A stretch of 64,000 nucleotides of DNA from Acidobacteriota bacterium (GTDB lineage Bacteria; Acidobacteriota; Terriglobia; Terriglobales; Acidobacteriaceae). The DNA is taken from NCBI GenBank assembly GCA_021792795.1, contig JAJYUB010000008.1, positions 1 through 64,000 on the forward strand, read 5' to 3'. The translations under genes and the position numbers were made by a program. Positions 1 to 64,000 of this stretch are shown here, in pieces. Every line of letters begins with the position of its first letter. Position 1 is the stretch's first letter. The notes beneath the pieces are model-generated. The model did no database searches, had not been told where the DNA came from, and saw only the letters and a program-made list of their open reading frames with translations.

Positions 1-1
1 A

Positions 2-139
2 CAGATCAAGGAACAGCGCGGGTTTCGCCGCTTCAGCTTGCGTGGCAAAGAGAATGTCAGCCGCGAGTGGAAGCTGGCGTGCGCGGTCAGCAACCTGCTG
101 AAGCTGTTCCGGGCCGGCGGGGTTTTGAGAATGGCATAA
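2..139 (+). CDS. Transposase, C-terminal end only (IS1182-like), cut by window edge
   Basis: Reading from base 2, an open frame runs 45 codons to a TAA at 137-139. The visible residues include RGFRRFSLRG and a following REWKLACAVSNLLKLFR stretch. This pattern is typical of the C-terminus of IS1182-type DDE transposases, where a short Arg-rich motif precedes a helix ending in NLLKLFR. The catalytic core would lie left of the window, so activity cannot be judged. The terminal inverted repeat was not identified in the 258 bases that follow. The family call rests on these few residues only. Confidence 0.7.
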   Translation, partial: QIKEQRGFRRFSLRGKENVSREWKLACAVSNLLKLFRAGGVLRMA

Positions 140-300
140 AACGGCGGGAAAAGTGGCCCGTTGTACCCAAAACGGCACAGAAAGCCTGCTATAACCCACC
201 AACGGGATTACTGCCTGCGCGCCCATGTTCGAACACCAGCTTTGCGAATCGCTGCATCGGCCTTGGCAAAACGCTATGCCCGACACACACCTAGCGGCAA

Positions 301-390
301 TACCGGACGAGCGGACTCTTCACCGCCGCGGAACGTGCGGCGCTGGACTACGTGACTGAACTCACTAGAGATAAGAAGGTCAACCCGGAG
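301..390 (+). pseudogene. Remnant of an AhpD-like / carboxymuconolactone decarboxylase family gene
   Basis: In the frame that starts at 301 the sequence reads YRTSGLFTAAERAALDYV followed by TELTRDKKVNPEV. This resembles the segment of AhpD-like carboxymuconolactone decarboxylase proteins where a loop leads into the helix ERAAL.Y..ELT.D..V. The frame is closed upstream by a TAG at 292-294. Downstream it runs on into unrelated low-similarity residues, so neither end of the gene nor the catalytic CxxC region is present. It sits directly after a transposase end, which suggests the gene was cut by an insertion and decayed. The family assignment is from pattern recognition of about 30 residues. Confidence 0.45.
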
Positions 391-397
391 GTTCCCA

Positions 398-523
398 ATG
401 CCAAAACGAAAATTGGAAAAGGTCAAGCAAGTGAAGGAACAGGCGCGGCTCAAAATTGGCCGTCCGCCACGGCCTCAGGTCATCCCGAACAAGAAGAAGG
501 ACCGAAAAATTGAAGTGGAGTAA
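398..523 (+). CDS. Small basic protein of unknown function (41 aa)
   Basis: A 41-residue ORF starts MPKRKLEKVKQVKEQARLKI and is rich in Lys and Arg, with a central GRPPRPQVIPNKKK segment. It is preceded by CCGGAGG, with 7 bases between the GGAGG and the ATG, a good ribosome binding site. It is followed 11 bases after the stop by a short GC stem with six T residues, a plausible terminator. These two signals argue that it is translated even though it is too short for most gene finders. The charge suggests nucleic-acid or ribosome binding, but that is inference and I do not recognise a family. It overlaps the downstream end of the AhpD-like remnant in another frame. Confidence 0.5.
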   Translation: MPKRKLEKVKQVKEQARLKIGRPPRPQVIPNKKKDRKIEVE

Positions 524-533
524 AGTGCAAAAG

Positions 534-554
534 CCCTCTATATCGAGGTTTTTT
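534..554 (+). terminator. Short rho-independent terminator after the 41-aa ORF
   Basis: CCTC (535-538) pairs with GAGG (545-548) across a TATATC-containing loop that can pair further, and six T residues follow at 549-554. The stem is short, so this is a moderate call. The A-rich stretch beyond it could also serve the converging ssb gene. Confidence 0.45.
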
Positions 555-589
555 GCAAAAAAGCACAACAGGATCCTACACGTTATCTG

Positions 590-1054
590 TCAGAAAGGAA
601 TGTCGTCGTCGGTGATTTCAGTGGATTGGGAGAAGTCTTCCGCCGGGCCACGCTGATCGAAGGATGCGGTGTTGGACTTGCTGTAGCCGCCGCTGCTGCC
701 GCTCTCGCCGCTTTCGCCGCGTCCGGAGAGCAGCGACAAATCGTTGACGATGATTTCCGTCTTATATTTCTTTTGGCCAGTGGTCTTGTCGTCCCAGGAG
801 GAGGTTTGCAGGCGGCCTTCGACGTAGAGCTTGTTGCCCTTCTTCACGTAGTCGCGGACAATCTCCGCAGTGCGCTGATAGGCGACGAGGTTGTGCCATT
901 CGGTGCGGTCCTGCCAGGTGCCCGCCTTATCTTTAAAGCGCTCGCTGGTGGCGATGGAAAACGTGGCGACGACGGTGCCGCTGGCGGTTGCCTTGATTTC
1001 AGGATCTTTGCCGACGTTGCCGAGAAGAATCACTTTATTGACGCTCTTTGCCAT
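590..1054 (-). CDS. ssb: Single-stranded DNA-binding protein
   Basis: The 154-residue product is a typical bacterial SSB. The OB fold occupies roughly residues 1-110 (MAKSVNKVILLGNVGKDPEI at the start, then the WHN and LYVEGRL motifs). A Ser/Gly-rich flexible linker follows, and the acidic tail ends in DDDIPF, the peptide that docks replication and repair proteins. SSB acts as a tetramer coating single-stranded DNA during replication, recombination and repair. Length and tail match the family. It is separated from the next minus-strand gene by about 90 bases, which hold an extended -10-like TGCTATGCT on the minus strand, so it may have its own promoter. Confidence 0.97.
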   Translation of the reverse strand: MAKSVNKVILLGNVGKDPEIKATASGTVVATFSIATSERFKDKAGTWQDRTEWHNLVAYQRTAEIVRDYVKKGNKLYVEGRLQTSSWDDKTTGQKKYKTEIIVNDLSLLSGRGESGESGSSGGYSKSNTASFDQRGPAEDFSQSTEITDDDIPF

Positions 1055-1143
1055 TGACTTGGTTCTCCATCAAAAGGGTTTCCGCATGAGCATAGCAGAC
1101 TGGCGCGGGAAGTGCATCTCGCGCTTCCAACGAGGAGAGCGTC

Positions 1144-1533
1144 TCAGGTATTTGCAGGATTGCTGGACGCAGCTTTTGTTTTGAAAAACGCAAGGAGAAA
1201 CAACACGGCAAAAAAAAGATCAATGGCTCCGTCGGCAAGGAGTTCCTGTGGTACCCCGCCCTGTGCGCCAATCGCGAATGCGGCGGCGGCGAAGCTGCAT
1301 TTTTCAAAAATGGCCGGAATCATTATGGGTCGCAAGCGCGCTGGGTTCGCGCCGATGACGAAAAATGCAAGTTGCCAGGCGAAGGCTACGCCGATAAAGC
1401 CGTAGTAAAACTCTGGATGGGTAATAGTAGGGGGATGAATGCGTCCGATGGCATTGGACATGAAGTACAAAGGCGGGAGTATAAGGGCACCCCACAATCC
1501 TGCAATCCAAAAAACAATTTTAGCAAATTTCAT
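1144..1533 (-). CDS. Small membrane protein of unknown function (129 aa)
   Basis: The product begins MKFAKIVFWIAGLWGALILP and has about four hydrophobic segments, so it is a polytopic inner-membrane protein. The ATG at 1531-1533 is preceded by GGAGGG with good spacing and overlaps the TGA of the gene upstream (ATGA), which shows translational coupling. The frame stays open far upstream, but those residues are Arg/Pro/His-rich shadow sequence and are not part of the protein. I do not recognise a named family. Its place at the end of a heme O synthase/ABC exporter/DUF420 gene run suggests a role linked to respiratory-chain assembly, which is inference from context. Confidence 0.75.
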   Translation of the reverse strand: MKFAKIVFWIAGLWGALILPPLYFMSNAIGRIHPPTITHPEFYYGFIGVAFAWQLAFFVIGANPARLRPIMIPAIFEKCSFAAAAFAIGAQGGVPQELLADGAIDLFFAVLFLLAFFKTKAASSNPANT

Positions 1534-1850
1534 TGCGTCCCTCCACTTGCAATATGGTGTCTCTGGCGGCGATTGCGCAGCCATTTGGCGCCGCCGAGCA
1601 GCAGCAGCAGCAAACCGAAGGGCAGTCCCATCAATGCGAACATCAGGGACAACCATCCTGCGTTGGAGCGGGCGCCGTAGATGCCGATTCCGCCGAAGAC
1701 TTTCTCGGTGAGCAGCAGTGAGAGCAGACTGGCCAGCGCAATCCAAAAACCTGCCCTGAGCAGGGCGCGTGTGCCGTCGTCGTGCCTGGGGGCATTGTCG
1801 CCCGGCAGCCGGGAGGGCATTTTCAGCGGCGCTGGATCGATGGCATGCAT
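1530..1850 (-). CDS. Small membrane protein of unknown function (106 aa)
   Basis: The chosen start is ATG at 1848-1850 (MHAIDPAPLKMPSRLPGDN). A later Met (MPSRLPG) is also possible because neither has a strong ribosome binding site. The protein has a charged N-terminus, then two hydrophobic segments (AGFWIALASLLSLLL and a Gly/Leu-rich LMGLPFGLLLLLLGG), and a short basic tail. It is coupled to the next gene by an ATGA overlap and lies 17 bases after the DUF420 gene. No family is recognised. By context it belongs to the same transcription unit as the cytochrome oxidase assembly genes. Confidence 0.65.
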   Translation of the reverse strand: MHAIDPAPLKMPSRLPGDNAPRHDDGTRALLRAGFWIALASLLSLLLTEKVFGGIGIYGARSNAGWLSLMFALMGLPFGLLLLLLGGAKWLRNRRQRHHIASGGTQ

Positions 1851-1867
1851 AGGCGTTTCGAGGGCGT

Positions 1868-2416
1868 TCAACGCCAGGCTGCGAGCATCGCGTAGACAAC
1901 GACTCCCGTGACCGAGACATACAACCAAATGGGAAAAGTGTAGCGCGCGATGCGTTTGTGCTGGGCAAATCGTCCGCTCAGCGAGAAGAAGAAGGCGATC
2001 AAAATGAGCGGTAGGACGACGACCGACAAAAAGATGTGGCTGATCAGGATGGCCAGGTAGACGGTGCGGACGGTGCCGTGGCCGGGAAAGATCATGTCCC
2101 CATGGAGCGCATGGTTGGCGACGTAGCTGACGAGAAACAGGGCGGAGAAGGCGAAGGCGGTCATCATCGAGGTGCGATGGCGGGCGATTTGACGATGACG
2201 GATAAAGTAGAAGCCGACGAGCAGAGCGATGGCGCTGAGGCTGTTCAGCACGGCGTTGAGGGCAGGCAGGAACATCAGGCTCTGGGCATATTGCGGTGGC
2301 GCGCGATGCACATAGATCAGCCAGAGCAGCAGGCTGACGGCGGCTGCGCTGAGCAGGACAATTCCAGCAATGGGAACGCGCGTGCTGACGGGCGAATTGG
2401 GGGTTGTTGTCTGCAT
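1868..2416 (-). CDS. DUF420 family membrane protein (CtaM/YozB-like)
   Basis: The 182-residue protein has about five membrane segments with His-rich loops (RHRQIARHRTSMM, HALHGD, and a late HKRIARYTFPIWLYVSVTG). This matches the DUF420 family, whose Bacillus member YozB/CtaM is needed for haem-copper oxidase activity. The histidines could bind haem or metal, although that is not proven for this protein. In many acidobacterial genomes DUF420 sits beside heme O synthase and an ABC-2 exporter, and the order here is the same. The two small membrane proteins that follow are close enough to be co-transcribed. The start ATG at 2416 is the first in frame with the membrane segments. Confidence 0.85.
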   Translation of the reverse strand: MQTTTPNSPVSTRVPIAGIVLLSAAAVSLLLWLIYVHRAPPQYAQSLMFLPALNAVLNSLSAIALLVGFYFIRHRQIARHRTSMMTAFAFSALFLVSYVANHALHGDMIFPGHGTVRTVYLAILISHIFLSVVVLPLILIAFFFSLSGRFAQHKRIARYTFPIWLYVSVTGVVVYAMLAAWR

Positions 2417-2474
2417 TCAATTCCTGCTGGAGAGCATTTTACGATTTCTATACTTTCGACTGATCGTGCATGAT

Positions 2475-2506
2475 CCCATGTCTCAGAAGCGAGACATGGG
2501 GCACCC
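2475..2506. repeat. Intergenic stem-loop repeat, GGGGCACC family, copy 1a
   Basis: CCCATGTCTC (2475-2484) and GAGACATGGG (2491-2500) form a perfect 10-bp stem around the loop AGAAGC, followed by GCACCC. The same stem, loop and 3' tag recur at 29457, 37049 and, degraded, at 45097. It lies between the DUF420 gene and the ABC permease gene. Confidence 0.75.
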
Positions 2507-2534
2507 AGCACCCAGATTCGACGAATTTTTCAAT

Positions 2535-2570
2535 CCCACTCAAGCCAAAAGAAGGCTTGAATGGGGCACC
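2535..2570. repeat. Intergenic stem-loop repeat, GGGGCACC family, copy 1b (variant stem)
   Basis: CCCACTCAAGCC (2535-2546) pairs with GGCTTGAATGGG (2554-2565) with one mismatch around the loop AAAAGAA, followed by GCACC. The outer CCCA/TGGG pairs and the 3' tag are shared with copy 1a, but the inner stem differs. It ends 11 bases from the 3' end of the ABC permease gene. Confidence 0.7.
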
Positions 2571-2581
2571 ACCATCTTCTC

Positions 2582-3442
2582 CTACGCCGCGGGCTTGTTG
2601 GTGCGGCGGTTGACGACGGCCCACGATCCTGCGAATACTGCGGCGCAGAAGACCACGGTGATGATCAAGTTAAACTCAGGCGAAAACGTTGTGACCTCGG
2701 CAGGGAACAGGCCGTTGCGCAGGGCGTCCACGCCGTAGGTGAGCGGATTCAGCAGCATTAAAAATCGCAACCAGCCAGAGGCCCCGCTGACGGGGAAAAG
2801 CGCGCCCGATCCCATCCATAAAGGAATCAGGACCAGGTTGATGATGGCGTGGAAGGCCTGGGTGGAGTCCATGGGCCAGGCGATGATGAAGCCGAGCGCG
2901 GTGAGCGAGAACGAGGTGAACGCAATGGCCAACATGGCATACAGAATGCCGAGCGCCGTTGTGTGCACGCCGGCAAGCGGACAGAAGACGAGGAAAACCC
3001 AACCTTGAATGGCGGCCAGTGTGGCTCCGCCGAGAACCTTGCCGAGGACGATGGCGGACCGGCTGATGGGCGAAGCCAGCACGGAGAGCAGAAAGCCTTC
3101 GTTACGGTCCTGGATCAACGACATCATGCTGAAGATGGCGGTGAAGAGAACGATCATGATGATGGCGCCGGGAAAAAAGTAGCTCAAATAATGCGAGGAA
3201 CCGGCTGAGACGGCGGAGCCTGCGCCGTGACTTTGAAACGTTTTCGAAAATCCGGAGCCGAGGACCAGCCAGAACAGTAGGGGGGAGGCGATGACGCCGA
3301 CGACGCGCGCTTTCTGGCGATAGAAACGGACGAGTTCGCGACGCCAGAGGGAGTAGGCGGGAATCCACAGACTGGAAGAGAGCGAAGTCTTCGGTCGAGC
3401 GAGGCCGATTGAAGCGGGGTTCGGTGCGGTCGCGGTTGCCAT
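2582..3442 (-). CDS. ABC-2 type transporter permease
   Basis: The 286-residue protein has six hydrophobic segments and an N-terminal basic stretch (WRRELVRFYRQKARVVG) just before the first one, as in ABC-2 permeases of the ABC/DrrB type. It would pair with the ATPase encoded immediately upstream, whose stop TAA shares one base with this ATG (TAATG), so the two are translationally coupled. The substrate is not visible. Because the pair lies between heme O synthase and DUF420, a role in cytochrome oxidase biogenesis is likely, as suggested for similar clusters, but this is inference from gene order. The C-terminus is a short basic tail (VNRRTNKPAA). Confidence 0.88.
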   Translation of the reverse strand: MATATAPNPASIGLARPKTSLSSSLWIPAYSLWRRELVRFYRQKARVVGVIASPLLFWLVLGSGFSKTFQSHGAGSAVSAGSSHYLSYFFPGAIIMIVLFTAIFSMMSLIQDRNEGFLLSVLASPISRSAIVLGKVLGGATLAAIQGWVFLVFCPLAGVHTTALGILYAMLAIAFTSFSLTALGFIIAWPMDSTQAFHAIINLVLIPLWMGSGALFPVSGASGWLRFLMLLNPLTYGVDALRNGLFPAEVTTFSPEFNLIITVVFCAAVFAGSWAVVNRRTNKPAA

Positions 3443-4464
3443 TATTGCTTCTCCTCGCCCTGGTCGAGCCAGAAGCGGTGGCCGGTGTGTTGGATGAAGA
3501 CATCTTCCAGGCTGGGTTTCGAAACGGAGACGGAAACGATTTCGCCGGGGAAGGCCTCGACCACTTCGGTAAGGAAGCGGTGACCGTGCTCACGTTCGAT
3601 GCGCACGGCATTGTCGACGACGACAGGAACGACGCCGAAGCGTTCGGCAATGCGAGCGGCCAGGGCGGTTGCTGCTTCCGCGGAGGCAGTTTCAAACTGG
3701 ACGATGTCGCCGCCAATCTCGGCTTTCAGTTCCGCTGGACTACCGAGCGCGACCAGTTTGCCTTCGCTGAGGATGGCGAGACGATCGCAATGCTCGGCTT
3801 CTTCCATCAGGTGGGTGGTCACCAGCACGGTGACGCCCTGCTCATCGCGCAGGATTCGCAGATAGTTCCAAAGATCGATGCGGGCGCCGGGATCGAGTCC
3901 CGTGGTGGGCTCGTCGAGCAGCAAGACGGAGGGAGAATGTATCAGGCCCTTGGCGAGCTCGACGCGACGCTTCTGGCCGCCGGAAAGAGTTTCGACCAGG
4001 TCATTCCTGCGGTCGGTCAGGCCGACGCGGTCGAGCACTTCTTTCGAGCGCGACTTGAGGTGAGCGCCGCTTAGTCCGTAAAGGTGACCTTGGTGCATCA
4101 GGTTCTCGCCGACCGTGAGTTTGACATCGAGACTGGTGGCTTGAAAGACAATGCCGGTTTGCAAGCGCACGCGATTCGGTTCGGTAGAGACATCAAAGCC
4201 AGCCAGGCGCGCGTGACCGCCGGTGGGAACCATCAGCGTGGAAAGAATCCGGAACAACGTGGTTTTGCCGCTGCCGTTAGGGCCGAGCAGGCCAAAGATT
4301 TCCGCTGGTCGAACATAGAATGTGAGGCCGTCGAGGGCAAGCCGCGAACCGTAGTCGTGGGAAAGATGATCCAGCTCAATCGGCGCATGCGGGGCGAACG
4401 AACCGGGCGATGTGCTCTTCGGCTTCGCCTGTTGCGAGCGGTCGATCTGTTGCGTGGTTGCCAT
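3442..4464 (-). CDS. ABC transporter ATP-binding protein
   Basis: The 340-residue ATPase carries Walker A GPNGSGKTT, the signature LSGGQKRR, Walker B VLLLDEPTTGLD and the switch-histidine region (TTHLMEEAEHCD). After the nucleotide-binding domain comes a C-terminal extension of about 80 residues typical of DrrA-type drug or lipid exporters. The start chosen is ATG at 4462-4464 (MATTQQIDRSQQ), which has GGAGGAA 8 bases upstream. The longer open frame to 4875 is shadow sequence overlapping heme O synthase. It ends one base into the permease start, so ATPase and permease form one exporter of unknown substrate, probably tied to cytochrome oxidase assembly. Confidence 0.93.
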   Translation of the reverse strand: MATTQQIDRSQQAKPKSTSPGSFAPHAPIELDHLSHDYGSRLALDGLTFYVRPAEIFGLLGPNGSGKTTLFRILSTLMVPTGGHARLAGFDVSTEPNRVRLQTGIVFQATSLDVKLTVGENLMHQGHLYGLSGAHLKSRSKEVLDRVGLTDRRNDLVETLSGGQKRRVELAKGLIHSPSVLLLDEPTTGLDPGARIDLWNYLRILRDEQGVTVLVTTHLMEEAEHCDRLAILSEGKLVALGSPAELKAEIGGDIVQFETASAEAATALAARIAERFGVVPVVVDNAVRIEREHGHRFLTEVVEAFPGEIVSVSVSKPSLEDVFIQHTGHRFWLDQGEEKQ

Positions 4465-4469
4465 GGGTG

Positions 4470-5513
4470 TCAATTCCTCCTGGTGGCGTTCAGCATCAGC
4501 ACTGCCAGCAGCAGCGGCAAATAGGTCACACTGACCTTCAGCAGGGCACGCGCATAGAGGCGGGACTGGTTTGCGGAAGATTTTGTAATCCGCGTAAAGC
4601 GGATGGTGTAGGCCAGATACAGCAGTCCGAGTAACAAGGCGCTGACCCAATAGATTTTTCCCGCCATGTGCAGGTAATAGGGCGCTAGACTGACAGGAAT
4701 CATCAGGATGGCGTAGACCAGGGCCTCGGCGGCGGTCGACCAGCCATCGGGCTGCACTACCGGCAGCATGCGGATGCCGGCGCGGGCGTAATCCTCGCGG
4801 TAGAGCCAGGCGATCGACATGAAGTGCGGGAACTGCCAGACAAAAAGGATGGCAAACAGGGCGACGGCGGGCCATTCAATGGTGCCGCGGGCGGCTGTCC
4901 AACCGATCAGCGGGGGCATGGCGCCGGGAAACGCGCCGACAAACGTGGCCATGGAAGTGAAGCGCTTGAGCGGGGTGTAAATGCCGACATAGGTGACGGC
5001 GGTGAGCAGGGTCAGCGTGCCAGTGATGAGATTGGTGCGCGCGACCAGCCAGAGCGAACCGGCGACGATGGCGAGCATCCCGATAAAGATGCCGTAGCCA
5101 AGGCTGAGCCTGCCGGTTGCGAGAGGACGCTTCGCGGTTCGAATCATCAGGGCGTCAGTGCGCCGTTCTTCGGCCTGGTTCAAGGCGCTGGCGCCACAGG
5201 ATACGAGTGCCACTCCAATCAGAGTGTCGAGCAGCGTGGGGTTGAAGGAGTTGATGCCGGATCGGGTCGCGCCCAGGTAGTAGCCGGCCCAGGCAGTCAT
5301 CATCACTAGCGTGGTGACGCGCAGCTTAAAGGTGGCGATGGTGTCGGCAGCGAAGGTCTTCCAGGTATGCGTCGTCCGATGCGGCTGGGTCAGGACGGCG
5401 GCAGCGTCGAACACGGTAACTGTTCCCGATTCGGTTTCGACTGCATGGATTGCACTGGCTGGAGATCCACTGGAGGCGAAGCTGGATGGCGCGGGCGTCA
5501 GAGAAGTCCTCAT
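4470..5513 (-). CDS. ctaB: Heme O synthase (protoheme IX farnesyltransferase)
   Basis: This 347-residue UbiA-superfamily enzyme transfers a farnesyl group to haem b to make haem O for terminal oxidases. The first prenyl-diphosphate motif reads NQAEERRTDALM.RTAKRPL, an N-x3-E-x3-D form of the usual Asp-rich motif. The entry segment is FKLRVTTLVMMTAWAGYYLG, and eight to nine membrane helices follow. The N-terminus has about 55 extra hydrophilic residues compared with many homologues, so a later start is possible. The ATG at 5513 has only a weak AGGG upstream. It lies 5 bases before the ABC ATPase gene, which makes it the likely first gene of the oxidase-assembly unit running leftward to 1144. 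Confidence 0.92.
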   Translation of the reverse strand: MRTSLTPAPSSFASSGSPASAIHAVETESGTVTVFDAAAVLTQPHRTTHTWKTFAADTIATFKLRVTTLVMMTAWAGYYLGATRSGINSFNPTLLDTLIGVALVSCGASALNQAEERRTDALMIRTAKRPLATGRLSLGYGIFIGMLAIVAGSLWLVARTNLITGTLTLLTAVTYVGIYTPLKRFTSMATFVGAFPGAMPPLIGWTAARGTIEWPAVALFAILFVWQFPHFMSIAWLYREDYARAGIRMLPVVQPDGWSTAAEALVYAILMIPVSLAPYYLHMAGKIYWVSALLLGLLYLAYTIRFTRITKSSANQSRLYARALLKVSVTYLPLLLAVLMLNATRRN

Positions 5514-5928
5514 AATCCCTCACTGCAGGAGACGCAGACGCGAGGGGAGCCGATTAGGCACACAATCCTCCGCCGTGAGGGTGTAGAGAGGCGTTTCCAT
5601 TGTAATGATTTTGGGAAGAAGCAAAATCTGGGCACGCTTCAGGATAACAAAAGAACCCCAACCGGCCACATTCGAGTCTCCGGCACGCCAGTCCGGCGAG
5701 TGGGGTGACATACGCAAGGCCCTTGTAGGGCTTGCTCGACCCTTGGCAGACCTACTTCAATGCTTTGGTTGAGTTCTGCGGGAATTGAAGTAACCTTGTG
5801 GCTGCCCTTTAGTAACCCATCGATGGATCACTTTAGTTCCATGGAAACTCCTTACTGCGCTACGATTAGGGCGTTTACAACGTGACCTCATCGCGCATTT
5901 TTTTGAGGGAACTCTTGGAGAGCTAGAT
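5514..5928. other. Intergenic region between divergent ctaB and the lipoprotein gene
   Basis: These 415 bases separate two divergent genes and should hold both promoters. I found no convincing coding region. A 65-codon open frame on the minus strand (5520-5717) overlaps the expected ctaB leader, has no ribosome binding site and looks accidental. The last part (5876-5928) is AT-richer with a T7 run and ends in GGAGAG before the lipoprotein ATG. Confidence 0.6.
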
Positions 5929-7371
5929 ATGCCAATCACGAAAAAATCGCAAAAGCACATGCTGAACGTTTTGGGTATGGCCTGGCTATGTACCCTGCTG
6001 GGGTGTAGCTCGTCTTCCTCCAGTCCCACCGCCTCCACGATGGCCGCAGCGGCGCCCATGGTTGTTACGGTCAGCGATGCTCCTCTCGGCAATATTCTGT
6101 CCGCCAAGGTGACGATTTCCGCTGTCGGCGTGAGCGCGGCCAGCGGGGGCAGTACCGTCTCCCTGCTGACGCAGCCGGTGACGGTGGAACTCTCCAGTCT
6201 TGGGGCTGTCCAGGAACCGATTGAGATCACCAACCTTGCCTCCGGCACCTACAACTCCGCGACCGTGACTGTGTCGTTGGCTCAGGTCACTTACATCGAC
6301 AGCGCGGGTCAGGTGGCCTCGGCGACAGCGACCCTGAACCAGCCAACAGTTACGGTGGCACTTACGCCCGCGCTCAACGTAAGCGGCCAAGGCGAGGTCC
6401 AGTTGCAACTTGCATTCAACCTGGCTCAGTCCTTCAGCGTATCCGGCAGCACGGTCACCTTCACCCCGGCAATCAACACGGCGGGAGCGCAGGTCAGCGC
6501 GGAGAACAGCGGAGACAGGGAGATTGAGGTCAGCGGACCGGTCATCAGCGTGAGTGCATCCTCCATCACGGTGCAGTCCGGCGATTCAGGGAAGCAGTTC
6601 ACCTTCACCATCAATAGTTCGACCCAATTCCCCAATGGCGTGACGGCGGGTTCGATCCAGACGGGATCGATTGTGCAAGTCCAAGGACAGACGCAGACCG
6701 ATGGCAGTTTGCTGGCGATGATGATTACTCCCGAGTCGGCTGGAAACTCCTCCGGTCAGCAGGAAGATGGAGCCAAGGGGGTCATTGTCAGCGTGACAAA
6801 GAACAGTTCCGGGACGATCGCAGCATTCACGATGGTGCCGCGGGAGTCCTTTGGTACCGCATCGAGCAGCGCATCATTGAACGTTGCCTTGTCTTCTTCG
6901 ACAACGTATGGAGTTCCCGAGGATGCGCAGCAGGCTGGAGTGGTTTCGACCGCATTCACGGCTGCGGAAATCTTTCCAGGCCAGTCGGTGGTCGTTACCG
7001 GGGCCGCAGGCAGCTCGGGCACCTTCAATGCGCAGCAGGTGATGCTGGCGGCAGAGAGTATTCCGGGCACGCTGGCGGCGACACCGCAGGGCAGCAGCCC
7101 CAACTTCACCTTTGCGCTTACCCTGGCCACTTCCTCGTATCTGACCACGTATGAGAACCTGACGTCGCTCAATATCTCCACGAACCAGGCAACGGATTAC
7201 GGCAATGGCTTAAGCGCTTCCTCATTTGCCGCGCTGGCCGCGGGCGCCAGTGTGGAGATCCATGGCTATCTGCTCCAGGATAGCAGTGGAAACTTCGCCT
7301 TATCCGCGTCGGAGATTTCTCAGGTGGAAGCCCCGGAAACTCCCGAAGGCGGAAGTGGCGGAGGAAATTAG
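5929..7371 (+). CDS. Putative lipoprotein with DUF4382 and DUF5666-like repeats
   Basis: The 480-residue protein starts with a signal peptide ending in the lipobox LLGC (Cys about residue 26), so it should be lipid-anchored. A Ser-rich spacer follows, then a DUF4382-like domain of about 150 residues (MVVTVSDAPLGNILSAKVTI), a fold seen in secreted proteins. The rest contains repeated beta-rich segments of DUF5666 type, including SVSASSITVQSGDSGKQFTF and FAALAAGASVEIHGYLL. Such proteins are common in acidobacteria but have no known biochemical role. The C-terminus is Gly-rich (EGGSGGGN). GGAGAG 8 bases before the ATG supports the start. The gene stands alone. Confidence 0.8.
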   Translation: MPITKKSQKHMLNVLGMAWLCTLLGCSSSSSSPTASTMAAAAPMVVTVSDAPLGNILSAKVTISAVGVSAASGGSTVSLLTQPVTVELSSLGAVQEPIEITNLASGTYNSATVTVSLAQVTYIDSAGQVASATATLNQPTVTVALTPALNVSGQGEVQLQLAFNLAQSFSVSGSTVTFTPAINTAGAQVSAENSGDREIEVSGPVISVSASSITVQSGDSGKQFTFTINSSTQFPNGVTAGSIQTGSIVQVQGQTQTDGSLLAMMITPESAGNSSGQQEDGAKGVIVSVTKNSSGTIAAFTMVPRESFGTASSSASLNVALSSSTTYGVPEDAQQAGVVSTAFTAAEIFPGQSVVVTGAAGSSGTFNAQQVMLAAESIPGTLAATPQGSSPNFTFALTLATSSYLTTYENLTSLNISTNQATDYGNGLSASSFAALAAGASVEIHGYLLQDSSGNFALSASEISQVEAPETPEGGSGGGN

Positions 7372-7481
7372 GGGGGAACATCGAGCATTTTCACTGTTGG
7401 TATCGTGAACAGCTTGTCATCGTAAGGGAGCCGCAGGTCGCCGCGGCGACAAGGACCTCGTGGCTGGCCGGAAAAAACGCG

Positions 7482-7600
7482 AGATCCTTCGCTGCGCTCA
7501 GGTTGACAGTTTTGCCTTTGCATGACACTACAGCGACTGTGAAAATGCGGGCCAGCGTTTGGGACGCTCCTTGTCGTGAAGTCGTACTGAGCGAAGGTTC
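7482..7600. repeat. Intergenic inverted-repeat element, CTTCGCT/GAGCGAAG family, copy A
   Basis: GATCCTTCGCTGCGCTCAGG begins at 7484 and an inverted half, CTGAGCGAAGGTTC, lies at about 7587-7600. The left half strongly resembles the segment at 28838-28864 after lon. An 86-codon minus-strand open frame across this region (7391-7651) is best explained as repeat sequence read in frame, not a gene. Confidence 0.5.
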
Positions 7601-7647
7601 GAGCAGCGACAGAAGTGAATCATTCAGGGGGAAGCGCATGAGGGTGT

Positions 7648-8733
7648 TCATTCGTCCGCTGCGGCAGGAACGATGTCCGGAGGTGAGGCGCTGGCAGGCT
7701 GGATGACGTACTCGTCGATGAGGACAGCCACCAGGACGGCGGTGGGGACCGCGACCAAAGCACCGGCGACCCCGGCCAGGCCGACTCCCATCAGCAGGGC
7801 GATCAATACAGCGGTTCCGGCAAGATCGACGCGCGCCTTCATGATGCGCGGGACAAGAAATCCATTCTCAATCTGCAGATAAATCATTTCAAAAATCAGC
7901 ACGCCCAAAACCTTTTCCCAGGATTCGCTGGCCGCGACCAGCATGGCGATGGAAGTGGTGACCAGCGCGCCGACAACTGGGACAATATTGAACGCGCCCA
8001 TCAGTACGGCCAGGACGAACGCGTAGTGCAGATGCAAGGCGCCGAACACGATGCCGCTGGATATCCCCAGGACCAGCATCAGGGCCAACTGTCCCAGTAG
8101 CCAGCGGCCCATCCGCTCGGCGGCATGGCGGAGGGTTTCGTCCAGGCGTTCCCGGCGGACCTGAGGAACCAGCGACAGGAACCAGTGGTAGACGTGTTCG
8201 CCTTCCACCAGAAAATAAATTGTGAGCACAATGCCGGTGACAACTTCAAAGAACCGGGCCGCGCCATTGCTGACCGAAGCGAGGAAGGCGCCGGCATCCT
8301 GCGCAGTGTCCTGTTTCAACTTGGTTTCGATGACTGCAAAGTTCATGTCGCGCAGGACCGGCATCCCTTCGATTTTTTGCAGGAACGTGGGACTGTGGCC
8401 GGGCAGCGTCTTGACAAAGGAAGCTACGTCACGCACGACCGGGGGCAAGGTGAGAACCAGGAAAAAGGCCACAGATCCGATCAGGCCCACCATGATGGTG
8501 AGGATGGCCAGGGCGTGGCTGGGACGCCATGTGCGGACATGGACCCGCTGCACGCCACGCACGACCGGCATCAGCACCACGGCGGCAAGGGCGCTGACGT
8601 AGAGCAGGACCAGCACCTCGCGCAGCAGCCATGCAAGATAGAGCGCAATGGCAATGGCAAATGCAAACAAAATGTCGCCGCGCACGCTGCGCTTCGGATC
8701 GGTATGGGCGGGCGATCCTTGAGGGTCTTTCAT
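7648..8733 (-). CDS. AI-2E family transporter (PerM/YdiK-like permease)
   Basis: The 361-residue protein has eight or so hydrophobic segments, a central hydrophilic domain, and the C-terminal Gly-rich helices (LMGVGLAGVAGALVAVPTAVL) that mark the AI-2E/PerM family. Family members have been linked to autoinducer-2 export and to Na+/H+ antiport, so the substrate cannot be inferred from sequence. The start ATG at 8731-8733 (MKDPQGSPAHTD) has AGGGGA at good spacing. The open frame extends upstream into residues without family character, so the shorter start is preferred. The next gene upstream on the same strand is shikimate kinase, 79 bases away. Confidence 0.88.
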   Translation of the reverse strand: MKDPQGSPAHTDPKRSVRGDILFAFAIAIALYLAWLLREVLVLLYVSALAAVVLMPVVRGVQRVHVRTWRPSHALAILTIMVGLIGSVAFFLVLTLPPVVRDVASFVKTLPGHSPTFLQKIEGMPVLRDMNFAVIETKLKQDTAQDAGAFLASVSNGAARFFEVVTGIVLTIYFLVEGEHVYHWFLSLVPQVRRERLDETLRHAAERMGRWLLGQLALMLVLGISSGIVFGALHLHYAFVLAVLMGAFNIVPVVGALVTTSIAMLVAASESWEKVLGVLIFEMIYLQIENGFLVPRIMKARVDLAGTAVLIALLMGVGLAGVAGALVAVPTAVLVAVLIDEYVIQPASASPPDIVPAAADE

Positions 8734-8812
8734 CGATTCGTCCCCTTCACGGGGTTGGGTCTCTTCGTGCAATGCTCGGCGCACATTCTCATTGGGGCAT
8801 CCTGCGCGTTTC

Positions 8813-9415
8813 TCATCTTTCTGGAGGCTGGTTCCAGGGAGCCTCGTTCCATCGGGCCACGACAACGGTCACGAGTTCGTCCAGAGTTTGCCCGGTGGTG
8901 TCGATGGTCCAGTCCGCCATCTCATACAGCGGGCGTCTGCGTTGAAACCGTTCCGTCAACTCCGCGCGTTTTTCAAGGACCGGACGCCGAACGGCGTTTC
9001 GTTCCAACTTTTGTTGCTCACAGCGCTCAATCAGTACCTCCAGCGGCGCTTCGAGATACAGCAACAGGGTCTCGCGATCCTGCTGGAGCAACTGCCGGTT
9101 GGCCGCAGTTTCGATGGCGCCGCCGCCGAGCGCCAGCACCACGCTTTCGAGGTCTAGGGCCTTGGCCAGCGCATTCCGCTCCAATGCGCGGAAGCGGTCT
9201 TCTCCGACGGCCTCGAAAATTTGCGCGATGCTTCTTTGTTCCGCGCGCACAATCTCGTCATCCAGATCGATAAAGTCCCATCCAAGTTGCTGGGCCAAAC
9301 GAGGTCCCAACGCGCTCTTGCCAGCTCCCATGAATCCGGTCAGGACAACGCGTTTGGGCAAAAGAATCCGGTTGATCTTTGAGCGTGAAGTGATAAGAAC
9401 GGGCGCCTCCAGCAA
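8813..9415 (-). CDS. aroK: Shikimate kinase
   Basis: The enzyme phosphorylates shikimate at the 3-hydroxyl in the pathway to chorismate. Visible motifs are Walker A GFMGAGKSALG (residues 27-37), the shikimate-binding DLDDEI, the Arg-containing FR.LE segment, the Gly-rich ALGGGAIE and an Arg-rich lid (RRPVLEKRAELTERFQRRRPLY). At 200 residues it is slightly longer than usual because of about 20 extra N-terminal residues. The first in-frame start is a TTG without a clear ribosome binding site, so the true start may be internal. pheA elsewhere in the window is the only other aromatic gene seen, and the two are not linked. Confidence 0.93.
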   Translation of the reverse strand: MLEAPVLITSRSKINRILLPKRVVLTGFMGAGKSALGPRLAQQLGWDFIDLDDEIVRAEQRSIAQIFEAVGEDRFRALERNALAKALDLESVVLALGGGAIETAANRQLLQQDRETLLLYLEAPLEVLIERCEQQKLERNAVRRPVLEKRAELTERFQRRRPLYEMADWTIDTTGQTLDELVTVVVARWNEAPWNQPPER

Positions 9416-9478
9416 TCTTGGCTGGATTTTAAACGAGAAGCGCCTCCCTTAACGGATAAGTTTCCGTACCGGAGCGGG

Positions 9479-9742
9479 TCAGGAACTCTTGTTGTCATCT
9501 TTCGCCTGCCGGGCAAGCGCGTTTTGAATGTTGTCCCAAACCGCCGGACTGGGATCGTGGATGGGCAGCAGCAATTTTGCCTGCGCGGCGATATATTCCA
9601 GATCGCGCACCAGCGAGGAGCAGTTTTCGCAGGTCTGCAAATGCGCATGGGCGAGAAGGTCCCGGTCGGAATCGAAGAGCTCCGGCAATTGGCGCTGGAA
9701 TTCGTCGCAATCTCTGGGCGTGTGGGTCCGGTCGGATGTCAT
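9479..9742 (-). CDS. Zinc-finger anti-sigma factor
   Basis: This 87-residue soluble protein contains HLQTCENC, the H-x3-C-x2-C zinc motif of ZAS-type anti-sigma factors, with an upstream Cys in [13 protein letters not shown]. It has no membrane segment, so it would act in the cytoplasm, possibly responding to oxidation or thiol stress as RsrA-type proteins do (inference). Its ATG overlaps the TGA of the ECF sigma gene (ATGA), the classic arrangement for a sigma factor and its cognate inhibitor made in matched amounts. Confidence 0.88.
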
Positions 9743-10422
9743 GCCTGTACCTTCCCGTCCGCGGGTTGACGCAGCAAATTGCGCAGGCGCATGCGGGCTT
9801 TGTGGAGTTGAGATTTGCTGTTGCCAATGGAGCACTTCAGCATTCCTGCAATTTCATTGTGCTCATAGCCTTCCACATCGTGCAGCACAAATACCATGCG
9901 ATAGCCCGGCGGCAACTCTTCCACCGCCCGCTCCAGCGTCACACGATCGATGCAGCCTGAAAGCGTCAGGTCGCGGGCGCCAAAGTCTTTGCGAGGGCCA
10001 TCTTCCTGGGAGGGTTCCAGCGTTTCCTCCAGGGAGACCAACGGAAGACCTTTCTTGCGCAGATGCATCAGCACCACGTTGACGGCCATTCGATGCAGCC
10101 AGGTGGAGAAAGCGGAATCGCCGCGAAATGTTGCAATCTTGCGGTGCAACTGCAGAAATGCCTCCTGGGTCAGGTCTTCCGCCTCTGCCACATTGCCCAG
10201 CATGCGCAGACACAGCGAGTACACGCGACGCTTGTGCATGTTGTAGAGAACCTCAAAGGACGCGCCATCGCCTTGCTGGGCCTGGGCAATGGCCGCCAAT
10301 TCTCCGGCAATGGGAGGATTGCGCCGCCGCTGCTGCTGCACTGGCCTGGCTTCGGCGGTAAGTGGTTGTGCGGGGGTGGGGGAGGGTGCCTTCCCGGCAG
10401 TTCGCAGTGTGTTTTTTGTCAT
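9739..10422 (-). CDS. RNA polymerase ECF-type sigma factor
   Basis: The 227-residue product has region 2 ([20 protein letters not shown], then [15 protein letters not shown] and [11 protein letters not shown]) and region 4 ([10 protein letters not shown]-like [18 protein letters not shown], then [27 protein letters not shown]). It lacks region 3, as ECF sigmas do. About 50 N-terminal residues rich in Pro, Ala and Gln precede region 2. It is followed by its probable zinc anti-sigma factor with a 4-base overlap. A GGAA..TCTCA arrangement upstream on the minus strand could be a self-recognised promoter, but the match is weak. The regulon is unknown. Confidence 0.93.
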
Positions 10423-10540
10423 GGAACCAGAGTGCGTTCTGCCTTTTCCTGAGACTTTGTTGGAATCTTCCGTAGTCCTTGCATTGACGGCTCCGTGTCT
10501 TTGATGACGATGGGGTCGTGGGAGTTGCCTCGGCGGAAAC

Positions 10541-11584
10541 TTAACTTCCTACAAAGCGCGCATAAAGACTGCGTGCCAGCCCAACGTCTGTTGTCCCTTG
10601 AACAATGGCGCGACCGTCCTTAAATACCGTGATGCGATGTTCGCCATGATCGAAGCGCAAAAGCATGTCATTTCGCCGGACGGCGCCGTGGGATTGCAAT
10701 TTGCGCTCCAGTTCAGCAAAGTCGATGGGGCGATGGCGCTCGTGAATCTGGACCGAGTTTCTGCCGCACAATGTGATCTGGGGGCGCCCTACGCCGGCAA
10801 GATGGGGAAATTGGTGCTGGCCGCACACCGCGCAATGCGGGCGCGGATGGGAGGTGTCGATTTCGGAAATCTCATTGGACCACACGTCGCAGGAAAAAAG
10901 AGTCTGTCGCATCCGGTCGTGGGCGCCGACGATCCACTTAATCGCTTCCACCGCTTCCAAGGAAGCGGCCAGGTTCACCGCCGCATTCAGAATGCCGCTG
11001 GTGTCGCAGGTCTCGACCATGCCGGAGGGTGGCCCAGGGAAGATGCAGGCCAGGCAGGCTGTGGTGCCGGGCAGGATGTTCATGGTGACGGCGTAGGAGC
11101 CGACTGCCCCGGCATAGATCCAGGGCTTGTTCTGTTCGACGGCATAATCGTTCAGCAGGTAGCGGGTCTCAAAATTGTCGGTCGCGTCCAGAACCGGTTG
11201 TGCGTCTGCGAGGATGGCATGGATGTTGGCTGGGACCAGGTCCGCGACGTGGGCATGGACCTGGGTCTGGCTATTGAAACGAGCGATTCTGCGCCGGGCC
11301 GCCTCGGCCTTCGGCAGACCCTCCGCAGCATCCTCTTCCTCAAACAGCACTTGACGCTGTAGGTTGCTCCATTCCACGTAGTCGCGATCGATCAAAGTGA
11401 GCGTGCCGACTCCGGCGCGGGCCAGCAGACCCGCCACGGCGGCCCCGGTCGCTCCGCAACCGACGATGGCGACGTGGGCAGCGAGGAGTTTCTGTTGGCC
11501 TTGCTCGCCAATGCCTGCGAACAGGACCTGGCGGGAATAACGGTCCTGAGCGGAAGAGAAGAGCGGAGTGGAGGCCAGAGGCAT
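10541..11584 (-). CDS. ThiF/MoeB-family adenylyltransferase (E1-like)
   Basis: The protein has the E1 adenylation domain: [15 protein letters not shown], the nucleotide loop [36 protein letters not shown] and DATDNFETR. Two Cys pairs (CLACIF and CAVCGQ) should bind structural zinc. Such enzymes activate the C-terminal Gly of a ubiquitin-like sulfur carrier (ThiS or MoaD). A C-terminal extension of about 80 residues follows ([12 protein letters not shown]), which is not a rhodanese domain. The window also contains a MoaD-MoaE fusion, a possible distant partner, but the two are 18 kb apart. The start [11 protein letters not shown] is chosen because it directly precedes the conserved region; the ribosome binding site GGAGGGG is unusually close. 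Confidence 0.87.
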
Positions 11585-11662
11585 ACCCCTCCAGTATATG
11601 GAATGCGGAACGCGGCGACTTCCGTAGGCTGTGAAACTCAGGTATATGTTCATGCGTAGATG

Positions 11663-11719
11663 GCCCGACTGAAGTCTGGCCCCTGATACCAATCAGGAGT
11701 TTTTCTAGCTTGGTCGGGC
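11663..11719. repeat. Nested inverted repeats in the divergent intergenic region
   Basis: GCCCGAC (11663-11669) and GTCGGGC (11713-11719) are inverted copies. Inside them CCTGAT (11682-11687) and ATCAGG (11692-11697) form a second stem followed by AGTTTTT. The region lies between the divergent ThiF-like and BamA-like genes, so it could be regulatory or a decayed repeat. Its role is unknown. Confidence 0.4.
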
Positions 11720-11860
11720 TCCGATACAGAGCAAAGGGCCTTCGGTTGCTGGAAACCGCAAGACCCTTCGCTCCACGTCGCGACGATCCGCAACGACGTC
11801 CGCCCAGGACGACAATTTTCCCCAGGCCCGAGCATATTCATCGGGTTTTATAGCGTAAAC

Positions 11861-14800
11861 ATGACGAGGGGCAGGCAGGTTGCGTATGCTAGAGCAAAAC
11901 CAGGGACACTATTTCCTGTGAAGTTTCATTCAAGGTCGCCGCTCACTGTTGGTCGCGTCGACTTGAACGATGTGGCTCAGGGATACATTTTCCCTGGTTT
12001 TGCTGTAACCACAGGCAATCGGAGTCTCTCGATCACCGCACTTCAAGGCAATCTGGGTCCATCGATTCATCGTAGATTCGCTAGAACCGGACGACTTGCT
12101 GGCGGAAAAATCATTCAGCGTGGCAACGGTTGTGGACGGACCGTTCATGAGTCTATTTCTTTGCGGAAAAACCACCCAGATCCAGGATTCGCGAGCGCGC
12201 GGCTTGTCGCACGAATCGGCCTTTGCGCCCTGTGGATCGCCTGGGGCTCGACGGCATTCGCGGCCGTTCCTGGCCACGCCGGACAAGGGGCGAAGGCGAC
12301 GCAGCTAGACAGCTCCTCGGCGGCGGCTTCAGCCGGGATTTCCCCGATGCAACGAAGTCCGACGTTTCTGCGCTATCGCGACCTGAAGGCCTGGTACGGG
12401 CTGCCTGTGCGCACGGTTGCGTTCGAGGGCGTAACGGAACAAGATCTGGGCGGCATGAAAGATCGGCTGGCGCTGCAGGCCGGAGACAAACTGACCCAGA
12501 AGAATGTGAAGGAGAGCCTGCACTCGTTGTATGCGACGGGCCTCTTTCGCAGCATCGTTGCCGAGGGCGTCGAAACGGGTGGCCAGGTCGCAATCACGTT
12601 TCGTGGCGTTCCGCAGCTATTTCTGCGCAGGCTGTACATCCAGGGCATGAAGCAGGATACGCTCGCGGCGCAAATCCAGCGGGCCACCCGTCTGGAGCTG
12701 GGTGAGCCGTTCACAGCGCAGGAATTGGACCAGGCCACCGCGCATTTGCGGCAAGCGCTCGACCGCAATGGATTCCATGTTCCCACGGTCGAGGTCAAGA
12801 CGCTACCAGCGGGCAGCAACAATCTGGTGGACGTAATTTATACCGTGAACACAGGCCGGCAGGCGAAGGTGGGCGCGGTGGTAGCCACCGGGACAACGGC
12901 CATGACCGATGCGCAATTCCGTAAGATCGCGAAGCTGAAGCAAGGCTCCACGGTGACGGCGAACACGGTGCCACGGGCCCTGACGAGACTGCGGAAACAA
13001 TTTCAAAAACAAAACAGGCTGGAGGCGACCGTCCGGTCCGGCCCTGAGGTTTTCAACGCGGCTGCGAATGCGGTCGATTATCGTTTTCAAGTGAATCGTG
13101 GCCCGGTGGTGCGGATCGGCGCCACCGGCGCGAAGATTTCAAAGAGCGATTTAAAGCGGCTCATTCCCGTCTACGATGAGGGGGCCGTCGATCCGGACCT
13201 GCTGGATGAGGGCGAGGGCAATCTTCGAGATCATTTTCAGAAGAAGGGCTATTTCGATGTGCATGTGACGCATGTGGTGGAGCAGCCCGGGCCGAATGAA
13301 GAGCGCATTCTTTACAAGATCGACCTGGGGTCCCTGCACAAGGTGGTATCGGTCACGGTGACCGGCAATCGTTACTTCGACCGAGACGTTGTGAAAGAGC
13401 GGTTGAGCGTGCTGCCCGCCGATCGTGTCAACTCGCACGGCATTTATAGTCAACTGCTGCTGTCGCAGGATGTCAGCGCGATTCAAGCGCTTTACAAGAG
13501 CAACGGCTTCGGCAATGTCAGCGTCACTCCGGTGGTGACCGACTCGGACGCGGAGGCTGGAGCGCCCAAGGCGAAGGTGGCGGTCGTCCACGTGACCTAC
13601 GAAATTCACGAAGGCGCGCAGCAGAAGATTGGAAGGGTGCAACTGAGCGGGGTCGAGAAGGTCTCCAAGTCCAGGTTGCTGGCGCAAATGAATACGCTGC
13701 CCGGCGAGCCGTATTCGCTGACCACGCTGGCCGGGGACCGGCTGGAGCTATTCGACTACTACTACCGGCACGGATTTTCCCAAGTAGAGATCGAGTTCGA
13801 GCAGCATCCGGACCCAGTCGATCCGGACCGGATCGACATCGATGTGCGGGTGCATGAAGGCAATCCCTTTTACGTGAAGCATGTTTTGATCAGCGGCCTG
13901 CATTACACCAAGCCGCAGGTTGTCAATAAGTTGATGGAGGTCCATGCCGGCAAGCCGCTGGACCGAAACGCGATTCTGGACACGCAAAGGCGACTCTACA
14001 ATCTGGCGCTGTTCAGCGAAGTCGATACCGGCATCGTGAACCCGCGCGGAGCGCAGCCGCGGAAGGACGTTCTGGTGAACGTGACCGAGGCGCATCGCTG
14101 GAACTACGATTACGGCTTTGGATTTGAGGTGCAGACGGGCACTCCGCAAACAAATTGTCCTTCGGCCGCGTCGCTGATCGAGTTGGGCGTAGCCAATCCA
14201 TCCGCGTTTGTATGCAGCCCGAACGGGAAGTTTGGAGTCAGCCCGCGTATTTCGTTCGATGTGAGCCGCATCAACCTGGGCGGCAGGAACCGCACCATCA
14301 GCCTGCAGACTGCCTATGGCACGCTGGAGCAGGAAGCCATTATGACCTACGATGTACCGAACCTTTACGACCATAAGACGTTCGATTTTTCCATCTCCGG
14401 CGGTTACATCAGCAACCAGAACGTGACGACGTATCAAGCCTCGACCCTGAGCGGGTCCGTGGTCTTTACGGAGCGGCCCAACAAGGCGAATACGCTGATC
14501 TATTCCATGACCTATCGGTACGTATATGTCAATCCAAACAGCCTGCAGGTGAGCGCGGCATTGATTCCGCTGTTGTCGCAGCCCACGCGGGTCAGCGGTC
14601 CGGGCATCACCTGGGTGCATGACACGCGCAACAATCCGCTGGATGCCACCAGCGGTTGGTATCTTTCCGCGCAGCAATTTTTTGCATGGGAGGGATTTGC
14701 GTCGCAGGCAAACTTCAATCGAATGGACATTCAGGAGTCGAACTATCACCGGTTGAACAAGGAAAACTGGATCCTGGCGCGCAGCACGCGCATTGCGTTT

Positions 14801-15364
14801 GAGAATACCTACGGCTCGCCTTCGTACAATTTAATCCCGCTGCCGGAACGTCTCTATGCTGGCGGCGCAACTTCTCACCGAGGTTTCTCCATCAACGCGG
14901 CGGGTCCGCGGGACTTACAAACCGGTTTCCCGGTGGGCGGCTCAGGAGCGTTCGTCAACAGCACCGAGTTGCGTATCCCGCCCGTGCCATTGCCGTTGAT
15001 CGGGACAAATCTTGGGTTCGTCTTCTTTGAGGACCTTGGCAACGTGTACGAAAATGCCTCGGACATTTTTCCGTCGCTGTTGCGGTTCTATCAGCCGAAT
15101 GTAAAGACCTGCTACAACCTGGTGGGTCCAGAGGGGACCTGCAACTTCAACTACGATTCCCAGGCCCCGGGTATAGGGTTGCGGTATAAGACCCCGGTGG
15201 GTCCGATCCGTCTGGATTTCAGCTATAACATAAATCCAACGGTCTATCCCGTGGTGAGCGATCCGCAGTTGGCGCCGGCAGTTTTGAACTACAGCGGCCA
15301 GCCGCCGTACGTGGGCAACTCCGGCCACTTCAACTTTTTCTTTAGCATCGGGCAATCCTTTTGA
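11861..15364 (+). CDS. Outer-membrane assembly protein, BamA/TamA-like (Omp85 family)
   Basis: The product is an Omp85-family protein. After a secretion signal (LVARIGLCALWIAWGSTAFA, ending AFA) it has several POTRA-type repeats across roughly residues 180-740, for example VAFEGVTEQDLGGMKDRLAL, VTVTGNRYFDRDVVKERLSV and VLISGLHYTKPQVVNKL. The C-terminal part is a D15-type beta barrel of about 400 residues ending in Phe (GQSF), with RGF and the GPIRLDFSYN barrel motif. It inserts or moves proteins through the outer membrane. The signal peptide lies about 100 residues into the open frame, so the ATG at 11861 is probably too early; a TTG start near 12156 is possible. SurA-like and TamB-like genes follow at once, which favours a TamA-like role. 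Confidence 0.85.
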   Translation: MTRGRQVAYARAKPGTLFPVKFHSRSPLTVGRVDLNDVAQGYIFPGFAVTTGNRSLSITALQGNLGPSIHRRFARTGRLAGGKIIQRGNGCGRTVHESISLRKNHPDPGFASARLVARIGLCALWIAWGSTAFAAVPGHAGQGAKATQLDSSSAAASAGISPMQRSPTFLRYRDLKAWYGLPVRTVAFEGVTEQDLGGMKDRLALQAGDKLTQKNVKESLHSLYATGLFRSIVAEGVETGGQVAITFRGVPQLFLRRLYIQGMKQDTLAAQIQRATRLELGEPFTAQELDQATAHLRQALDRNGFHVPTVEVKTLPAGSNNLVDVIYTVNTGRQAKVGAVVATGTTAMTDAQFRKIAKLKQGSTVTANTVPRALTRLRKQFQKQNRLEATVRSGPEVFNAAANAVDYRFQVNRGPVVRIGATGAKISKSDLKRLIPVYDEGAVDPDLLDEGEGNLRDHFQKKGYFDVHVTHVVEQPGPNEERILYKIDLGSLHKVVSVTVTGNRYFDRDVVKERLSVLPADRVNSHGIYSQLLLSQDVSAIQALYKSNGFGNVSVTPVVTDSDAEAGAPKAKVAVVHVTYEIHEGAQQKIGRVQLSGVEKVSKSRLLAQMNTLPGEPYSLTTLAGDRLELFDYYYRHGFSQVEIEFEQHPDPVDPDRIDIDVRVHEGNPFYVKHVLISGLHYTKPQVVNKLMEVHAGKPLDRNAILDTQRRLYNLALFSEVDTGIVNPRGAQPRKDVLVNVTEAHRWNYDYGFGFEVQTGTPQTNCPSAASLIELGVANPSAFVCSPNGKFGVSPRISFDVSRINLGGRNRTISLQTAYGTLEQEAIMTYDVPNLYDHKTFDFSISGGYISNQNVTTYQASTLSGSVVFTERPNKANTLIYSMTYRYVYVNPNSLQVSAALIPLLSQPTRVSGPGITWVHDTRNNPLDATSGWYLSAQQFFAWEGFASQANFNRMDIQESNYHRLNKENWILARSTRIAFENTYGSPSYNLIPLPERLYAGGATSHRGFSINAAGPRDLQTGFPVGGSGAFVNSTELRIPPVPLPLIGTNLGFVFFEDLGNVYENASDIFPSLLRFYQPNVKTCYNLVGPEGTCNFNYDSQAPGIGLRYKTPVGPIRLDFSYNINPTVYPVVSDPQLAPAVLNYSGQPPYVGNSGHFNFFFSIGQSF

Positions 15365-15438
15365 TCATGTTGAGGACGGGCGTCAGCAATTCGATAAAGG
15401 CGATCGAGCGTTGCTTGCGATGCGCGCCACGAAGGAAG

Positions 15439-16200
15439 ATGCGAACCGCGTTGCAGGGACGAACCTTGCTCGCTTGTCTGCTCTGCTATGGGATCGTCGC
15501 CGGGCCATATTCACGGGCGCAAGCGCCGGCCCCGCAGCGTGCCGCAGTCCTTGACCGCGTGGTGGCCGATGTGGACGGCCAGGCAATCCTAGCCAGCGAC
15601 GTGGATGACGAGATGCGCTTTGCCGCCTTGCAACCGGGCTTTGAGCCGCCAGCGGACAACACTCCCCAGCGCGCGTTGGACCGTGTCATCGATCGCACCC
15701 TGATTGACCAACAGCGGGCACTTCAGCCAGGCGTCGCGGTGGTGTCCGAGAAGGAAGTCGATGACGCCATTGCAGAAATGCGAAAGCAAATTTCGTCCGC
15801 TAGGAATGTGGATTGTGAGACCGATGCTGGATGGCGGGCATTTTTGGCGCAACACGGATTTACGCCGGCTGAGATTGAAGACCGTATGCGAGAACGGCTG
15901 GCCATCCTGAAATTTATCGATGTCCGGTTCGGGGTGGTGGTGCAGGTATCGAAGGCCGATGTCGGAAATTATTATGAGCACGTGTTGACGCCGCAATTGA
16001 AAAAAGACAAGGCGCCGGTGCCGGAACTCAGTGCCGTGGCGCCACGCATCCGCGAGATCCTTCGGCAACAGCAAGTCAGCAGCATGATCGACGAGTGGCT
16101 GAAGAGCCTGCGTGCCGAGGGACAGGTACAGATTCTGGATCCCGCGTATGCGGAAGGCGGCGGGGATGCGGAACGCGGGAACAAGGAAGGCGGCCAATGA
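15439..16200 (+). CDS. Periplasmic SurA N-terminal domain-like chaperone
   Basis: After a signal peptide (residues 1-28, ending in AQA) the protein has the SurA N-terminal pattern: DRVVADVDGQAILASDVDDE, then helices with LDRVIDRTLIDQQ and the long QHGFTPAEIEDRMRERL helix. The parvulin PPIase domain is absent, and the protein ends in a Gly-rich tail. It probably chaperones unfolded outer-membrane proteins. The start is set at the ATG that gives a normal signal peptide; ATG at 15367 or TTG at 15361, overlapping the previous stop, are alternatives. It sits between the BamA-like and TamB-like genes, and its TGA overlaps the TamB ATG. Confidence 0.8.
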   Translation: MRTALQGRTLLACLLCYGIVAGPYSRAQAPAPQRAAVLDRVVADVDGQAILASDVDDEMRFAALQPGFEPPADNTPQRALDRVIDRTLIDQQRALQPGVAVVSEKEVDDAIAEMRKQISSARNVDCETDAGWRAFLAQHGFTPAEIEDRMRERLAILKFIDVRFGVVVQVSKADVGNYYEHVLTPQLKKDKAPVPELSAVAPRIREILRQQQVSSMIDEWLKSLRAEGQVQILDPAYAEGGGDAERGNKEGGQ

Positions 16201-19200
16201 TGGAGGACGCCTTGACGACCAAGCGGCGGTCGCGCTGGAGGTGGGTGGCGTACATCGGCGCAGCCGCACTGGTATTGGTTGCCATGTTGGTTGGATTGCT
16301 GGTCTGGTATGCCTCCACGCCAAAGTTCACGGCGCGGGTTCATCGGACAGTGGTCGATGTGCTGGAACGTGCAACCGGTGGCCGGGTGGAGATGGGCGCA
16401 TTCCGTTGGAACGCGCGCACTCTCACCATTGAAGTGGACGACCTGACGATCCATGGCAAAGAAGGGCCGGGCGAGGTCCCATATTTCCACGTTCGCCATC
16501 TTACACTGGATGCAAGCCTGCTTACTTTCCTGACTCCGAAGGTCCGCCTGACCAGTCTGACGGCTGCGGGCCCGACCATTCATCTGATTGTGTTGCCGGA
16601 TGGGACGACGAACCAGCCGCAGCCAAACGTGGCCAGCAAGGAGTCGCTGCCACAGACGTTGTTGAGCATGGCCATCGAACAGACCCGGGTGCAGGACGGT
16701 TGGCTGTTGGTGAACGATCGCAAGGTCCCATTCGAGATGGCGGCGGGGCCGATGCACTTGATCATGCGGTATTTGCCTGAGCAGGCAGCGTATCAGGCAT
16801 CGCTCGATACGCGAAATATCACGTTTCGGCTGAAGAATTCGACGGAGGCGCATTCAAGGCTGCAGGCCAGTCTTCGCTTGGCGCGGGATTCGGCGACGAT
16901 CGACAGCCTGAATTTTCAAACCGGCAATTCGCGCCTGATGGCGACCGGAGAAGTGCGGAATTTTACCGCTCCGGAATGGAGGACAAACGTGTGGGGCTCG
17001 GTGGACGCGCGTGAGGTCGGCGCGATCACCGGGGAAGACGAATTGCGAAATGGGAAGGCCCAACTTTCGATCGAAGCCCACGGGACGGCGGATGGAAAGT
17101 TTCGGGTATCTGGCCATGTCGATCTGCGTTCCGGCGAGTGGGAAGCCCCATGGTTGCGGCTCCGCAACGTCGATCTGCGTACCAATGTCAGTGTCGATAA
17201 CGACACATGCTCTTTCACGGATTTTTCGTCCGTTCTGGAGGACCAGGGAAAAATCTCGGGAAGCATGGTGTTGCAGCATTGCGTGGGGCCGTCGGCGCCC
17301 GTGATTTCTCCGGTTGCCAAGAGTCCTTCGCGGGCACCCGAGGTCCGGCGCGGCCGACTCAACCCGCGCGAGTTGCTGGAGCGGCTGCACAGAAAATTCG
17401 GGAAGAAGACGGTACGGCCTGTCGAGCGCGCATATCAACCGGTGCGGGCCGATATCGAGGCGCAGGTTTCCGACGTGACGCTGCCTCTGATTCTGAAGGC
17501 GACTGCGCCCAGAGCGGAGTGGGACATAGGTTTCACGACCGCGGCTTCCGGCAAGGTGACCGTGCATTGGACGGGAGATGGAAACGGCCTGGACGTGCAT
17601 GGAGACCTGATGCTGAGCGTGCCGCGGCGGACGCTGGGCCTGGTGCCGGTCAGCGGACCGGCGCACGCGGATTATCTTGGCGACCATCGCCATTTGGCGA
17701 TTCAGGACGCGGACCTGCATACGCCCGCAACCCAGGTACATGGCGCGGGCGTGCTGGATTTACTGGACAAGGACCTGCATAGCGCGCTGCGGCTGGATGT
17801 GGCGGGGCTGGACCTGAGCGAGTTCGACCGACTGTTGACGATCACGGACCTGCGGGCCACGCCTGCGGGCGCGCCTCATGCCCTGCCGTTGAAGCTGCTG
17901 GGAGCCGCAACCTTCCACGGAGACGTGCATGGTTCTTTCTTCGCGCTACAGGCGGTGGGGCATCTGGATTCCGGGCCGTTTCAGATGGTCGTGGAGCGCG
18001 GCGTACCAGAGAATGTAGATGCAGCTCGGCCACCGCCGCAGTTGCTGGCATGGGACCAATTTCACGGGGACATCTCCTATGCTCCGGCGCGACTGACGCT
18101 GCGCAACGGGGAGCTGGTCCGCGGCAATGCAGCGATTTATACCGCGCTGGATCTTTTGCCCGACCGCACGGGGCCAGACGCGTACACCTACGACAAGCAC
18201 ACGCAACTGACCGCGACCGTGCAGGCGACAAACGTTTCCGTGGCCGATTTGCAGTCGGTTGCTGGCACCTCGTATCCCGTCTCCGGAACGCTGGAAGCGC
18301 ACGCGCATGTTGCGGGAACAGTGGATGACCTGGAAGGCTCCGGGTTGGTTACGCTGACCCATGCTGTCGCGTATGGGCAGGCGGTCCCAAGCGCATCCGC
18401 GGTGCTGTCCGCGGAGGGGCGCCTGTTGCAGGCGACCCATGTTCGGCTGGCCACTGCCAGCGGAGTGGCGAACGGGGAAGCGCAGTACGACGACGCGACC
18501 GGCGTTCTGCAGGGTGACCTGACAGGCGGCAATTTTTCCCTGTCGGAGATTGCTGCGCTTGAAAATTCGCGTCTGAGGGCCGACGGCAACATGTCGGTCC
18601 AGATCCACGTATCGGGGACGACGACCGCTCCAGTGACGAACGGCGAGATGCAAATTGAGAACCTGACCCTGAATGGCCAGCCCATGGGCCGCCTGCATGC
18701 GGCAGCCAATGTTCAAGGCGGGATGCTATCGCTGAATTCGCGCGCGGAACTCTTCCAGACACACATGGACCTGGGCGGTCAGGTCCAGCTGAGGGGGAAA
18801 TATCCCGCCCAGATGCAACTGACATTTGCAGGTTTCAATATCGATCCGCTACTGCGCATGGCGACAGCTTTCGATATCAGGGGTAATTCCTCGCTGCAAG
18901 GGAAGGTCACGATGGCCGGGCCGCTGGCCGAGCCATCTCAAATTCAGGGCAACGCCAACCTGAGCGCATTTACGGCAACCATCGGAGGGTTGGCGCTCCG
19001 TTCGCAAGGGCCGGTGCAGGCATCGTTGCGCAATGGGAAATTGCAACTGAAACAAGTACATATTCAAGGCACGAACATGGGTTTCGTTGCCGACGGTACG
19101 GTCGACCTGCTGCAGGGGAACGCGCTCCGCCTGCATTCCGAGGGCACGATCGACGCGGCCCTGGCTTCCATGATGAATCGGGACATTGAGTCCTCCGGCC

Positions 19201-20396
19201 AGGTGCAATTCGTGGTGAACGCACGCGGGACCGCCGACAAGCCCGACCTGCAAGGGCGCGCCCAGTTGAGTCATATCAACGTGCATATGATGAACATCAC
19301 CAACGGTCTGACCGACATGAACGGCACCATGGTTTTCGATCAGGACCGCCTGGTGGTGCAACAGTTGAAGGGTTCCTCGGGCGGCGGGGATTTGGAAGTG
19401 AAGGGCTTCGTCGGCTATCGAAACGGGATTTTCGTCGATCTGACGACAACGACGCGGCAAGTTCGGATCCGCTATCCCAAGGGAGTTTCCAGTTCGGTGG
19501 ACGCCCAACTGCGCTTGTTGGGAAACGCCGACAGCCTGCTCGTCAGCGGGAATGTGCAGTTGATGCGTTTTGGCATCGACAGCAATGTGGACCTGACCTC
19601 TCTGGCGACGGGCGGAGGCGGGGTTTCGGCCCCGATCGACCCAACTTCGCCGATGAACCGGGTGCATCTGGACATTCATGTCACTTCCGCGCCGGAACTT
19701 GGGTTCCAGAACTCGTTCGCTTCTTTGGCTGGCGATGTGAACCTGCGCATTCGCGGCACCGCGGAAAATCCATCGGTGCTGGGAAGGATCGACATTACGG
19801 AGGGTTCGGCTTCCTTTGCGGGGACAAAATACAGCGTGCAGCAGGGCGACATCATTTTTGCCAACCCGGTGACCATCGCTCCGGAGATCGACCTGGAAGC
19901 GTCGGCGAGGGTGCAGAACTACGACATCATCATCAGCCTGCATGGGCCGCCGAATAAGCTGGAAATTTCCTACCGTTCCGAACCCCCCTTGACGCAGGCA
20001 GATGTGCTGGCCTTGCTGGCGCTGGGCCGCACCAACGAACAGGCGGCCATGTATGGAGAGCAGCAGCAGGCGGGCGCCAACCTGACCACAGAGGCCCTTT
20101 TGGGAGGGGCGCTGAATGCGGCCGTCAGCAGCCGCGTGCAAAAACTGTTCGGTGTGGGCAGCGTGCGGGTCGACCCGAATTTTGTTGGAACGCTGGGTGA
20201 GTCTACGGCCCGCATCACAGTGGAGCAGCAGGTGGGACGGAACTTGACGCTGACCTACGCGACCAATGTGAACACCACGGCCGAGCAGTTTATTCAGGGC
20301 CAATTCGACTTAACGCGCGACGTTTCGATTATTGCGGTGCGCGACGAAGCGAACGTTTTCAGCATGTACCTGCAGATTCGCGGGCGGCATAAGTAA
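16197..20396 (+). CDS. TamB-like translocation/assembly protein (DUF490)
   Basis: This 1,399-residue protein has one N-terminal membrane anchor (about residues 17-38, after KRRSRWRWVAYIG) and a very long beta-rich body. The body is made of AsmA/TamB-type repeats such as LQGKVTMAGPLAEPSQIQGN. A C-terminal DUF490 domain ends in FDLTRDVSIIAVRDE followed by FSMYLQIRGRHK. Such proteins form hydrophobic grooves bridging the inner and outer membranes and are linked to lipid transport and to barrel-protein assembly. The start ATG overlaps the TGA before it and has AAGGAAGG 7 bases upstream; the longer open frame from 16095 is shadow. With the two genes upstream it forms a compact envelope-assembly operon. 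Confidence 0.9.
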   Translation: MMEDALTTKRRSRWRWVAYIGAAALVLVAMLVGLLVWYASTPKFTARVHRTVVDVLERATGGRVEMGAFRWNARTLTIEVDDLTIHGKEGPGEVPYFHVRHLTLDASLLTFLTPKVRLTSLTAAGPTIHLIVLPDGTTNQPQPNVASKESLPQTLLSMAIEQTRVQDGWLLVNDRKVPFEMAAGPMHLIMRYLPEQAAYQASLDTRNITFRLKNSTEAHSRLQASLRLARDSATIDSLNFQTGNSRLMATGEVRNFTAPEWRTNVWGSVDAREVGAITGEDELRNGKAQLSIEAHGTADGKFRVSGHVDLRSGEWEAPWLRLRNVDLRTNVSVDNDTCSFTDFSSVLEDQGKISGSMVLQHCVGPSAPVISPVAKSPSRAPEVRRGRLNPRELLERLHRKFGKKTVRPVERAYQPVRADIEAQVSDVTLPLILKATAPRAEWDIGFTTAASGKVTVHWTGDGNGLDVHGDLMLSVPRRTLGLVPVSGPAHADYLGDHRHLAIQDADLHTPATQVHGAGVLDLLDKDLHSALRLDVAGLDLSEFDRLLTITDLRATPAGAPHALPLKLLGAATFHGDVHGSFFALQAVGHLDSGPFQMVVERGVPENVDAARPPPQLLAWDQFHGDISYAPARLTLRNGELVRGNAAIYTALDLLPDRTGPDAYTYDKHTQLTATVQATNVSVADLQSVAGTSYPVSGTLEAHAHVAGTVDDLEGSGLVTLTHAVAYGQAVPSASAVLSAEGRLLQATHVRLATASGVANGEAQYDDATGVLQGDLTGGNFSLSEIAALENSRLRADGNMSVQIHVSGTTTAPVTNGEMQIENLTLNGQPMGRLHAAANVQGGMLSLNSRAELFQTHMDLGGQVQLRGKYPAQMQLTFAGFNIDPLLRMATAFDIRGNSSLQGKVTMAGPLAEPSQIQGNANLSAFTATIGGLALRSQGPVQASLRNGKLQLKQVHIQGTNMGFVADGTVDLLQGNALRLHSEGTIDAALASMMNRDIESSGQVQFVVNARGTADKPDLQGRAQLSHINVHMMNITNGLTDMNGTMVFDQDRLVVQQLKGSSGGGDLEVKGFVGYRNGIFVDLTTTTRQVRIRYPKGVSSSVDAQLRLLGNADSLLVSGNVQLMRFGIDSNVDLTSLATGGGGVSAPIDPTSPMNRVHLDIHVTSAPELGFQNSFASLAGDVNLRIRGTAENPSVLGRIDITEGSASFAGTKYSVQQGDIIFANPVTIAPEIDLEASARVQNYDIIISLHGPPNKLEISYRSEPPLTQADVLALLALGRTNEQAAMYGEQQQAGANLTTEALLGGALNAAVSSRVQKLFGVGSVRVDPNFVGTLGESTARITVEQQVGRNLTLTYATNVNTTAEQFIQGQFDLTRDVSIIAVRDEANVFSMYLQIRGRHK

Positions 20397-20456
20397 ATCT
20401 GGCTGACAGATCGGATTATGAGCGGAAGATTCGTAGATTCTCGATAGGCGGGTGCG

Positions 20457-20604
20457 ATGAAATTGGCCGTCACGATGGTGAAGGAAGCCACGGCGCAGGC
20501 CCCGCTGGTGCTGCGGGGGAGACTACGCCGACACGGTCCGCCGGGCGGCGCGGGGCACCTATGAATTTCTGCCTGCCGCGGTGGCGGCCGGTCCCCGGGC
20601 ATAA
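20457..20604 (+). pseudogene. Frameshifted remnant of a sugar-phosphate isomerase/epimerase-like gene
   Basis: From ATG 20457 the frame reads MKLAVTMVKEATAQAPLVLR. At the G-run 20515-20519 the conserved reading moves by one base and continues GDYADTVRRAARGTYEF to a TAA at 20602. Removing one G joins both parts into MKLAVT...APLVLRGDYADTVRRA, close to the N-terminus of xylose-isomerase-like TIM-barrel proteins (pattern P-[IL]-V-[FL]-R-G-x4-[ST]-[IV]). The remaining 200 residues of such an enzyme are missing. It could be a recent single-base slip on an already truncated copy. The call depends on about 35 residues. Confidence 0.45.
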
Positions 20605-20803
20605 GATAAAATAACTCGGCCAGTTCCACGGAATTGTACCCCCTTTGCGGTTTCCTGCGTCTATGTAGGTAAGCTGGCCAGCGCGGAAGGTAGCCGGTGG
20701 GCATTGAGGTCTTCGCAGGCGTAGACTACTCGACATCGAGGGGCGACTGGCCAGAAGGCACATCCAGCGGACGAAAAGCAGAATGTGGAAGGAGATAGGA
20801 CCA

Positions 20804-21613
20804 ATGCAAACCAAGGCGGTTGTATCCAGGCTGTTGATTGCGGTTTGTTGTGTGGGAATGGCAGGGGTGGGGACGACCGTTCTGGCGGGTCTCGGGGCCC
20901 CGGTGTTCGCTGCGGACAACGGAGGTTCCGATAGGCAGCTGGCCAGGTCGGTCAAGGAGCAACTGAAAGGCAAGAACTTTCAGGACGTGACTGTGATGGT
21001 GCGGGACGGGACGGCGACACTTTCGGGGCAGGTGGGTCTGTATGCGTATAAGCTGCAAGCGGTCAAGAAAGCGAGAAAAACTCACGGCGTGAAAGCTGTG
21101 CGGGACAACATCGCCGTGGGCGGCCCGACGATCCCGGACAACGTCCTGCAAAGGAGATTGTTGAATAGGATCGAGGTCGACCGCGAGGGTTACGGCGAGG
21201 TGTTCGACGCCATTTCCGTGAGCGTCCAGAATGGGGTGGTGACGCTGGGCGGTCACGCGCTTGGGCCTGTCACGCAACAGTCCGCGGTTTCGCTGACGGA
21301 ATATACGCCGGGCGTCAAAGAAGTGATCAACAAGATCAGCATCGATCCGATCTCGCAGTTCGACGATCAAATCCGTGTAGCGACGTTTCACGCGATTTAT
21401 GGATACCCGCCGTTGCAGCAGTACGCCATCGTTCCCTGGCGTCCGATTCGCATTTCTGTGCAGAACAGCCGGGTCACGTTGTACGGCATCGTGGACAACG
21501 CGATGGACAAACAGCTAGCGTACATGCAGGCGATGCAGGTCCCGAATGTTTTCCACGTGACCGACGATCTGGTCGTTGGCAATGAGAACCAGGAAAAAAG
21601 CAAAAAGAAGTAA
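20804..21613 (+). CDS. Secreted BON-domain protein
   Basis: The 269-residue protein has an N-terminal signal peptide ending in AGLGAPVFA, followed by three BON-like modules, at about residues 40-110, 118-190 and 195-260. Each has the pattern of a short alpha helix and a VTL.G or VTLYGIV strand (GTATLSGQV, GVVTLGGHA, SRVTLYGIV). BON domains bind phospholipids and are common in osmotic or envelope-stress proteins such as OsmY. A basic tail (QEKSKKK) ends the protein. The ATG at 20804 has AAGGAGA upstream and is preferred to the earlier Met at 20783. It stands alone between a gene remnant and a convergent MFS gene. Confidence 0.85.
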   Translation: MQTKAVVSRLLIAVCCVGMAGVGTTVLAGLGAPVFAADNGGSDRQLARSVKEQLKGKNFQDVTVMVRDGTATLSGQVGLYAYKLQAVKKARKTHGVKAVRDNIAVGGPTIPDNVLQRRLLNRIEVDREGYGEVFDAISVSVQNGVVTLGGHALGPVTQQSAVSLTEYTPGVKEVINKISIDPISQFDDQIRVATFHAIYGYPPLQQYAIVPWRPIRISVQNSRVTLYGIVDNAMDKQLAYMQAMQVPNVFHVTDDLVVGNENQEKSKKK

Positions 21614-21725
21614 GTCTGGGACTGTTCCGAAGCCCCCGATTCGAGGGCTTCACCGAGCAGCCAGCCCTTCCATGCTGAGGGTCGCGCCGCGTTTTTTGTT
21701 GGGTGCTGCGGACTGCTGGATCGCG

Positions 21726-23285
21726 CTATTCCGCGTGGATGACAGCGCCCTTTTGTCTGACTGCCTTGCGTAGCAGGAATACGACGGGAAGGCAGCCGAA
21801 AGACGCCAGCGCGAGATAGCGGAAGTCGTCCACATAGGACAGCAGAAGAGCCTGGACATTCAGGGAACTGTACATGCGGCCCAACGCCCCGGCCCCGGCC
21901 ATGGCCGTGCCGATCTTCGGCCCCAACTGACTGATTCCATGGTTGAGCTGCTGCTGGTAGACGCGACCGCTGGGCGTCAGGTCCTGGACCAGGTTGGCCT
22001 GGTGCAGCTGCGAGTGACGCGCCAGCAGCGTGTTGGTAATCGAGATGCCGATGCTTCCGCCGACATTGCGCACCAGGTTGTAGAGTCCGGTTGCGTTCCC
22101 CATCTCCTGGTTGGACAGGCCGGCAACGGTGGTTGTCGACAACGGCACGAAGACCATTCCGGAGCCGAATCCGCTTAATACGATCGCCCATATAAACGAC
22201 CACGGGGATATGGCCAGGTTGACCTCGCCGAACCAGATGCCGCAAATGCCGAAGATCAGGAACCCTCCGCCAATCAGCCATCGGTTGTCCATTTTGGACG
22301 TAAGGATGCCGATGATTGGCATGGCCACAATGGCCCCCAATCCGCGGGGACTGACAGCAATGCCGGCATTGAAGGCCGGGTACAGCATGACCTCCTGGTA
22401 GAAAAGCGGGAGCAGCGTGATCAGGCCATAGATACATCCGCCAAACAGCGCGATGAGAATGCAGCCGAGGGCGAAATTTCGATGGAGAAAGACGCGCAGA
22501 TTCACCAGTGGCCTTTTCTCGCTCAACATGCGCCAGATGAAGGCGACGAAGGAGACGATGAGGATGGCTGTCGCCCAGCGAATCCAGGTGGCGCCAAACC
22601 AGTCATCTTCCTGACCCTTGTCCAGGACAATTTGCAGGCATCCCAGCCAGGTGGCCAGCAGTCCAAGGCCAATTCCATCCAGCGGGCCGGGCTTGGCGTC
22701 GCGGATATAGTCCGGATCGCGGACGAAGCGCGAGATCATAATCAGGGCCAGAATCCCGATCGGAATATTGATATAGAACGTCCACCGCCAGGAATAGGCG
22801 TCGGTGAGATAGCCGCCCAAGGTCGGGCCAAGAATGGGAGCCACCACAACTCCGAGGCCGTAGACTGCCATGGCCTGGCCGCGTTTCTCCTCCGGAAAAC
22901 TTTCCAGCATGATGGCCTGGGAGATGGGCTGGAGCGCGCCGCCACCCGCGCCCTGCACGGCCCGGGCCAACAGGATCATTGCCAGACTGGTGGAAGCCCC
23001 GCAGGCGAAGGAGGCGATGGTGAAGATGACGATGCAGGTCATCAGGAAGCGTTTGCGTCCAAAGCGCTGCGCGCACCATCCGCTGACCGGAAGCACGATG
23101 GCGTTGGCAACCAGATAACTGGTGAGCACCCAAGTGGCTTCATTGGTGCTGGCCGACAGACTTCCGGCGATATACGGCAGCGCCACCGAGGCAATGGAGG
23201 TGTCGAGCACTTCCATGAATGTTGGAAGGACCACCGAAAGGGCGATGAGCCACGGATTGATCTGCGGTTCTTTGTTGACGGTCAA
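21726..23285 (-). CDS. MFS multidrug exporter, DHA2 (EmrB/QacA) family
   Basis: About 14 hydrophobic segments and the family motifs are visible: the proton-relay LDTSIASVALPYIAGSL (motif D1), the loop GWCAQRFGRKRF (motif A) and the motif C GLGVVVAPILGPTLGG in segment 5. The length, about 519 residues, fits EmrB-type drug/H+ antiporters. No EmrA-type membrane-fusion gene or TolC homologue is adjacent, so its outer-membrane route is unclear. The likely start is the TTG at 23283-23285 (TVNKEPQINPW), which has AAGGAAG 7 bases upstream; an ATG at 23354 would add 23 basic residues. It converges on the BON gene. Confidence 0.9.
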   Translation of the reverse strand: MTVNKEPQINPWLIALSVVLPTFMEVLDTSIASVALPYIAGSLSASTNEATWVLTSYLVANAIVLPVSGWCAQRFGRKRFLMTCIVIFTIASFACGASTSLAMILLARAVQGAGGGALQPISQAIMLESFPEEKRGQAMAVYGLGVVVAPILGPTLGGYLTDAYSWRWTFYINIPIGILALIMISRFVRDPDYIRDAKPGPLDGIGLGLLATWLGCLQIVLDKGQEDDWFGATWIRWATAILIVSFVAFIWRMLSEKRPLVNLRVFLHRNFALGCILIALFGGCIYGLITLLPLFYQEVMLYPAFNAGIAVSPRGLGAIVAMPIIGILTSKMDNRWLIGGGFLIFGICGIWFGEVNLAISPWSFIWAIVLSGFGSGMVFVPLSTTTVAGLSNQEMGNATGLYNLVRNVGGSIGISITNTLLARHSQLHQANLVQDLTPSGRVYQQQLNHGISQLGPKIGTAMAGAGALGRMYSSLNVQALLLSYVDDFRYLALASFGCLPVVFLLRKAVRQKGAVIHAE

Positions 23286-23628
23286 ATTCGCTACTTCCTT
23301 ACGAACCTCGCGCTGCGTTTTTGATTTTCTACAGGGGCGGTACGAATGGAACATGCATCTTCCACGGGATAAAAGTTAGATGCATCGTGGAATCTGTTCG
23401 TGGCAGAAATTGTGCCGAGGTTCAATCGAGGTGTTGGCGCTCCCCATACTGTTCTCACTGTTGAATTGTACTGGCGCTGGGCGGCGAAGAATTTGAATCG
23501 CATTTGAATTCCAGAAATTGCTGCGTCTCTTGCTGTGAATCGGTCGCGGCCAGGCTCTACACTGAAGGGACAGGGAGCGCGCACGGGATGCGGCTGCATA
23601 CGGTTCCAATTGAAGAAGGACGCGAGGA
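23286..23628. other. Intergenic region between divergent MFS and prenyltransferase genes
   Basis: These 343 bases separate two divergent genes and must hold promoters for both. A GAATT..TTTGAAT direct repeat (TTTGAAT twice near 23493-23509) is the only pattern I noticed. I found no coding region, RNA gene or clear operator. Confidence 0.5.
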
Positions 23629-24486
23629 ATGAGCGGTAGTCTTGGCACCACGCTGGAAATGATCAAATGGGAGCATTCCGTGTTTGCGTTGCCCTTTGCG
23701 CTGACCGGCGCCATGTTGGCGACGCGAGGGCTGCCGCCGTGGCGGATTTTGTTTTGGATTGTAGTTTGCATGATCGCGGCGCGATCTGCGGCCATGGCGT
23801 TCAATCGGTGGGCGGATGCGGAGATCGACCGCGTGAATCCGCGAACGGCAAGCAGGGCCATTCCGGCGGGCTTGCTCAGCCGGCAATTCACCATTGGATT
23901 CACGGTTGTGTCGAGCGCGATATTTTTGCTGGCAGCGAGCCGGCTGAACCGGCTGACACTTATGCTTGCGCCGGTGGCGCTGGCGGTGATCTTTTTCTAT
24001 TCCTATGCCAAGCGGTTCACGCACTGGTCGCACCTGGTGCTGGGGCTGGCGTTGGGGATTGCGCCTTCCGCCGCGTGGATTGCGGTGCGAGGATCGCTCG
24101 ATCCGCGCATTCTGGTGTTGACCGGCGCAGTATTGTTCTGGGTGGGCGGGTTCGACGTGCTGTACGCGTGCCAGGATTACGAACATGACGTGCAGGCGGG
24201 GCTGCACAGCATTCCGCAGGCATTTGGGCTGAATGCCGCATTTTGGATTGCGCGCGCCATGCACGCGGTGATGCTGCTGTTATTGGTGGCGTTGATTGTC
24301 CTGTTTCACCTGAGCTGGATTACTGTCGTCGGAGTGGTCGCCGTGGCTGCGATGTTGATCTACGAACATCAATTGGTTTCGCCGAAGGATCTACGGCGGC
24401 TGAACGCGGCATTTTTTACCATGAACGGAATTATTTCGTTCGTTTTTTTTCTTGCTGTTGCCGTTGACCTGCTGTACCGGAGATAG
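23629..24486 (+). CDS. UbiA-family polyprenyltransferase, MqnP/UbiA-like
   Basis: The 285-residue membrane enzyme has the first Asp-rich motif NRWADAEIDRVNPRTASR (N-x3-D-x3-D) and a second motif FDVLYACQDYEHD, both needed for Mg-prenyl-diphosphate binding. The wording of the second motif matches the UbiA-like enzyme of the futalosine menaquinone pathway (MqnP) as well as 4-hydroxybenzoate polyprenyltransferase. Choosing between them is inference; menaquinone is the usual acidobacterial quinone. No other quinone genes are nearby. About nine membrane segments are predicted. A GAGGA just before the ATG supports the start, and a strong hairpin follows the stop. Confidence 0.85.
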   Translation: MSGSLGTTLEMIKWEHSVFALPFALTGAMLATRGLPPWRILFWIVVCMIAARSAAMAFNRWADAEIDRVNPRTASRAIPAGLLSRQFTIGFTVVSSAIFLLAASRLNRLTLMLAPVALAVIFFYSYAKRFTHWSHLVLGLALGIAPSAAWIAVRGSLDPRILVLTGAVLFWVGGFDVLYACQDYEHDVQAGLHSIPQAFGLNAAFWIARAMHAVMLLLLVALIVLFHLSWITVVGVVAVAAMLIYEHQLVSPKDLRRLNAAFFTMNGIISFVFFLAVAVDLLYRR

Positions 24487-24500
24487 ATGGGTAGCAACAA

Positions 24501-24537
24501 GAAACGCCCCCAGGGGAGCCATGCCTGAGGGCGTTTC
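24501..24537. terminator. Bidirectional hairpin between convergent genes
   Basis: GAAACGCCCCCAGG (24501-24514) pairs with CCTGAGGGCGTTTC (24524-24537), 13 of 14 positions matched, around a 9-base loop. The outer end is AT-rich on both sides, so it can terminate the prenyltransferase gene on the plus strand and the csbD gene on the minus strand. Confidence 0.75.
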
Positions 24538-24596
24538 CGCAGCAGCCAATCGACCAGTTGGCATGTTCGCTTCTGTCGATCAATATCCTCGAACGG

Positions 24597-24902
24597 TTAC
24601 GCCGTCGGGTTTGAAGCTTCCTCTGCGCGATGTTGTTCCTTGATGGCATCAATTTTTTCGTTGACGCGATTCTTGGTATTTTCGACGTTGCGGGAAATGT
24701 TGTCGCGTGTGTCGTTGTGGTGCTGCTCTGTGGTCTGTTTCGCTGCATCCTTCAGATTGCCCCAGGTTTCCTTGGCCGCGCCCTTCACCTGGTCTGCCAC
24801 GCCGCGATTGGCCAGTTTGTCATTGCCGACCGTTTCGCCGACACTCTGTTTCACTTTGCCTGTAACCTGATCGACTTTTCCTGCGACTTGGTCCTTATTC
24901 AT
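24597..24902 (-). CDS. CsbD family stress protein
   Basis: The 101-residue protein begins MNKDQVAGKVDQVTGKVKQS and has two CsbD-like segments, the second containing DQVKGAAKETWGNLKDAAKQ. CsbD proteins are small hydrophilic proteins induced by general stress in bacilli and many others, with no known biochemical role. The C-terminal half is a Lys/Asn/Glu-rich helix. The ATG at 24900-24902 is preceded by AAAGGAG at a somewhat long spacing across a C-run. The neighbour upstream on the same strand is a 50-residue membrane peptide, often found with CsbD in stress gene groups. Confidence 0.88.
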   Translation of the reverse strand: MNKDQVAGKVDQVTGKVKQSVGETVGNDKLANRGVADQVKGAAKETWGNLKDAAKQTTEQHHNDTRDNISRNVENTKNRVNEKIDAIKEQHRAEEASNPTA

Positions 24903-25038
24903 GGGGGGGATTACTCCTTTGTGCTGCGGTTGCTTCACCCGACCGGTTCCGCGAAAGTAGCGGAGCCGGATGGTTGAAGAGGTTGAAATGGAGCGCCCCG
25001 CATGACTGCGAGACGTTCCACTTGGTGGGGTGAAAGTG

Positions 25039-25191
25039 CTAAATCGCGGAGCGTCTTCCGCCGATAATTGCAAAGATGAGGACCACCAGTGCAATGACAA
25101 GCAGGATGTGGATATACGCGCCGAGTACGTGGAAGCCGATGAATCCAAGCAGCCACAAGATCAAAAGGATTACAAATATGGTCCACAACAT
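25039..25191 (-). CDS. Small hydrophobic membrane peptide, lmo0937-like (50 aa)
   Basis: The 50-residue product (MLWTIFVILLILWLLGFIGF at its start) consists of two hydrophobic segments joined by a short HVLGAYIH turn and ends GGRRSAI. This is the pattern of the lmo0937 family of small membrane proteins. AAGGAGA sits 8 bases before the ATG. The frame continues upstream to 25284 but those residues lack a ribosome binding site. Homologues are often close to csbD-like stress genes, as here. Function unknown. Confidence 0.8.
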   Translation of the reverse strand: MLWTIFVILLILWLLGFIGFHVLGAYIHILLVIALVVLIFAIIGGRRSAI

Positions 25192-25306
25192 TTGTTTCGT
25201 CTCCTTGCAGTCGAAGCCGGTACCTGTGATAAGTTGCGCGTAGGCAGAAAGAAGGTTGCCGCGAATTGCGAATATTTTGCGCAATCCAGTGTTCTCAGGA
25301 GGTTGG

Positions 25307-26137
25307 ATGCAGGTTGCAATCCAGGGCGAGCTTGGCTCGTTCAGCCATGAAGCAAGTCTGACGTTGCTTCCGGAGGGAGAGATTGTGCCGTGCGCCGCGG
25401 CGGGGGCGGTGCTGCAAGCGCTAGGCAGTGGTCGCGTCGACGCGGCGGTGATTCCGGTGGAGAACAGTCTAGCCGGATCGGTGATGGATTTCTACGACCT
25501 GTTCTTCGCCCATGAATTCGTTGTGGAGCTCGAGATGGAGCTGCGAATTCGTCACAATCTGATGGTGGCGCAAGGGGTCGCGATGGAGACGGTGCGGCAA
25601 GTGTTGTCCCATCCCGTGGCGCTGGCGCAGTGCAAAGGATTTTTTGCGGCGCATCCGGAGTTGGAGGCGCGGGCCTTTTACGATACGGCGGGCGCGGTGC
25701 GGCACGTTGCCGAATCAAAGCAAAACGATTTGGCGGCCATCGGCAGCAAGCAGGCGGCGCGGCAATACGGCGCCAGCATCCTGCAGGAAAGCATCGAGGA
25801 TCGGGAAGAGAGTTACACGCGCTTCTGGCTGATTCGCCGGCACAACTCCGCCCCTAAGAAACCTGCGCCCACCAAGCTGTCGGTCGCATTTGTATTGGAG
25901 AATCGACCCGGCGCATTGCTGCAGGCGCTGAACACATTTGCCGCGCGCCAACTGAACCTGACCAAGATTGAATCGCGACCCATGACTGGCCGGCCTTGGG
26001 AGTACATGTTCTATGCCGATGTCGCCATTCCTGGAAACGAGGAGGCGGACTCGGCGCTGGATGGCCTGAGAAGAGTCTGTTCCACAGTGAAGGAATTGGG
26101 GCGGTACCGGGTGCTGAATTCTGCATCGAAACGATAG
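25307..26137 (+). CDS. pheA: Prephenate dehydratase
   Basis: The enzyme converts prephenate to phenylpyruvate in phenylalanine synthesis. The catalytic domain covers residues 1-180: QGELGSFSHEA, the IPVENS substrate motif, and SYTRFWLI, whose TRF is conserved at the active site. A C-terminal ACT domain follows (LSVAFVLENRPGALLQAL, then the phenylalanine-binding ESRP.....WEYMFYAD), so feedback inhibition by phenylalanine is expected. There is no chorismate mutase domain. The ATG at 25307 follows CAGGAGG closely; an earlier in-frame Met at 25256 lies before the conserved start. It stands between the small membrane peptide gene and lon. Confidence 0.94.
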   Translation: MQVAIQGELGSFSHEASLTLLPEGEIVPCAAAGAVLQALGSGRVDAAVIPVENSLAGSVMDFYDLFFAHEFVVELEMELRIRHNLMVAQGVAMETVRQVLSHPVALAQCKGFFAAHPELEARAFYDTAGAVRHVAESKQNDLAAIGSKQAARQYGASILQESIEDREESYTRFWLIRRHNSAPKKPAPTKLSVAFVLENRPGALLQALNTFAARQLNLTKIESRPMTGRPWEYMFYADVAIPGNEEADSALDGLRRVCSTVKELGRYRVLNSASKR

Positions 26138-26278
26138 AGGGAAGATTTGCCCCGAAGGCCTGTGGAAGAACTGGGAGATGCGCACATCGTTCAATCGCCT
26201 GCTTCGCCGATAATATATTTGCAACCAATGAGGATGATGAGCGTCTAAGATTCATAAAGGTTGATAGAGGGAGACTCA

Positions 26279-28735
26279 ATGTCCAGCGATTTCTTAAGTG
26301 TCATCCATCCTGGAGAGCGGAAAGGCCGCGAACGGGATGGTTCAAAACAGGTCTATCCTGTTTTGCCAGTTCGAGATACGGTTTTGTTTCCTCATGCGGT
26401 GTTGCCGTTGACGGTGGGACGGGAAAGTTCCATCCAACTGGTTCAGTCTTTAGGGGAAGAGAAAACCATTATTGTGGTGGCACAGCGAGAAGCGCGCATG
26501 GACGCTCCCCAGCCGTCGGATTTGTATGCGGTGGGGACATTGGCGACGGTGCATAAAGTGGTAAAAATGCCGAACCAGAGCCTGTTCGTGTTTACCGAAG
26601 GCACGGAGCGGGTCAAGTTGACAGACTTCGATCAGTCGACGCCGTACATGAGGTCGGCCGTAGAAGTGATTGATGATATCGATCCGGAAAGGAGCCCGGA
26701 GGCGGAGGCCTTGCAGCGCAATATTCTGGCGCAGTTTCAGCATATTGTGACCGCATCTCCGACCTTGTCGGATGAATTGCAAACCATCGCGTTGAATATT
26801 GACGAGCCGGGACGGCTGGTCGACTTTATCGCGTCTTCGCTGCCGATTCTTTCGACCATCGATAAGCAGGATCTGCTGGAGACACCGGATGTGACGGCGC
26901 GCATGACGCGCATGAACCGGCATCTGGCCAAGGAACTGGAAGTGCAGCAACTGCGCAACAAGATCCAGTCGGAGGTGCAGGACCAGGTGCAGCAGTCGCA
27001 GCGGGATTATTACCTGCGCGAGCAGATGAAGGCCATCCAGAAGGAACTGGGCGAGATGGACGAAGGCCAGAAGGACATTGAAGAGCTGCGCGAAAAGCTG
27101 GAAGCTGCCGGGATGCCGGAGGCGGTGAAAAAGGAAGGGCTGAAGGAGCTGGGCCGCTTATCGCGGATGTCTCCGATGGCGCCGGATTATTCTCTTACGC
27201 GCAACTACATCGAATGGCTGGTGGTGTTGCCGTGGACGAAATCTTCGGGCAGCGAAGTCGATATTGCCAGGGCGAAGGAAATTCTGGATGAGGACCACTA
27301 CGACCTGAAAAAGGTGAAGGAGCGGATCCTGGATTACCTGGCGGTGCGCCGCCTGAAGCCGGACATGAAGGGACCGATCCTGTGCTTTGTCGGGCCTCCA
27401 GGAGTAGGGAAAACCTCGCTGGGACGCAGTATTGCGCGGGCGCTGGGTCGAAAGTTCCAGCGAATTTCCCTGGGCGGCATGCACGATGAGGCCGAAATTC
27501 GCGGACATCGGCGCACCTACATTGGCGCCATGCCGGGGCAGATCATGCAGTCGCTGCGGCGAGCGGAAACGAACGATCCTGTGTTTATGCTGGACGAGGT
27601 AGACAAGCTGGGAAGGGACTTCCGCGGCGATCCGTCGTCGGCGTTGCTGGAGACATTGGATCCGGAGCAGAATTTCAGCTTCCGGGACAATTACCTGGAT
27701 GTGCCGTTCGATCTTTCGAAGGTGCTGTTCATCTGCACGGCGAACATGCTGGACCCGATTCCCGAGCCGCTGCGGGACCGCATGGAGATCATCGAGCTGA
27801 CCGGCTACACGGAAGATGAAAAGGTCCACATTGCGTTTCGCTATCTGGTTCCTCGGCAGATCAAGGAAAACGGAATCGAGGACAAGGACATTGAGTTTCC
27901 AGAAGCGGCAGTGCGCAGCATGGTGCGGCACTACACGCACGAGGCGGGCGTTCGCAAGCTGGAACAGTGGATTGGCACTGTCTGCCGCAAGCAGGCGCGT
28001 CGGATTGCCGAAGGGCTGACAGACAAACTGGTGGTCACGCCGGCGGTGATCCAGGAATTTCTGGGCGGCATCAAAGTGCGCGTGGACACGGAAATTGCCG
28101 AGCGCACCAAGCGGCCTGGGGTTGCTGTGGGGCTGGCCTGGACCCCGGCGGGAGGCGACATTCTTTTTATTGAAGCCAACCGCATGAAAGGCAAAGGCGG
28201 CTTTACGATGACCGGGCAGATTGGCGAGGTGATGCAGGAATCGATGCAGGCCGCGCTGACCTGGGTGCGTTCCAACGCAAAACTGTTGAGCCTGAAAGAG
28301 GACTTCAATTCGGAACTGGACCTGCACATTCACATTCCGGCGGGCGCGATTCCCAAGGACGGTCCGTCGGCGGGCGTGACCCTGGCAACTACGCTGGTCT
28401 CGCTGATGACGGACACCATCATTCGTCCTCTGACCGCGATGACCGGCGAGATTACGCTGAGTGGCAATGTACTGCCGGTGGGCGGCATCAAGGAGAAGTT
28501 CCTGGCGGCGCGGCGGGCCGGGGTCCGCGACATTATTCTGCCGGAGGAAAACCGGTTGAATGTGGAAGAGGACCTGTTGCCGGAGCAGCTGGCAGGGGTG
28601 ACGATCCACTATGTGCGTCGTATTGAAGACGTGTTGGCGATTGCGCTGCCGGATGCGTTAAAGCCGCGAGTGCTGGAAGAAGCGATCCAGCAGGGGCAGC
28701 CGATGACACACGTGCCGGAGACGGCGCACGCATAA
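26279..28735 (+). CDS. lon: ATP-dependent protease Lon (La)
   Basis: The 818-residue protein shows the full LonA layout: an N-terminal substrate-binding domain (LPVRDTVLFPHAVLPL), a coiled region (YYLREQMKAIQKELGEMDE), the AAA+ module with Walker A GPPGVGKTSLG and Walker B FMLDEVDKLG, and the protease domain. The catalytic dyad is visible as the Ser in PKDGPSAGVT and the Lys in GGIKEKFLAA. Lon degrades misfolded and short-lived regulatory proteins in the cytoplasm. The ATG at 26279 has AGGGAG 6 bases upstream; an earlier start adds only six residues. No CIRCE-type operator was seen upstream. Confidence 0.97.
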   Translation: MSSDFLSVIHPGERKGRERDGSKQVYPVLPVRDTVLFPHAVLPLTVGRESSIQLVQSLGEEKTIIVVAQREARMDAPQPSDLYAVGTLATVHKVVKMPNQSLFVFTEGTERVKLTDFDQSTPYMRSAVEVIDDIDPERSPEAEALQRNILAQFQHIVTASPTLSDELQTIALNIDEPGRLVDFIASSLPILSTIDKQDLLETPDVTARMTRMNRHLAKELEVQQLRNKIQSEVQDQVQQSQRDYYLREQMKAIQKELGEMDEGQKDIEELREKLEAAGMPEAVKKEGLKELGRLSRMSPMAPDYSLTRNYIEWLVVLPWTKSSGSEVDIARAKEILDEDHYDLKKVKERILDYLAVRRLKPDMKGPILCFVGPPGVGKTSLGRSIARALGRKFQRISLGGMHDEAEIRGHRRTYIGAMPGQIMQSLRRAETNDPVFMLDEVDKLGRDFRGDPSSALLETLDPEQNFSFRDNYLDVPFDLSKVLFICTANMLDPIPEPLRDRMEIIELTGYTEDEKVHIAFRYLVPRQIKENGIEDKDIEFPEAAVRSMVRHYTHEAGVRKLEQWIGTVCRKQARRIAEGLTDKLVVTPAVIQEFLGGIKVRVDTEIAERTKRPGVAVGLAWTPAGGDILFIEANRMKGKGGFTMTGQIGEVMQESMQAALTWVRSNAKLLSLKEDFNSELDLHIHIPAGAIPKDGPSAGVTLATTLVSLMTDTIIRPLTAMTGEITLSGNVLPVGGIKEKFLAARRAGVRDIILPEENRLNVEEDLLPEQLAGVTIHYVRRIEDVLAIALPDALKPRVLEEAIQQGQPMTHVPETAHA

Positions 28736-28738
28736 GGA

Positions 28739-28862
28739 GTCATTCTGAACCCTTCGACTTCGCTCACGGCAGGCTCCGCGTAGCGCAGTGAAGAATCCAG
28801 AGAATGTTGGTTTGGCCGTAGATGCCACTACACTCTGGATTCTTCGCTTCGCTCAGAATGAC
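28739..28862. repeat. Imperfect palindromic repeat element after lon, copy B
   Basis: The element starts GTCATTCTGA (28739) and ends TCAGAATGAC (28862), perfect terminal inverted repeats of 10 bases. Inside, GAAGAATCCAGAG and CTCTGGATTCTTC are a second perfect inverted pair of 13 bases around a short centre. The 3' part resembles copy A at 7484. It carries no coding capacity and looks like a REP or MITE-like element that could fold into a long hairpin and also end the lon transcript. Confidence 0.75.
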
Positions 28863-28888
28863 AGGCCGTTTTATCGAGAACTTAATAA

Positions 28889-29455
28889 GTGTTCACCATT
28901 GGCCATTCCACGCTGTCGATTGAGATTTTTCTTAGCGCGCTGGCGGACAACGGAGTTGCGCTGATGGTGGACGTGCGTACGATTCCGCAGTCGCGACACA
29001 ATCCACAATTTGGCAAGGAGGCGCTGTCGGCGTCGTTGCGCTCGGCGGGCATCGAGTATCGCTGGATGCAGGCGCTGGGCGGTCTACGGCGTACACGGAA
29101 AGACTCCATCAATACAGGGTGGCGCAACGCCAGTTTTCGCGGCTACGCAGACTATCTGCAGACCGAGGCGTTCCAAACAGCGCTACAGGAATTGATGGAG
29201 TTGGAGAAGGAAACGACGGTGGCGATCATGTGTTCAGAGGCGGTGCCATGGCGCTGTCATCGCTCGCTGATCGGCGATGCGCTGCTGATCCACGACCATT
29301 CTGTCGAGGATATTTTCGTGGCGGCAACAGGGAAATCGCATCGCAAGCCGCATACGCTTACGCCTTTTGCGCGGGTCGAGGGAACGCGACTCTGGTACCC
29401 GGCAGAGCTGGAGTTGCAGGAATTGCCATTACAAGGAGAAAAGACATTGCCATAA
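28889..29455 (+). CDS. DUF488 family protein
   Basis: The 188-residue protein has the DUF488 signature: FTIGHSTLSIEIF near the start, DVRTIPQSRHNPQF, and a C-terminal CSEAVPWRCHRSLI with conserved Cys and His residues. Members of this widespread family have no firmly assigned biochemical role. The frame is closed by a TAA directly before the GTG at 28889, which fixes the start within a few codons, although no ribosome binding site is visible. It follows the palindromic repeat after lon, and a second repeat type follows its own stop. Confidence 0.88.
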   Translation: MFTIGHSTLSIEIFLSALADNGVALMVDVRTIPQSRHNPQFGKEALSASLRSAGIEYRWMQALGGLRRTRKDSINTGWRNASFRGYADYLQTEAFQTALQELMELEKETTVAIMCSEAVPWRCHRSLIGDALLIHDHSVEDIFVAATGKSHRKPHTLTPFARVEGTRLWYPAELELQELPLQGEKTLP

Positions 29456-29456
29456 A

Positions 29457-29488
29457 CCCAAGTCTCAGAAGCGAGACCTGGGGCACCC
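29457..29488. repeat. Intergenic stem-loop repeat, GGGGCACC family, copy 2
   Basis: CCCAAGTCTC (29457-29466) pairs with GAGACCTGGG (29473-29482), one mismatch, around the loop AGAAGC, followed by GCACCC. It begins two bases after the DUF488 stop codon. Confidence 0.75.
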
Positions 29489-29519
29489 AGATTTGCTTTC
29501 TACGCACTACACTTTAGCC

Positions 29520-30263
29520 ATGCAGGTACATGTATTGCTTTTTGGCGCATTGAAGGACCTGCGGGCGCGGGAGACGGAAGCTCTCGAACTGCCGGAGCAG
29601 ACCACGGTGGCGGAATTTCTGCACCGGTTTGTCGCGGCGGCTCCAGAGGTGGGGAAGTATGCGGGTTCACTGGCAATTGCCGTGAATCGCGAATATGCGT
29701 TGCCCGCGCAAGTACTGCGAGACGGCGATGAGGTTGCGTTGTTGCCTCCGGTCAGCGGCGGTTCCTCGGAAGATGAGTCAATTGAGGGAAGCGATTCGAT
29801 TCGCCTGCAACGCGAGCCCATCGATGCAGCCGCGCTGGTGGCCGCTGTGAAAGAAGGCGAGGCGGGTGCGGTGGTGGTGTTCGACGGAATTGTACGCAAC
29901 CATACGCGCGGACGGCGGACGCTGTACCTGGATTACGAATCCTATGAAGCCATGGCGCTGGGCCAGATGCGGACGCTGGCGCGCGACGCGCGGCAGCGAT
30001 TTGGTGTGCGGCGAATTGCATTGGTCCATCGACTGGGACGGTTGCAGGTGGGGGAGACCAGCGTTTTGATCGCAGTTGCTTCGGCACATCGCGCGCAGGC
30101 GTTCGATGCCTGCCGCTGGATCATCGACACGCTGAAGAAGACGGTGCCGATCTGGAAGAAAGAATGGTTCGACGATGGCGCGGTGTGGGCCGACGGAGAA
30201 CCGTTTCCAGCGGAGATTTCGGTTCGCGAATCCGGCGCGAACTCGGCCGAGAAGAAGCCGTGA
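29520..30263 (+). CDS. Molybdopterin synthase, MoaD-MoaE fusion
   Basis: The 247-residue protein joins both subunits of molybdopterin synthase. Residues 1-82 are MoaD-like (MQVHVLLFGALKDLRARETE, ending LLPPVSGG, the Gly-Gly that carries sulfur). A short acidic linker follows, and about residues 95-235 are MoaE (GAVVVFDGIVRNHTRGR, HRLGRLQVGETSV, and the KKTVPIWKKE active-site Lys segment). The enzyme adds two sulfurs to cPMP to make molybdopterin. Because the MoaD Gly-Gly is internal, the fusion must be cleaved before sulfur loading, as reported for mycobacterial MoaX, or work differently. The VWA gene overlaps its stop (GTGA). Confidence 0.9.
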   Translation: MQVHVLLFGALKDLRARETEALELPEQTTVAEFLHRFVAAAPEVGKYAGSLAIAVNREYALPAQVLRDGDEVALLPPVSGGSSEDESIEGSDSIRLQREPIDAAALVAAVKEGEAGAVVVFDGIVRNHTRGRRTLYLDYESYEAMALGQMRTLARDARQRFGVRRIALVHRLGRLQVGETSVLIAVASAHRAQAFDACRWIIDTLKKTVPIWKKEWFDDGAVWADGEPFPAEISVRESGANSAEKKP

Positions 30264-31237
30264 GATGGATCTTGGCTGGTGTGAGCTTCGCGGCGTTCCT
30301 GATCCTGCCCGGTGGCATGAATTTGTTTCCTTCCACCCTAGCCGCAAACGGCGCGGCGAGCACATGGCACCCGCAAGTTCCACGAGAATCGTTGCGGGTC
30401 CACGTCAATCTGGTCAATGTTCCGGTGAATGTGGTGGATCGGCACGGGCAACCGGTGAGCGGATTGCAGCGAGAGGATTTCGCGCTGACCGAAGACGGCC
30501 ATCCGGAAACGATTCGGCTGTTTCAGGCGAATGCTGCTCGGCCGCTTTCCATTGCGTTGGCCATCGACACCAGCGTCAGCGTGCGCGCAGATCTGCCGCT
30601 GGCGAAGCAGGCGGCATACGAATTCGCACATTCTGTTTTGCACCGCGAGGACCAGGTCGAGTTGTTAGGGTTTGCCGGCGAGGTGACGGAGGTGGTCCCG
30701 TTCACCGGCAATCTGCGCGCGCTGGACCATGGTTTGCGTGGCCTGCATGGCAATGGGCCGACCGCGCTGTATGCGGCGATTACGCGGGCCGCAAGCGATC
30801 TAGAGAGACATTCCGGTCGCAAAGTCATCGTAGCGATCAGCGATGGATCGAACAGTGTTCCCGGGGTGGATTACGAACAGGCGCGTACCGCGGCGCTGCG
30901 AGCGCAGGCCAGTATTGAAAGCATCATCCTTGTTCCCATCGGAGCGAACGCGGGTCGAGACCTTGGCGGGGAACACGCGCTGATCCAACTGTCTCGCGAT
31001 ACCGGCGGGCAATATTTCTATGCAGACGCCGCAGACCCGTTGCAGAAAGCGATGACGCGGCTCTCGCTGGGGCTTCGTTCAGAGTATCTGCTGGGCTATT
31101 ATCCTGCGCAGAAGGTTTCGACCGGCGAGGAGGTCGATGGTTTTCGGAAGATTCAATTGCGGCTCACCAATCCCGCACTGAAACATGGCTATCGATTGCA
31201 ATACCGTACAGGCTATTACGCCGAGGCCGTGCGCTGA
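30260..31237 (+). CDS. VWFA-related secreted protein (acidobacterial type)
   Basis: The start is the GTG at 30260 overlapping the moaDE stop. The N-terminus is a signal or anchor segment (ILAGVSFAAFLILPGG). After LRVHVNLVNVPVNVVDRHGQ, the typical entry of the acidobacterial VWFA-related domain, comes a von Willebrand A fold with the MIDAS motif DTSVS (about residue 120) and a later LYAAIT and ISDGSN. The protein ends with the LRSEYLLGYYP and YRLQYRTGYYA segments diagnostic of the family. The role is unknown; it is likely periplasmic or cell-surface protein-binding. The longer frame from 30164 is shadow. Confidence 0.87.
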   Translation: MRWILAGVSFAAFLILPGGMNLFPSTLAANGAASTWHPQVPRESLRVHVNLVNVPVNVVDRHGQPVSGLQREDFALTEDGHPETIRLFQANAARPLSIALAIDTSVSVRADLPLAKQAAYEFAHSVLHREDQVELLGFAGEVTEVVPFTGNLRALDHGLRGLHGNGPTALYAAITRAASDLERHSGRKVIVAISDGSNSVPGVDYEQARTAALRAQASIESIILVPIGANAGRDLGGEHALIQLSRDTGGQYFYADAADPLQKAMTRLSLGLRSEYLLGYYPAQKVSTGEEVDGFRKIQLRLTNPALKHGYRLQYRTGYYAEAVR

Positions 31238-31255
31238 ACACGATATACTTTGGGT

Positions 31256-31573
31256 GTGAACACTCCTGGCAGCGGTCGGCGCAAGCAAAAATCTCATCAT
31301 CCGCAAACGGAAACCGGGCAGGAAGCGATGTACCTGCGCAGCCTGAGCGAGCGGCAGACGCCGGTGGTGGTGCAGTTGCGCGATGGCGAGTCGCTGCATG
31401 GATGGATCGAGTATTTCGACGACCGGATGGTTCGCCTGACCCGGGAAGGCAAGCCAAACCTGTTCATCTACAAGCATCAGATTCTGACGATTACGGAAAA
31501 AGCCCGTGGTCGCGCGCCGCGAAAAGACAAGCAGTTTGAGGCGGAAGGGTCGAGTGAGGATTCGCTGGCATGA
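31256..31573 (+). CDS. Hfq-like Sm-fold RNA-binding protein
   Basis: About 105 residues. After a basic N-terminal tail of about 20 residues comes an Sm fold: EAMYLRSLSERQTPVVVQLR, then DGESLHGWIEYFDDRMVRL and the Sm2-like NLFIYKHQILTI. The YKH motif matches the Hfq Sm2 signature YKHA, so an RNA chaperone role is likely, but the N-terminal residues that bind uridine-rich RNA in classical Hfq are not the same. The C-terminus is charged (RGRAPRKDKQFEAEG). The GTG at 31256 is the likely start, 18 bases after the VWA stop; the phosphatase gene overlaps its stop. Confidence 0.8.
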   Translation: MNTPGSGRRKQKSHHPQTETGQEAMYLRSLSERQTPVVVQLRDGESLHGWIEYFDDRMVRLTREGKPNLFIYKHQILTITEKARGRAPRKDKQFEAEGSSEDSLA

Positions 31574-32463
31574 GCGAACACACTTTTTTCCATGCCGGGC
31601 CGGCATCGGAGATGGCGCGTGCTGCGGGGGCCTTGCTGCGAAGGCACTACGAACACGGAGTGGCCACCGAATACAAGGGCGAAGTCGATCTGGTGACGGT
31701 GGCGGATCGCGAGAGCGAAAAGCTGTTGGTGGAGCGGCTGCGCGCGCAATGGACGGACTATGGGATTGTCGGCGAAGAGGGCACGCGGACGCAGATGGAA
31801 TGCGAGTACCGCTGGTACATCGATCCGCTGGACGGCACCACGAACTTTGCCCACGGATTTCCGGCTTTTTGCGTGTCGATGGGGTTGGAGCATCGCGCCC
31901 TTGGCGCCGCGCCGGATGCGGATGGCGAGCTGGTTGCGGCGGTGATCTACGACCCGTTGCGGAATGAGATGTTTCTGGCGGAAAAGGGACAGGGAGCGAC
32001 GCTGAACGGAAAACCTATCCATGTTTCCTCGACAGAAACGCTGGCTGAATCGCTGATCGCTACGGGATTTCCCAGCCGCAAACGCCACGGCAATCCAAAC
32101 GCGCATTTTTATCATGAGTTCACCTTGCGCTCCCATGGAGTGCGCCGGGCCGGTTCCGCCGCGCTGGATCTGGCGTATACCGCGTGCGGTCGGCTGGATG
32201 GCTATTGGGAGTTCAAGCTGAATTCCTGGGACACGGCGGCGGGTGTGTTGCTGGTGCGGGAAGCGGGAGGCAAGGTCACGTACATCGACGGCAGCCCGTT
32301 TCATCTCGCCAGCGCGGAAATCCTGGCGACCAATGGAAAGATTCATGCGCCGATGATGGCACTGTTTCAGGACATGTTCGCGGGACGCAATCTGGAGCCG
32401 ATACAGTCGCCGCGCGAGTTTGCCACAGCGCGGGCCGAGCGTCTTTCGACGACCGCTAAATGA
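31570..32463 (+). CDS. Inositol monophosphatase family protein
   Basis: The 297-residue enzyme has the three signature regions of the Mg-dependent, Li-sensitive IMPase fold: the GEEG motif (IVGEEGTRT), DPLDGTTNFAHGFP with metal-binding Asp residues, and WDTAAGVLLVREAGG. It hydrolyses a phosphomonoester, most often inositol-1-phosphate, although CysQ and FBPase-like activities occur in the same fold, so the substrate is uncertain. The N-terminus carries a hydrophilic first helix. Its ATG overlaps the Hfq-like stop (ATGA), making it the last gene of the moaDE-VWA-Hfq unit. Confidence 0.92.
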   Translation: MSEHTFFHAGPASEMARAAGALLRRHYEHGVATEYKGEVDLVTVADRESEKLLVERLRAQWTDYGIVGEEGTRTQMECEYRWYIDPLDGTTNFAHGFPAFCVSMGLEHRALGAAPDADGELVAAVIYDPLRNEMFLAEKGQGATLNGKPIHVSSTETLAESLIATGFPSRKRHGNPNAHFYHEFTLRSHGVRRAGSAALDLAYTACGRLDGYWEFKLNSWDTAAGVLLVREAGGKVTYIDGSPFHLASAEILATNGKIHAPMMALFQDMFAGRNLEPIQSPREFATARAERLSTTAK

Positions 32464-32570
32464 CAGAGAAAAACGTCGCGCGGAATTTTTTTTCGAGTCG
32501 ACAATCTTGCACCTGCTGTGCTGCTACAATCGAGTTGGCTTGCTAGTCCCTGTCAGGAGAGTTTTCACCC

Positions 32571-32831
32571 ATGGCTTACGTGATTGCAGAACCCTGCATC
32601 GGCACGAAAGATACCGCTTGCGTCGATGCCTGCCCGGTGGATTGTATTCATCCCAAGAAGGATGAGGAAGGTTTTGAGGGGTCCAATCAACTCTTCATCG
32701 ATCCAGTGGAATGCATAGATTGCGGCGCGTGCGTGCCGGTTTGCCCGGTGTCGGCCATTTTTACCGCCGACGATTTGCCGGAAAAGTGGAAGAATTACGA
32801 GCAGATCAACGCCCAGCATTTCGGCCGCTAG
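32571..32831 (+). CDS. Ferredoxin, 7Fe-type ([3Fe-4S]/[4Fe-4S])
   Basis: The 86-residue ferredoxin has C9-x7-C17-x3-C21-P-V-D-C25 and CIDCGACVPVCPV. The first group lacks the middle Cys of a normal 4Fe-4S motif, as in 7Fe ferredoxins, where the first cluster is 3Fe-4S. It carries electrons for unknown partners. The C-terminal extension (FTADDLPEKWKNYEQINAQ) is typical of the FdxA group. AGGAGA 9 bases before the ATG supports the start, and a TACAAT -10-like hexamer lies upstream at 32524. A strong terminator follows. Confidence 0.9.
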   Translation: MAYVIAEPCIGTKDTACVDACPVDCIHPKKDEEGFEGSNQLFIDPVECIDCGACVPVCPVSAIFTADDLPEKWKNYEQINAQHFGR

Positions 32832-32853
32832 TTTTGTTGTTGTTTCGGGAAAG

Positions 32854-32880
32854 CGCGCAGCGCCAGGGCTGCGCGTTTTT
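32854..32880 (+). terminator. Rho-independent terminator after ferredoxin
   Basis: CGCGCAGC (32854-32861) pairs with GCTGCGCG (32868-32875) around a six-base loop, followed by five T residues. It ends the ferredoxin transcript before recO. Confidence 0.85.
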
Positions 32881-32936
32881 CATTGGGCGCTGCTTTTCCG
32901 GCCTCGACTCGATCGAATTGGACTCTCGTCCACGCT

Positions 32937-33680
32937 ATGACTTTGCATCAATCTGAGGCGATCGTACTGCGCACCTGGCCACTGCGGGAATCGGACCTGC
33001 TGGTTTCCTTGTTGACCCGCGATCTGGGCAAGGTGCGCGGCGTGGCCAAGGCGGCGCTGAAATCGAGAAAACGATTTGGCGGAGCGTTGGAGCCGATGAC
33101 GTATGTGGATGCGGCGTATGCGGAACGGCCCCGTCAGGAATTGGTGCGGATGGACCACTTCGAAGCAATCGCATCGCCGCTGGCGCTTCCGATCGATTAT
33201 CTGCGCGCAGCGACATTGGGATATTACGCCGAGGTCCTGGAAAATGTGTTGCCGGACCACGATCCGCAGGATGCAATTTTTCGGTTGACGCTGGCGGTGC
33301 TGGAGCAGAGCCAGGTGGGCCGATGCTGGATGCCGGTGACGTATTTTTCCCTTTGGATCACGCGGCTGATCGGCTGGCTGCCGGAGACGGACCGATGCAC
33401 GGAATGCGGCCAAAACTTTGCCGGCGAGGCGGCGTATTTTCACGGACTGACGGATGGCTTGAGCTGCGCGCGTCATAAGAAGCCCAACAGCAGCGCGCTT
33501 GGCGTGGATTCGCTGGCGCTGGCGCAGCGGATGTTGCGGGACTCGATCTGCGCCATGAGCGAAGAACCCTGGACGCGGCAGTCGGGACGGGACCTGCGGC
33601 GGTTTCTGGTGCGGACGCTGGAGCGGCACACGGAGCGGCGTTTGAACTCCGCAGAAGTGTTCAGTCGCATGGGCGGCTGA
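32937..33680 (+). CDS. recO: DNA repair protein RecO
   Basis: The 247-residue protein starts with the OB-fold region EAIVLRTWPLRESDLLVSLL and continues with the RecO helical domain. A zinc-type motif is partly present: CTECGQNF with the later CARHKK (a Cys-His group). RecO works with RecF and RecR to load RecA on SSB-coated single-stranded gaps, a functional link to the ssb gene at 590. The ATG at 32937 lacks a clear ribosome binding site; an earlier in-frame start at 32883 exists. A shallow Gly-rich end (FSRMGG) matches related proteins. Confidence 0.88.
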   Translation: MTLHQSEAIVLRTWPLRESDLLVSLLTRDLGKVRGVAKAALKSRKRFGGALEPMTYVDAAYAERPRQELVRMDHFEAIASPLALPIDYLRAATLGYYAEVLENVLPDHDPQDAIFRLTLAVLEQSQVGRCWMPVTYFSLWITRLIGWLPETDRCTECGQNFAGEAAYFHGLTDGLSCARHKKPNSSALGVDSLALAQRMLRDSICAMSEEPWTRQSGRDLRRFLVRTLERHTERRLNSAEVFSRMGG

Positions 33681-33754
33681 CGGTATTTCGCAGGCCAGGG
33701 TCGGAGGTCGGCGGCACATTCGATACAATCAGCATCAATGCATCCGCATTTTGA

Positions 33755-34774
33755 ATGGAGTTTCCTCAAGTGGCATCCAACGGCCCTGTCGAACGAAAAG
33801 TCCCGCTTACATTTCAGGAACTGTTGTTTCAACTGCAAGAATTCTGGGCCAGCCGGGGTTGCATTTTGCAGCAGGCGTATGACGTAGAGGTGGGCGCAGG
33901 CACCATGTCGCCGGAGACATTTTTGCGCGTGTTGGGGCCGAAACCGTTCCGCGTGGCATACGCGCAGCCATCGCGTCGACCTGCGGATGGGCGCTATGGG
34001 CAAAATCCGAACCGGCTTTTTAAGCACACGCAACTGCAGGTGATTTTGAAGCCGCCGCCGGAAAATATTCAGGCGCTGTATCTGGAATCGCTGGAAGCCA
34101 TCGGGATCGACCTTCGCCAGCACGATGTGAAATTTGAAGAGGACAATTGGGAGTCGCCGACACTGGGAGCGTGGGGGATTGGCTGGCAGGTGATGCTGGA
34201 CGGACTGGAGATTACGCAGTTCACGTATTTTCAGCAATGCGGCGGCATCGATCTCGACCCCATTGCGGGCGAGATTACCTATGGGCTGGAGCGTATTGCC
34301 GCATTTTTGCAGGATGCGGATTCAATCTACGACATTGCGTGGGCGCGGGAGCCGGACAGCGGCAAGGAAGTTACCTACGGAGAGGTGCGGTTCGCGGAGG
34401 AGGTGCAGTTCTCCGTCTACAATTTTGAGCTAGCCGAGGTCGACAAGCTCTGGCAACACTTCAGTCTGTATGAAGCCGAATGCAAGTCACTGATCGGCGA
34501 GTGGAATCAGAAGATGGAATATCGAGAGAGAATGCACACCCGGCCAATGACGGCGGCGGACGACCTTGTAACAACAGTGGATTCGTCTGTGAGGAATTTT
34601 CCTCTACTACCGGCCTTTGACCTCTGCCTGAAGTGTTCGCACATTTTCAATTTGCTGGACGCGCGCGGCGCGATTTCAGTGACGGAGCGAGTGGGCGTGA
34701 TTGCAAGAATTCGCGCGCTGGCTGTGGCCGTGGCCAAGGCGTTCGCAGCACAACAGATGGTCGCCGCTGCATAG
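33755..34774 (+). CDS. glyQ: Glycyl-tRNA synthetase alpha subunit, with an internal insertion
   Basis: The class II catalytic subunit is clear: [67 protein letters not shown], and [14 protein letters not shown] near the end. Glycine and ATP bind here, but the beta subunit is needed for full activity. Between EAECKSLI and LPAFDLC there are about 37 extra residues (248-284, DNA about 34496-34606) where the family normally has about 6. The insert is hydrophilic and its GC content is lower than in the flanks. The ATG at 33755 lacks a ribosome binding site; GTG at 33770, with GGAG 9 bases before it, is an alternative. Confidence 0.93.
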
Positions 34775-34809
34775 AAATATTCAAGATGAAAGTTTAGGAA
34801 ACGAGTCGC

Positions 34810-37008
34810 ATGCCTGCATTTCTGCTTGAAATTGGATTGGAAGAAATTCCCGCCGGGATGATTGCTGCCGCCCAGGACGAGTTGGCGCAACGCATCGAAA
34901 AGTTGCTGACGCGCGAACGTTTGACGGCGGATGGGCTGCGGGTGACGAGCTATTCCACGCCCCGACGGCTTGCGGTGCTGGTGGAAGGGTTGTTGCCGGG
35001 CCAGCCCGACATGCAAGAAGACATTATCGGGCCAGCGATCAAGGTTGCGTTCAGAGATGGCGCGCCGACTCAGGCGGCGATTGCGTTTGCGAAGAAGTCT
35101 GGCGTCGACGTTTCCACACTCAAGATCATTCAGAACGCAAAGGGTGAGTATGTTTCGGCGACCGTCGATCGGCGCGGGCGTACGGCAGCCGAGGTACTGA
35201 CGGAGGGTCTATCGCCAGAGATCGCTGGAATCTATTGGCCGAAGAGCATGTACTGGCGCGCTGGCAAGCTGGAGCGATTTGTGCGGCCGGTGCGGTGGAT
35301 AGTGGCGCTGCTGGATGATGAAACTTTGCCGCTGGAATTCGCCGGGGTGAGGGCGGGTCGGGTCAGCTACGGGCATCGCGTGCTGCATGGAAATGCGCCG
35401 GTGATGATAAGTGCGCCGCAAGCATATACGAAGACGCTGGCGGCCGCGTATGTCGAGGCGGATCCGGCTGTGCGGCGGGAGCGCATTCGCAAAGCGCTGG
35501 ACAGGGCAACGCGACTGATTCCTGGTGTGCGTTGGCGCGAGGATGAAGACCTGGTGGAGATCGTCACCAACCTGACCGAGTGGCCGGGCGTGATTTTAGG
35601 CAGCTTTGAGGCGAGCTATCTCGACCTGCCGGAGGAAGTGCTGGTGACGGTGATGCGTGGTCATCAGAAATATTTCGCGCTGGAGGACAGCGAAAAGAAA
35701 CTGCTGCCGAATTTTCTGGCGGTATTGAATTTGGAGGTTGATGAGGCGGGAGCTGCGGTGATTCGCCATGGCAACGAGCGGGTACTGCGGGCGAGATTCA
35801 ACGACGCGCGTTTCTTCTGGGATGTAGATCAGAAGATCCCGCTGGTCGATCGCGTGGAGATGCTGAAGAGCGTCACCTTCCAGAAGGATCTGGGCAGTTA
35901 CTGGGACAAGACGGAGCGAAATCGTGCGGTGGCGCGACGGATCATCGACCGATTTGATCCGCCACTGTTCGATTCGGAGATAAAGTTCACAACGTTTTGC
36001 GCGGGAGTGGAACAGGCGGCGTTGCTGGCGAAAACCGATCTGACCACTGAAATGGTGAAGGAATTTACCGAACTGCAAGGCGTGGTCGGCGGGCTGTATG
36101 CGCGGGCGCAGCGGCTGCCGGACGGAGTTGCACGAGCGATTCACGATCATTACAAGCCCGCATCGCAGGAGGACACGATTCCCAGCCTTCCTGCGGGTTC
36201 TGTGGTGTCGCTTGCCGACAAGCTGAGTAACATCGTCGATATGTTTGCCATTGGATTGCAACCGACGGGTTCGAAAGATCCATTTGCTCTGCGCCGCGCG
36301 GGCAATGGAGTGGTTCGTATTCTGGTGGAAACCAAGGCAGTGCGAGATGCTCTGGATTTAGTGGGCGTGGTTGAAGCTGCATTTCCACCGAATACGATGA
36401 ACATAGAGATTACAGAGCCATATAAGAACGTAATAAACTTTATGCTCGACCGGCTTGAATCCTACTTGCGGGAGTCTCGATGTGTCCGTCTTCAGGTGGC
36501 ACGGGCCGTAAGGAACTCAACGGTCGCACATAACAGGCGTGGTGTTGAGTTTCGATGGTTCGACCTCGATGATTTTCGATTTGTCGGTTATGGAAAAATT
36601 GCAGAGTTTGCATCTGTACTGAACGAAGAGATAGGCTCACAGGAAATTTACGCTATTGCGGAACTCCTGAAGAGGACGAAGAACATTTTGCGTCAAGCAC
36701 ATGAGAAGGGGATTTCATATTACAAGGGAGCCTCTCCAACGCCTCATCAGGAACAACCAGAAGAGAAGGAACTTCGCCTTAAGACGAGGGAAATCCAGAA
36801 GGCAATTCAGGACAATTACTGTGCCGGAAAATATCGGGAGGTCATTGCTGCCATCGCTAGCTTGCAGCCTGTGTTGAATGCCTTTTTCGATACTGTCATG
36901 GTCATGGTGGACGATCCCGTTGTCAGAAGCAATCGGCTCACGTTGCTGCACGGCACGGAATACGTGGTTGGCTGGGCGGCGGATTTCTCGGAGTTGGCGT
37001 CAATCTAG
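34810..37008 (+). CDS. glyS: Glycyl-tRNA synthetase beta subunit, divergent C-terminus
   Basis: The 732-residue protein follows glyQ by 35 bases. The first 520 residues match GlyS: FLLEIGLEEIPAGMI, the Glu/Gly-rich ITPKR-like region, YWPKSMYW, LEDSEKKLLPNFLAVLN, and FELQGVVGGLYA-like FTELQGVVGGLYARA. From about residue 530 (near 36400) the wording changes: RESRCVRLQVARAVRNS and VEFRWFDLDDFRFVGYGK replace the usual GFAYD..NAVLA segment, before KRTKNILRQAHEK returns to the family pattern. Base composition drops to about 47% GC over 36421-36900 by my line counts. It ends VVGWAADFSELASI. Confidence 0.9.
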   Translation: MPAFLLEIGLEEIPAGMIAAAQDELAQRIEKLLTRERLTADGLRVTSYSTPRRLAVLVEGLLPGQPDMQEDIIGPAIKVAFRDGAPTQAAIAFAKKSGVDVSTLKIIQNAKGEYVSATVDRRGRTAAEVLTEGLSPEIAGIYWPKSMYWRAGKLERFVRPVRWIVALLDDETLPLEFAGVRAGRVSYGHRVLHGNAPVMISAPQAYTKTLAAAYVEADPAVRRERIRKALDRATRLIPGVRWREDEDLVEIVTNLTEWPGVILGSFEASYLDLPEEVLVTVMRGHQKYFALEDSEKKLLPNFLAVLNLEVDEAGAAVIRHGNERVLRARFNDARFFWDVDQKIPLVDRVEMLKSVTFQKDLGSYWDKTERNRAVARRIIDRFDPPLFDSEIKFTTFCAGVEQAALLAKTDLTTEMVKEFTELQGVVGGLYARAQRLPDGVARAIHDHYKPASQEDTIPSLPAGSVVSLADKLSNIVDMFAIGLQPTGSKDPFALRRAGNGVVRILVETKAVRDALDLVGVVEAAFPPNTMNIEITEPYKNVINFMLDRLESYLRESRCVRLQVARAVRNSTVAHNRRGVEFRWFDLDDFRFVGYGKIAEFASVLNEEIGSQEIYAIAELLKRTKNILRQAHEKGISYYKGASPTPHQEQPEEKELRLKTREIQKAIQDNYCAGKYREVIAAIASLQPVLNAFFDTVMVMVDDPVVRSNRLTLLHGTEYVVGWAADFSELASI

Positions 37009-37048
37009 CTGGCTGAGCGAACGGTTCTTTGTCTGGCGAAGGAAGAAT

Positions 37049-37080
37049 CCCAGGTCTCAAGATCGAGACCTGCGGCACCC
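37049..37080. repeat. Intergenic stem-loop repeat, GGGGCACC family, copy 3
   Basis: CCCAGGTCTC (37049-37058) pairs with GAGACCTGCG (37065-37074), one mismatch, around a six-base loop, followed by GCACCC and a second GGCACCC copy. It lies 40 bases after the glyS stop. Confidence 0.7.
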
Positions 37081-37184
37081 GGCACCCGGGTTTTGCAGTG
37101 TCGTCGTACCGCGAGATGCATGAGCGCCGCCATCGTAAAGGCGCAGGATGGGCACTCAAAGATTTCGCGATATGCGAACAGGAT

Positions 37185-37787
37185 TTAGTTCAGCTTCTGC
37201 AGGCGGGCGATCAGTTTTTGCGCCAGGCTTTCTTCGCTTTCCGTCCACAGCAGGCGAGTTTCCACGCCGCAGTTCTTTTCCACTTGCGTGGTAAAGTCCA
37301 CCAGTTGCTGAATGTTTTTCTTCACGAAAATCTGGTCGTCTTCACGGAGCGGCACGTCGTCGCAGAGAAACGGCGTGTCCAGTCCCATGTCGACGCGGAT
37401 GTGGCCATTCTGCTCGTAGCTGCCGTCGTCGAATTGCGGCCCAAGGCCGACGACGCGCACGACGCGCACTTCTTCTTTCCAGATGGGGTCGAGCAGGCCG
37501 TCGCTCTCCGGGTACCAAAGCTTCCAGGGCAGCTCAAACTCATAAGCACTGTCTTCATGCAGAATTTCCGTGGCTTCGGCGACGGCCTGTTCGGAAGTGG
37601 CAGGCTCCTCGTTTTCGGCAATGTAGACCCGCTGAAATGTGGGCGACTGCTGCCAGTCTAACGGATAGACGGAGGCTGCGGTGACCAGAGGATGGGGGAG
37701 CTGCTGCATCACGCTGACGAGTTTTTCCGGCAGCGACGACAGGCGGAAATTTGGAAACCACAGGCTGTAGAAGAGAGAGTCTGCCAT
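37185..37787 (-). CDS. Conserved hypothetical protein (200 aa)
   Basis: The product begins MADSLFYSLWFPNFRLSSLP, has no signal peptide or membrane segment, and is acidic with many Glu and Asp residues. Stretches such as YEFELPWKLWYPESDGLLDP and MGLDTPFLCDDVPLREDDQI look like a beta-rich globular fold. I do not recognise a family. It is oriented opposite to glyS and divergent from the lptCA gene; the 57-base gap to lptCA should hold both promoters. The open frame continues upstream to 38318 over lptCA, but that part is shadow sequence. The ATG has only a weak GGGA upstream. Confidence 0.65.
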   Translation of the reverse strand: MADSLFYSLWFPNFRLSSLPEKLVSVMQQLPHPLVTAASVYPLDWQQSPTFQRVYIAENEEPATSEQAVAEATEILHEDSAYEFELPWKLWYPESDGLLDPIWKEEVRVVRVVGLGPQFDDGSYEQNGHIRVDMGLDTPFLCDDVPLREDDQIFVKKNIQQLVDFTTQVEKNCGVETRLLWTESEESLAQKLIARLQKLN

Positions 37788-37844
37788 GGTCCCATTGTAG
37801 TGGGTACGCTCTCGGGGAATGGCGCGAAATGAGAAGATGGTGGT

Positions 37845-40385
37845 ATGCGCTGGACAATTGAGAGGCTGCGCCTGGCAATCATCGTGGTGGCGGTGGTGTT
37901 GCTGGTGTCCATCGTAGGCTCGATTTTTTACGGACGCTGGCGGCTTCGCCAGATTGCCCAGGACCTGCCGGGCCGTCTGGGAATCCAGATCCAGCAAACG
38001 ACGCAAGGGTTTGTGCGATTCAGCACAGAGGGCGGCCGCAGGGTCTTTACGCTGCATGCGGCGCACGCGATCAGCTACAAAACGGGCGGGCGGGTGATGC
38101 TGCACGACGTTGAAATCGACATGTACAACCGGCAGAACGACCAGGCCGATACCATCGCCGGAAAAGACTTTGAATACGACCAGGACAGTGAGGTTGTGAT
38201 TGCGCAGGGGGAGGCGCACATCGTTCTGCATTCGCCCCCTCCGGCTCATCCGACATCCGCAAAGAACGCGGAACCGCAGACCATTCACATTACGACGCAC
38301 GGGCTGGTTTTCAACCAAAAAACCGGCGAGGCGACGTGCAGCGGGGAAGTGGATTTTCAGTTTTCAAAATCCACTGGCAAGGCGTTGGGCGCGCAGTATT
38401 TCTCGAAAACCGGGCAATTGATCCTGGAGTCGCAGGTGGTGTTGACGACCCAGATGCAGGACCGTTCCGCGATTGTGCATGCTTCGCATGCGATCTACGA
38501 CCGTCAAGCAGCGCAAGTTCATCTGTTGGAGCCGCGGTACCTTTCCAGCGGTCCCAAGGGGGATGAGCATGGCAGCGCGGGAATGGCAACGATATTTCTA
38601 CGGGCGGACGGTTCGGCAGAAAAGATGGATGCGCAGAATGCGGTGGAGCTGGCCTCCGCCGACGGGACGGGCATACGGTCGGCTGCAATGCAGGTGCATT
38701 TGGACGAACAAAACCAGCCGCAGCAGGCGCATTTTTTGGGCGGCGTACAGTTGACGCAGAATCAGCCGACACAGCAGACGGTCGGAGGCGGGCGTCAGGC
38801 CGTCGTCGACTTTGACGCGAACGGCCACGCCAAGCTGGTCACGCTGGATGGCGAAGTGAATTTTCAGCAGCAGATCGATGCGGACAAGGACCAGCTCCAT
38901 CGCACACTGGCGGCGAACCACCTGGTGCTGCATCTGCGGCCGGGGCAGAGCGGGCCAGTGAAGAACGGGAAAGCGCAGAGCGGCCCGGCGCAGTTGCAGG
39001 AGGCGGAGGCGACCGGCGGCGCGGTGTTTACTTCGCGGAATACGGTTGCGGGTCATCCCGCGCAGGCGACCAGTCTTGCCGCGCGGACGTTGAAGGCGAG
39101 ATTTGTACCCGGAAATGAAATACAGCATCTCGATGGCGTTGGGCAGACGCGGATGCGCATGGTCGCACCCAATGGAGACATCGATACGAGTACCGGAGAT
39201 GTGCTGGCGATCGATTTTGTGACTGGCATGCCAATCGCAGCCGCCGTACCCCATGGCGGGCCGAATGCAACCAATGGCCAATCGATACGATCGGCGGTGC
39301 AGACGGGGCACGTGGTGCTCGATCAGACCTCGGCAAGAAAGACTGGCGCCGCAGGCACGGATGGCGGCCCGCAGATCTCTACCGCGACTGCGGCCCGAGC
39401 AGAGTATGACGGCGTGAACGACACCTTGACGCTGACCGGCGAGCCTGTCTTTCGCGATGCCAGCCTGGAGATGACGGCCGAACGATTCGAAGTGCAACGT
39501 GCGGCTGGAAAAATGCTGGCGACCGGTGGGGTGCAGACGACCGCTTATTCGGGCAATCCGTCGCAGGCGGCGCTGGGGGGGCTGTTGAGCGGAAACCAGC
39601 CTACGCACGTGATTGCCCGGCAGGCGCTGTTGCTGCACGATGCACAGAAGGCCATCTTTACCGGGCAGGCGCGGCTTTGGCAGGGAGGCAATTCCGTGGA
39701 GGCGCCGGTGATTGAGATGTCGCAAAAGATGCAGACGCTGACTGCGTATAGCAACGGGCCCTGCACGGAGTGCGTCCATACCGCGTTCCTGGGTCAGTCG
39801 GCGGGGCCTGCGCAGCAGGGCAGACAGAAGACATCGAAAGCCGGCGAGTCGGGCAATCGCGAACATGACAGTCCCGAAACTGCCAACCGGGAACCTTCGA
39901 CATTTCGTGTGTTGAGCGGACGGCTGCTGTACTCGGATGCGGAACGGAAGGCCAGCTTCTCCGACCACGTGGAGGCGATCAGTTCAAGCGGCAATGTTTT
40001 TGCGGACCAGGCGGAAGTGTTTCTGACGCCCGCGAGTCCTCGTTCCCAGGCGAGGCCAGGGGCCGCGTTGGCGGCAACTGAGAAAAAAACAGCGCCCCAT
40101 AGCAACAATTCACCGCAATCTTCCGTTGAAAGGATTGTCGCCACAGGGCATGTCGTGCTGGAGCAGCCGGGGCGGCGCGGAACCGGGACCCGGCTCGTGT
40201 ATACGGCGAGTGACGGCCATTTCGTGCTGACCGGAGACGGCGCCAACCCTCCCCAGGTGGTGGACTCGATCCAGGGGACCGTGACGGGGCAGGTTCTCAC
40301 GTTTTCCTCGCGGACACAGGCGATAATAGTAAGCGGAACATCCAACGATGCAGCAGTGACCAAGACCCGGGTGCAGAAGAAATAA
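37845..40385 (+). CDS. LptC-LptA fusion, LPS transport periplasmic bridge
   Basis: The 846-residue protein starts with a membrane anchor (about residues 8-29, [20 protein letters not shown]) and an LptC-like domain ([30 protein letters not shown]). It then continues as a chain of OstA/LptA-type beta-jellyroll repeats up to the C-terminus (for example [21 protein letters not shown] and [20 protein letters not shown]). This suggests an inner-membrane-anchored protein that carries LPS along the periplasmic bridge, replacing separate LptC and LptA. A low-complexity segment near residue 660 joins modules. Its TAA overlaps the ATG of lptB (TAATG), which supports the role. Confidence 0.85.
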
Positions 40386-41113
40386 TGCAGCGACTGACAA
40401 CCGACCAACTGGCGAAAAACTACCGCGGACGGCAAGTGGTGCGAGGGGTCTGCCTGGAGATCCACAAGGGAGAAGTGGTGGGGCTGCTGGGGCCGAATGG
40501 CGCGGGGAAGACCACGATCTTCTACATGATTGTCGGCCTGGTCGAGCCGGACTCTGGGCGGGTGCTGGTGGGCGACCGTGACATTACGCAGTTGCCCATG
40601 TATCTGCGGGCCCGCAATTTCGGCATCAGTTACCTGCCGCAGGAGCCATCGGTTTTTCGCAAGCTGACGGTTGAAGAAAATATCCTGGCCGTGTTGGAAG
40701 TGCAGCCCGGCGGATGGCAACAGCGGCGGGCGCGCATGGAGCGGTTGATTGAACAGTTGAGCCTGGGCCATGTAAGGAAAACGCGCGGCTATGCACTCTC
40801 TGGCGGGGAGCGCAGACGGGTGGAGATTGCCCGGTGCCTCTCGATCGAGCCGAATTTCATTCTGCTGGACGAACCTTTTTCCGGAATCGACCCGATTGCC
40901 GTGCATGATTTGCAGGACATTATTTTCGATCTGAAGGCCAGCGGATACGGCGTTTTGATTACGGACCACAACGTGCGCGAAACGCTGACGGTCACCGACC
41001 GGGCCTACATCATCAACGAGGGGAAGATTTTTCGCGCTGGAACACCGGAAGAACTCGGCCAGGACCAGGAAGTGCGGCGCGTGTATCTGGGCGAAGGCTT
41101 CACCCTGGGCTAG
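40385..41113 (+). CDS. lptB: LPS export ABC transporter ATP-binding protein
   Basis: The 242-residue ATPase has Walker [10 protein letters not shown], the Q-loop region [18 protein letters not shown], signature LSGGERRR, Walker [14 protein letters not shown] and a switch histidine in ITDHNVRET. The LPQE.S.F.KLTV..N wording and the C-terminal YLGEGF are diagnostic for LptB, which drives LPS extraction with LptF and LptG. No lptFG genes lie in the window. It is translationally coupled to the lptCA fusion by a one-base overlap. Length is normal. Confidence 0.95.
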
Positions 41114-41485
41114 GTCGATTCAGGCCCGAACGTAATGTTGACAGGCTCTATGTCCCTAACGGCCCTGTCGTCATCAAGGCCGGGTTCAAAGAAGGTTTGC
41201 CTATTGCTGGTCTTCTTGGCATGGATGGTTTCTTTGAGCATTTTGTTGTCACATTCAGATACACGGCCTTGGAGTGTGAGCTTGAGCGCGTCTATCAGAC
41301 ATAAAACAGAGATCTGAACCCCAACTGGCCCACCCCCAGCTAACGCTATAAGCAATTTGAGTGCAAATTCCCTAAGTTATACGTGACAAAGTAGATACGC
41401 GGCATTTCCTGCAATCTACCCATAGGAACGAGCCTTGCCCCATGTACACTGGGGTTAACTCTCCACGTCCAACTGGAATTCTGCC
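41114..41485. other. Intergenic region between lptB and rpoN
   Basis: These 372 bases are lower in GC than their neighbours. Two short open frames (81 codons minus at 41110-41355, 60 codons plus at 41135-41317) overlap each other, have no ribosome binding sites and match no family I know. The last 60 bases (GTACACTGGGGTTAACT) should contain the rpoN promoter. No terminator for lptB was recognised. Confidence 0.5.
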
Positions 41486-43309
41486 ATGGCCCTTCTTCAA
41501 CCCCGGCTCAATTTGAAAGTCTCGCAGAAGCAGATTCTGACGCCTGGACTGGTCCAGATGGTCAGCCTGCTGGCCCTGAACAAGCAGGAACTGAGGGAGA
41601 TGATCGATGCCGAGCTTCTAGAGAATCCCGTGTTGGAGGAACTGGAAGAGGCGGTGCCACTGGCGGAGGAGGTCCAAACCCCCGAGGAAGCGGTGCCGGC
41701 CGGCGAGGAAAAAGCTGAAGAGAAAGATCCGTTTGACGAGATCGACTTTGGCTCCTATTTCCAGGACTATCTGGATCCTGGTTATCGCACGCCGCAGAGC
41801 ACCGAGATCAACGAAAAGCCTTCGTTCGAGAATTTTCTCTCCAAGCCCACGACCCTGACCGACCATTTGATCTGGCAGCTGGGCTCGCTGCATTTGACGG
41901 ACGGAGTGCGTGAAGCTGCGGAGCTGGTGATTGGCAACCTGGATGAAGATGGATATCTGACGGCCAGCGATGACGAACTGCTGGCTGTGCTCACCCAGCA
42001 AAGGCCGCAGGAGCGGGCGGGCGTTACGCATGCCGGGGTCGCTTTCAACTCGAATGGCCATAAGGCATTCGTCGGCGTGCAGGCTGACAACGGACCAACT
42101 GAACTGCTCGGCGGGGCCGGGGCCCCGTCGAGCCATGACGCTTTGAATCGCGGGACGAATTCCATGCCCAGCGATGGTGGAAGCGAGTCCGACGGCCTGG
42201 CGCTACCAGAGGAACATTCCCCCACGTTGAAGCGGGACCTTGAAGAGGCGCTGCACATTGTGCGACGGTTCGATCCGGTGGGCATCGCGGCGCGGGATTT
42301 ACGAGAATGTTTGCTGACTCAGCTGGATGTGCGTTCACAGCAGGCCGGCGAATTGGCAGACGGGCTTCGGCTGGCCGCAGCCGCCGACGGCGGCGAGGAC
42401 GATCTGCAGGAGGGCAACGCGCCGCAGGCCGCTCTGCTTCCGGCCAGTCGTCAGAGCGATGCCGATCGGGCGGCAGCGGAGCGAATCCAGTCGGAAGCCA
42501 GCGCGGTCATGGCGCTGGCGCGGCGCATTATCGATGAGTTTCTCCCGCACCTGTTAAAGCGGGACATCCGTGAACTGGCGCGCATTACAGCAAGCCCGCA
42601 GTCCAGAGTGCAGTTGGCGATCGAGTCGATTCGTGCCCTCGACCCCAAGCCGGGCCAGCGGTATAACCGCGAGCAGGTGCGGCTGATCGAGCCCGATGTC
42701 GCCTTCCAGAAGCGCGACGACGAATACGTCATCCTGATCAACGATGAAGAGATGCCGACCTTGCGTTTGAATCAAGGCTATCGCCGCATGTTGAACCAGG
42801 AAGGCACAGAGCGCGAGGTGCGCGAGTATGTGAAGGAGCGCTATCGCTCTGCCATCCAGCTGATGCGCAACATTGAGCAGAGGAAGAACACGATCGTGCG
42901 CACCTGCGAGGTGATTGTGCGCCGCCAGCGCGAATTTCTGGAGCAAGGCATGGACTCGCTGAAGCCGATGATGATCAAGGACGTGGCCGAAGAGATTGGC
43001 GTCCATGCCTCCACGGTGAGCCGGGCGGTCGCCAACAAGTATGTGCATACGCCGCAGGGAGTGTTCGAGTTGCGCTTCTTTTTCTCCGAGGGCGTGAATG
43101 GCCCGGAAGGATCGGACACGCCGCTGTTGCTGCTGAAGCGCAAAGTGAAGAAGATGATTGAAGAGGAAAATTCCAGCAAGCCGCTGACGGACGATGCCAT
43201 CGCCCACCTGCTGCAATCGCAGGGAATTGCAGTGAACCGGCGCACTGTGGCCAAATACCGCGAGGACATGGGAATCCCCAGCACCCACCAGCGCCGCGTC
43301 CGCATCTGA
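41486..43309 (+). CDS. rpoN: RNA polymerase sigma-54 factor, with two insertions
   Basis: The N-terminal region I is standard (LKVSQKQILTPGLVQMVSLLALN), followed by an acidic region II. The DNA-binding end has the helix-turn-helix DVAEEIGVHASTVSRAVANKYV and the RpoN box NRRTVAKYRE. Two stretches break the core-binding domain: about residues 173-248 and 281-340, hydrophilic and low in complexity, which raise the length to 607 compared with about 480 in E. coli. The gene heads a normal rpoN-hpf-rapZ run. A perfect sigma-54 promoter and a sigma-54 activator lie about 5-9 kb downstream. Confidence 0.95.
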   Translation: MALLQPRLNLKVSQKQILTPGLVQMVSLLALNKQELREMIDAELLENPVLEELEEAVPLAEEVQTPEEAVPAGEEKAEEKDPFDEIDFGSYFQDYLDPGYRTPQSTEINEKPSFENFLSKPTTLTDHLIWQLGSLHLTDGVREAAELVIGNLDEDGYLTASDDELLAVLTQQRPQERAGVTHAGVAFNSNGHKAFVGVQADNGPTELLGGAGAPSSHDALNRGTNSMPSDGGSESDGLALPEEHSPTLKRDLEEALHIVRRFDPVGIAARDLRECLLTQLDVRSQQAGELADGLRLAAAADGGEDDLQEGNAPQAALLPASRQSDADRAAAERIQSEASAVMALARRIIDEFLPHLLKRDIRELARITASPQSRVQLAIESIRALDPKPGQRYNREQVRLIEPDVAFQKRDDEYVILINDEEMPTLRLNQGYRRMLNQEGTEREVREYVKERYRSAIQLMRNIEQRKNTIVRTCEVIVRRQREFLEQGMDSLKPMMIKDVAEEIGVHASTVSRAVANKYVHTPQGVFELRFFFSEGVNGPEGSDTPLLLLKRKVKKMIEEENSSKPLTDDAIAHLLQSQGIAVNRRTVAKYREDMGIPSTHQRRVRI

Positions 43310-43353
43310 ATGAATAGTTGGGTCAAACGAAACCAGACTCAGGAGGGACGTGG

Positions 43354-43953
43354 ATGGACTCCGAACTTAGTGGAAGAAACGTGACGGTCACGAAAGACTT
43401 GCGGGCCATGGCGGACGAAAGCCTGGACCGGATTGAGAAAATTGTGGGCCGAGGTTCCAGCGCTCGCATCGTTTTTCGTTCTCAGAAACATCTTTCGATC
43501 GCGGAAGTGACTGTGATTGCCCGCCAACACACTGTGGTTGGCGTGGCCGAGGCGCCAGACCTGACCATTGCCTTGCGGACGGCATTGGAAAAGACGGAGA
43601 AGCAGGCAATTCGCTGGAGAAAAAGCAAGATAGAAAAGAAGCGCCAGGCCAAGTCGATCAGCGCAGTTCTACCCGCGGTCCCTTCAGAAGGGACCGCTCC
43701 GGCGGAAGAGAAACCGCGCGCAGCGGCCGGCAGGAACGGAAAAGCATCGGTATCGGGGAAGAGGAAATCTTCTGGGGTGCATATTGTTCCGGCGCCGGAG
43801 GCGATGGCGCTGAGGCCCATGACCATTGAAGAAGCGGTGAAAGAGGCGGAGTCGGGCAATCGGCAGGTATTTGTCTTTCGCGATTTGGCGGGCGAGGTGA
43901 AAGTGCTGCATTGCGCGGGCGACGGATTGGTGCGGCTGACGGAAGTTTCCTGA
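43354..43953 (+). CDS. hpf: Ribosome hibernation promoting factor (long HPF)
   Basis: The 199-residue protein has the HPF/YfiA N-terminal domain (NVTVTKDLRAMADESLDRI, then VTVIARQHTVVGVAEAPDL) and a C-terminal dimerisation domain (RPMTIEEAVKEAE, QVFVFRDLAGEV, LHCAGDGLVRL). The two are joined by a basic linker. This is the long form, which makes 100S ribosome dimers in stationary phase. The ATG at 43354 has AGGAGGGA 8 bases upstream. It follows rpoN by 44 bases, the usual order, and rapZ follows after a 113-base gap that contains a TACAAT -10-like hexamer. Confidence 0.9.
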   Translation: MDSELSGRNVTVTKDLRAMADESLDRIEKIVGRGSSARIVFRSQKHLSIAEVTVIARQHTVVGVAEAPDLTIALRTALEKTEKQAIRWRKSKIEKKRQAKSISAVLPAVPSEGTAPAEEKPRAAAGRNGKASVSGKRKSSGVHIVPAPEAMALRPMTIEEAVKEAESGNRQVFVFRDLAGEVKVLHCAGDGLVRLTEVS

Positions 43954-44066
43954 CCCGTCGGACATTGCGAAGAATTTTGTCGTTTCTGGGACGCAATTTT
44001 AAACGTACAATCTTGGCTCACGCTCTGCATATCTGAAAAACTTTGCTGCGAAGCGGAAGAGGACCG

Positions 44067-45077
44067 ATGACGCGCACGGCTGGTAAGAAACGATTGAAGC
44101 CAATGACTGCGAAAGGGCAAACGGGAAAACCGCCAACCGATGCCGCTGGATTGATTGCGTCGAAACCCGTCAGATCCACCGCGGCGAAACGCGTTCGCAG
44201 CGCTGAAGCAAAACGGCCGCTGGCGGAAAACGAACTCGTCATTGTTACGGGGATGTCGGGTTCTGGAAAATTGTCGGCGCTGAAGGCGTTTGAAGACCTG
44301 GGCTATTATTCGGTCGACAATTTGCCGATCGACTTGATTCCCGCGTTTGCCGATCTGATCCGGCAATCTCCAGAAACCAACCGCGCCGCCCTGGTGGTGG
44401 ATGTGCGGGAGGGCTCGAACCTCGACCACTTTCCGGCGATTTTGCGCAAAGTGCGGCAGACGACCTCGACCCGGCTGCTTTTTCTGGAGGCTTCGGACGA
44501 AGCGCTGCTTCGGCGGTTTTCAGAGACCCGGCGTCCTCATCCGCTGGGCCGCATCGACACCATTCGGCGCTCGATCCAGTCCGAGAGGAAATTGCTGGAG
44601 CCGCTGCGCAACATTGCGGACGTCTGCATCGACACGACAAATTTCAATGTGCATGAACTGCGCGCCCATATCAACGGGCTGTTTCAGCAGGAGAGTGGCG
44701 AGAAGAACCTGCTGATTTCTTCCATCAGTTTCGGCTACAAGAACGGGGTGCCGCAAGAAGCCGACCTGGTCTTCGATGTGCGCTTTCTACCCAATCCGCA
44801 TTTCATCCCGGAGTTCCGTCCGCTGACCGGCCAGGACGAGAAAGTGGTGCGCTATATCAATCGTTTTCCGGAGACCAAAGAGTTTATTCAGAAGGTCCAC
44901 GATCTGCTTTTATTTTTGCTGCCGCATTACGTGCAGGAGGGTAAGAGCTATTTGAGCGTGGCGTTCGGCTGTACCGGCGGCCAGCACCGCTCGGTGATGA
45001 TCGCGGAAAAAATGCAGGCGCTGCTGCAGGCCGATGGATACCAGGTGAAATGTCTCCATCGCGACATGCCGCGATAG
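44067..45077 (+). CDS. rapZ: RNase adapter protein RapZ, with an unusual P-loop
   Basis: The protein has the P-loop ATPase N-terminal domain and the C-terminal RNA-binding domain of RapZ (YvcJ): VVDVREG, ETRRPHPL, ISFGYKNGVPQEADLVFDVRFLPNPH, and GCTGGQHRSV with conserved Cys, Gly and His. RapZ controls the glmZ-GlmS cascade in enterobacteria and has a nucleotide-binding role elsewhere. The Walker A reads GMSGSGKLSA, with Leu where Ser/Thr is expected after Lys, so ATP or GTP handling may differ. About 50 basic residues precede the P-loop. The ATG at 44067 has AGAGGA upstream; a later start (MTAKGQ) is possible. ptsN is missing from the cluster. Confidence 0.9.
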   Translation: MTRTAGKKRLKPMTAKGQTGKPPTDAAGLIASKPVRSTAAKRVRSAEAKRPLAENELVIVTGMSGSGKLSALKAFEDLGYYSVDNLPIDLIPAFADLIRQSPETNRAALVVDVREGSNLDHFPAILRKVRQTTSTRLLFLEASDEALLRRFSETRRPHPLGRIDTIRRSIQSERKLLEPLRNIADVCIDTTNFNVHELRAHINGLFQQESGEKNLLISSISFGYKNGVPQEADLVFDVRFLPNPHFIPEFRPLTGQDEKVVRYINRFPETKEFIQKVHDLLLFLLPHYVQEGKSYLSVAFGCTGGQHRSVMIAEKMQALLQADGYQVKCLHRDMPR

Positions 45078-45096
45078 GCGCGGACTTGCTGGAATA

Positions 45097-45126
45097 CTGT
45101 GTCTCAGGCGCGAGACATAATGGGGC
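45097..45126. repeat. Intergenic stem-loop repeat, GGGGCACC family, degraded copy 4
   Basis: TGTCTC (45100-45105) pairs with GAGACA (45112-45117) around a six-base loop, followed by TAATGGGGC. It lies 20 bases after the rapZ stop and is a shortened relative of copies 1a, 2 and 3. Confidence 0.55.
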
Positions 45127-45301
45127 TTGTTTTTTGCGCGGACGTTCTCAACCGGTCGAGAACACGTTCATTTCGCCGACGATTTGCTCAGCACATCCGG
45201 CCCCAGAACACAATCTGGCGGCCATCGAGCCCATGGCACAGCCTGGGAAGCGTCTGAAAGTAGCAATGCAACCGGTGCCTCTACCGGTGCTTCGTAAAAC
45301 G

Positions 45302-45321
45302 GCCACTCGTATCAGAGTGGC
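45302..45321 (-). terminator. Hairpin downstream of tRNA-Lys
   Basis: GCCACTC (45302-45308) and GAGTGGC (45315-45321) form a perfect 7-bp stem around six bases. Read on the minus strand it lies about 39 bases after the tRNA and is followed by CGTTTT, so it probably ends the tRNA transcript. Confidence 0.6.
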
Positions 45322-45359
45322 ATGATTCCCGTATCTATCCTTATTTTCTATCGCTTATA

Positions 45360-45435
45360 TGGTGAGCGCGCTGGGACTCGAACCCAGGACCCACGCATTA
45401 AAAGTGCGTTGCTCTACCACCTGAGCTACGCGCTC
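45360..45435 (-). tRNA. tRNA-Lys (anticodon UUU)
   Basis: The minus strand reads GAGCGCG at the 5' acceptor side (45435 down) and pairs with CGCGCTC (45364-45370). The D arm has AGCTCAGGTGGTAGAGC, the anticodon arm ACGCA-CTTTTAA-TGCGT gives anticodon UUU, and the T arm contains CCTGGGTTCGAGTCCCAG. The discriminator A and an encoded CCA occupy 45360-45363. All parts are present, so the gene appears intact. Confidence 0.97.
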
Positions 45436-45836
45436 TCACCAAGTTCCAAATTATCACAGAGACACGCCTGCTCCTACGCCGTGTCTGGGGCCGGTCCTGA
45501 CAACGCGCCAATGCGGAAGGCTCTGTCGCGTCATTTGTTCAGCCAAGCTGCGCAGCGGAATCTTGGGGGCGAGTGTATCGTCGCGAAGCTTATGCACGGG
45601 GAGTAGTGCTTTCGAGTAGAAATGACGAGCACATGGTTCGCCAGGTAAATCAGGCGGACATTCTGGCGTGGTGGCCGGAGGTCTGCCAGGAGCCTGAGCG
45701 GGGAGTTGCTGTCTGTCGGCGAGAATTCGCTCACTAGTCTGGAGAGGGACGATTTTTGGCGCAGTGCCGTGAATGGCCCGCAGGCCAGTCCTTGTCCGTG
45801 CCCTGATAAACTGAACAGTTTGCTAGGAACATAGCG
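45436..45836. other. Intergenic region between tRNA-Lys and the cysteine synthase gene
   Basis: I see no coding region in these 401 bases; the open frames there are short or run antisense into the next gene. The region must hold the tRNA promoter on the minus strand and the promoter of the sulfur amino acid genes on the plus strand. No riboswitch or SAM-type pattern was recognised. Confidence 0.5.
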
Positions 45837-46823
45837 ATGAGCGCGACAAAAGCGATGAATGTGACAATTCTGAACACACGTGCCACTGTAGAGGCCTATC
45901 GGCATACGGCCGCCGACACCATGGAGTTGGTGGGGAACACACCGATCGTGCATCTCGGCCGAATCTCGCCCGAGAATGGCGCGGCGATTTACGCAAAACT
46001 GGAATTTTTGAATCCCGGAGGCAGCATAAAAGATCGTGCCGCGCTGGGATTGATTCTCGATGCGGAGCAACGCGGCGTGCTGCAACCGGGCGGCACCGTT
46101 GTGGAGGCGACTGCAGGCAACACGGGTGTCGGTCTGGCGTTTATCGGCGTTCGTCGGGGTTACAAAGTTGCGCTTTTTGTGCCCGAAGGTTTTGCCGAAG
46201 AAAAATGTATTCTGATGCGCGGCTTTGGCGCAACAGTCGAACGCACGCCGGAAGAGGAAGGCATGCAGGGCGCGATCCGCAGGGCGCTCGATCTTGCGCG
46301 CTCCATTCCCGGCGCATGGATGGCGCGGCAGTTCGACAATCCGGCCAATCCTGATTTTCATTTCCGGACCACGGCGCAGGAAATTCTCGATCAGATGGAA
46401 AACCGCATCGACGCATTTGTTGCGGGCGTCGGGACTGGCGGCACGTTTACCGGCATCGCTCGCAGATTGCGACAGGACGTGGGCCGCGTCCGTACGATTG
46501 CAGTTGAAACTGAAGGCTCCGTCTTGCAGGGCGGCGCGCCAGGCAAACATAAGGTGGAGGGAATTGGCGTCAGCTTTATCCCGAAGACATTCGACGCGTC
46601 TGTCTGCGATTCCATCGTTCGCGTGAGCGATCGCGATGCCTTTGCTATGGTGCGCAGGTTGGCACGGGAAGAAGGGGTTCTGGGCGGTTCCAGCTCCGGG
46701 GCCAATGTATTCGCGTCGCTCGAACTGGCGCGAACCATGCAGCCAGGGCAACGCATCGTGACCATCATTCCGGATTCCGCCGAGCGATATCTTTCAAAGA
46801 ACATTTTCGATGGCGGCCTTTGA
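45837..46823 (+). CDS. PLP-dependent cysteine synthase / cystathionine beta-synthase family enzyme
   Basis: The 328-residue enzyme is a fold-type II PLP enzyme. It has the PLP-lysine motif NPGGSIKDR, the substrate loop EATAGNTGVGLA, the phosphate-binding GVGTGGTFTG and a late GGSSSGANV. This fits O-acetylserine sulfhydrylase (CysK) or the catalytic core of cystathionine beta-synthase; there is no CBS regulatory domain. The next gene is a cystathionine lyase/synthase-type enzyme 75 bases away, so reverse transsulfuration (homocysteine to cysteine) is a reasonable inference for the pair. AGGAA 8 bases before the ATG supports the start. Confidence 0.88.
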   Translation: MSATKAMNVTILNTRATVEAYRHTAADTMELVGNTPIVHLGRISPENGAAIYAKLEFLNPGGSIKDRAALGLILDAEQRGVLQPGGTVVEATAGNTGVGLAFIGVRRGYKVALFVPEGFAEEKCILMRGFGATVERTPEEEGMQGAIRRALDLARSIPGAWMARQFDNPANPDFHFRTTAQEILDQMENRIDAFVAGVGTGGTFTGIARRLRQDVGRVRTIAVETEGSVLQGGAPGKHKVEGIGVSFIPKTFDASVCDSIVRVSDRDAFAMVRRLAREEGVLGGSSSGANVFASLELARTMQPGQRIVTIIPDSAERYLSKNIFDGGL

Positions 46824-46898
46824 CAATGGATTGCCGCAAATTCCCGCCAAAATTCACGCCGGTAGATACAAATCCTGCAACCCTTAAGGACCCTAGCC

Positions 46899-48053
46899 AT
46901 GATTGAAAAAAAGAAAGGTTTTTCGACGCGCGCAATTCACGATGGACAGGCCCCAGACCCGGCGACAGGCGCGGTCAACGTTCCCATCTATGCCAGTTCC
47001 ACGTACGTGCAGCAGGAGATCGGCAAGAATAAAGGGTACGAATATTCTCGTGTCTCAAATCCGACGCGGACCGCTCTGGAAGAAAACTTTGCGTCGCTAG
47101 AAGGCGGGACTTCAGCCCATGTTTTTGCCAGCGGGATGGCGGCGATCACTGCGCTCTGCACCATGATGAAGAGCGGGGACCACGTTGTATGCAGCGCCAA
47201 TATGTATGGCGGGACGACGCGCCTGTTCAACCAGGTCTTGACGCGGTATGGCCTGGAATTCACCTATGTCGACACTTCCGATGCGAAGAATGTAGATCGC
47301 GCCATTCGTCCGAGTACCAAACTCGTGCATATTGAAACGCCGACGAATCCGATGATGGCGTTGACCGATATTGCCAAGGCCGCGGACATTTGTCACAGTC
47401 ACAGTGTCGAATTAAGCGTCGACAACACATTCATGTCCCCATACTTTCAGCGGCCCATTGAATTTGGCGCGGACCTTGTCATGCATTCGACGACAAAATT
47501 CTTAAATGGCCATTCCGACGGCCTGGGCGGAGTGCTGGTGGGCACCAAGCCAGAGCACGCGGAGACGTTCGCCTTTATCCAGAAGTGCACCGGCGGCATT
47601 CTGTCGCCATTTGAGTGCTGGCTGCTGTTGCGCGGAGTGAAGACGCTGGCGGTGCGGATGCGCCAGCATGACGCCAACGGCCGTATCGTTGCCGATTGGC
47701 TGAACAGGCACGCGAAAGTGCGCAGCGTTTTTTATCCGGGACTGCAGGACCATCCGCAACACGATCTGGCCAAGCGGCAGATGTCCGGATTCGGATCGAT
47801 GCTGAGTTTTGACCTTGGCTCCTTGGGAGCAGCCAATCGCATGTTAAAGAAGTTGAAGGTTTGCAGCCTGGCGGAATCGTTGGGCGGCGTGGAGACGCTG
47901 ATCTCGCACCCGGCTTCTATGACGCACGCAGCGATCGGCGAAGAAGGGCGGCGCAAGCTGGGCATCACGGATGGACTAGTGCGCGTCTCGGTGGGGATTG
48001 AAAATGTCGAAGACATCCTGGCGGACCTGGACCAGGCGCTTACCGCCGCCTGA
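46899..48053 (+). CDS. Cys/Met metabolism PLP-dependent enzyme (cystathionine gamma-lyase or -synthase)
   Basis: The 384-residue enzyme has GFSTRAIHDGQ at the start, the YSRVSNPTR motif, FASGMAAITAL, a VDNTFMSPY aspartate, and the PLP lysine in HSTTKFLNGHSD. The C-terminus has SLGGVETLISHPASMTHA. These residues place it in the family of cystathionine gamma-lyase, gamma-synthase and methionine gamma-lyase, which sequence alone does not resolve. Pairing with the upstream enzyme favours cystathionine gamma-lyase in reverse transsulfuration. Three direct repeats of GAAGTAAG overlap and follow its stop codon, before the convergent response regulator gene. Confidence 0.9.
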   Translation: MIEKKKGFSTRAIHDGQAPDPATGAVNVPIYASSTYVQQEIGKNKGYEYSRVSNPTRTALEENFASLEGGTSAHVFASGMAAITALCTMMKSGDHVVCSANMYGGTTRLFNQVLTRYGLEFTYVDTSDAKNVDRAIRPSTKLVHIETPTNPMMALTDIAKAADICHSHSVELSVDNTFMSPYFQRPIEFGADLVMHSTTKFLNGHSDGLGGVLVGTKPEHAETFAFIQKCTGGILSPFECWLLLRGVKTLAVRMRQHDANGRIVADWLNRHAKVRSVFYPGLQDHPQHDLAKRQMSGFGSMLSFDLGSLGAANRMLKKLKVCSLAESLGGVETLISHPASMTHAAIGEEGRRKLGITDGLVRVSVGIENVEDILADLDQALTAA

Positions 48054-48095
48054 AGTAAGTCATCTGGCAGAAGTAAGATAATTGTCTGAAGTAAG
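48052..48095. repeat. Three direct GAAGTAAG repeats with an 18-bp period
   Basis: GAAGTAAG occurs at 48052, 48070 and 48088, exactly 18 bases apart, with diverged 10-base spacers. The first copy overlaps the stop codon of the cystathionine enzyme gene and the last ends three bases before the end of the converging response regulator gene. It could be a small tandem duplication. Confidence 0.6.
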
Positions 48096-48098
48096 GAA

Positions 48099-49529
48099 TC
48101 AGTCCTTCAGCTTTTTGCGAATCTCAATATTCAATCGCTTAATTTTTTGATTTAGCGTGGATAGCGGAATGCGGAAGGCTTCCGCCGCGTCCGTCTGGTT
48201 CCAGTTGCAGTGCTCCAGCCGGTCGGTGATGATGCGTTTTTCGATTTCTTCCAAAATCTCAAATAACGATGCGTCTGGATTGTGATCGAGCAGACCCGCT
48301 TCGTAGCTGCGGCCGGTCAGGTGGTCGGGCAGCAACTCTTTCGGAATCGTCTGGTCTGTAGAGAGGACAACGCAGCGCTCAATGACATTTTCCAGCTCTC
48401 GAACATTGCCCGGCCACGAGTAATCAATCAAGGCGCGCATGGTTTCCGTGGAAATGGTGCGCAGCGGGAGCTGGTTTTCCTCGCAGAAACGCTTCAGGCA
48501 ATGCGCGACCAGCAGCGGAATGTCCTCTATGCGATTGCGCAGCGGAGGCAGGTCAATGGTGATCACGTTGAGCCGGTAAAACAGGTCCTCTCGAAATCGC
48601 CCCTCGCGCACGGCCAGGCGAAGGTCGGCATTCGTCGCAGCGACGATCCGCACATCTACCTGCAACTCCTGCACGCCGCCGACCAGCATGAACTTCCGGT
48701 CCTGCAGCACTCGCAGCAGTTTTGCCTGCGTGTCCAGTGCCATGGTACCGATTTCATCCAAAAACAGCGTGCCGCCATTCGCAATTTCAAACAGGCCCTT
48801 CTTCGATGCGATGGCGGAAGTGAACGCTCCCTTGACATGGCCGAACAACGTGCTTTCCAGCAGGTCGGATGGCACAGCGCCCGTGTGGACGGGGACGAAG
48901 GGCTTATCGCGGCGCGGTGAATGCGAATGGATCGCTTTGGCGATCAGCTCTTTGCCGGTGCCGCTCTCGCCCTGCACCAGCACCGTCGACCGGCTGGGCG
49001 CCACTTGACCGACCAGGTCGAGCACAGCCTGCATCGTTTCGCTTTTGCCGATGATGTTTTCAAAACTATAGCGCTGCTTCAGGGCGCGCTTCAGTTGGAT
49101 GTTTTCTGTTTCCGCGCGGTGCTGTCCAATAGCGCCGCGAATATCGGCCAGAAGCTTTTCGTTGTCCCAGGGCTTCTGGATGAAATTATTGGCGCCGAAG
49201 TGCATGGCTTCGACCACATTCTGCACCGTGCCATACGCCGTAATCATGATGACGGGAAGGTTTGCGTGCCGGGCGCGAATCGCCTGGAGAATCTCGAATC
49301 CGCTTTGACCTGGCAGAGCAAGATCGAGCAGCACCAGATCGAACACCGACTCTTCCAGCGCCTTCAAACCCTTGGCCCCATCGGGCGCAGTCGCTACCTC
49401 AAATCCCTCCAACTCTAACAGGAGTTGCAGCGATTCGCGGATGGCCGCTTCATCGTCAATGACGATGATGCGGAGCGGGAGGGTACTGTCGGCTTCTGGA
49501 GAAATACTTTCGTGCACAACCTCAGGCAT
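48099..49529 (-). CDS. Sigma-54-dependent response regulator, NtrC family (GAFTSA variant)
   Basis: The 476-residue protein has a receiver domain (IIVIDDEAAI, phospho-acceptor Asp69 in LVLLDLALPG, Lys in FIQKPWD), a sigma-54 AAA+ domain with Walker A GESGTGKELIA and Walker B GGTLFLDEIG, and a C-terminal Fis-type helix-turn-helix (NQTDAAEAFRIPLSTLNQKIK). The loop that contacts sigma-54 reads GAFTSA at 234-239 where most members have GAFTGA. It is transcribed after the kinase gene, overlapping it by 8 bases. A consensus sigma-54 promoter lies before the kinase, so this activator probably drives its own operon (inference). Confidence 0.95.
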   Translation of the reverse strand: MPEVVHESISPEADSTLPLRIIVIDDEAAIRESLQLLLELEGFEVATAPDGAKGLKALEESVFDLVLLDLALPGQSGFEILQAIRARHANLPVIMITAYGTVQNVVEAMHFGANNFIQKPWDNEKLLADIRGAIGQHRAETENIQLKRALKQRYSFENIIGKSETMQAVLDLVGQVAPSRSTVLVQGESGTGKELIAKAIHSHSPRRDKPFVPVHTGAVPSDLLESTLFGHVKGAFTSAIASKKGLFEIANGGTLFLDEIGTMALDTQAKLLRVLQDRKFMLVGGVQELQVDVRIVAATNADLRLAVREGRFREDLFYRLNVITIDLPPLRNRIEDIPLLVAHCLKRFCEENQLPLRTISTETMRALIDYSWPGNVRELENVIERCVVLSTDQTIPKELLPDHLTGRSYEAGLLDHNPDASLFEILEEIEKRIITDRLEHCNWNQTDAAEAFRIPLSTLNQKIKRLNIEIRKKLKD

Positions 49530-52371
49530 GAACGGGCTTCCTCAATTTAGGAAATTGCAGATGGAAGGTCGTGCCGTGGCCAACTTTGCTTTCCACCTGG
49601 ATCTTGCCGGCGTGTTCCTGAATAATGCCATAGCTCACAGAGAGTCCCAGGCCGGTCCCACGCCGCTGACCCTCAACCACGGCGGTTTTTGTGGTGAAAA
49701 ATGGATCGTAGATGCGGCGCAAATTTTCCGCCGCAATACCGGAGCCGGTGTCGCCGACGATCACTTCGACCTGTCCATTGTCGATGGTTTGCACGCGCAA
49801 TATGCCGCCGTCGGCCATCGCGTCCTTCGCGTTCAGAAAAAGATTCAGAAACACCTGCTGCAGCTTTCCCATATTGCCCAGGATGTCCGGCAGTTCCGGC
49901 TGCAAGTCAAGGTCGATGGCAATGTTTGCCGTGTTGAACTGATGCTGCAACAGCGCCAGCGTTTCCCGCAAAACGTGATTCACACTGACTGGTTTAAACT
50001 CGATGGTGCTGGTGCGCGAAAAATTCAGCAGGCTGTTGACGATTTCCGATGCGCGAAACGTTTGCTGCGTGATTTTGTCCAGCAGGGGCGCCGTCCGCTC
50101 GTCGCCGCGAATCTGCTTGGCCATCATTTGGGTATACGAAGAGATCACGGCCAGCGGGGTGTTTACCTCATGGGCGATACCGGCCGCCAATAGCCCGATC
50201 GAAGAAAGCTTGTCGGCCTGCATCAATTGGCTTTCCAGTTGCACCCGCTCGGTGATGTCGTCGACAAGAATGATACGGCCCACGGTGGTAAAGTCCTTAT
50301 CGACCAGCGGGGCAATCGTAATGTTGGCGTTGCGGATTTCTCCGGCACGGGTGGCAAGTTGGAATTTGTAGAGAGTATGGACGCCGTTTTCGTGTTTTAC
50401 GCGGTCGTACTCAGCCAGGAAATCCGCCGGAAATAAACTTGCCAGCGGCTGATTCAACGCTTCCGAACGCGGCACTGCGTACATGGATTCCATCTGCGCA
50501 TTCCAACTGTCAATACGGTCCGCGAGGTCGACTGCCAGAATGCCAATGTTGATGGACTCGACGATATTTTCATTGAATTCCTTTAGCTGCTCGTACTCGG
50601 CAATCTTTTCCTCGAGCCTGGCGTACAAGCGCGTGTTCTGGATCGCGATGCCGACATAGCTGGCCAGCGTTTCCAGCAACTCCACGTCCTCGCTGGAAAG
50701 GAAGTCCCCGTTCGTGGTGCGGCCCAGTCCCAGCACGGCAATGGTGCGTTGCTGTACGCGGCAGGGAAGGTAATAGTTTAGGTCCAACAAAGAGACGGCG
50801 CGTTGCTGACTTTCGGCCAGGTGGGGGGCATTTTGCGTGCTTTCCAGAAAGATGTGCGAACCGTCCTCGCGGCCGTCGAAGCGAAGAAATCCGGTATCAA
50901 GATCCTCGGTGCGATTGAGCGCCGGCGCTGGAATTCCATGACTGGCCGCCAGGCGAAACTTTGAGACGCGGTCGTCTCGCTCGTCGTCGAGGAAGACGCC
51001 AACCCGGGCAACCTGCAGGATGCGAGGCAGCCGGTCGACCAAGGCATTCAGCAACGCGCGCAGATCGGTTTGCGTATTCAGGCTGCGGGCAAATTCGACC
51101 AGGGTCGCACGAGAATCGAGCCGTTTGCGGTCGAAGACGCGGTCCACGCGGTCTTGAATGGCGCGCTTAATGGGATCGAACACCAGCGCGGCGATAATGA
51201 TCGCGGTTGCCAGGCCCCATCCGCCTGCCGCGGGCAATCTCTTATGCACCACTTCACCGGCAAACGCGACCGCGCCAAAGTAGATTGCGACCAGCGTTCC
51301 GGTTGCCAATGTGTAGGTCACGCCGCGTTTGAAGATCAGGTCCACATCCATCAGCCGGTAGCGCACAATCGCGTAGCTGAATGTCAACGGAAGGAAGACC
51401 AGGCACAAGACGCCGATCTGGCCAAGCAGCGTCGGGGCCGAGGCCCCGGCAAGGAGATAGGGAATCGCATAGAGCAGGGTGAAGGGGGTGACCGCGAGCA
51501 GGGTGCCGCGCGTCAGCCATTTCAGTTGCTGGCGCGTCAGCGGGTTGTCCGCCCGGCGATAGTTGATGAAGAACACCAACGCCGCCGCCACGTAATACAG
51601 TGCCATGTAGCCGATGGCGACCTGGTTCAATCGGTGAATCAGCAGTTCGGTCGCAGACCAGAGACGAATGGCGGCTATGAAGAGGCCAAGCACGGCAACG
51701 CCTGGAAGGTAGAGAAGCCACGCCATGCGGCGGCGCCGCATGGTCGGGTTATGCTCGGGGAAGGTGAAAGCGAAGTGCAACAAAAGCGCGGGCTGGGCGG
51801 TGCTGGCCGCGACGTTGCCCCAGAAAATGAACCAGTCGAACAGGTTCAGCTTTCCGGTGTAATTAAAGGCGTACAGAACGAAGGACGCCAGGCAGAAGAT
51901 ATAGAAGTGGACCGAGCGCGGCGCTGTCCAACGACGGAACAGAATGTACAGCCCTATCAGGAGGTAGACCAGCGCGATCAAGCGCAGGCCGACGTTGATA
52001 TTTCGGTCCGTCGGCTCCAAAATCACTGGAATCTGCTCCAGATGAATGCCGGAGCGAGTCACCGAATAGGTGGCTTTGGTCCAAATGCCGGTCGCAAACA
52101 GTTGCCGTTGCAGCGAGGCAATACGCAGTGTGCGATGGTTGTTGATTGCGGTGAGCAGGTCTCCAGCTTCGATGCCGGCACGATCGCCGGGGCCGTGGGG
52201 CAACACTTTTTGCGCGACCAGTCCGCCGGGGGCCTCTGCCCACCAGACTTGATCGGTAGGAACCTGAAACTGACTCTCGTGGCTGTAGTTGACCGATGCC
52301 AGAATGACGGCGGCCACCGTTAGCACTGCCAGCACGACTGCGGCGATTCGGAATGGGATGTTCCGCGGCAT
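49522..52371 (-). CDS. Sensor histidine kinase with PDZ, membrane, GAF and PAS domains
   Basis: The 949-residue kinase begins with a membrane segment (about residues 8-26). A PDZ-like domain follows at about residues 40-115, with GGLVAQKVLPHGPGDRAGIEAGD the diagnostic core in short form. About eight membrane segments span about residues 125-370. Then come a GAF-like domain (LRALLNALVDRLPRILQ), a PAS domain (ENIVESINIGILAVDLADRI) and the kinase core, with HisKA motif AAGIAHEVNTPLAVISSY (His about residue 734) and HATPase motifs (NLFLNAKDAM, DTGSGI, RGTGLGLSV). It should phosphorylate the NtrC-type regulator that follows. The PDZ domain would sit outside the inner membrane and may sense misfolded or unassembled envelope proteins. 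Confidence 0.92.
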   Translation of the reverse strand: MPRNIPFRIAAVVLAVLTVAAVILASVNYSHESQFQVPTDQVWWAEAPGGLVAQKVLPHGPGDRAGIEAGDLLTAINNHRTLRIASLQRQLFATGIWTKATYSVTRSGIHLEQIPVILEPTDRNINVGLRLIALVYLLIGLYILFRRWTAPRSVHFYIFCLASFVLYAFNYTGKLNLFDWFIFWGNVAASTAQPALLLHFAFTFPEHNPTMRRRRMAWLLYLPGVAVLGLFIAAIRLWSATELLIHRLNQVAIGYMALYYVAAALVFFINYRRADNPLTRQQLKWLTRGTLLAVTPFTLLYAIPYLLAGASAPTLLGQIGVLCLVFLPLTFSYAIVRYRLMDVDLIFKRGVTYTLATGTLVAIYFGAVAFAGEVVHKRLPAAGGWGLATAIIIAALVFDPIKRAIQDRVDRVFDRKRLDSRATLVEFARSLNTQTDLRALLNALVDRLPRILQVARVGVFLDDERDDRVSKFRLAASHGIPAPALNRTEDLDTGFLRFDGREDGSHIFLESTQNAPHLAESQQRAVSLLDLNYYLPCRVQQRTIAVLGLGRTTNGDFLSSEDVELLETLASYVGIAIQNTRLYARLEEKIAEYEQLKEFNENIVESINIGILAVDLADRIDSWNAQMESMYAVPRSEALNQPLASLFPADFLAEYDRVKHENGVHTLYKFQLATRAGEIRNANITIAPLVDKDFTTVGRIILVDDITERVQLESQLMQADKLSSIGLLAAGIAHEVNTPLAVISSYTQMMAKQIRGDERTAPLLDKITQQTFRASEIVNSLLNFSRTSTIEFKPVSVNHVLRETLALLQHQFNTANIAIDLDLQPELPDILGNMGKLQQVFLNLFLNAKDAMADGGILRVQTIDNGQVEVIVGDTGSGIAAENLRRIYDPFFTTKTAVVEGQRRGTGLGLSVSYGIIQEHAGKIQVESKVGHGTTFHLQFPKLRKPVHA

Positions 52372-52444
52372 TTTGAGGCTTATCTTTCCGCGTCAGAATG
52401 CCAAGGCCAATTGTGCGGTTTCTGATGCAGTGTACTTATGTTGT

Positions 52445-52459
52445 GCAACTTGCGTGCCA
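52445..52459 (-). promoter_or_regulatory. Consensus sigma-54 (-24/-12) promoter for the kinase-regulator operon
   Basis: On the minus strand the sequence reads TGGCACGCAAGTTGC, a perfect TGGCAC-N5-TTGC. The GG (-24) and GC (-12) elements have the required spacing. It lies about 74 bases upstream of the kinase ATG, leaving a leader of about 60 bases. This matches the sigma-54 consensus exactly, and rpoN and a sigma-54 activator are both in the window. Confidence 0.85.
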
Positions 52460-52680
52460 GACCATCTGCAGGGAACGCTGGGCACTTTACCCCTTGTAGA
52501 TGCCGGAACTTAATGTAAATTGCCAGCGTAATTTCGAGCTCCGGCGTTTCCTTTGTTGCCCACCGTCCCATTACGGGCTGGTTTTGGCTTCGAATGACGG
52601 TGTGCGCGAGGTTTTCAGCCTGGACGCCAAGCGGGGCTTGATCTGGAGCCTTAGATACCTGTTGCGAGCGGTCGCCTTCC

Positions 52681-52726
52681 GTGGATGAATGCCTATCCAC
52701 AATTCTAAATCGAAATATATGATTTA
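52681..52726. promoter_or_regulatory. Inverted repeats, candidate activator-binding region
   Basis: GTGGAT (52681-52686) and ATCCAC (52695-52700) are perfect inverted copies with 8 bases between. A second pair, TAAATC (52706-52711) and GATTTA (52721-52726), follows with 9 bases between and overlaps the end of the glycerate kinase gene. They lie about 220-270 bases upstream of the sigma-54 promoter, the usual range for activator sites. The rest of the 352-base gap shows no gene. Confidence 0.35.
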
Positions 52727-54115
52727 TGGAATTTGCGGGCCAACTGTCGCCACTATTGGGGATTGCGGATTTCCCGCGATCAGGATTCGCAAATCGCGGA
52801 GATTGTTTCCCGAAGGCCCAATCATGATCGCAGCTTTTCGATCCACCAGGAAGGGATAGGCGTCGAATTCTTCCAGGGCTCGTGCGATTATGCCTGGATT
52901 GCAGCCTGCCAGGGTAGCGCGATCCACGACGGCGCCCGCGGCTGGGCTGTTGCCATCGATCCCGTCCGATCCGGCCGAAAGAATGGCCATTGGATCGTCC
53001 TCGGCCCGCAGCAGCGTTGCGGCATAGAGAGCAAACTGCTGGTTGCGTCCACCCAGGCCGATCATGGAGCCATGGCTGCTGTTTACCGGCAAACTCACGC
53101 TCACTTCGCCTGCCGATATCAAGCACACGTTCGGATACTCACCGCGCAACTTTCGCAGCCGGTCGAGCAAGTATTTTGCGGCGGCTTGGTATTCCCATTC
53201 ATCGCAGCTATTGTCAATCGCCGCAATATAGCCGCGCGCCTCGGCATTTCTGGCCGCAGCTTCGGCAAGGGTTTGCGCGCTCATCAGGACTGAAGCTTGC
53301 GCGTGCAACTCCCCAGACTTCGGCGTTTCTACCAGCGCATTGGATTCAAAAAAGCGCCGCACCGCAGCGGGGAACCGATCCCACAAACGATAGCGGTCGA
53401 GAACCCCTCTACATTCGCCAACCGTTGAGGAATCCGGGACGGTTGGTCCCGAACCCAGAGCGTCCTCGCATCCCGCCGGAACGTCGGAGACCAGCAGCGA
53501 TCGACAGATTGCATTGCCGGCGGCCAACGCCAGACGGCCACCTTTCACGGCGGAAAAATGCTTTCGAAGACAATTGATCTCTGCGATGGAGGCGCCGCTG
53601 CCGACCAGCGCTCGATGGAAGTTCACCGTGTCGGCCAGAGAGAGGGATGGGTCCAGCGGCAACTCCATCATCGCGGAAGCTCCGCCGCTGATCAGGAAGA
53701 AGCAGAGCGTCTTCTCGGGCGCGTCTTGTGGCAATTCCTTCAACATCGCCAATACCGCGCGTGCGCCCGCGAAAGAGGCTTCGTTGGGCGAGGGATGGCC
53801 GCCGGCAAAAACTTGAAAGCCATTGGGAAGCTGAGAGGAAAGCAGCAGCGAACCCTCTGGCGCGATCAGGACTCCAGCCAAATCGCAGTGTGCCGGCAAC
53901 GTTAGTTGCCGAAGCAACGCAAAAAGCATGGCGCGGGCGGCTTTTCCCACCGCTACAATTCTGATCCGCCGCATATCGTCCAGGTCGATCGACTCCTCGC
54001 CGACATGCAAGGTCTTACCGCGCACGGATAGGTGGCGAGCTACGGCCTGCTCCACGCTGCAGTCTGCCAGACTTTGGTCGAAGATGGTTCGTGCTACGTC
54101 CCGTAAAATTGTCAT
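52724..54115 (-). CDS. Glycerate 2-kinase, MOFRL/DUF4147 family
   Basis: The 463-residue protein begins MTILRDVARTIFDQSLADCS, contains IRIVAVGKAARAM, the Gly-rich LISGGASAMMELP, VSDVPAGCEDALGSGPTVPD, and ends with the MOFRL-domain motifs GGRNQQFALYAA and LSAGSDGIDGNSPAAGA. This is the layout of GckA-type glycerate 2-kinases of one-carbon and tartronate pathways. The start ATG at 54113-54115 is chosen because the family begins there; the longer open frame is shadow. It is transcribed 26 bases after the alpha/beta hydrolase gene. No other glycerate pathway gene was seen. Confidence 0.88.
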   Translation of the reverse strand: MTILRDVARTIFDQSLADCSVEQAVARHLSVRGKTLHVGEESIDLDDMRRIRIVAVGKAARAMLFALLRQLTLPAHCDLAGVLIAPEGSLLLSSQLPNGFQVFAGGHPSPNEASFAGARAVLAMLKELPQDAPEKTLCFFLISGGASAMMELPLDPSLSLADTVNFHRALVGSGASIAEINCLRKHFSAVKGGRLALAAGNAICRSLLVSDVPAGCEDALGSGPTVPDSSTVGECRGVLDRYRLWDRFPAAVRRFFESNALVETPKSGELHAQASVLMSAQTLAEAAARNAEARGYIAAIDNSCDEWEYQAAAKYLLDRLRKLRGEYPNVCLISAGEVSVSLPVNSSHGSMIGLGGRNQQFALYAATLLRAEDDPMAILSAGSDGIDGNSPAAGAVVDRATLAGCNPGIIARALEEFDAYPFLVDRKAAIMIGPSGNNLRDLRILIAGNPQSPIVATVGPQIP

Positions 54116-54141
54116 CGTTCCATCCACCGGTGCGTGGGTCG

Positions 54142-54813
54142 TCACCGGTTGTCTGCAAGAAAGTTGTGTTTCACCCAATGGACGATCGCAGCTTGCACCT
54201 GATCCAGCTTGCCAACAAAAAAATGATCTGCATCGGCGATCCACACCATCTGCTTCGGCTCCGGCGCGGCAGCGACCAGGGCTTCGACCTCTGCGACGGG
54301 ACCGTATGGATCGTGGTCGCCACTGATAAAAAGTTTGGGCTGGCTGCATGTTGACAGATATCCGTAGGAATATCGGCGACCCTGCGTCACGACGGGAAGG
54401 CCAAGCGCGATCAGGCCGTGGACACGCGGGTCGCCGCAGCAGACACGCATGCCGACGTTGGCGCCGAAGGAAAATCCGGCGAACAGGATGGGGCGGTGAA
54501 ATTCCTGCTCCAGCCAATCGAGCGCGGCGCGCACATCGTCCTGTTCTCCGTGGCCTGCATCATGCAATCCCTGGCTGCGGCCCGTGCCGCGAAAGTTAAA
54601 GCGCAGCACGGGAAGGCCCAGGCCATGCAGGGCCTTCATCGTGCGATAGACAACCTTGTTGTGCATGGTGCCTCCTCCCATGGGGTGAGGATGACAGACC
54701 AATGCGCAGTAGGGCGCGTCGTCTCGGCCACGATTTAGCAGCGCTTCGAGCGGGCCTGCGGGGCCTGGGAGATCGAAGGATCGAATGGAGGAAGGGATGG
54801 ACAAAGGTTCCAT
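54142..54813 (-). CDS. Alpha/beta hydrolase
   Basis: The 223-residue protein has the serine nucleophile motif GFSFGANVG, an oxyanion/entry segment CHPHPMGGGTMHNKVVY, an Asp in ISGDHDPYGP and a His in ADADHFFVGK near the end, the order expected for the hydrolase triad. The HPHP.....MHNKVV pattern groups it with the small dienelactone-hydrolase-like or CocE/NonD-like esterases of unknown substrate. No signal peptide is seen, so it is cytoplasmic. It precedes the glycerate kinase gene and diverges from the M20 peptidase gene across 55 bases. Confidence 0.85.
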   Translation of the reverse strand: MEPLSIPSSIRSFDLPGPAGPLEALLNRGRDDAPYCALVCHPHPMGGGTMHNKVVYRTMKALHGLGLPVLRFNFRGTGRSQGLHDAGHGEQDDVRAALDWLEQEFHRPILFAGFSFGANVGMRVCCGDPRVHGLIALGLPVVTQGRRYSYGYLSTCSQPKLFISGDHDPYGPVAEVEALVAAAPEPKQMVWIADADHFFVGKLDQVQAAIVHWVKHNFLADNR

Positions 54814-54868
54814 AGGGATGGCAGTAGGGACATTTTACGTGCGCCGGGCACGGTATGCTGGAAATGCC

Positions 54869-55894
54869 ATGCCTACAGACCCGGTTGCACTCACACGCCA
54901 GTTGGTGGACATCGAATCCATCAGTGAAAATGAAGCCGAGGTCGGCCATTTTCTGTCCGGTTATCTTCGGGAGCACGGATTTCAAGTGGAAACGACGCCG
55001 GTCCCGCACAGCGCCGGTCGCGAACGATTCAACGTGTATGCGGGAATTTCCAGCGACCCTCCTGACGTGGTGCTGTCGACGCACATGGATACGGTGCCGC
55101 CGTTTTTTTCCAGCCGGGAAGACGACCAGTATATTTACGGTCGCGGCAGCAGCGATGCCAAGGGCATCCTTGCCGCGCAGGTGGTGGCGGCGGAGCGATT
55201 GCGCGGCTTGGGCGTGCGCGTGGGCCTGTTGTTCCTGGCCGGCGAAGAACGGGGCAGTCACGGCGCGAAAGTAGCCAACAAGCACCCCAAGGGAAGCCGG
55301 TTCCTGATTAACGGGGAGCCCACAGACAATCGGCTGGCGCTGGCGTCCAAAGGCGTGTTGAACGCTATGATTCGAGCGCGCGGAAAAATGGCGCATTCGG
55401 CCTATCCCGAGTTGGGCGACTCCGCGATTCATAGATTGGTTCGCGTTCTGGAGCGCCTGCTGCACATGCCTCTGCCTGCCGATCCGGAAATCGGCCCGTC
55501 CACGTTGAACATCGGCTTGATTGAAGGCGGCCACGCCCCCAATGTGATCGCAGATGCAGCCTCGGCCACGATTCTGGTGCGTCTGGTGGGACCGTCGGAC
55601 AAGATTCGCGCATCCTTGCTGGATGCGATGGGCGACGACGCGGAACTGGACGTCACGCTGGAAATTCCGTTCCAGAAACTGAAGCGCATTGAGGGATTGC
55701 CCACAATGATTGCGGCTTTTACGACGGACATTCCCGCACTATCGAACTGGGGCGAGCCGCTGCTGTTGGGGCCGGGCTCGATCCATGTGGCGCATACCCC
55801 CAATGAACGCCTAGCGAAGCAGGAGCAGTTGGAGGCGATCGATTTGTATACCCAGGTTGCGCATCGCCTCGTGCAGCGATCAGGCTGCATCTAA
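54869..55894 (+). CDS. M20-family metallopeptidase / deacylase
   Basis: The 341-residue protein has the metal-binding residues of the M20 family: His in VLSTHMDTVPPF, Asp in YGRGSSDAKGILA, and Glu in AGEERGSHGAK, where the first Glu is catalytic. A dimerisation domain (residues about 170-280, including HSAYPELGDSAIHR) separates the metal-binding halves. Related enzymes are ArgE, DapE and aminoacylases, and the substrate cannot be told apart here. The start MPTDPVALTRQL is preferred to earlier in-frame Met residues. The terminal His-containing loop reads GPGSIHVAHTPNERL. Confidence 0.9.
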   Translation: MPTDPVALTRQLVDIESISENEAEVGHFLSGYLREHGFQVETTPVPHSAGRERFNVYAGISSDPPDVVLSTHMDTVPPFFSSREDDQYIYGRGSSDAKGILAAQVVAAERLRGLGVRVGLLFLAGEERGSHGAKVANKHPKGSRFLINGEPTDNRLALASKGVLNAMIRARGKMAHSAYPELGDSAIHRLVRVLERLLHMPLPADPEIGPSTLNIGLIEGGHAPNVIADAASATILVRLVGPSDKIRASLLDAMGDDAELDVTLEIPFQKLKRIEGLPTMIAAFTTDIPALSNWGEPLLLGPGSIHVAHTPNERLAKQEQLEAIDLYTQVAHRLVQRSGCI

Positions 55895-55934
55895 CAAACA
55901 ATTAGAACGATTCACGATGGAAGGGCAGCGTAAG

Positions 55935-58145
55935 ATGGCAGATCCACAGGAACGCACAGGCGAAATTTCTGGGCAAGTGTCCCAAGCGGGACCCGTGCGC
56001 GAGCTGGCAGGAAAAGAACGGGTGAATGGGTTGGCGAAGGCGGCGTCTTCGTATCTTCGCTCTGCCATGCATCAGCCGGTGGATTGGCGGGAGTGGGGCG
56101 ACGACGCCTTTGCGCGGGCCCGCAGCGAGAACAAGCCAATTCTGCTGGATATCGGCGCGGTGTGGTGCCACTGGTGCCACGTGATGGACCGTGAATCCTA
56201 CGAAGACGCGGAGATTGCCGACATCATCAATGGCCACTTTATTGCCATCAAGGTGGACCGTGATGAACGTCTCGACGTCGATGCGCGGTATCAAGCTGCG
56301 GTGCAAGCGATGAGCGGTCAGGGAGGCTGGCCTTTGACTGTAATTCTGACGCCGGAAGGCAAGCCATTTTTCGGCGGCACCTATTTTCCGAAGGATGAAC
56401 GCTACGGACGTCCTGGCTTCGGTCACGTGTTGCTGACCATGGCCCACGCCTACCGCGATCGCAACCAGGAAGTGCTTGAGTCAGCCGATAGCGTCGTTGC
56501 AGCCATCGAATACAACGAAGCGTTCTCCGGTCGGTCGGCGGATTTGCATTCCGGAATTGTCGACAAACTGCTCCAGTCGGCGTTACTGCAGTTCGACAAA
56601 CATCACGGCGGATTTGGAACGCAGCCGAAATTTCCTCACCCATCCATCCTCGACCTATTGCTGGACTATGCGACGCGCAGCGCGGATGAGGGAGCGCGCA
56701 ACGCAGCCCGGCTGACGCTGGACAAGATGGCCGGCGGCGGAATGTACGACCATCTTGCGGGAGGGTTCCATCGTTACTCCGTGGATGAGCGCTGGATTGT
56801 TCCGCACTTCGAGAAGATGTCGTACGACAATTCGGAGCTGTTGAAAAACTACGTTCACAGCTTTCAGAGCTTCGTTGAACCGGAGCACGCGCGGGTTGCG
56901 TTGGAAGTGATTCGTTGGATGGACGCGGTGTTGAGCGACCGCGAGCGCGGCGGTTTTTATGCGTCGCAGGATGCGGACGAATCCCTCGACGACGACGGCG
57001 ACTACTTTACCTGGACGCAAAATGAAGCGGCTACTGTCCTGACTCCCGAGGAGATGGAAGTTGCTGCTGTTTATTACGACATTGGCGAACTGGGCGATAT
57101 GCACCACAACCCGCAGAAAAATACGTTGCACATCGATCACTCCCTCGCCGAGGTGGCGCGTCGCACTGCGGTGAGCGTGGAACAGGCGGCCGAGTTACTG
57201 CAGTCCGCGAAGAAAAAACTGTACGCTGCACGGTTGCAGCGGCCGACGCCCTTCGTAGACAAGACCATATATGTCAACTGGAACAGCCTTGCGATTTCGG
57301 CGTATCTGGAGGCGGCGCGCGCACTGGAGCTAGAAAGCGCCCGCCGGTTTGCATTGTTCTCGCTCGACAGAATTCTGCGAGAGTCGTGGCACGTGGACGG
57401 CAGCCTCGATCACGTGGTGGCGTATGCCGATGGGAAGCATCCTTCAACCGCTGTGGCTGGGATGCTCGACGATTATGCAGCGCTGGGGCTCGCATGTCTC
57501 GATGCCTGGGAATCGACCGTGCAGCTCCACTATTGCCAAAAAGCGGAACGTGTTGCCGATGCCATGGTTGCGCGCTTCTATGACGCCACGAATGGCGGAT
57601 TTTTCGACACTGCACAAAACTCCTTCGCCGCAGCGCCGCTGGGGGTGTTGGCAGCTCGTCGAAAGCCGCTACAGGACTCGCCAACTCCGGCAGGGAACTC
57701 GCTCGCCGCAATGTTGCTGCTGCGTTTGTCGGAGATCGGCGGACGCAACGATTTACGAGAGAAAGCTGAAGATACCCTTGAGGTATTTGCCGGGGTCGCG
57801 GAACAATTTGGCTTGTATGCGGGGGCCTATGGACTGGCGCTGCAGCGGTATCTATTGCCGCCAGTGCAAGTTTGTATCGTCGGCGAGGATGAGGAAGCCC
57901 GACGCCTGGCTGTCATTGCAAGGGCGCGATATGCGGTGAATAAAACCCTGCTGAGATTGCCGCGCGCCGCTGTGGCAGCGCACGCGCTGCCGCCTGCGCT
58001 GGCAGAGACGCTTCCCCATCTGCCGGAGTTAAAAACGGGTCGTAGTTTTGCGGTGGTGTGTAGCGGAACAAGCTGTCAGCCGCCTGTGTATGAAGCCGAA
58101 GACCTGATTGAACTGCTGCATCGGATGTTGGAATCTGGAAACTAA
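55935..58145 (+). CDS. DUF255 / YyaL-type thioredoxin-domain protein
   Basis: The protein has an N-terminal thioredoxin-like domain (IGAVWCHWCHVMDRESYED) whose Cys pair is a CxxC-like WCHWCH. A long (alpha/alpha)6-barrel domain of glycosidase-like type follows (KMAGGGMYDHLAGGFHRYSVDERW, then FEKMSYDNSELLKNY and FYASQDADES). Members of this family (YyaL, SPATA20) have an unknown function, although homologues are common across bacteria. The start ATG at 55935 has GGAAGGG 9 bases upstream; two earlier Met residues exist. It follows the M20 gene by 40 bases and precedes ppk2 by 52 bases, so they may be co-transcribed. Confidence 0.88.
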   Translation: MADPQERTGEISGQVSQAGPVRELAGKERVNGLAKAASSYLRSAMHQPVDWREWGDDAFARARSENKPILLDIGAVWCHWCHVMDRESYEDAEIADIINGHFIAIKVDRDERLDVDARYQAAVQAMSGQGGWPLTVILTPEGKPFFGGTYFPKDERYGRPGFGHVLLTMAHAYRDRNQEVLESADSVVAAIEYNEAFSGRSADLHSGIVDKLLQSALLQFDKHHGGFGTQPKFPHPSILDLLLDYATRSADEGARNAARLTLDKMAGGGMYDHLAGGFHRYSVDERWIVPHFEKMSYDNSELLKNYVHSFQSFVEPEHARVALEVIRWMDAVLSDRERGGFYASQDADESLDDDGDYFTWTQNEAATVLTPEEMEVAAVYYDIGELGDMHHNPQKNTLHIDHSLAEVARRTAVSVEQAAELLQSAKKKLYAARLQRPTPFVDKTIYVNWNSLAISAYLEAARALELESARRFALFSLDRILRESWHVDGSLDHVVAYADGKHPSTAVAGMLDDYAALGLACLDAWESTVQLHYCQKAERVADAMVARFYDATNGGFFDTAQNSFAAAPLGVLAARRKPLQDSPTPAGNSLAAMLLLRLSEIGGRNDLREKAEDTLEVFAGVAEQFGLYAGAYGLALQRYLLPPVQVCIVGEDEEARRLAVIARARYAVNKTLLRLPRAAVAAHALPPALAETLPHLPELKTGRSFAVVCSGTSCQPPVYEAEDLIELLHRMLESGN

Positions 58146-58197
58146 GGATGCGAGGAAGAGAATTTCTACCTGAAAAGATGCGAACCACGAGGCGTAT

Positions 58198-59085
58198 ATG
58201 ACCGATACATCAAACAAGCGAATTGATTCAAACGATTTCCGCGTGCCACCGGGCAAGAAGGTAAAGCTGAAAGACTGGCCGACGCGAGTGAAGCCAGTGT
58301 ATGCGACGAAAGAACAATATAAGGAAATCCTGGAAGACCATGTGCTGAAGATGAGCTCGCTGCAACAGATCCTCTACGCTTCCAGCCGCTATGCGCTGTT
58401 ACTGATCTTTCAGGGAATGGATTCCGCGGGGAAGGATGGCGCGATTCGCCACGTCTTGTCCGGGATCAATCCGGAGGGTTGCCAGGTCTTCAGTTTCAAG
58501 CAGCCGAGCGCGGAGGAACTGAAACATGATTTTCTGTGGCGCACCAACTGGCGGCTTCCGGAACGGGGAATGATCGGCATTTTCAATCGTTCCTACTATG
58601 AGGAAGTCCTGGTTGTGCGCGTACATCCGGAGATGCTGCGCAATGAAGGGCTCTCGGAAGAATTGCGCGATGAAAAAACAATCTGGAAAGAGCGGTATCG
58701 CTCCATTGTGGACCAGGAGGACCATCTCTATCGCAATGGAACGCGGACCGTAAAGTTTTTCCTTCACCTTTCCAAAGAAGAACAGCGACAGCGTTTTCTC
58801 GCGCGCATCGACGACGCGGAGAAAAATTGGAAGCTGAGTCTGGCAGACATCCACGAAAGAAAATATTGGAAGGATTACCAGGAGGCGTATGAGGATTGCC
58901 TGCACGCGACATCGACGCGTCATGCGCCATGGTATGTTGTCCCTGCAGACGATAAAGAGAACGCTCGCATCATCGTTTCCAGAATTGTTCTCGATGAGCT
59001 GGCCCAACTCAAGGTGAGTTATCCCAAGACCACGGCGGCACATCGCGTTGAACTGCAATCGATCCGCAAATTGCTGGCGCAGTAA
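58198..59085 (+). CDS. Polyphosphate kinase 2 family protein
   Basis: The 295-residue protein has a Walker [20 protein letters not shown], the lid motif [31 protein letters not shown] (key parts WR..LPERG and NRSYYEEVL), and a final [20 protein letters not shown], as in PPK2. Such enzymes transfer phosphate between polyphosphate and nucleoside mono- or diphosphates. The residues resemble class III members that act on AMP and ADP, but this sub-class assignment is only moderate. Polyphosphate use fits a stress or energy-storage role. ATG at 58198 has no strong ribosome binding site. Confidence 0.92.
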
Positions 59086-59213
59086 GGCCGGCATTCAATG
59101 GGAAGCGAAAAAAATCAAGCTGTTCGATATGACCTCTTCACGGTACGATGGCCCGCAACGCGCTCGGCCACTTCACTACATTTCATCATCGAAAACCTTC
59201 AGGAGACTTTTGC

Positions 59214-59723
59214 ATGCAGATCGGGTTTATCATCGTTGGGATTTTCTCGGCAGCTCTGGTTTTGACCGCACAGCCGCTCCGCGCGCAGATGCCGCAAGGA
59301 CCATCTACTAGCGTGAATGGACCGCACGGCCCATGGCCGAAGACGACAAATCTTCACGTGCTGCCGAAGAACATTTCACACGACGATCTGATGAAGGTAA
59401 TGCATGGATTTACGGGATCGCTGGGCGTGAAATGCAACTACTGCCATGCGCCTGGTGCGCAACCGCGCCATCTGGACTTTGCCTCGGATGCGAAGCCGGA
59501 AAAGCGGACCGCGCGGACGATGATGCGGATGACCCGTGCGATCAACAAGAAATATCTGTCGCGGGTGAACGTTGCGGACGCCAAACCTGAGCGCAAGCAG
59601 GTGACCTGCGGAACCTGCCATCGCGGCCACGACATACCGGTCGTGTTCGTTCCGCCGCCGGAGCATAATCATGGCATGCCCGCCACGATACCCCCAGAGA
59701 ACAGCGCCCCTAAGCCGGAATAA
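59214..59723 (+). CDS. Di-haem c-type cytochrome, photosynthetic-reaction-centre-cytochrome-like
   Basis: The 169-residue protein has a signal peptide ending in RAQ (about residue 25) and two haem-binding CxxCH motifs, CNYCH and CGTCH, the latter followed by RGH. The segment LMKVMHGFTGSLGVKCNYCH and the ARTMMRMTRAINKKY helix resemble the small acidobacterial cytochromes with the reaction-centre cytochrome c fold. The Met in MMRM segments may serve as an axial ligand. Periplasmic electron transfer is expected. The ATG at 59214 has AGGAGAC 6 bases upstream. The C-terminus is Pro/His-rich. Confidence 0.87.
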   Translation: MQIGFIIVGIFSAALVLTAQPLRAQMPQGPSTSVNGPHGPWPKTTNLHVLPKNISHDDLMKVMHGFTGSLGVKCNYCHAPGAQPRHLDFASDAKPEKRTARTMMRMTRAINKKYLSRVNVADAKPERKQVTCGTCHRGHDIPVVFVPPPEHNHGMPATIPPENSAPKPE

Positions 59724-59757
59724 AACTTTGGCGCGTGGTGACGAAGGTGGACGCTAT

Positions 59758-60564
59758 CTAGCGGCTAACTTCCCGACTGTCGTCTTTCGCGTCGGGTACA
59801 AAGCGATAGCCGATGCCGCGCACAGTTTGTAAATGCACGGGATGAACAGGATCGTCTTCCAGATAGCGGCGCAGTCGAACGATGAAGTTATCGATGGCGC
59901 GTGTATCCGTGTCCTCATGCAGGTGCCAGACCTTCTCCAGAATCTCGCTGCGGGAGATGGCCCGTTCGGGATTGTGCACGAGATAGCGCAGCAGTTCCAC
60001 CTCCATCATTGTCAGCCGAACCTGTTTGTCGGCGGCACGCACTTCCAGCAGCGAGAAGTCGATCGTTTTGCCAGCGAATGTGTACTCGTCCGCTGTTTGC
60101 GCGCCCTGTTCCGATGTCTGGGGGCGAAGCCACTGAGAGCGGCGCAGCAGGCCGTTCAGCCGGGCAAGCAGAATGGAAAGCTCGAACGGTTTGGGCAGAT
60201 AGTCGTCCGCTCCAGCAGCGAAGCCCTCCAACACATCTTCCGGCCGTCCGCGCGCGGTCAGCATCAATACGGGCGTGTAATTTTCCGCCGCTCGCATGGC
60301 GCGGGCGACGGCAAATCCATCCATCCCCGGAAGCATGACATCAAGAACGACCGCATCGAACTGGGCCGATTGTTTCAGCAGCAAATCGACCGCGGATTCC
60401 CCATCCCCGACAACAACGGCCTCGTGTCCCTCAGCCTGCAGGTTGAAAAGCAGCCCCTGGGCGAGGTGCGCCTCGTCTTCGACAATCAAAATGCGACTGC
60501 CGGTCCTCTCGTTCGATTGGCTCGCGGTTGCAAGATCGCGCGAGTTCAGTCCATCTTTGCTCAC
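59758..60564 (-). CDS. OmpR-type response regulator
   Basis: The 268-residue protein has a receiver domain (ILIVEDEAHLAQGL, phospho-acceptor Asp75 in AVVLDVMLPGMDG, Lys in YLPKPFELS) and a winged-helix DNA-binding domain of OmpR type (VRLTMMEVELLRYLVHN, then AIDNFIVRLRRYLEDD and RGIGYRFVP). About 20 hydrophilic residues precede the receiver. It follows the histidine kinase gene by 17 bases on the same strand, so the two form one operon. The target genes are unknown; the di-haem cytochrome gene converges next to it. Confidence 0.95.
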   Translation of the reverse strand: MSKDGLNSRDLATASQSNERTGSRILIVEDEAHLAQGLLFNLQAEGHEAVVVGDGESAVDLLLKQSAQFDAVVLDVMLPGMDGFAVARAMRAAENYTPVLMLTARGRPEDVLEGFAAGADDYLPKPFELSILLARLNGLLRRSQWLRPQTSEQGAQTADEYTFAGKTIDFSLLEVRAADKQVRLTMMEVELLRYLVHNPERAISRSEILEKVWHLHEDTDTRAIDNFIVRLRRYLEDDPVHPVHLQTVRGIGYRFVPDAKDDSREVSR

Positions 60565-60581
60565 AAATCCCCTTCAGTCGT

Positions 60582-61493
60582 TCACGAATGCAGCAGGCGG
60601 GGCAGTTGCACCGTGATCGTCGCGCCCCGGCCCTCGCCGTCGCTGGTGGCGCTGGCGTCGCCGCCATGCTGGCGCGCAATGGTGCGAACCAGAAACAGTC
60701 CCAGCCCAGTGCCCTTTGTGCGCAACACGGTCAGACTGGGCACGCGATAGAATCGCTTGAAAATCCGCTTCAAATGCGCATCCGGAATGCCAATGCCATT
60801 ATCGGTCACCCGCAGAACCACCCAGGCATCGTGCTCCACGGTAAGCGCAACGCGAATATTTGGATCTTTCGGAGAATATTTCACCGCGTTATCCAGCACA
60901 TTCATAATGGCCGCCCGCAAATCTTCCGGGTTTCCCACGACGATCGTGGACATGCCACGGGTCTCGTTCAAAAACTGGATTGCCTCGGACGGCAAGTGGT
61001 TTCGCAGCGCCACCACCTGACAGGAATCTTCCACCATCTCTCGGATATCGACGCGAATGCTGATGTCGTCGGGCCCGCGTTGTCCGACTTCACCCGCCTT
61101 CAAGACCTGTTCCACAGTGGCCAGCAATCGTTCGCTGTCGTCGATCATGACACGGTAAAATTCCTGCCGCTTTTCCTCGCTGAGGTCGCGCCGCTGCAGG
61201 GTCTCAAGGTACAGGCGGATGGAGGCGATTGGAGTTTTCAATTCGTGGGTGACGGCATTCAGAAAGCTGTCGTGGCGTTCATTGCGGCGTATTTCCCGCA
61301 CCAGGAAAATAGTGTTCAATACCACGCCGGCAATCAGGATTCCAAAGAAGAATACGCCCAAGACCAGAGGCACAATTTCATGCCAGTTGAGGATGACCCA
61401 GCGGACATTCAAGCCAATCGCAAGCGCCACCAGGCAGGCGCCCAGGGTGATAAAGAACGCGATGGTTCCGCGGCGGCGAGTGATCTTTTGCAT
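60582..61493 (-). CDS. Sensor histidine kinase, two membrane segments
   Basis: The 303-residue kinase has two membrane segments (about residues 11-30 and 41-65) with a very short periplasmic loop, so it may sense signals inside the membrane. The HisKA motif FLNAVTHELKTPIASIRLYLE has His83, and the HATPase motifs follow (NVLDNAVKYS, DNGIGIPD, KGTGLGLFLV). The start used is ATG at 61491-61493 (MQKITRRRG), a later Met than 61517, because it keeps the basic stretch next to the first membrane segment. Its partner regulator follows on the same strand. Confidence 0.92.
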   Translation of the reverse strand: MQKITRRRGTIAFFITLGACLVALAIGLNVRWVILNWHEIVPLVLGVFFFGILIAGVVLNTIFLVREIRRNERHDSFLNAVTHELKTPIASIRLYLETLQRRDLSEEKRQEFYRVMIDDSERLLATVEQVLKAGEVGQRGPDDISIRVDIREMVEDSCQVVALRNHLPSEAIQFLNETRGMSTIVVGNPEDLRAAIMNVLDNAVKYSPKDPNIRVALTVEHDAWVVLRVTDNGIGIPDAHLKRIFKRFYRVPSLTVLRTKGTGLGLFLVRTIARQHGGDASATSDGEGRGATITVQLPRLLHS

Positions 61494-61522
61494 GGTCGTT
61501 CCAGGGTTTTCAGGCAAACGAA

Positions 61523-61581
61523 AAGCCTGACGGCAGTATAGAGCGGATTTCCTAAAAGGAATCGCTCCAGCCGTCAGGCTT
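61523..61581 (-). terminator. Large hairpin after the desaturase gene
   Basis: AAGCCTGACGG (61523-61533) pairs with CCGTCAGGCTT (61571-61581), and inside these GAGCG and CGCTC also pair. On the minus strand the stem is followed by TTTTCGTTTG. It lies 25 bases beyond the desaturase stop and should end that transcript. Confidence 0.75.
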
Positions 61582-61606
61582 CAGGGCAGGAGAGGGACGT
61601 CAAGCT

Positions 61607-62623
61607 TTACTGGGGCTGTACGCCCGCGGGACGAGGATCGCTGGGATCAAATTGAGCCACCTTGATCTGTCGCGCCAGACCGAGCTTTTTCAGTAGCCAG
61701 ATGCCGTAGTAATTAGGATCAATTTCATACCATGTAAGGCCGTGCCGGGCCGATACAGGATGCGCGTGATGGTTGTTATGCCATCCCTCGCCACCGGTCA
61801 GCAGGGCAACCCACAAGCTGTTGCGGGAGTCATCGCGGGTCTGGAAACGGCGGGACCCCCATAGGTGGGTTGCGGAATTGACCAGCCACGTCGCATGCAG
61901 TCCAATGGTGACGCGGAGAAATATTCCCCAAAGGACCCACTGCCATCCGCCGATCGCCAGCAGGACCATACCTTCGATGGTCAACGGGACCCAGTGATAT
62001 TTGCTCAACAAAACATAAAAACGGTCCTTCGCGAGGTCGGGCGCATAGCGGGCCAGCATCGCAGTTTCTGTGTGTAGGGCCTTGCCTTTCAGTATCCAGC
62101 CGGCATGGGCCCACCATCCGCCTTCCGTGGGTGTGTGCGGGTCGCCGACGTGGTCGCTGTACTGGTGATGCACGCGATGGGTCGCAACCCAGAACATCGG
62201 TCCACCTTCCAACGCCGTCGTGGCGAAAATTGCCATGGCATATTCCAGCCACTTGGGGACCCTGTAGCCTCGGTGCGTCAGCAGGCGGTGGTAACACATG
62301 CCGATGCCGACATTGATCGACAGCACATAAGTCACGACGAAGACCGCCAGCGCGCTCCAACTGAAGAAGAAGAGCGCGGCAATGGCGCCGATATGAAAGA
62401 TGGTCAGAAAAACGGCGGTCGTCCAGGTCACGCCATTGTCCTGGGTTGCGCGACCCAGCACGGGAAGGGTCGGCTTGATGCGCGCAGGCAAGGGTGCCTT
62501 GTAAACAGGGACGGCAACCGGAGTACCTACAAAGGAGGCTTCGGCGGTCTCGATCGTTGCGGAGGGAAGGGGAGAAGTCGCGATGGGACTGCTCTCGACT
62601 GCTTCGTTGGATATGGGAGTCAC
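61607..62623 (-). CDS. Acyl-CoA / fatty-acid desaturase (delta-9 type)
   Basis: The 338-residue membrane enzyme has the three histidine boxes of non-haem di-iron desaturases: HRLLTH, HRVHH and HNNHH, at spacing normal for delta-9 stearoyl-CoA type enzymes, with four membrane segments (for example FLTIFHIGAIAALFFF). It inserts a double bond in acyl chains, probably to keep membranes fluid. The likely start is the GTG at 62621-62623 (TPISNEAVES), with GAGG 6 bases before it; ATG at 62665 would add 14 residues. About 55 hydrophilic residues precede the first membrane segment. A large hairpin follows. Confidence 0.92.
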   Translation of the reverse strand: MTPISNEAVESSPIATSPLPSATIETAEASFVGTPVAVPVYKAPLPARIKPTLPVLGRATQDNGVTWTTAVFLTIFHIGAIAALFFFSWSALAVFVVTYVLSINVGIGMCYHRLLTHRGYRVPKWLEYAMAIFATTALEGGPMFWVATHRVHHQYSDHVGDPHTPTEGGWWAHAGWILKGKALHTETAMLARYAPDLAKDRFYVLLSKYHWVPLTIEGMVLLAIGGWQWVLWGIFLRVTIGLHATWLVNSATHLWGSRRFQTRDDSRNSLWVALLTGGEGWHNNHHAHPVSARHGLTWYEIDPNYYGIWLLKKLGLARQIKVAQFDPSDPRPAGVQPQ

Positions 62624-62847
62624 GCAATACCTCGAGGACAAGAATAAAATCGCTTGCAAGGTCAAGGCTAGCAGCGGGGGAGGGGGGGGCGAATGTAAGA
62701 CTTTTGTAATTGCCCTTTGACGGGAGGGTTTTCGTCATCGATACGCCGATTGGGACTGTGTTGAATGCTTGCGCGCACCATGAAAATGTGCTGAATCTAG
62801 CCGGCAACCAAGACATAAACGAGACGATTTGATACGGTAAAGCTGCC

Positions 62848-64000
62848 GTGACATTTCCACAGAAACCCCGCCGCAACTATCTTGCGCGACTGTTGGCGTC
62901 TCTTTTCTTTTCCGGTCTGACATTCGCGCAAAGTACTACGCCTGCCGCGCGTACGGTTCCTTTGCCCAGCAGCAAGGTGTTGATGGAACCGGTGCCGGGT
63001 TCACCACAAAAGACGAATAGTCTTCCCATGGCGATGACGATTTCTCCGGACGGCCGCTACGTTGCCATTGTGAATGCCGGCTATGGGACGGCAGAATCGA
63101 AGGGCGAGCAGTCGATCGCAATCCTGGATGCGAAGTCAGGCAAGCTGCTCGATTTTCCCAATGCTCATACGACAGGTCGCGCGCAACAGACCTTTTACTC
63201 TGGCATCGCCTTCAGCAGCGATGGCAAGCGTCTCTATGTCAGCATTGCGTCGCTGACGCATCCGTTGCCCGCCGTGGCGGGCAAACCTGCGGTCGGAAAC
63301 GGCATCGTTATCTATGGATTCACGGACGGCCAGGTCACAGAACAGGGAATTTTGCCGGTCCCGCTGCAACAACTCGCGGACGGAAAGCGGCAGAATTCCA
63401 TGGCGCCCAATCCGTTGCCCGCCAGCATGGCGAATCCATTTCCTTCCGGATTGACGATCGTTCACGGACCCGATGGCGATCGCATTTTGATTGCGGACAA
63501 CCTCTCCGACGATGCGTTGATGATGGATGCCTCCGATGGTAAGATTCTTTACCGCTTCGATCTCTCGACCAGTCGAACAGTTCCCGCTTCCTACCCAATT
63601 GCCACGGTCGCCACGCGGGATGGAAAGCGCGGCTTTGTGGCGCTTTGGAACGCTTCGGAGATTGCCGAGCTGGATCTAGTCCACGGACGCGTGCTGCAGA
63701 TGCTGCCTCTGTTGCCGCCGCGCGAGGCCATCGATGCGAGTTCGCACCCCGCGGCGTTGGCGCTGAACGCGGCAGAATCGATTCTTTATGTCGCGCTTGC
63801 CAACCGCGATTCGGTGGCCGCAGTGGCGATTGCCAGGCATGCAGGAAGGCGCGGCAACATGCACACGCTCGGATTCTTCGACACGCGGCTGCCTGGACAA
63901 ACATATTTCGGCGCGTTTCCAGACGCATTGGCATTGTCGCCGGACGGCAACCGTTTGTATGTCGCCGATGCCAGCCTGGACGCGATTGCGGTCTTCAATC
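62848..64000 (+). CDS. YncE-like beta-propeller protein, N-terminal part (runs off window)
   Basis: The frame runs from GTG 62848 to the window end without a stop, giving 384 residues. A signal peptide is visible (LARLLASLFFSGLTFAQ). The body has repeated blade-like segments such as MTISPDGRYVAIVNAGY, IAFSSDGKRLYVSIA and LALSPDGNRLYVADASLDAIAV, the WD40/YVTN pattern of YncE-like propellers. In acidobacteria such propellers are often fused to a C-terminal alkaline-phosphatase-like domain, which would lie beyond the window and cannot be confirmed. The 224 bases upstream contain a G-rich run at 62675-62690 and no gene. Confidence 0.8.
   Translation, partial: MTFPQKPRRNYLARLLASLFFSGLTFAQSTTPAARTVPLPSSKVLMEPVPGSPQKTNSLPMAMTISPDGRYVAIVNAGYGTAESKGEQSIAILDAKSGKLLDFPNAHTTGRAQQTFYSGIAFSSDGKRLYVSIASLTHPLPAVAGKPAVGNGIVIYGFTDGQVTEQGILPVPLQQLADGKRQNSMAPNPLPASMANPFPSGLTIVHGPDGDRILIADNLSDDALMMDASDGKILYRFDLSTSRTVPASYPIATVATRDGKRGFVALWNASEIAELDLVHGRVLQMLPLLPPREAIDASSHPAALALNAAESILYVALANRDSVAAVAIARHAGRRGNMHTLGFFDTRLPGQTYFGAFPDALALSPDGNRLYVADASLDAIAVFN

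Follow-up and report, generated by a model that had tools for sequence, protein, structure and literature searches.

A conserved sigma-54 promoter ahead of a kinase–regulator operon in Acidobacteriota, and its probable autoregulation

The stretch of DNA analysed here (the window, 64 000 nucleotides) comes from an acidobacterium of the class Terriglobia and carries on its minus strand the genes for a membrane histidine kinase and an NtrC-type response regulator, preceded by a sigma-54 promoter core and, further upstream, by a candidate enhancer (Table 1). An earlier note on this DNA had paired the kinase with an NtrC-type activator, and the Pfam and NCBIfam domains bear this out. Since the start codon of the regulator overlaps the end of the kinase frame by 8 bases, the two genes are very probably transcribed as one operon. 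The regulator likewise adjoins the kinase in almost all those Terriglobia loci for which enough sequence exists. The same note had stressed that rpoN lies in the window. The gene is indeed present, but RpoN is a trans-acting factor, and the proximity of its gene is no evidence for the circuit. The protein (607 amino acids) is seemingly longer than usual: the activator-interacting region and the core-binding region appear to be separated by an insertion. From 37845 to 45077, rpoN is found together with an LptC/LptA-like gene, an lptB-like ABC ATPase gene, an hpf-like and a rapZ-like gene (names given by sequence inspection), a cluster resembling the rpoN cluster of proteobacteria.

Table 1. Features of the locus and the basis of their assignment
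Feature	Coordinates	Strand	Basis
Sigma-54 promoter core (-24 TGGCAC, -12 TTGC)	52445..52459	minus	exact consensus and conservation
Predicted transcription start region	52431..52435	minus	about 12 bases past the GC element, inferred from sigma-54 promoter geometry
Candidate enhancer (UAS) TTCC-ATAAAT-CATA	52718..52731	minus	conserved block, 272 bases above the -24 element; putative binding site of the regulator
Membrane histidine kinase: TM helix, PDZ, several TM helices, GAF, PAS, HisKA, HATPase	49522..52371	minus	Pfam and AlphaFold2
NtrC-type response regulator: receiver, AAA+ (GAFTSA loop), Fis-type HTH	48099..49529	minus	Pfam and NCBIfam
rpoN, sigma-54 factor	41486..43309	plus	TIGR02395, 359.5 bits (cut-off 277); all three Pfam sigma-54 domains

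Read on the minus strand, positions 52459 to 52445 are TGGCACGCAAGTTGC, followed by A, and the 16-base core TGGCACGCAAGTTGCA occupies 52459-52444. All 10 specified positions of the -24/-12 consensus (TGGCAC-N5-TTGC) are matched, the GG-N10-GC spacing is correct and 74 bases separate the core from the ATG of the kinase (52371), in agreement with the earlier note. Sigma-54 promoters need an activator and start transcription about 12 bases downstream of the GC element. No known RNA element was found by Rfam in the region. By sequence alone, the exact motif does not rise above the chance level: it is the single exact match in the whole window; a search tolerating one mismatch gives 4 matches for 7.4 expected, and the 4.04 Mb genome has 8 exact copies, the other 7 mostly intragenic, against 10 copies of the reversed pattern. 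For want of enrichment, the exact motif was dropped as genome-wide evidence. Such counts would suit a 10-base consensus that had arisen by chance; this explanation, the probability of which we regard as negligible, is nevertheless refuted by orthologs, in which the promoter is kept at the same place down to about 35% kinase identity while controls stay near zero.

Kinase relatives were present in all 61 genomes searched, and 80 further loci were fetched. Of the nine members of the window's genus, eight have an identical TGGCACGCAAGTTGCA and all nine share the ten consensus bases; the intergenic sequence around the core has largely diverged among them. For the wider comparison, sites were scored with fixed weights set by hand from the consensus, a strong site in the Terriglobia scan being one that scores at least 12.2 of 14.2 and lies no more than 150 bases from the kinase start. 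Strong sites were found in 88 of 116 distinct Terriglobia ortholog upstreams (76%), compared to 6 of 466 (1.3%) upstreams of other ORFs in the same loci; being related, the loci compared do not count as independent observations. Within the class, the site was also seen in several further families, and some are without it. Full-length kinase relatives occur in most of the acidobacterial groups sampled, and outside Terriglobia a strong site exists at 37 of 55 loci, nearly always 20–115 bases ahead of the kinase, versus none of 55 on the antisense strand of the same stretches. A good site is missing from about 24% of the Terriglobia orthologs and from 18 of the 55 loci of other classes. It is thus position and conservation, not the sequence match alone, that mark the promoter as genuine, and its retention at loci of other acidobacterial classes makes the kinase–promoter arrangement ancient. 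Judged by these comparisons, the promoter is real, and most of the phylum Acidobacteriota has kept it ahead of this gene pair; the search for it in other acidobacteria, proposed in the earlier note, was positive in the family, the class and the phylum.

Above the promoter lie palindromes that are candidate binding sites for an activator. In Terriglobia the palindrome is TATG-N6-CATA, mostly 66–160 bases above the -24 element: it is exact in 20 of 109 ortholog upstreams (0.1 expected), and in the same 109 there are zero exact cases with a gap of 5 or 7. Of 12 Terriglobia genomes tested, 11 have a single copy of its AT-cored form, TATGRTTTTYCATA, and each such copy sits 66–156 bases ahead of the sigma-54 site of this kinase. 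When one mismatch was allowed, eight genomes gave at most two extra matches each; two of six extra sites (L184 and L185) have a possible sigma-54 site nearby on the same strand. One large group has a degenerate TTCC-N6-CRTA of the same geometry. The palindrome of the window genus matches by half only, with TTCC in place of TATG and the gap of 6 retained, and its distance from the promoter is far for an enhancer. It stands in a conserved block (about 52733 to 52701), is kept with small changes in nine of nine genus members and is the sole copy in the genome, even with up to one mismatch. In other classes, TCCA-N6-TGGA and TTCA-N6-TGAA were each found in 11 of 37 cases (0.2 and 0.25 expected, respectively), giving the general form TYCA-N6-TGRA, which by eye is often doubled at about 20–22 or 31–33 bases, i.e. 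two or three helical turns. Counts of a degenerate TYCAA-N4-TTGRA in these classes were set aside, being discriminating only when combined with a sigma-54 site.

Which protein reads these palindromes may be judged from the regulator itself. Its DNA-recognition segment, STLNQKI[KR]RL, is essentially invariant across the family, and other classes mostly have TTLNEK[LI]K. Recognition helix and palindrome change in parallel, as one would expect of a palindrome that is bound by the adjacent regulator. A competing explanation accepts the sigma-54 promoter as real and assigns its activation to a different enhancer-binding protein, which would make the operon a member of a cascade and not a self-regulated unit. 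The genome encodes 12 full-length sigma-54 activators, so another of them could act at this promoter, and several loci of other classes keep the site without an adjacent regulator. We nevertheless hold this to be quite improbable: a palindrome that is single-copy and found only here in 11 Terriglobia genomes is most simply read by the local regulator, and it shifts in step with that regulator's recognition helix. The adjacent regulator is the most economical activator because the palindromes are constant in geometry and unique to this promoter in those 11 genomes, and autoregulation by it, the circuit suggested in the earlier note, appears well supported. Taken together, that the site is the genuine sigma-54 promoter of the kinase–regulator operon and that this operon is positively autoregulated seems to us highly likely.

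The autoregulatory circuit would run as follows. A signal would reach the kinase, probably via its predicted periplasmic PDZ domain, and the kinase would phosphorylate the adjacent regulator; the latter would bind the upstream palindrome and, using ATP, open the sigma-54 RNA polymerase at 52445-52459, the output being more kinase and more regulator. The promoter, its conservation, the constant geometry of the palindromes and the domain make-up are computed parts of this model; we infer the phosphotransfer, the identity of the activator, the transcription start and the signal. One peculiarity of the regulator would count against the model. Its sigma-54-contacting loop is GAFTSA, not GAFTGA, in all 102 readable orthologs of its family within Terriglobia. 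GAFTGA itself, or a variant such as GSFTGA, occurs in other classes and in some families of Terriglobia. Since NorR with the corresponding serine keeps its activity, and partly escapes repression or is partly constitutive (PMC2941729), GAFTSA is compatible with activation and, by analogy, may set a leakier threshold. The loop deviates too in two other activators of the same genome, L121 and L122 (GAFTDA and a degenerate SALPGG); GAFTDA is the equivalent of the fully constitutive NorR G266D.

As to the input, AlphaFold2 (residues 1-430 of the kinase, mean pLDDT 81) predicts one helix of transmembrane length, the PDZ domain at about residues 42-117 and, besides these, several long helices that form a bundle. 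With one helix before the PDZ domain and more after it, a periplasmic location is the natural prediction. The best structural matches of the PDZ region are DegS, DegQ and HtrA. The PDZ domain of DegS, the sensor of sigma-E stress, reads the C-terminal ends of unfolded outer-membrane proteins; by analogy, the PDZ domain and the outer-membrane targets described below suggest a DegS-like input for the kinase. Unlike DegS, the kinase has no protease domain, and its output would be a phosphorelay to sigma-54, where that of DegS is anti-sigma cleavage.

Further candidate targets were found with the palindrome, mainly in one genome as far as receptors are concerned. Sampling of palindromes in other classes revealed four sites with a sigma-54 element 135–144 bases downstream, followed by genes for Oar-like TonB-dependent receptors; all four receptors have a carboxypeptidase-regulatory-like domain and three the PF25183 barrel, and in one case a gene for a small outer-membrane barrel intervenes. 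In genome G078, a strong sigma-54 site precedes 5 of 14 PF25183 receptor genes, and the same five alone carry the palindrome, 90–146 bases above that site (Fisher p=0.0005). A systematic receptor scan added one gene each in G113 and G131, the site in G131 being just under the threshold; as a second test genome, G131 gave no significant association at the threshold used, and its near-threshold gene has tandem palindromes. In other classes, Oar-like receptor genes with both TYCA-N6-TGRA and a sigma-54 site are those at L275, L276, L278, L280, L295, L297, L301, L309, L311 and L333 (the site of the last being just under the receptor-scan threshold). None of the 15 receptors examined in the genome of the window carries both elements, and in its lineage the operator–promoter module was found only at the kinase–regulator operon itself. 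A second link concerns lipid transport: in about 34 Terriglobia loci (L094, at 9019-10696, L103, L087, L106 and about 30 others) a gene for the mlaE permease (PF02405) follows the regulator on the same strand, usually succeeded by an mlaF-like ABC ATPase gene. This arrangement is absent from the window genus and from the Edaphobacter-like clade; no separate sigma-54 site is conserved before mlaE, and none was found at the mla locus of the window's own genome. Because receptors in other classes and mlaE-mlaF in many Terriglobia are tied to the system, it is probably an outer-membrane or envelope response.

Several known systems invite comparison. In its mode of working, ZraSR (HydHG) of Escherichia coli comes closest, likewise a membrane kinase with an NtrC-family sigma-54 regulator and a tiny, self-centred regulon: it directly controls little beyond its own operon and zraP, with a link to envelope stress (PMC7657598), and its autoregulation has also been stated elsewhere (PMC12316311). 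The present system is outside the ZraSR family. The NCBIfam equivalog cut-offs for ZraS and ZraR are missed (169 of 479 and 373 of 760 bits), the sensor differs by its PDZ domain, several transmembrane helices, GAF and PAS, and no zraP-like gene was seen beside the pair in the window. AtoS and AtoC are the best NCBIfam matches of the two proteins, but these equivalog cut-offs are missed by far (285 of 646 and 447 of 714 bits), and no ato genes were seen near the pair. The PrsK/PrsR pair of PEP-CTERM systems also consists of a GAF-bearing kinase and a sigma-54 response regulator, as does the present one; the regulator, however, scores 374 bits where the PEP-CTERM PrsR model (PEP_resp_reg, TIGR02915) demands 502.6, and no PEP-CTERM or exosortase gene was seen beside the pair. 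The literature searched contained no paper on sigma-54 control in Acidobacteria, and a broad survey of sigma-54 regulons found in it leaves the phylum unmentioned in its main text.

These data are best read as a sigma-54 system that amplifies itself, has a link to the outer membrane and extends across the phylum. A more specific version, which we offer as speculation and consider rather unlikely in its entirety, is surveillance of the outer membrane across the phylum: the periplasmic DegS-like PDZ domain would sense exposed C-termini of outer-membrane proteins and, via sigma-54, the system would adjust its own level as well as Oar-like TonB-dependent receptors and Mla lipid transport; in the lineage of the window, the regulon would have shrunk to one self-activating loop and the regulator would have gained a GAFTSA loop of the partly constitutive NorR kind. 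What the phylum offers is one conserved two-component system with a recognisable promoter, operator and candidate outer-membrane targets, so that envelope sensing in Acidobacteriota becomes directly testable. The phylum also provides a natural series: the operator varies jointly with the recognition helix, and the regulon that can be detected is small in one class and larger in others.

A further element of these upstream regions is the hexamer TATAAT or TATGAT, which 62 of 109 loci carry 45–100 bases above the -24 element, 39 of them at -57 to -61. In the glnA-ntrBC operon (glnAp1/glnAp2), a sigma-54 promoter drives the genes of its own activator and a sigma-70 promoter lies upstream. The present operon is alike in its self-driven sigma-54 promoter and, possibly, in an upstream sigma-70 promoter, and it differs by having no glutamine synthetase gene and by its sensor and operator. 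The recurrence of the hexamer would fit two promoters of this kind, TATAAT serving basal transcription from sigma-70 and the sigma-54 promoter serving amplification, which extends the model of autoregulation without contradicting it. We regard this as possible, with the balance tilting slightly the other way: a conserved -35 hexamer at the right distance is absent, TATGAT in the Edaphobacter-like group is part of the palindrome TATGATTTTCCATA, and the hexamer of the window genus is merely TAGAAT. TATAAT may mark a basal sigma-70 promoter or belong to an operator array. A regulon search with TTCCAAAAANCRTAG in eight genomes gave overall no more matches than the reversed control, and no second target was recognised. 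TTCCAAAAANCRTAG is the upstream flank of TATAAT at L081, L094, L103 and other loci, where the downstream flank is GGAAGT...ACTTAG and the hexamer stands at a nearly fixed distance, 57–61 bases above the -24 element.
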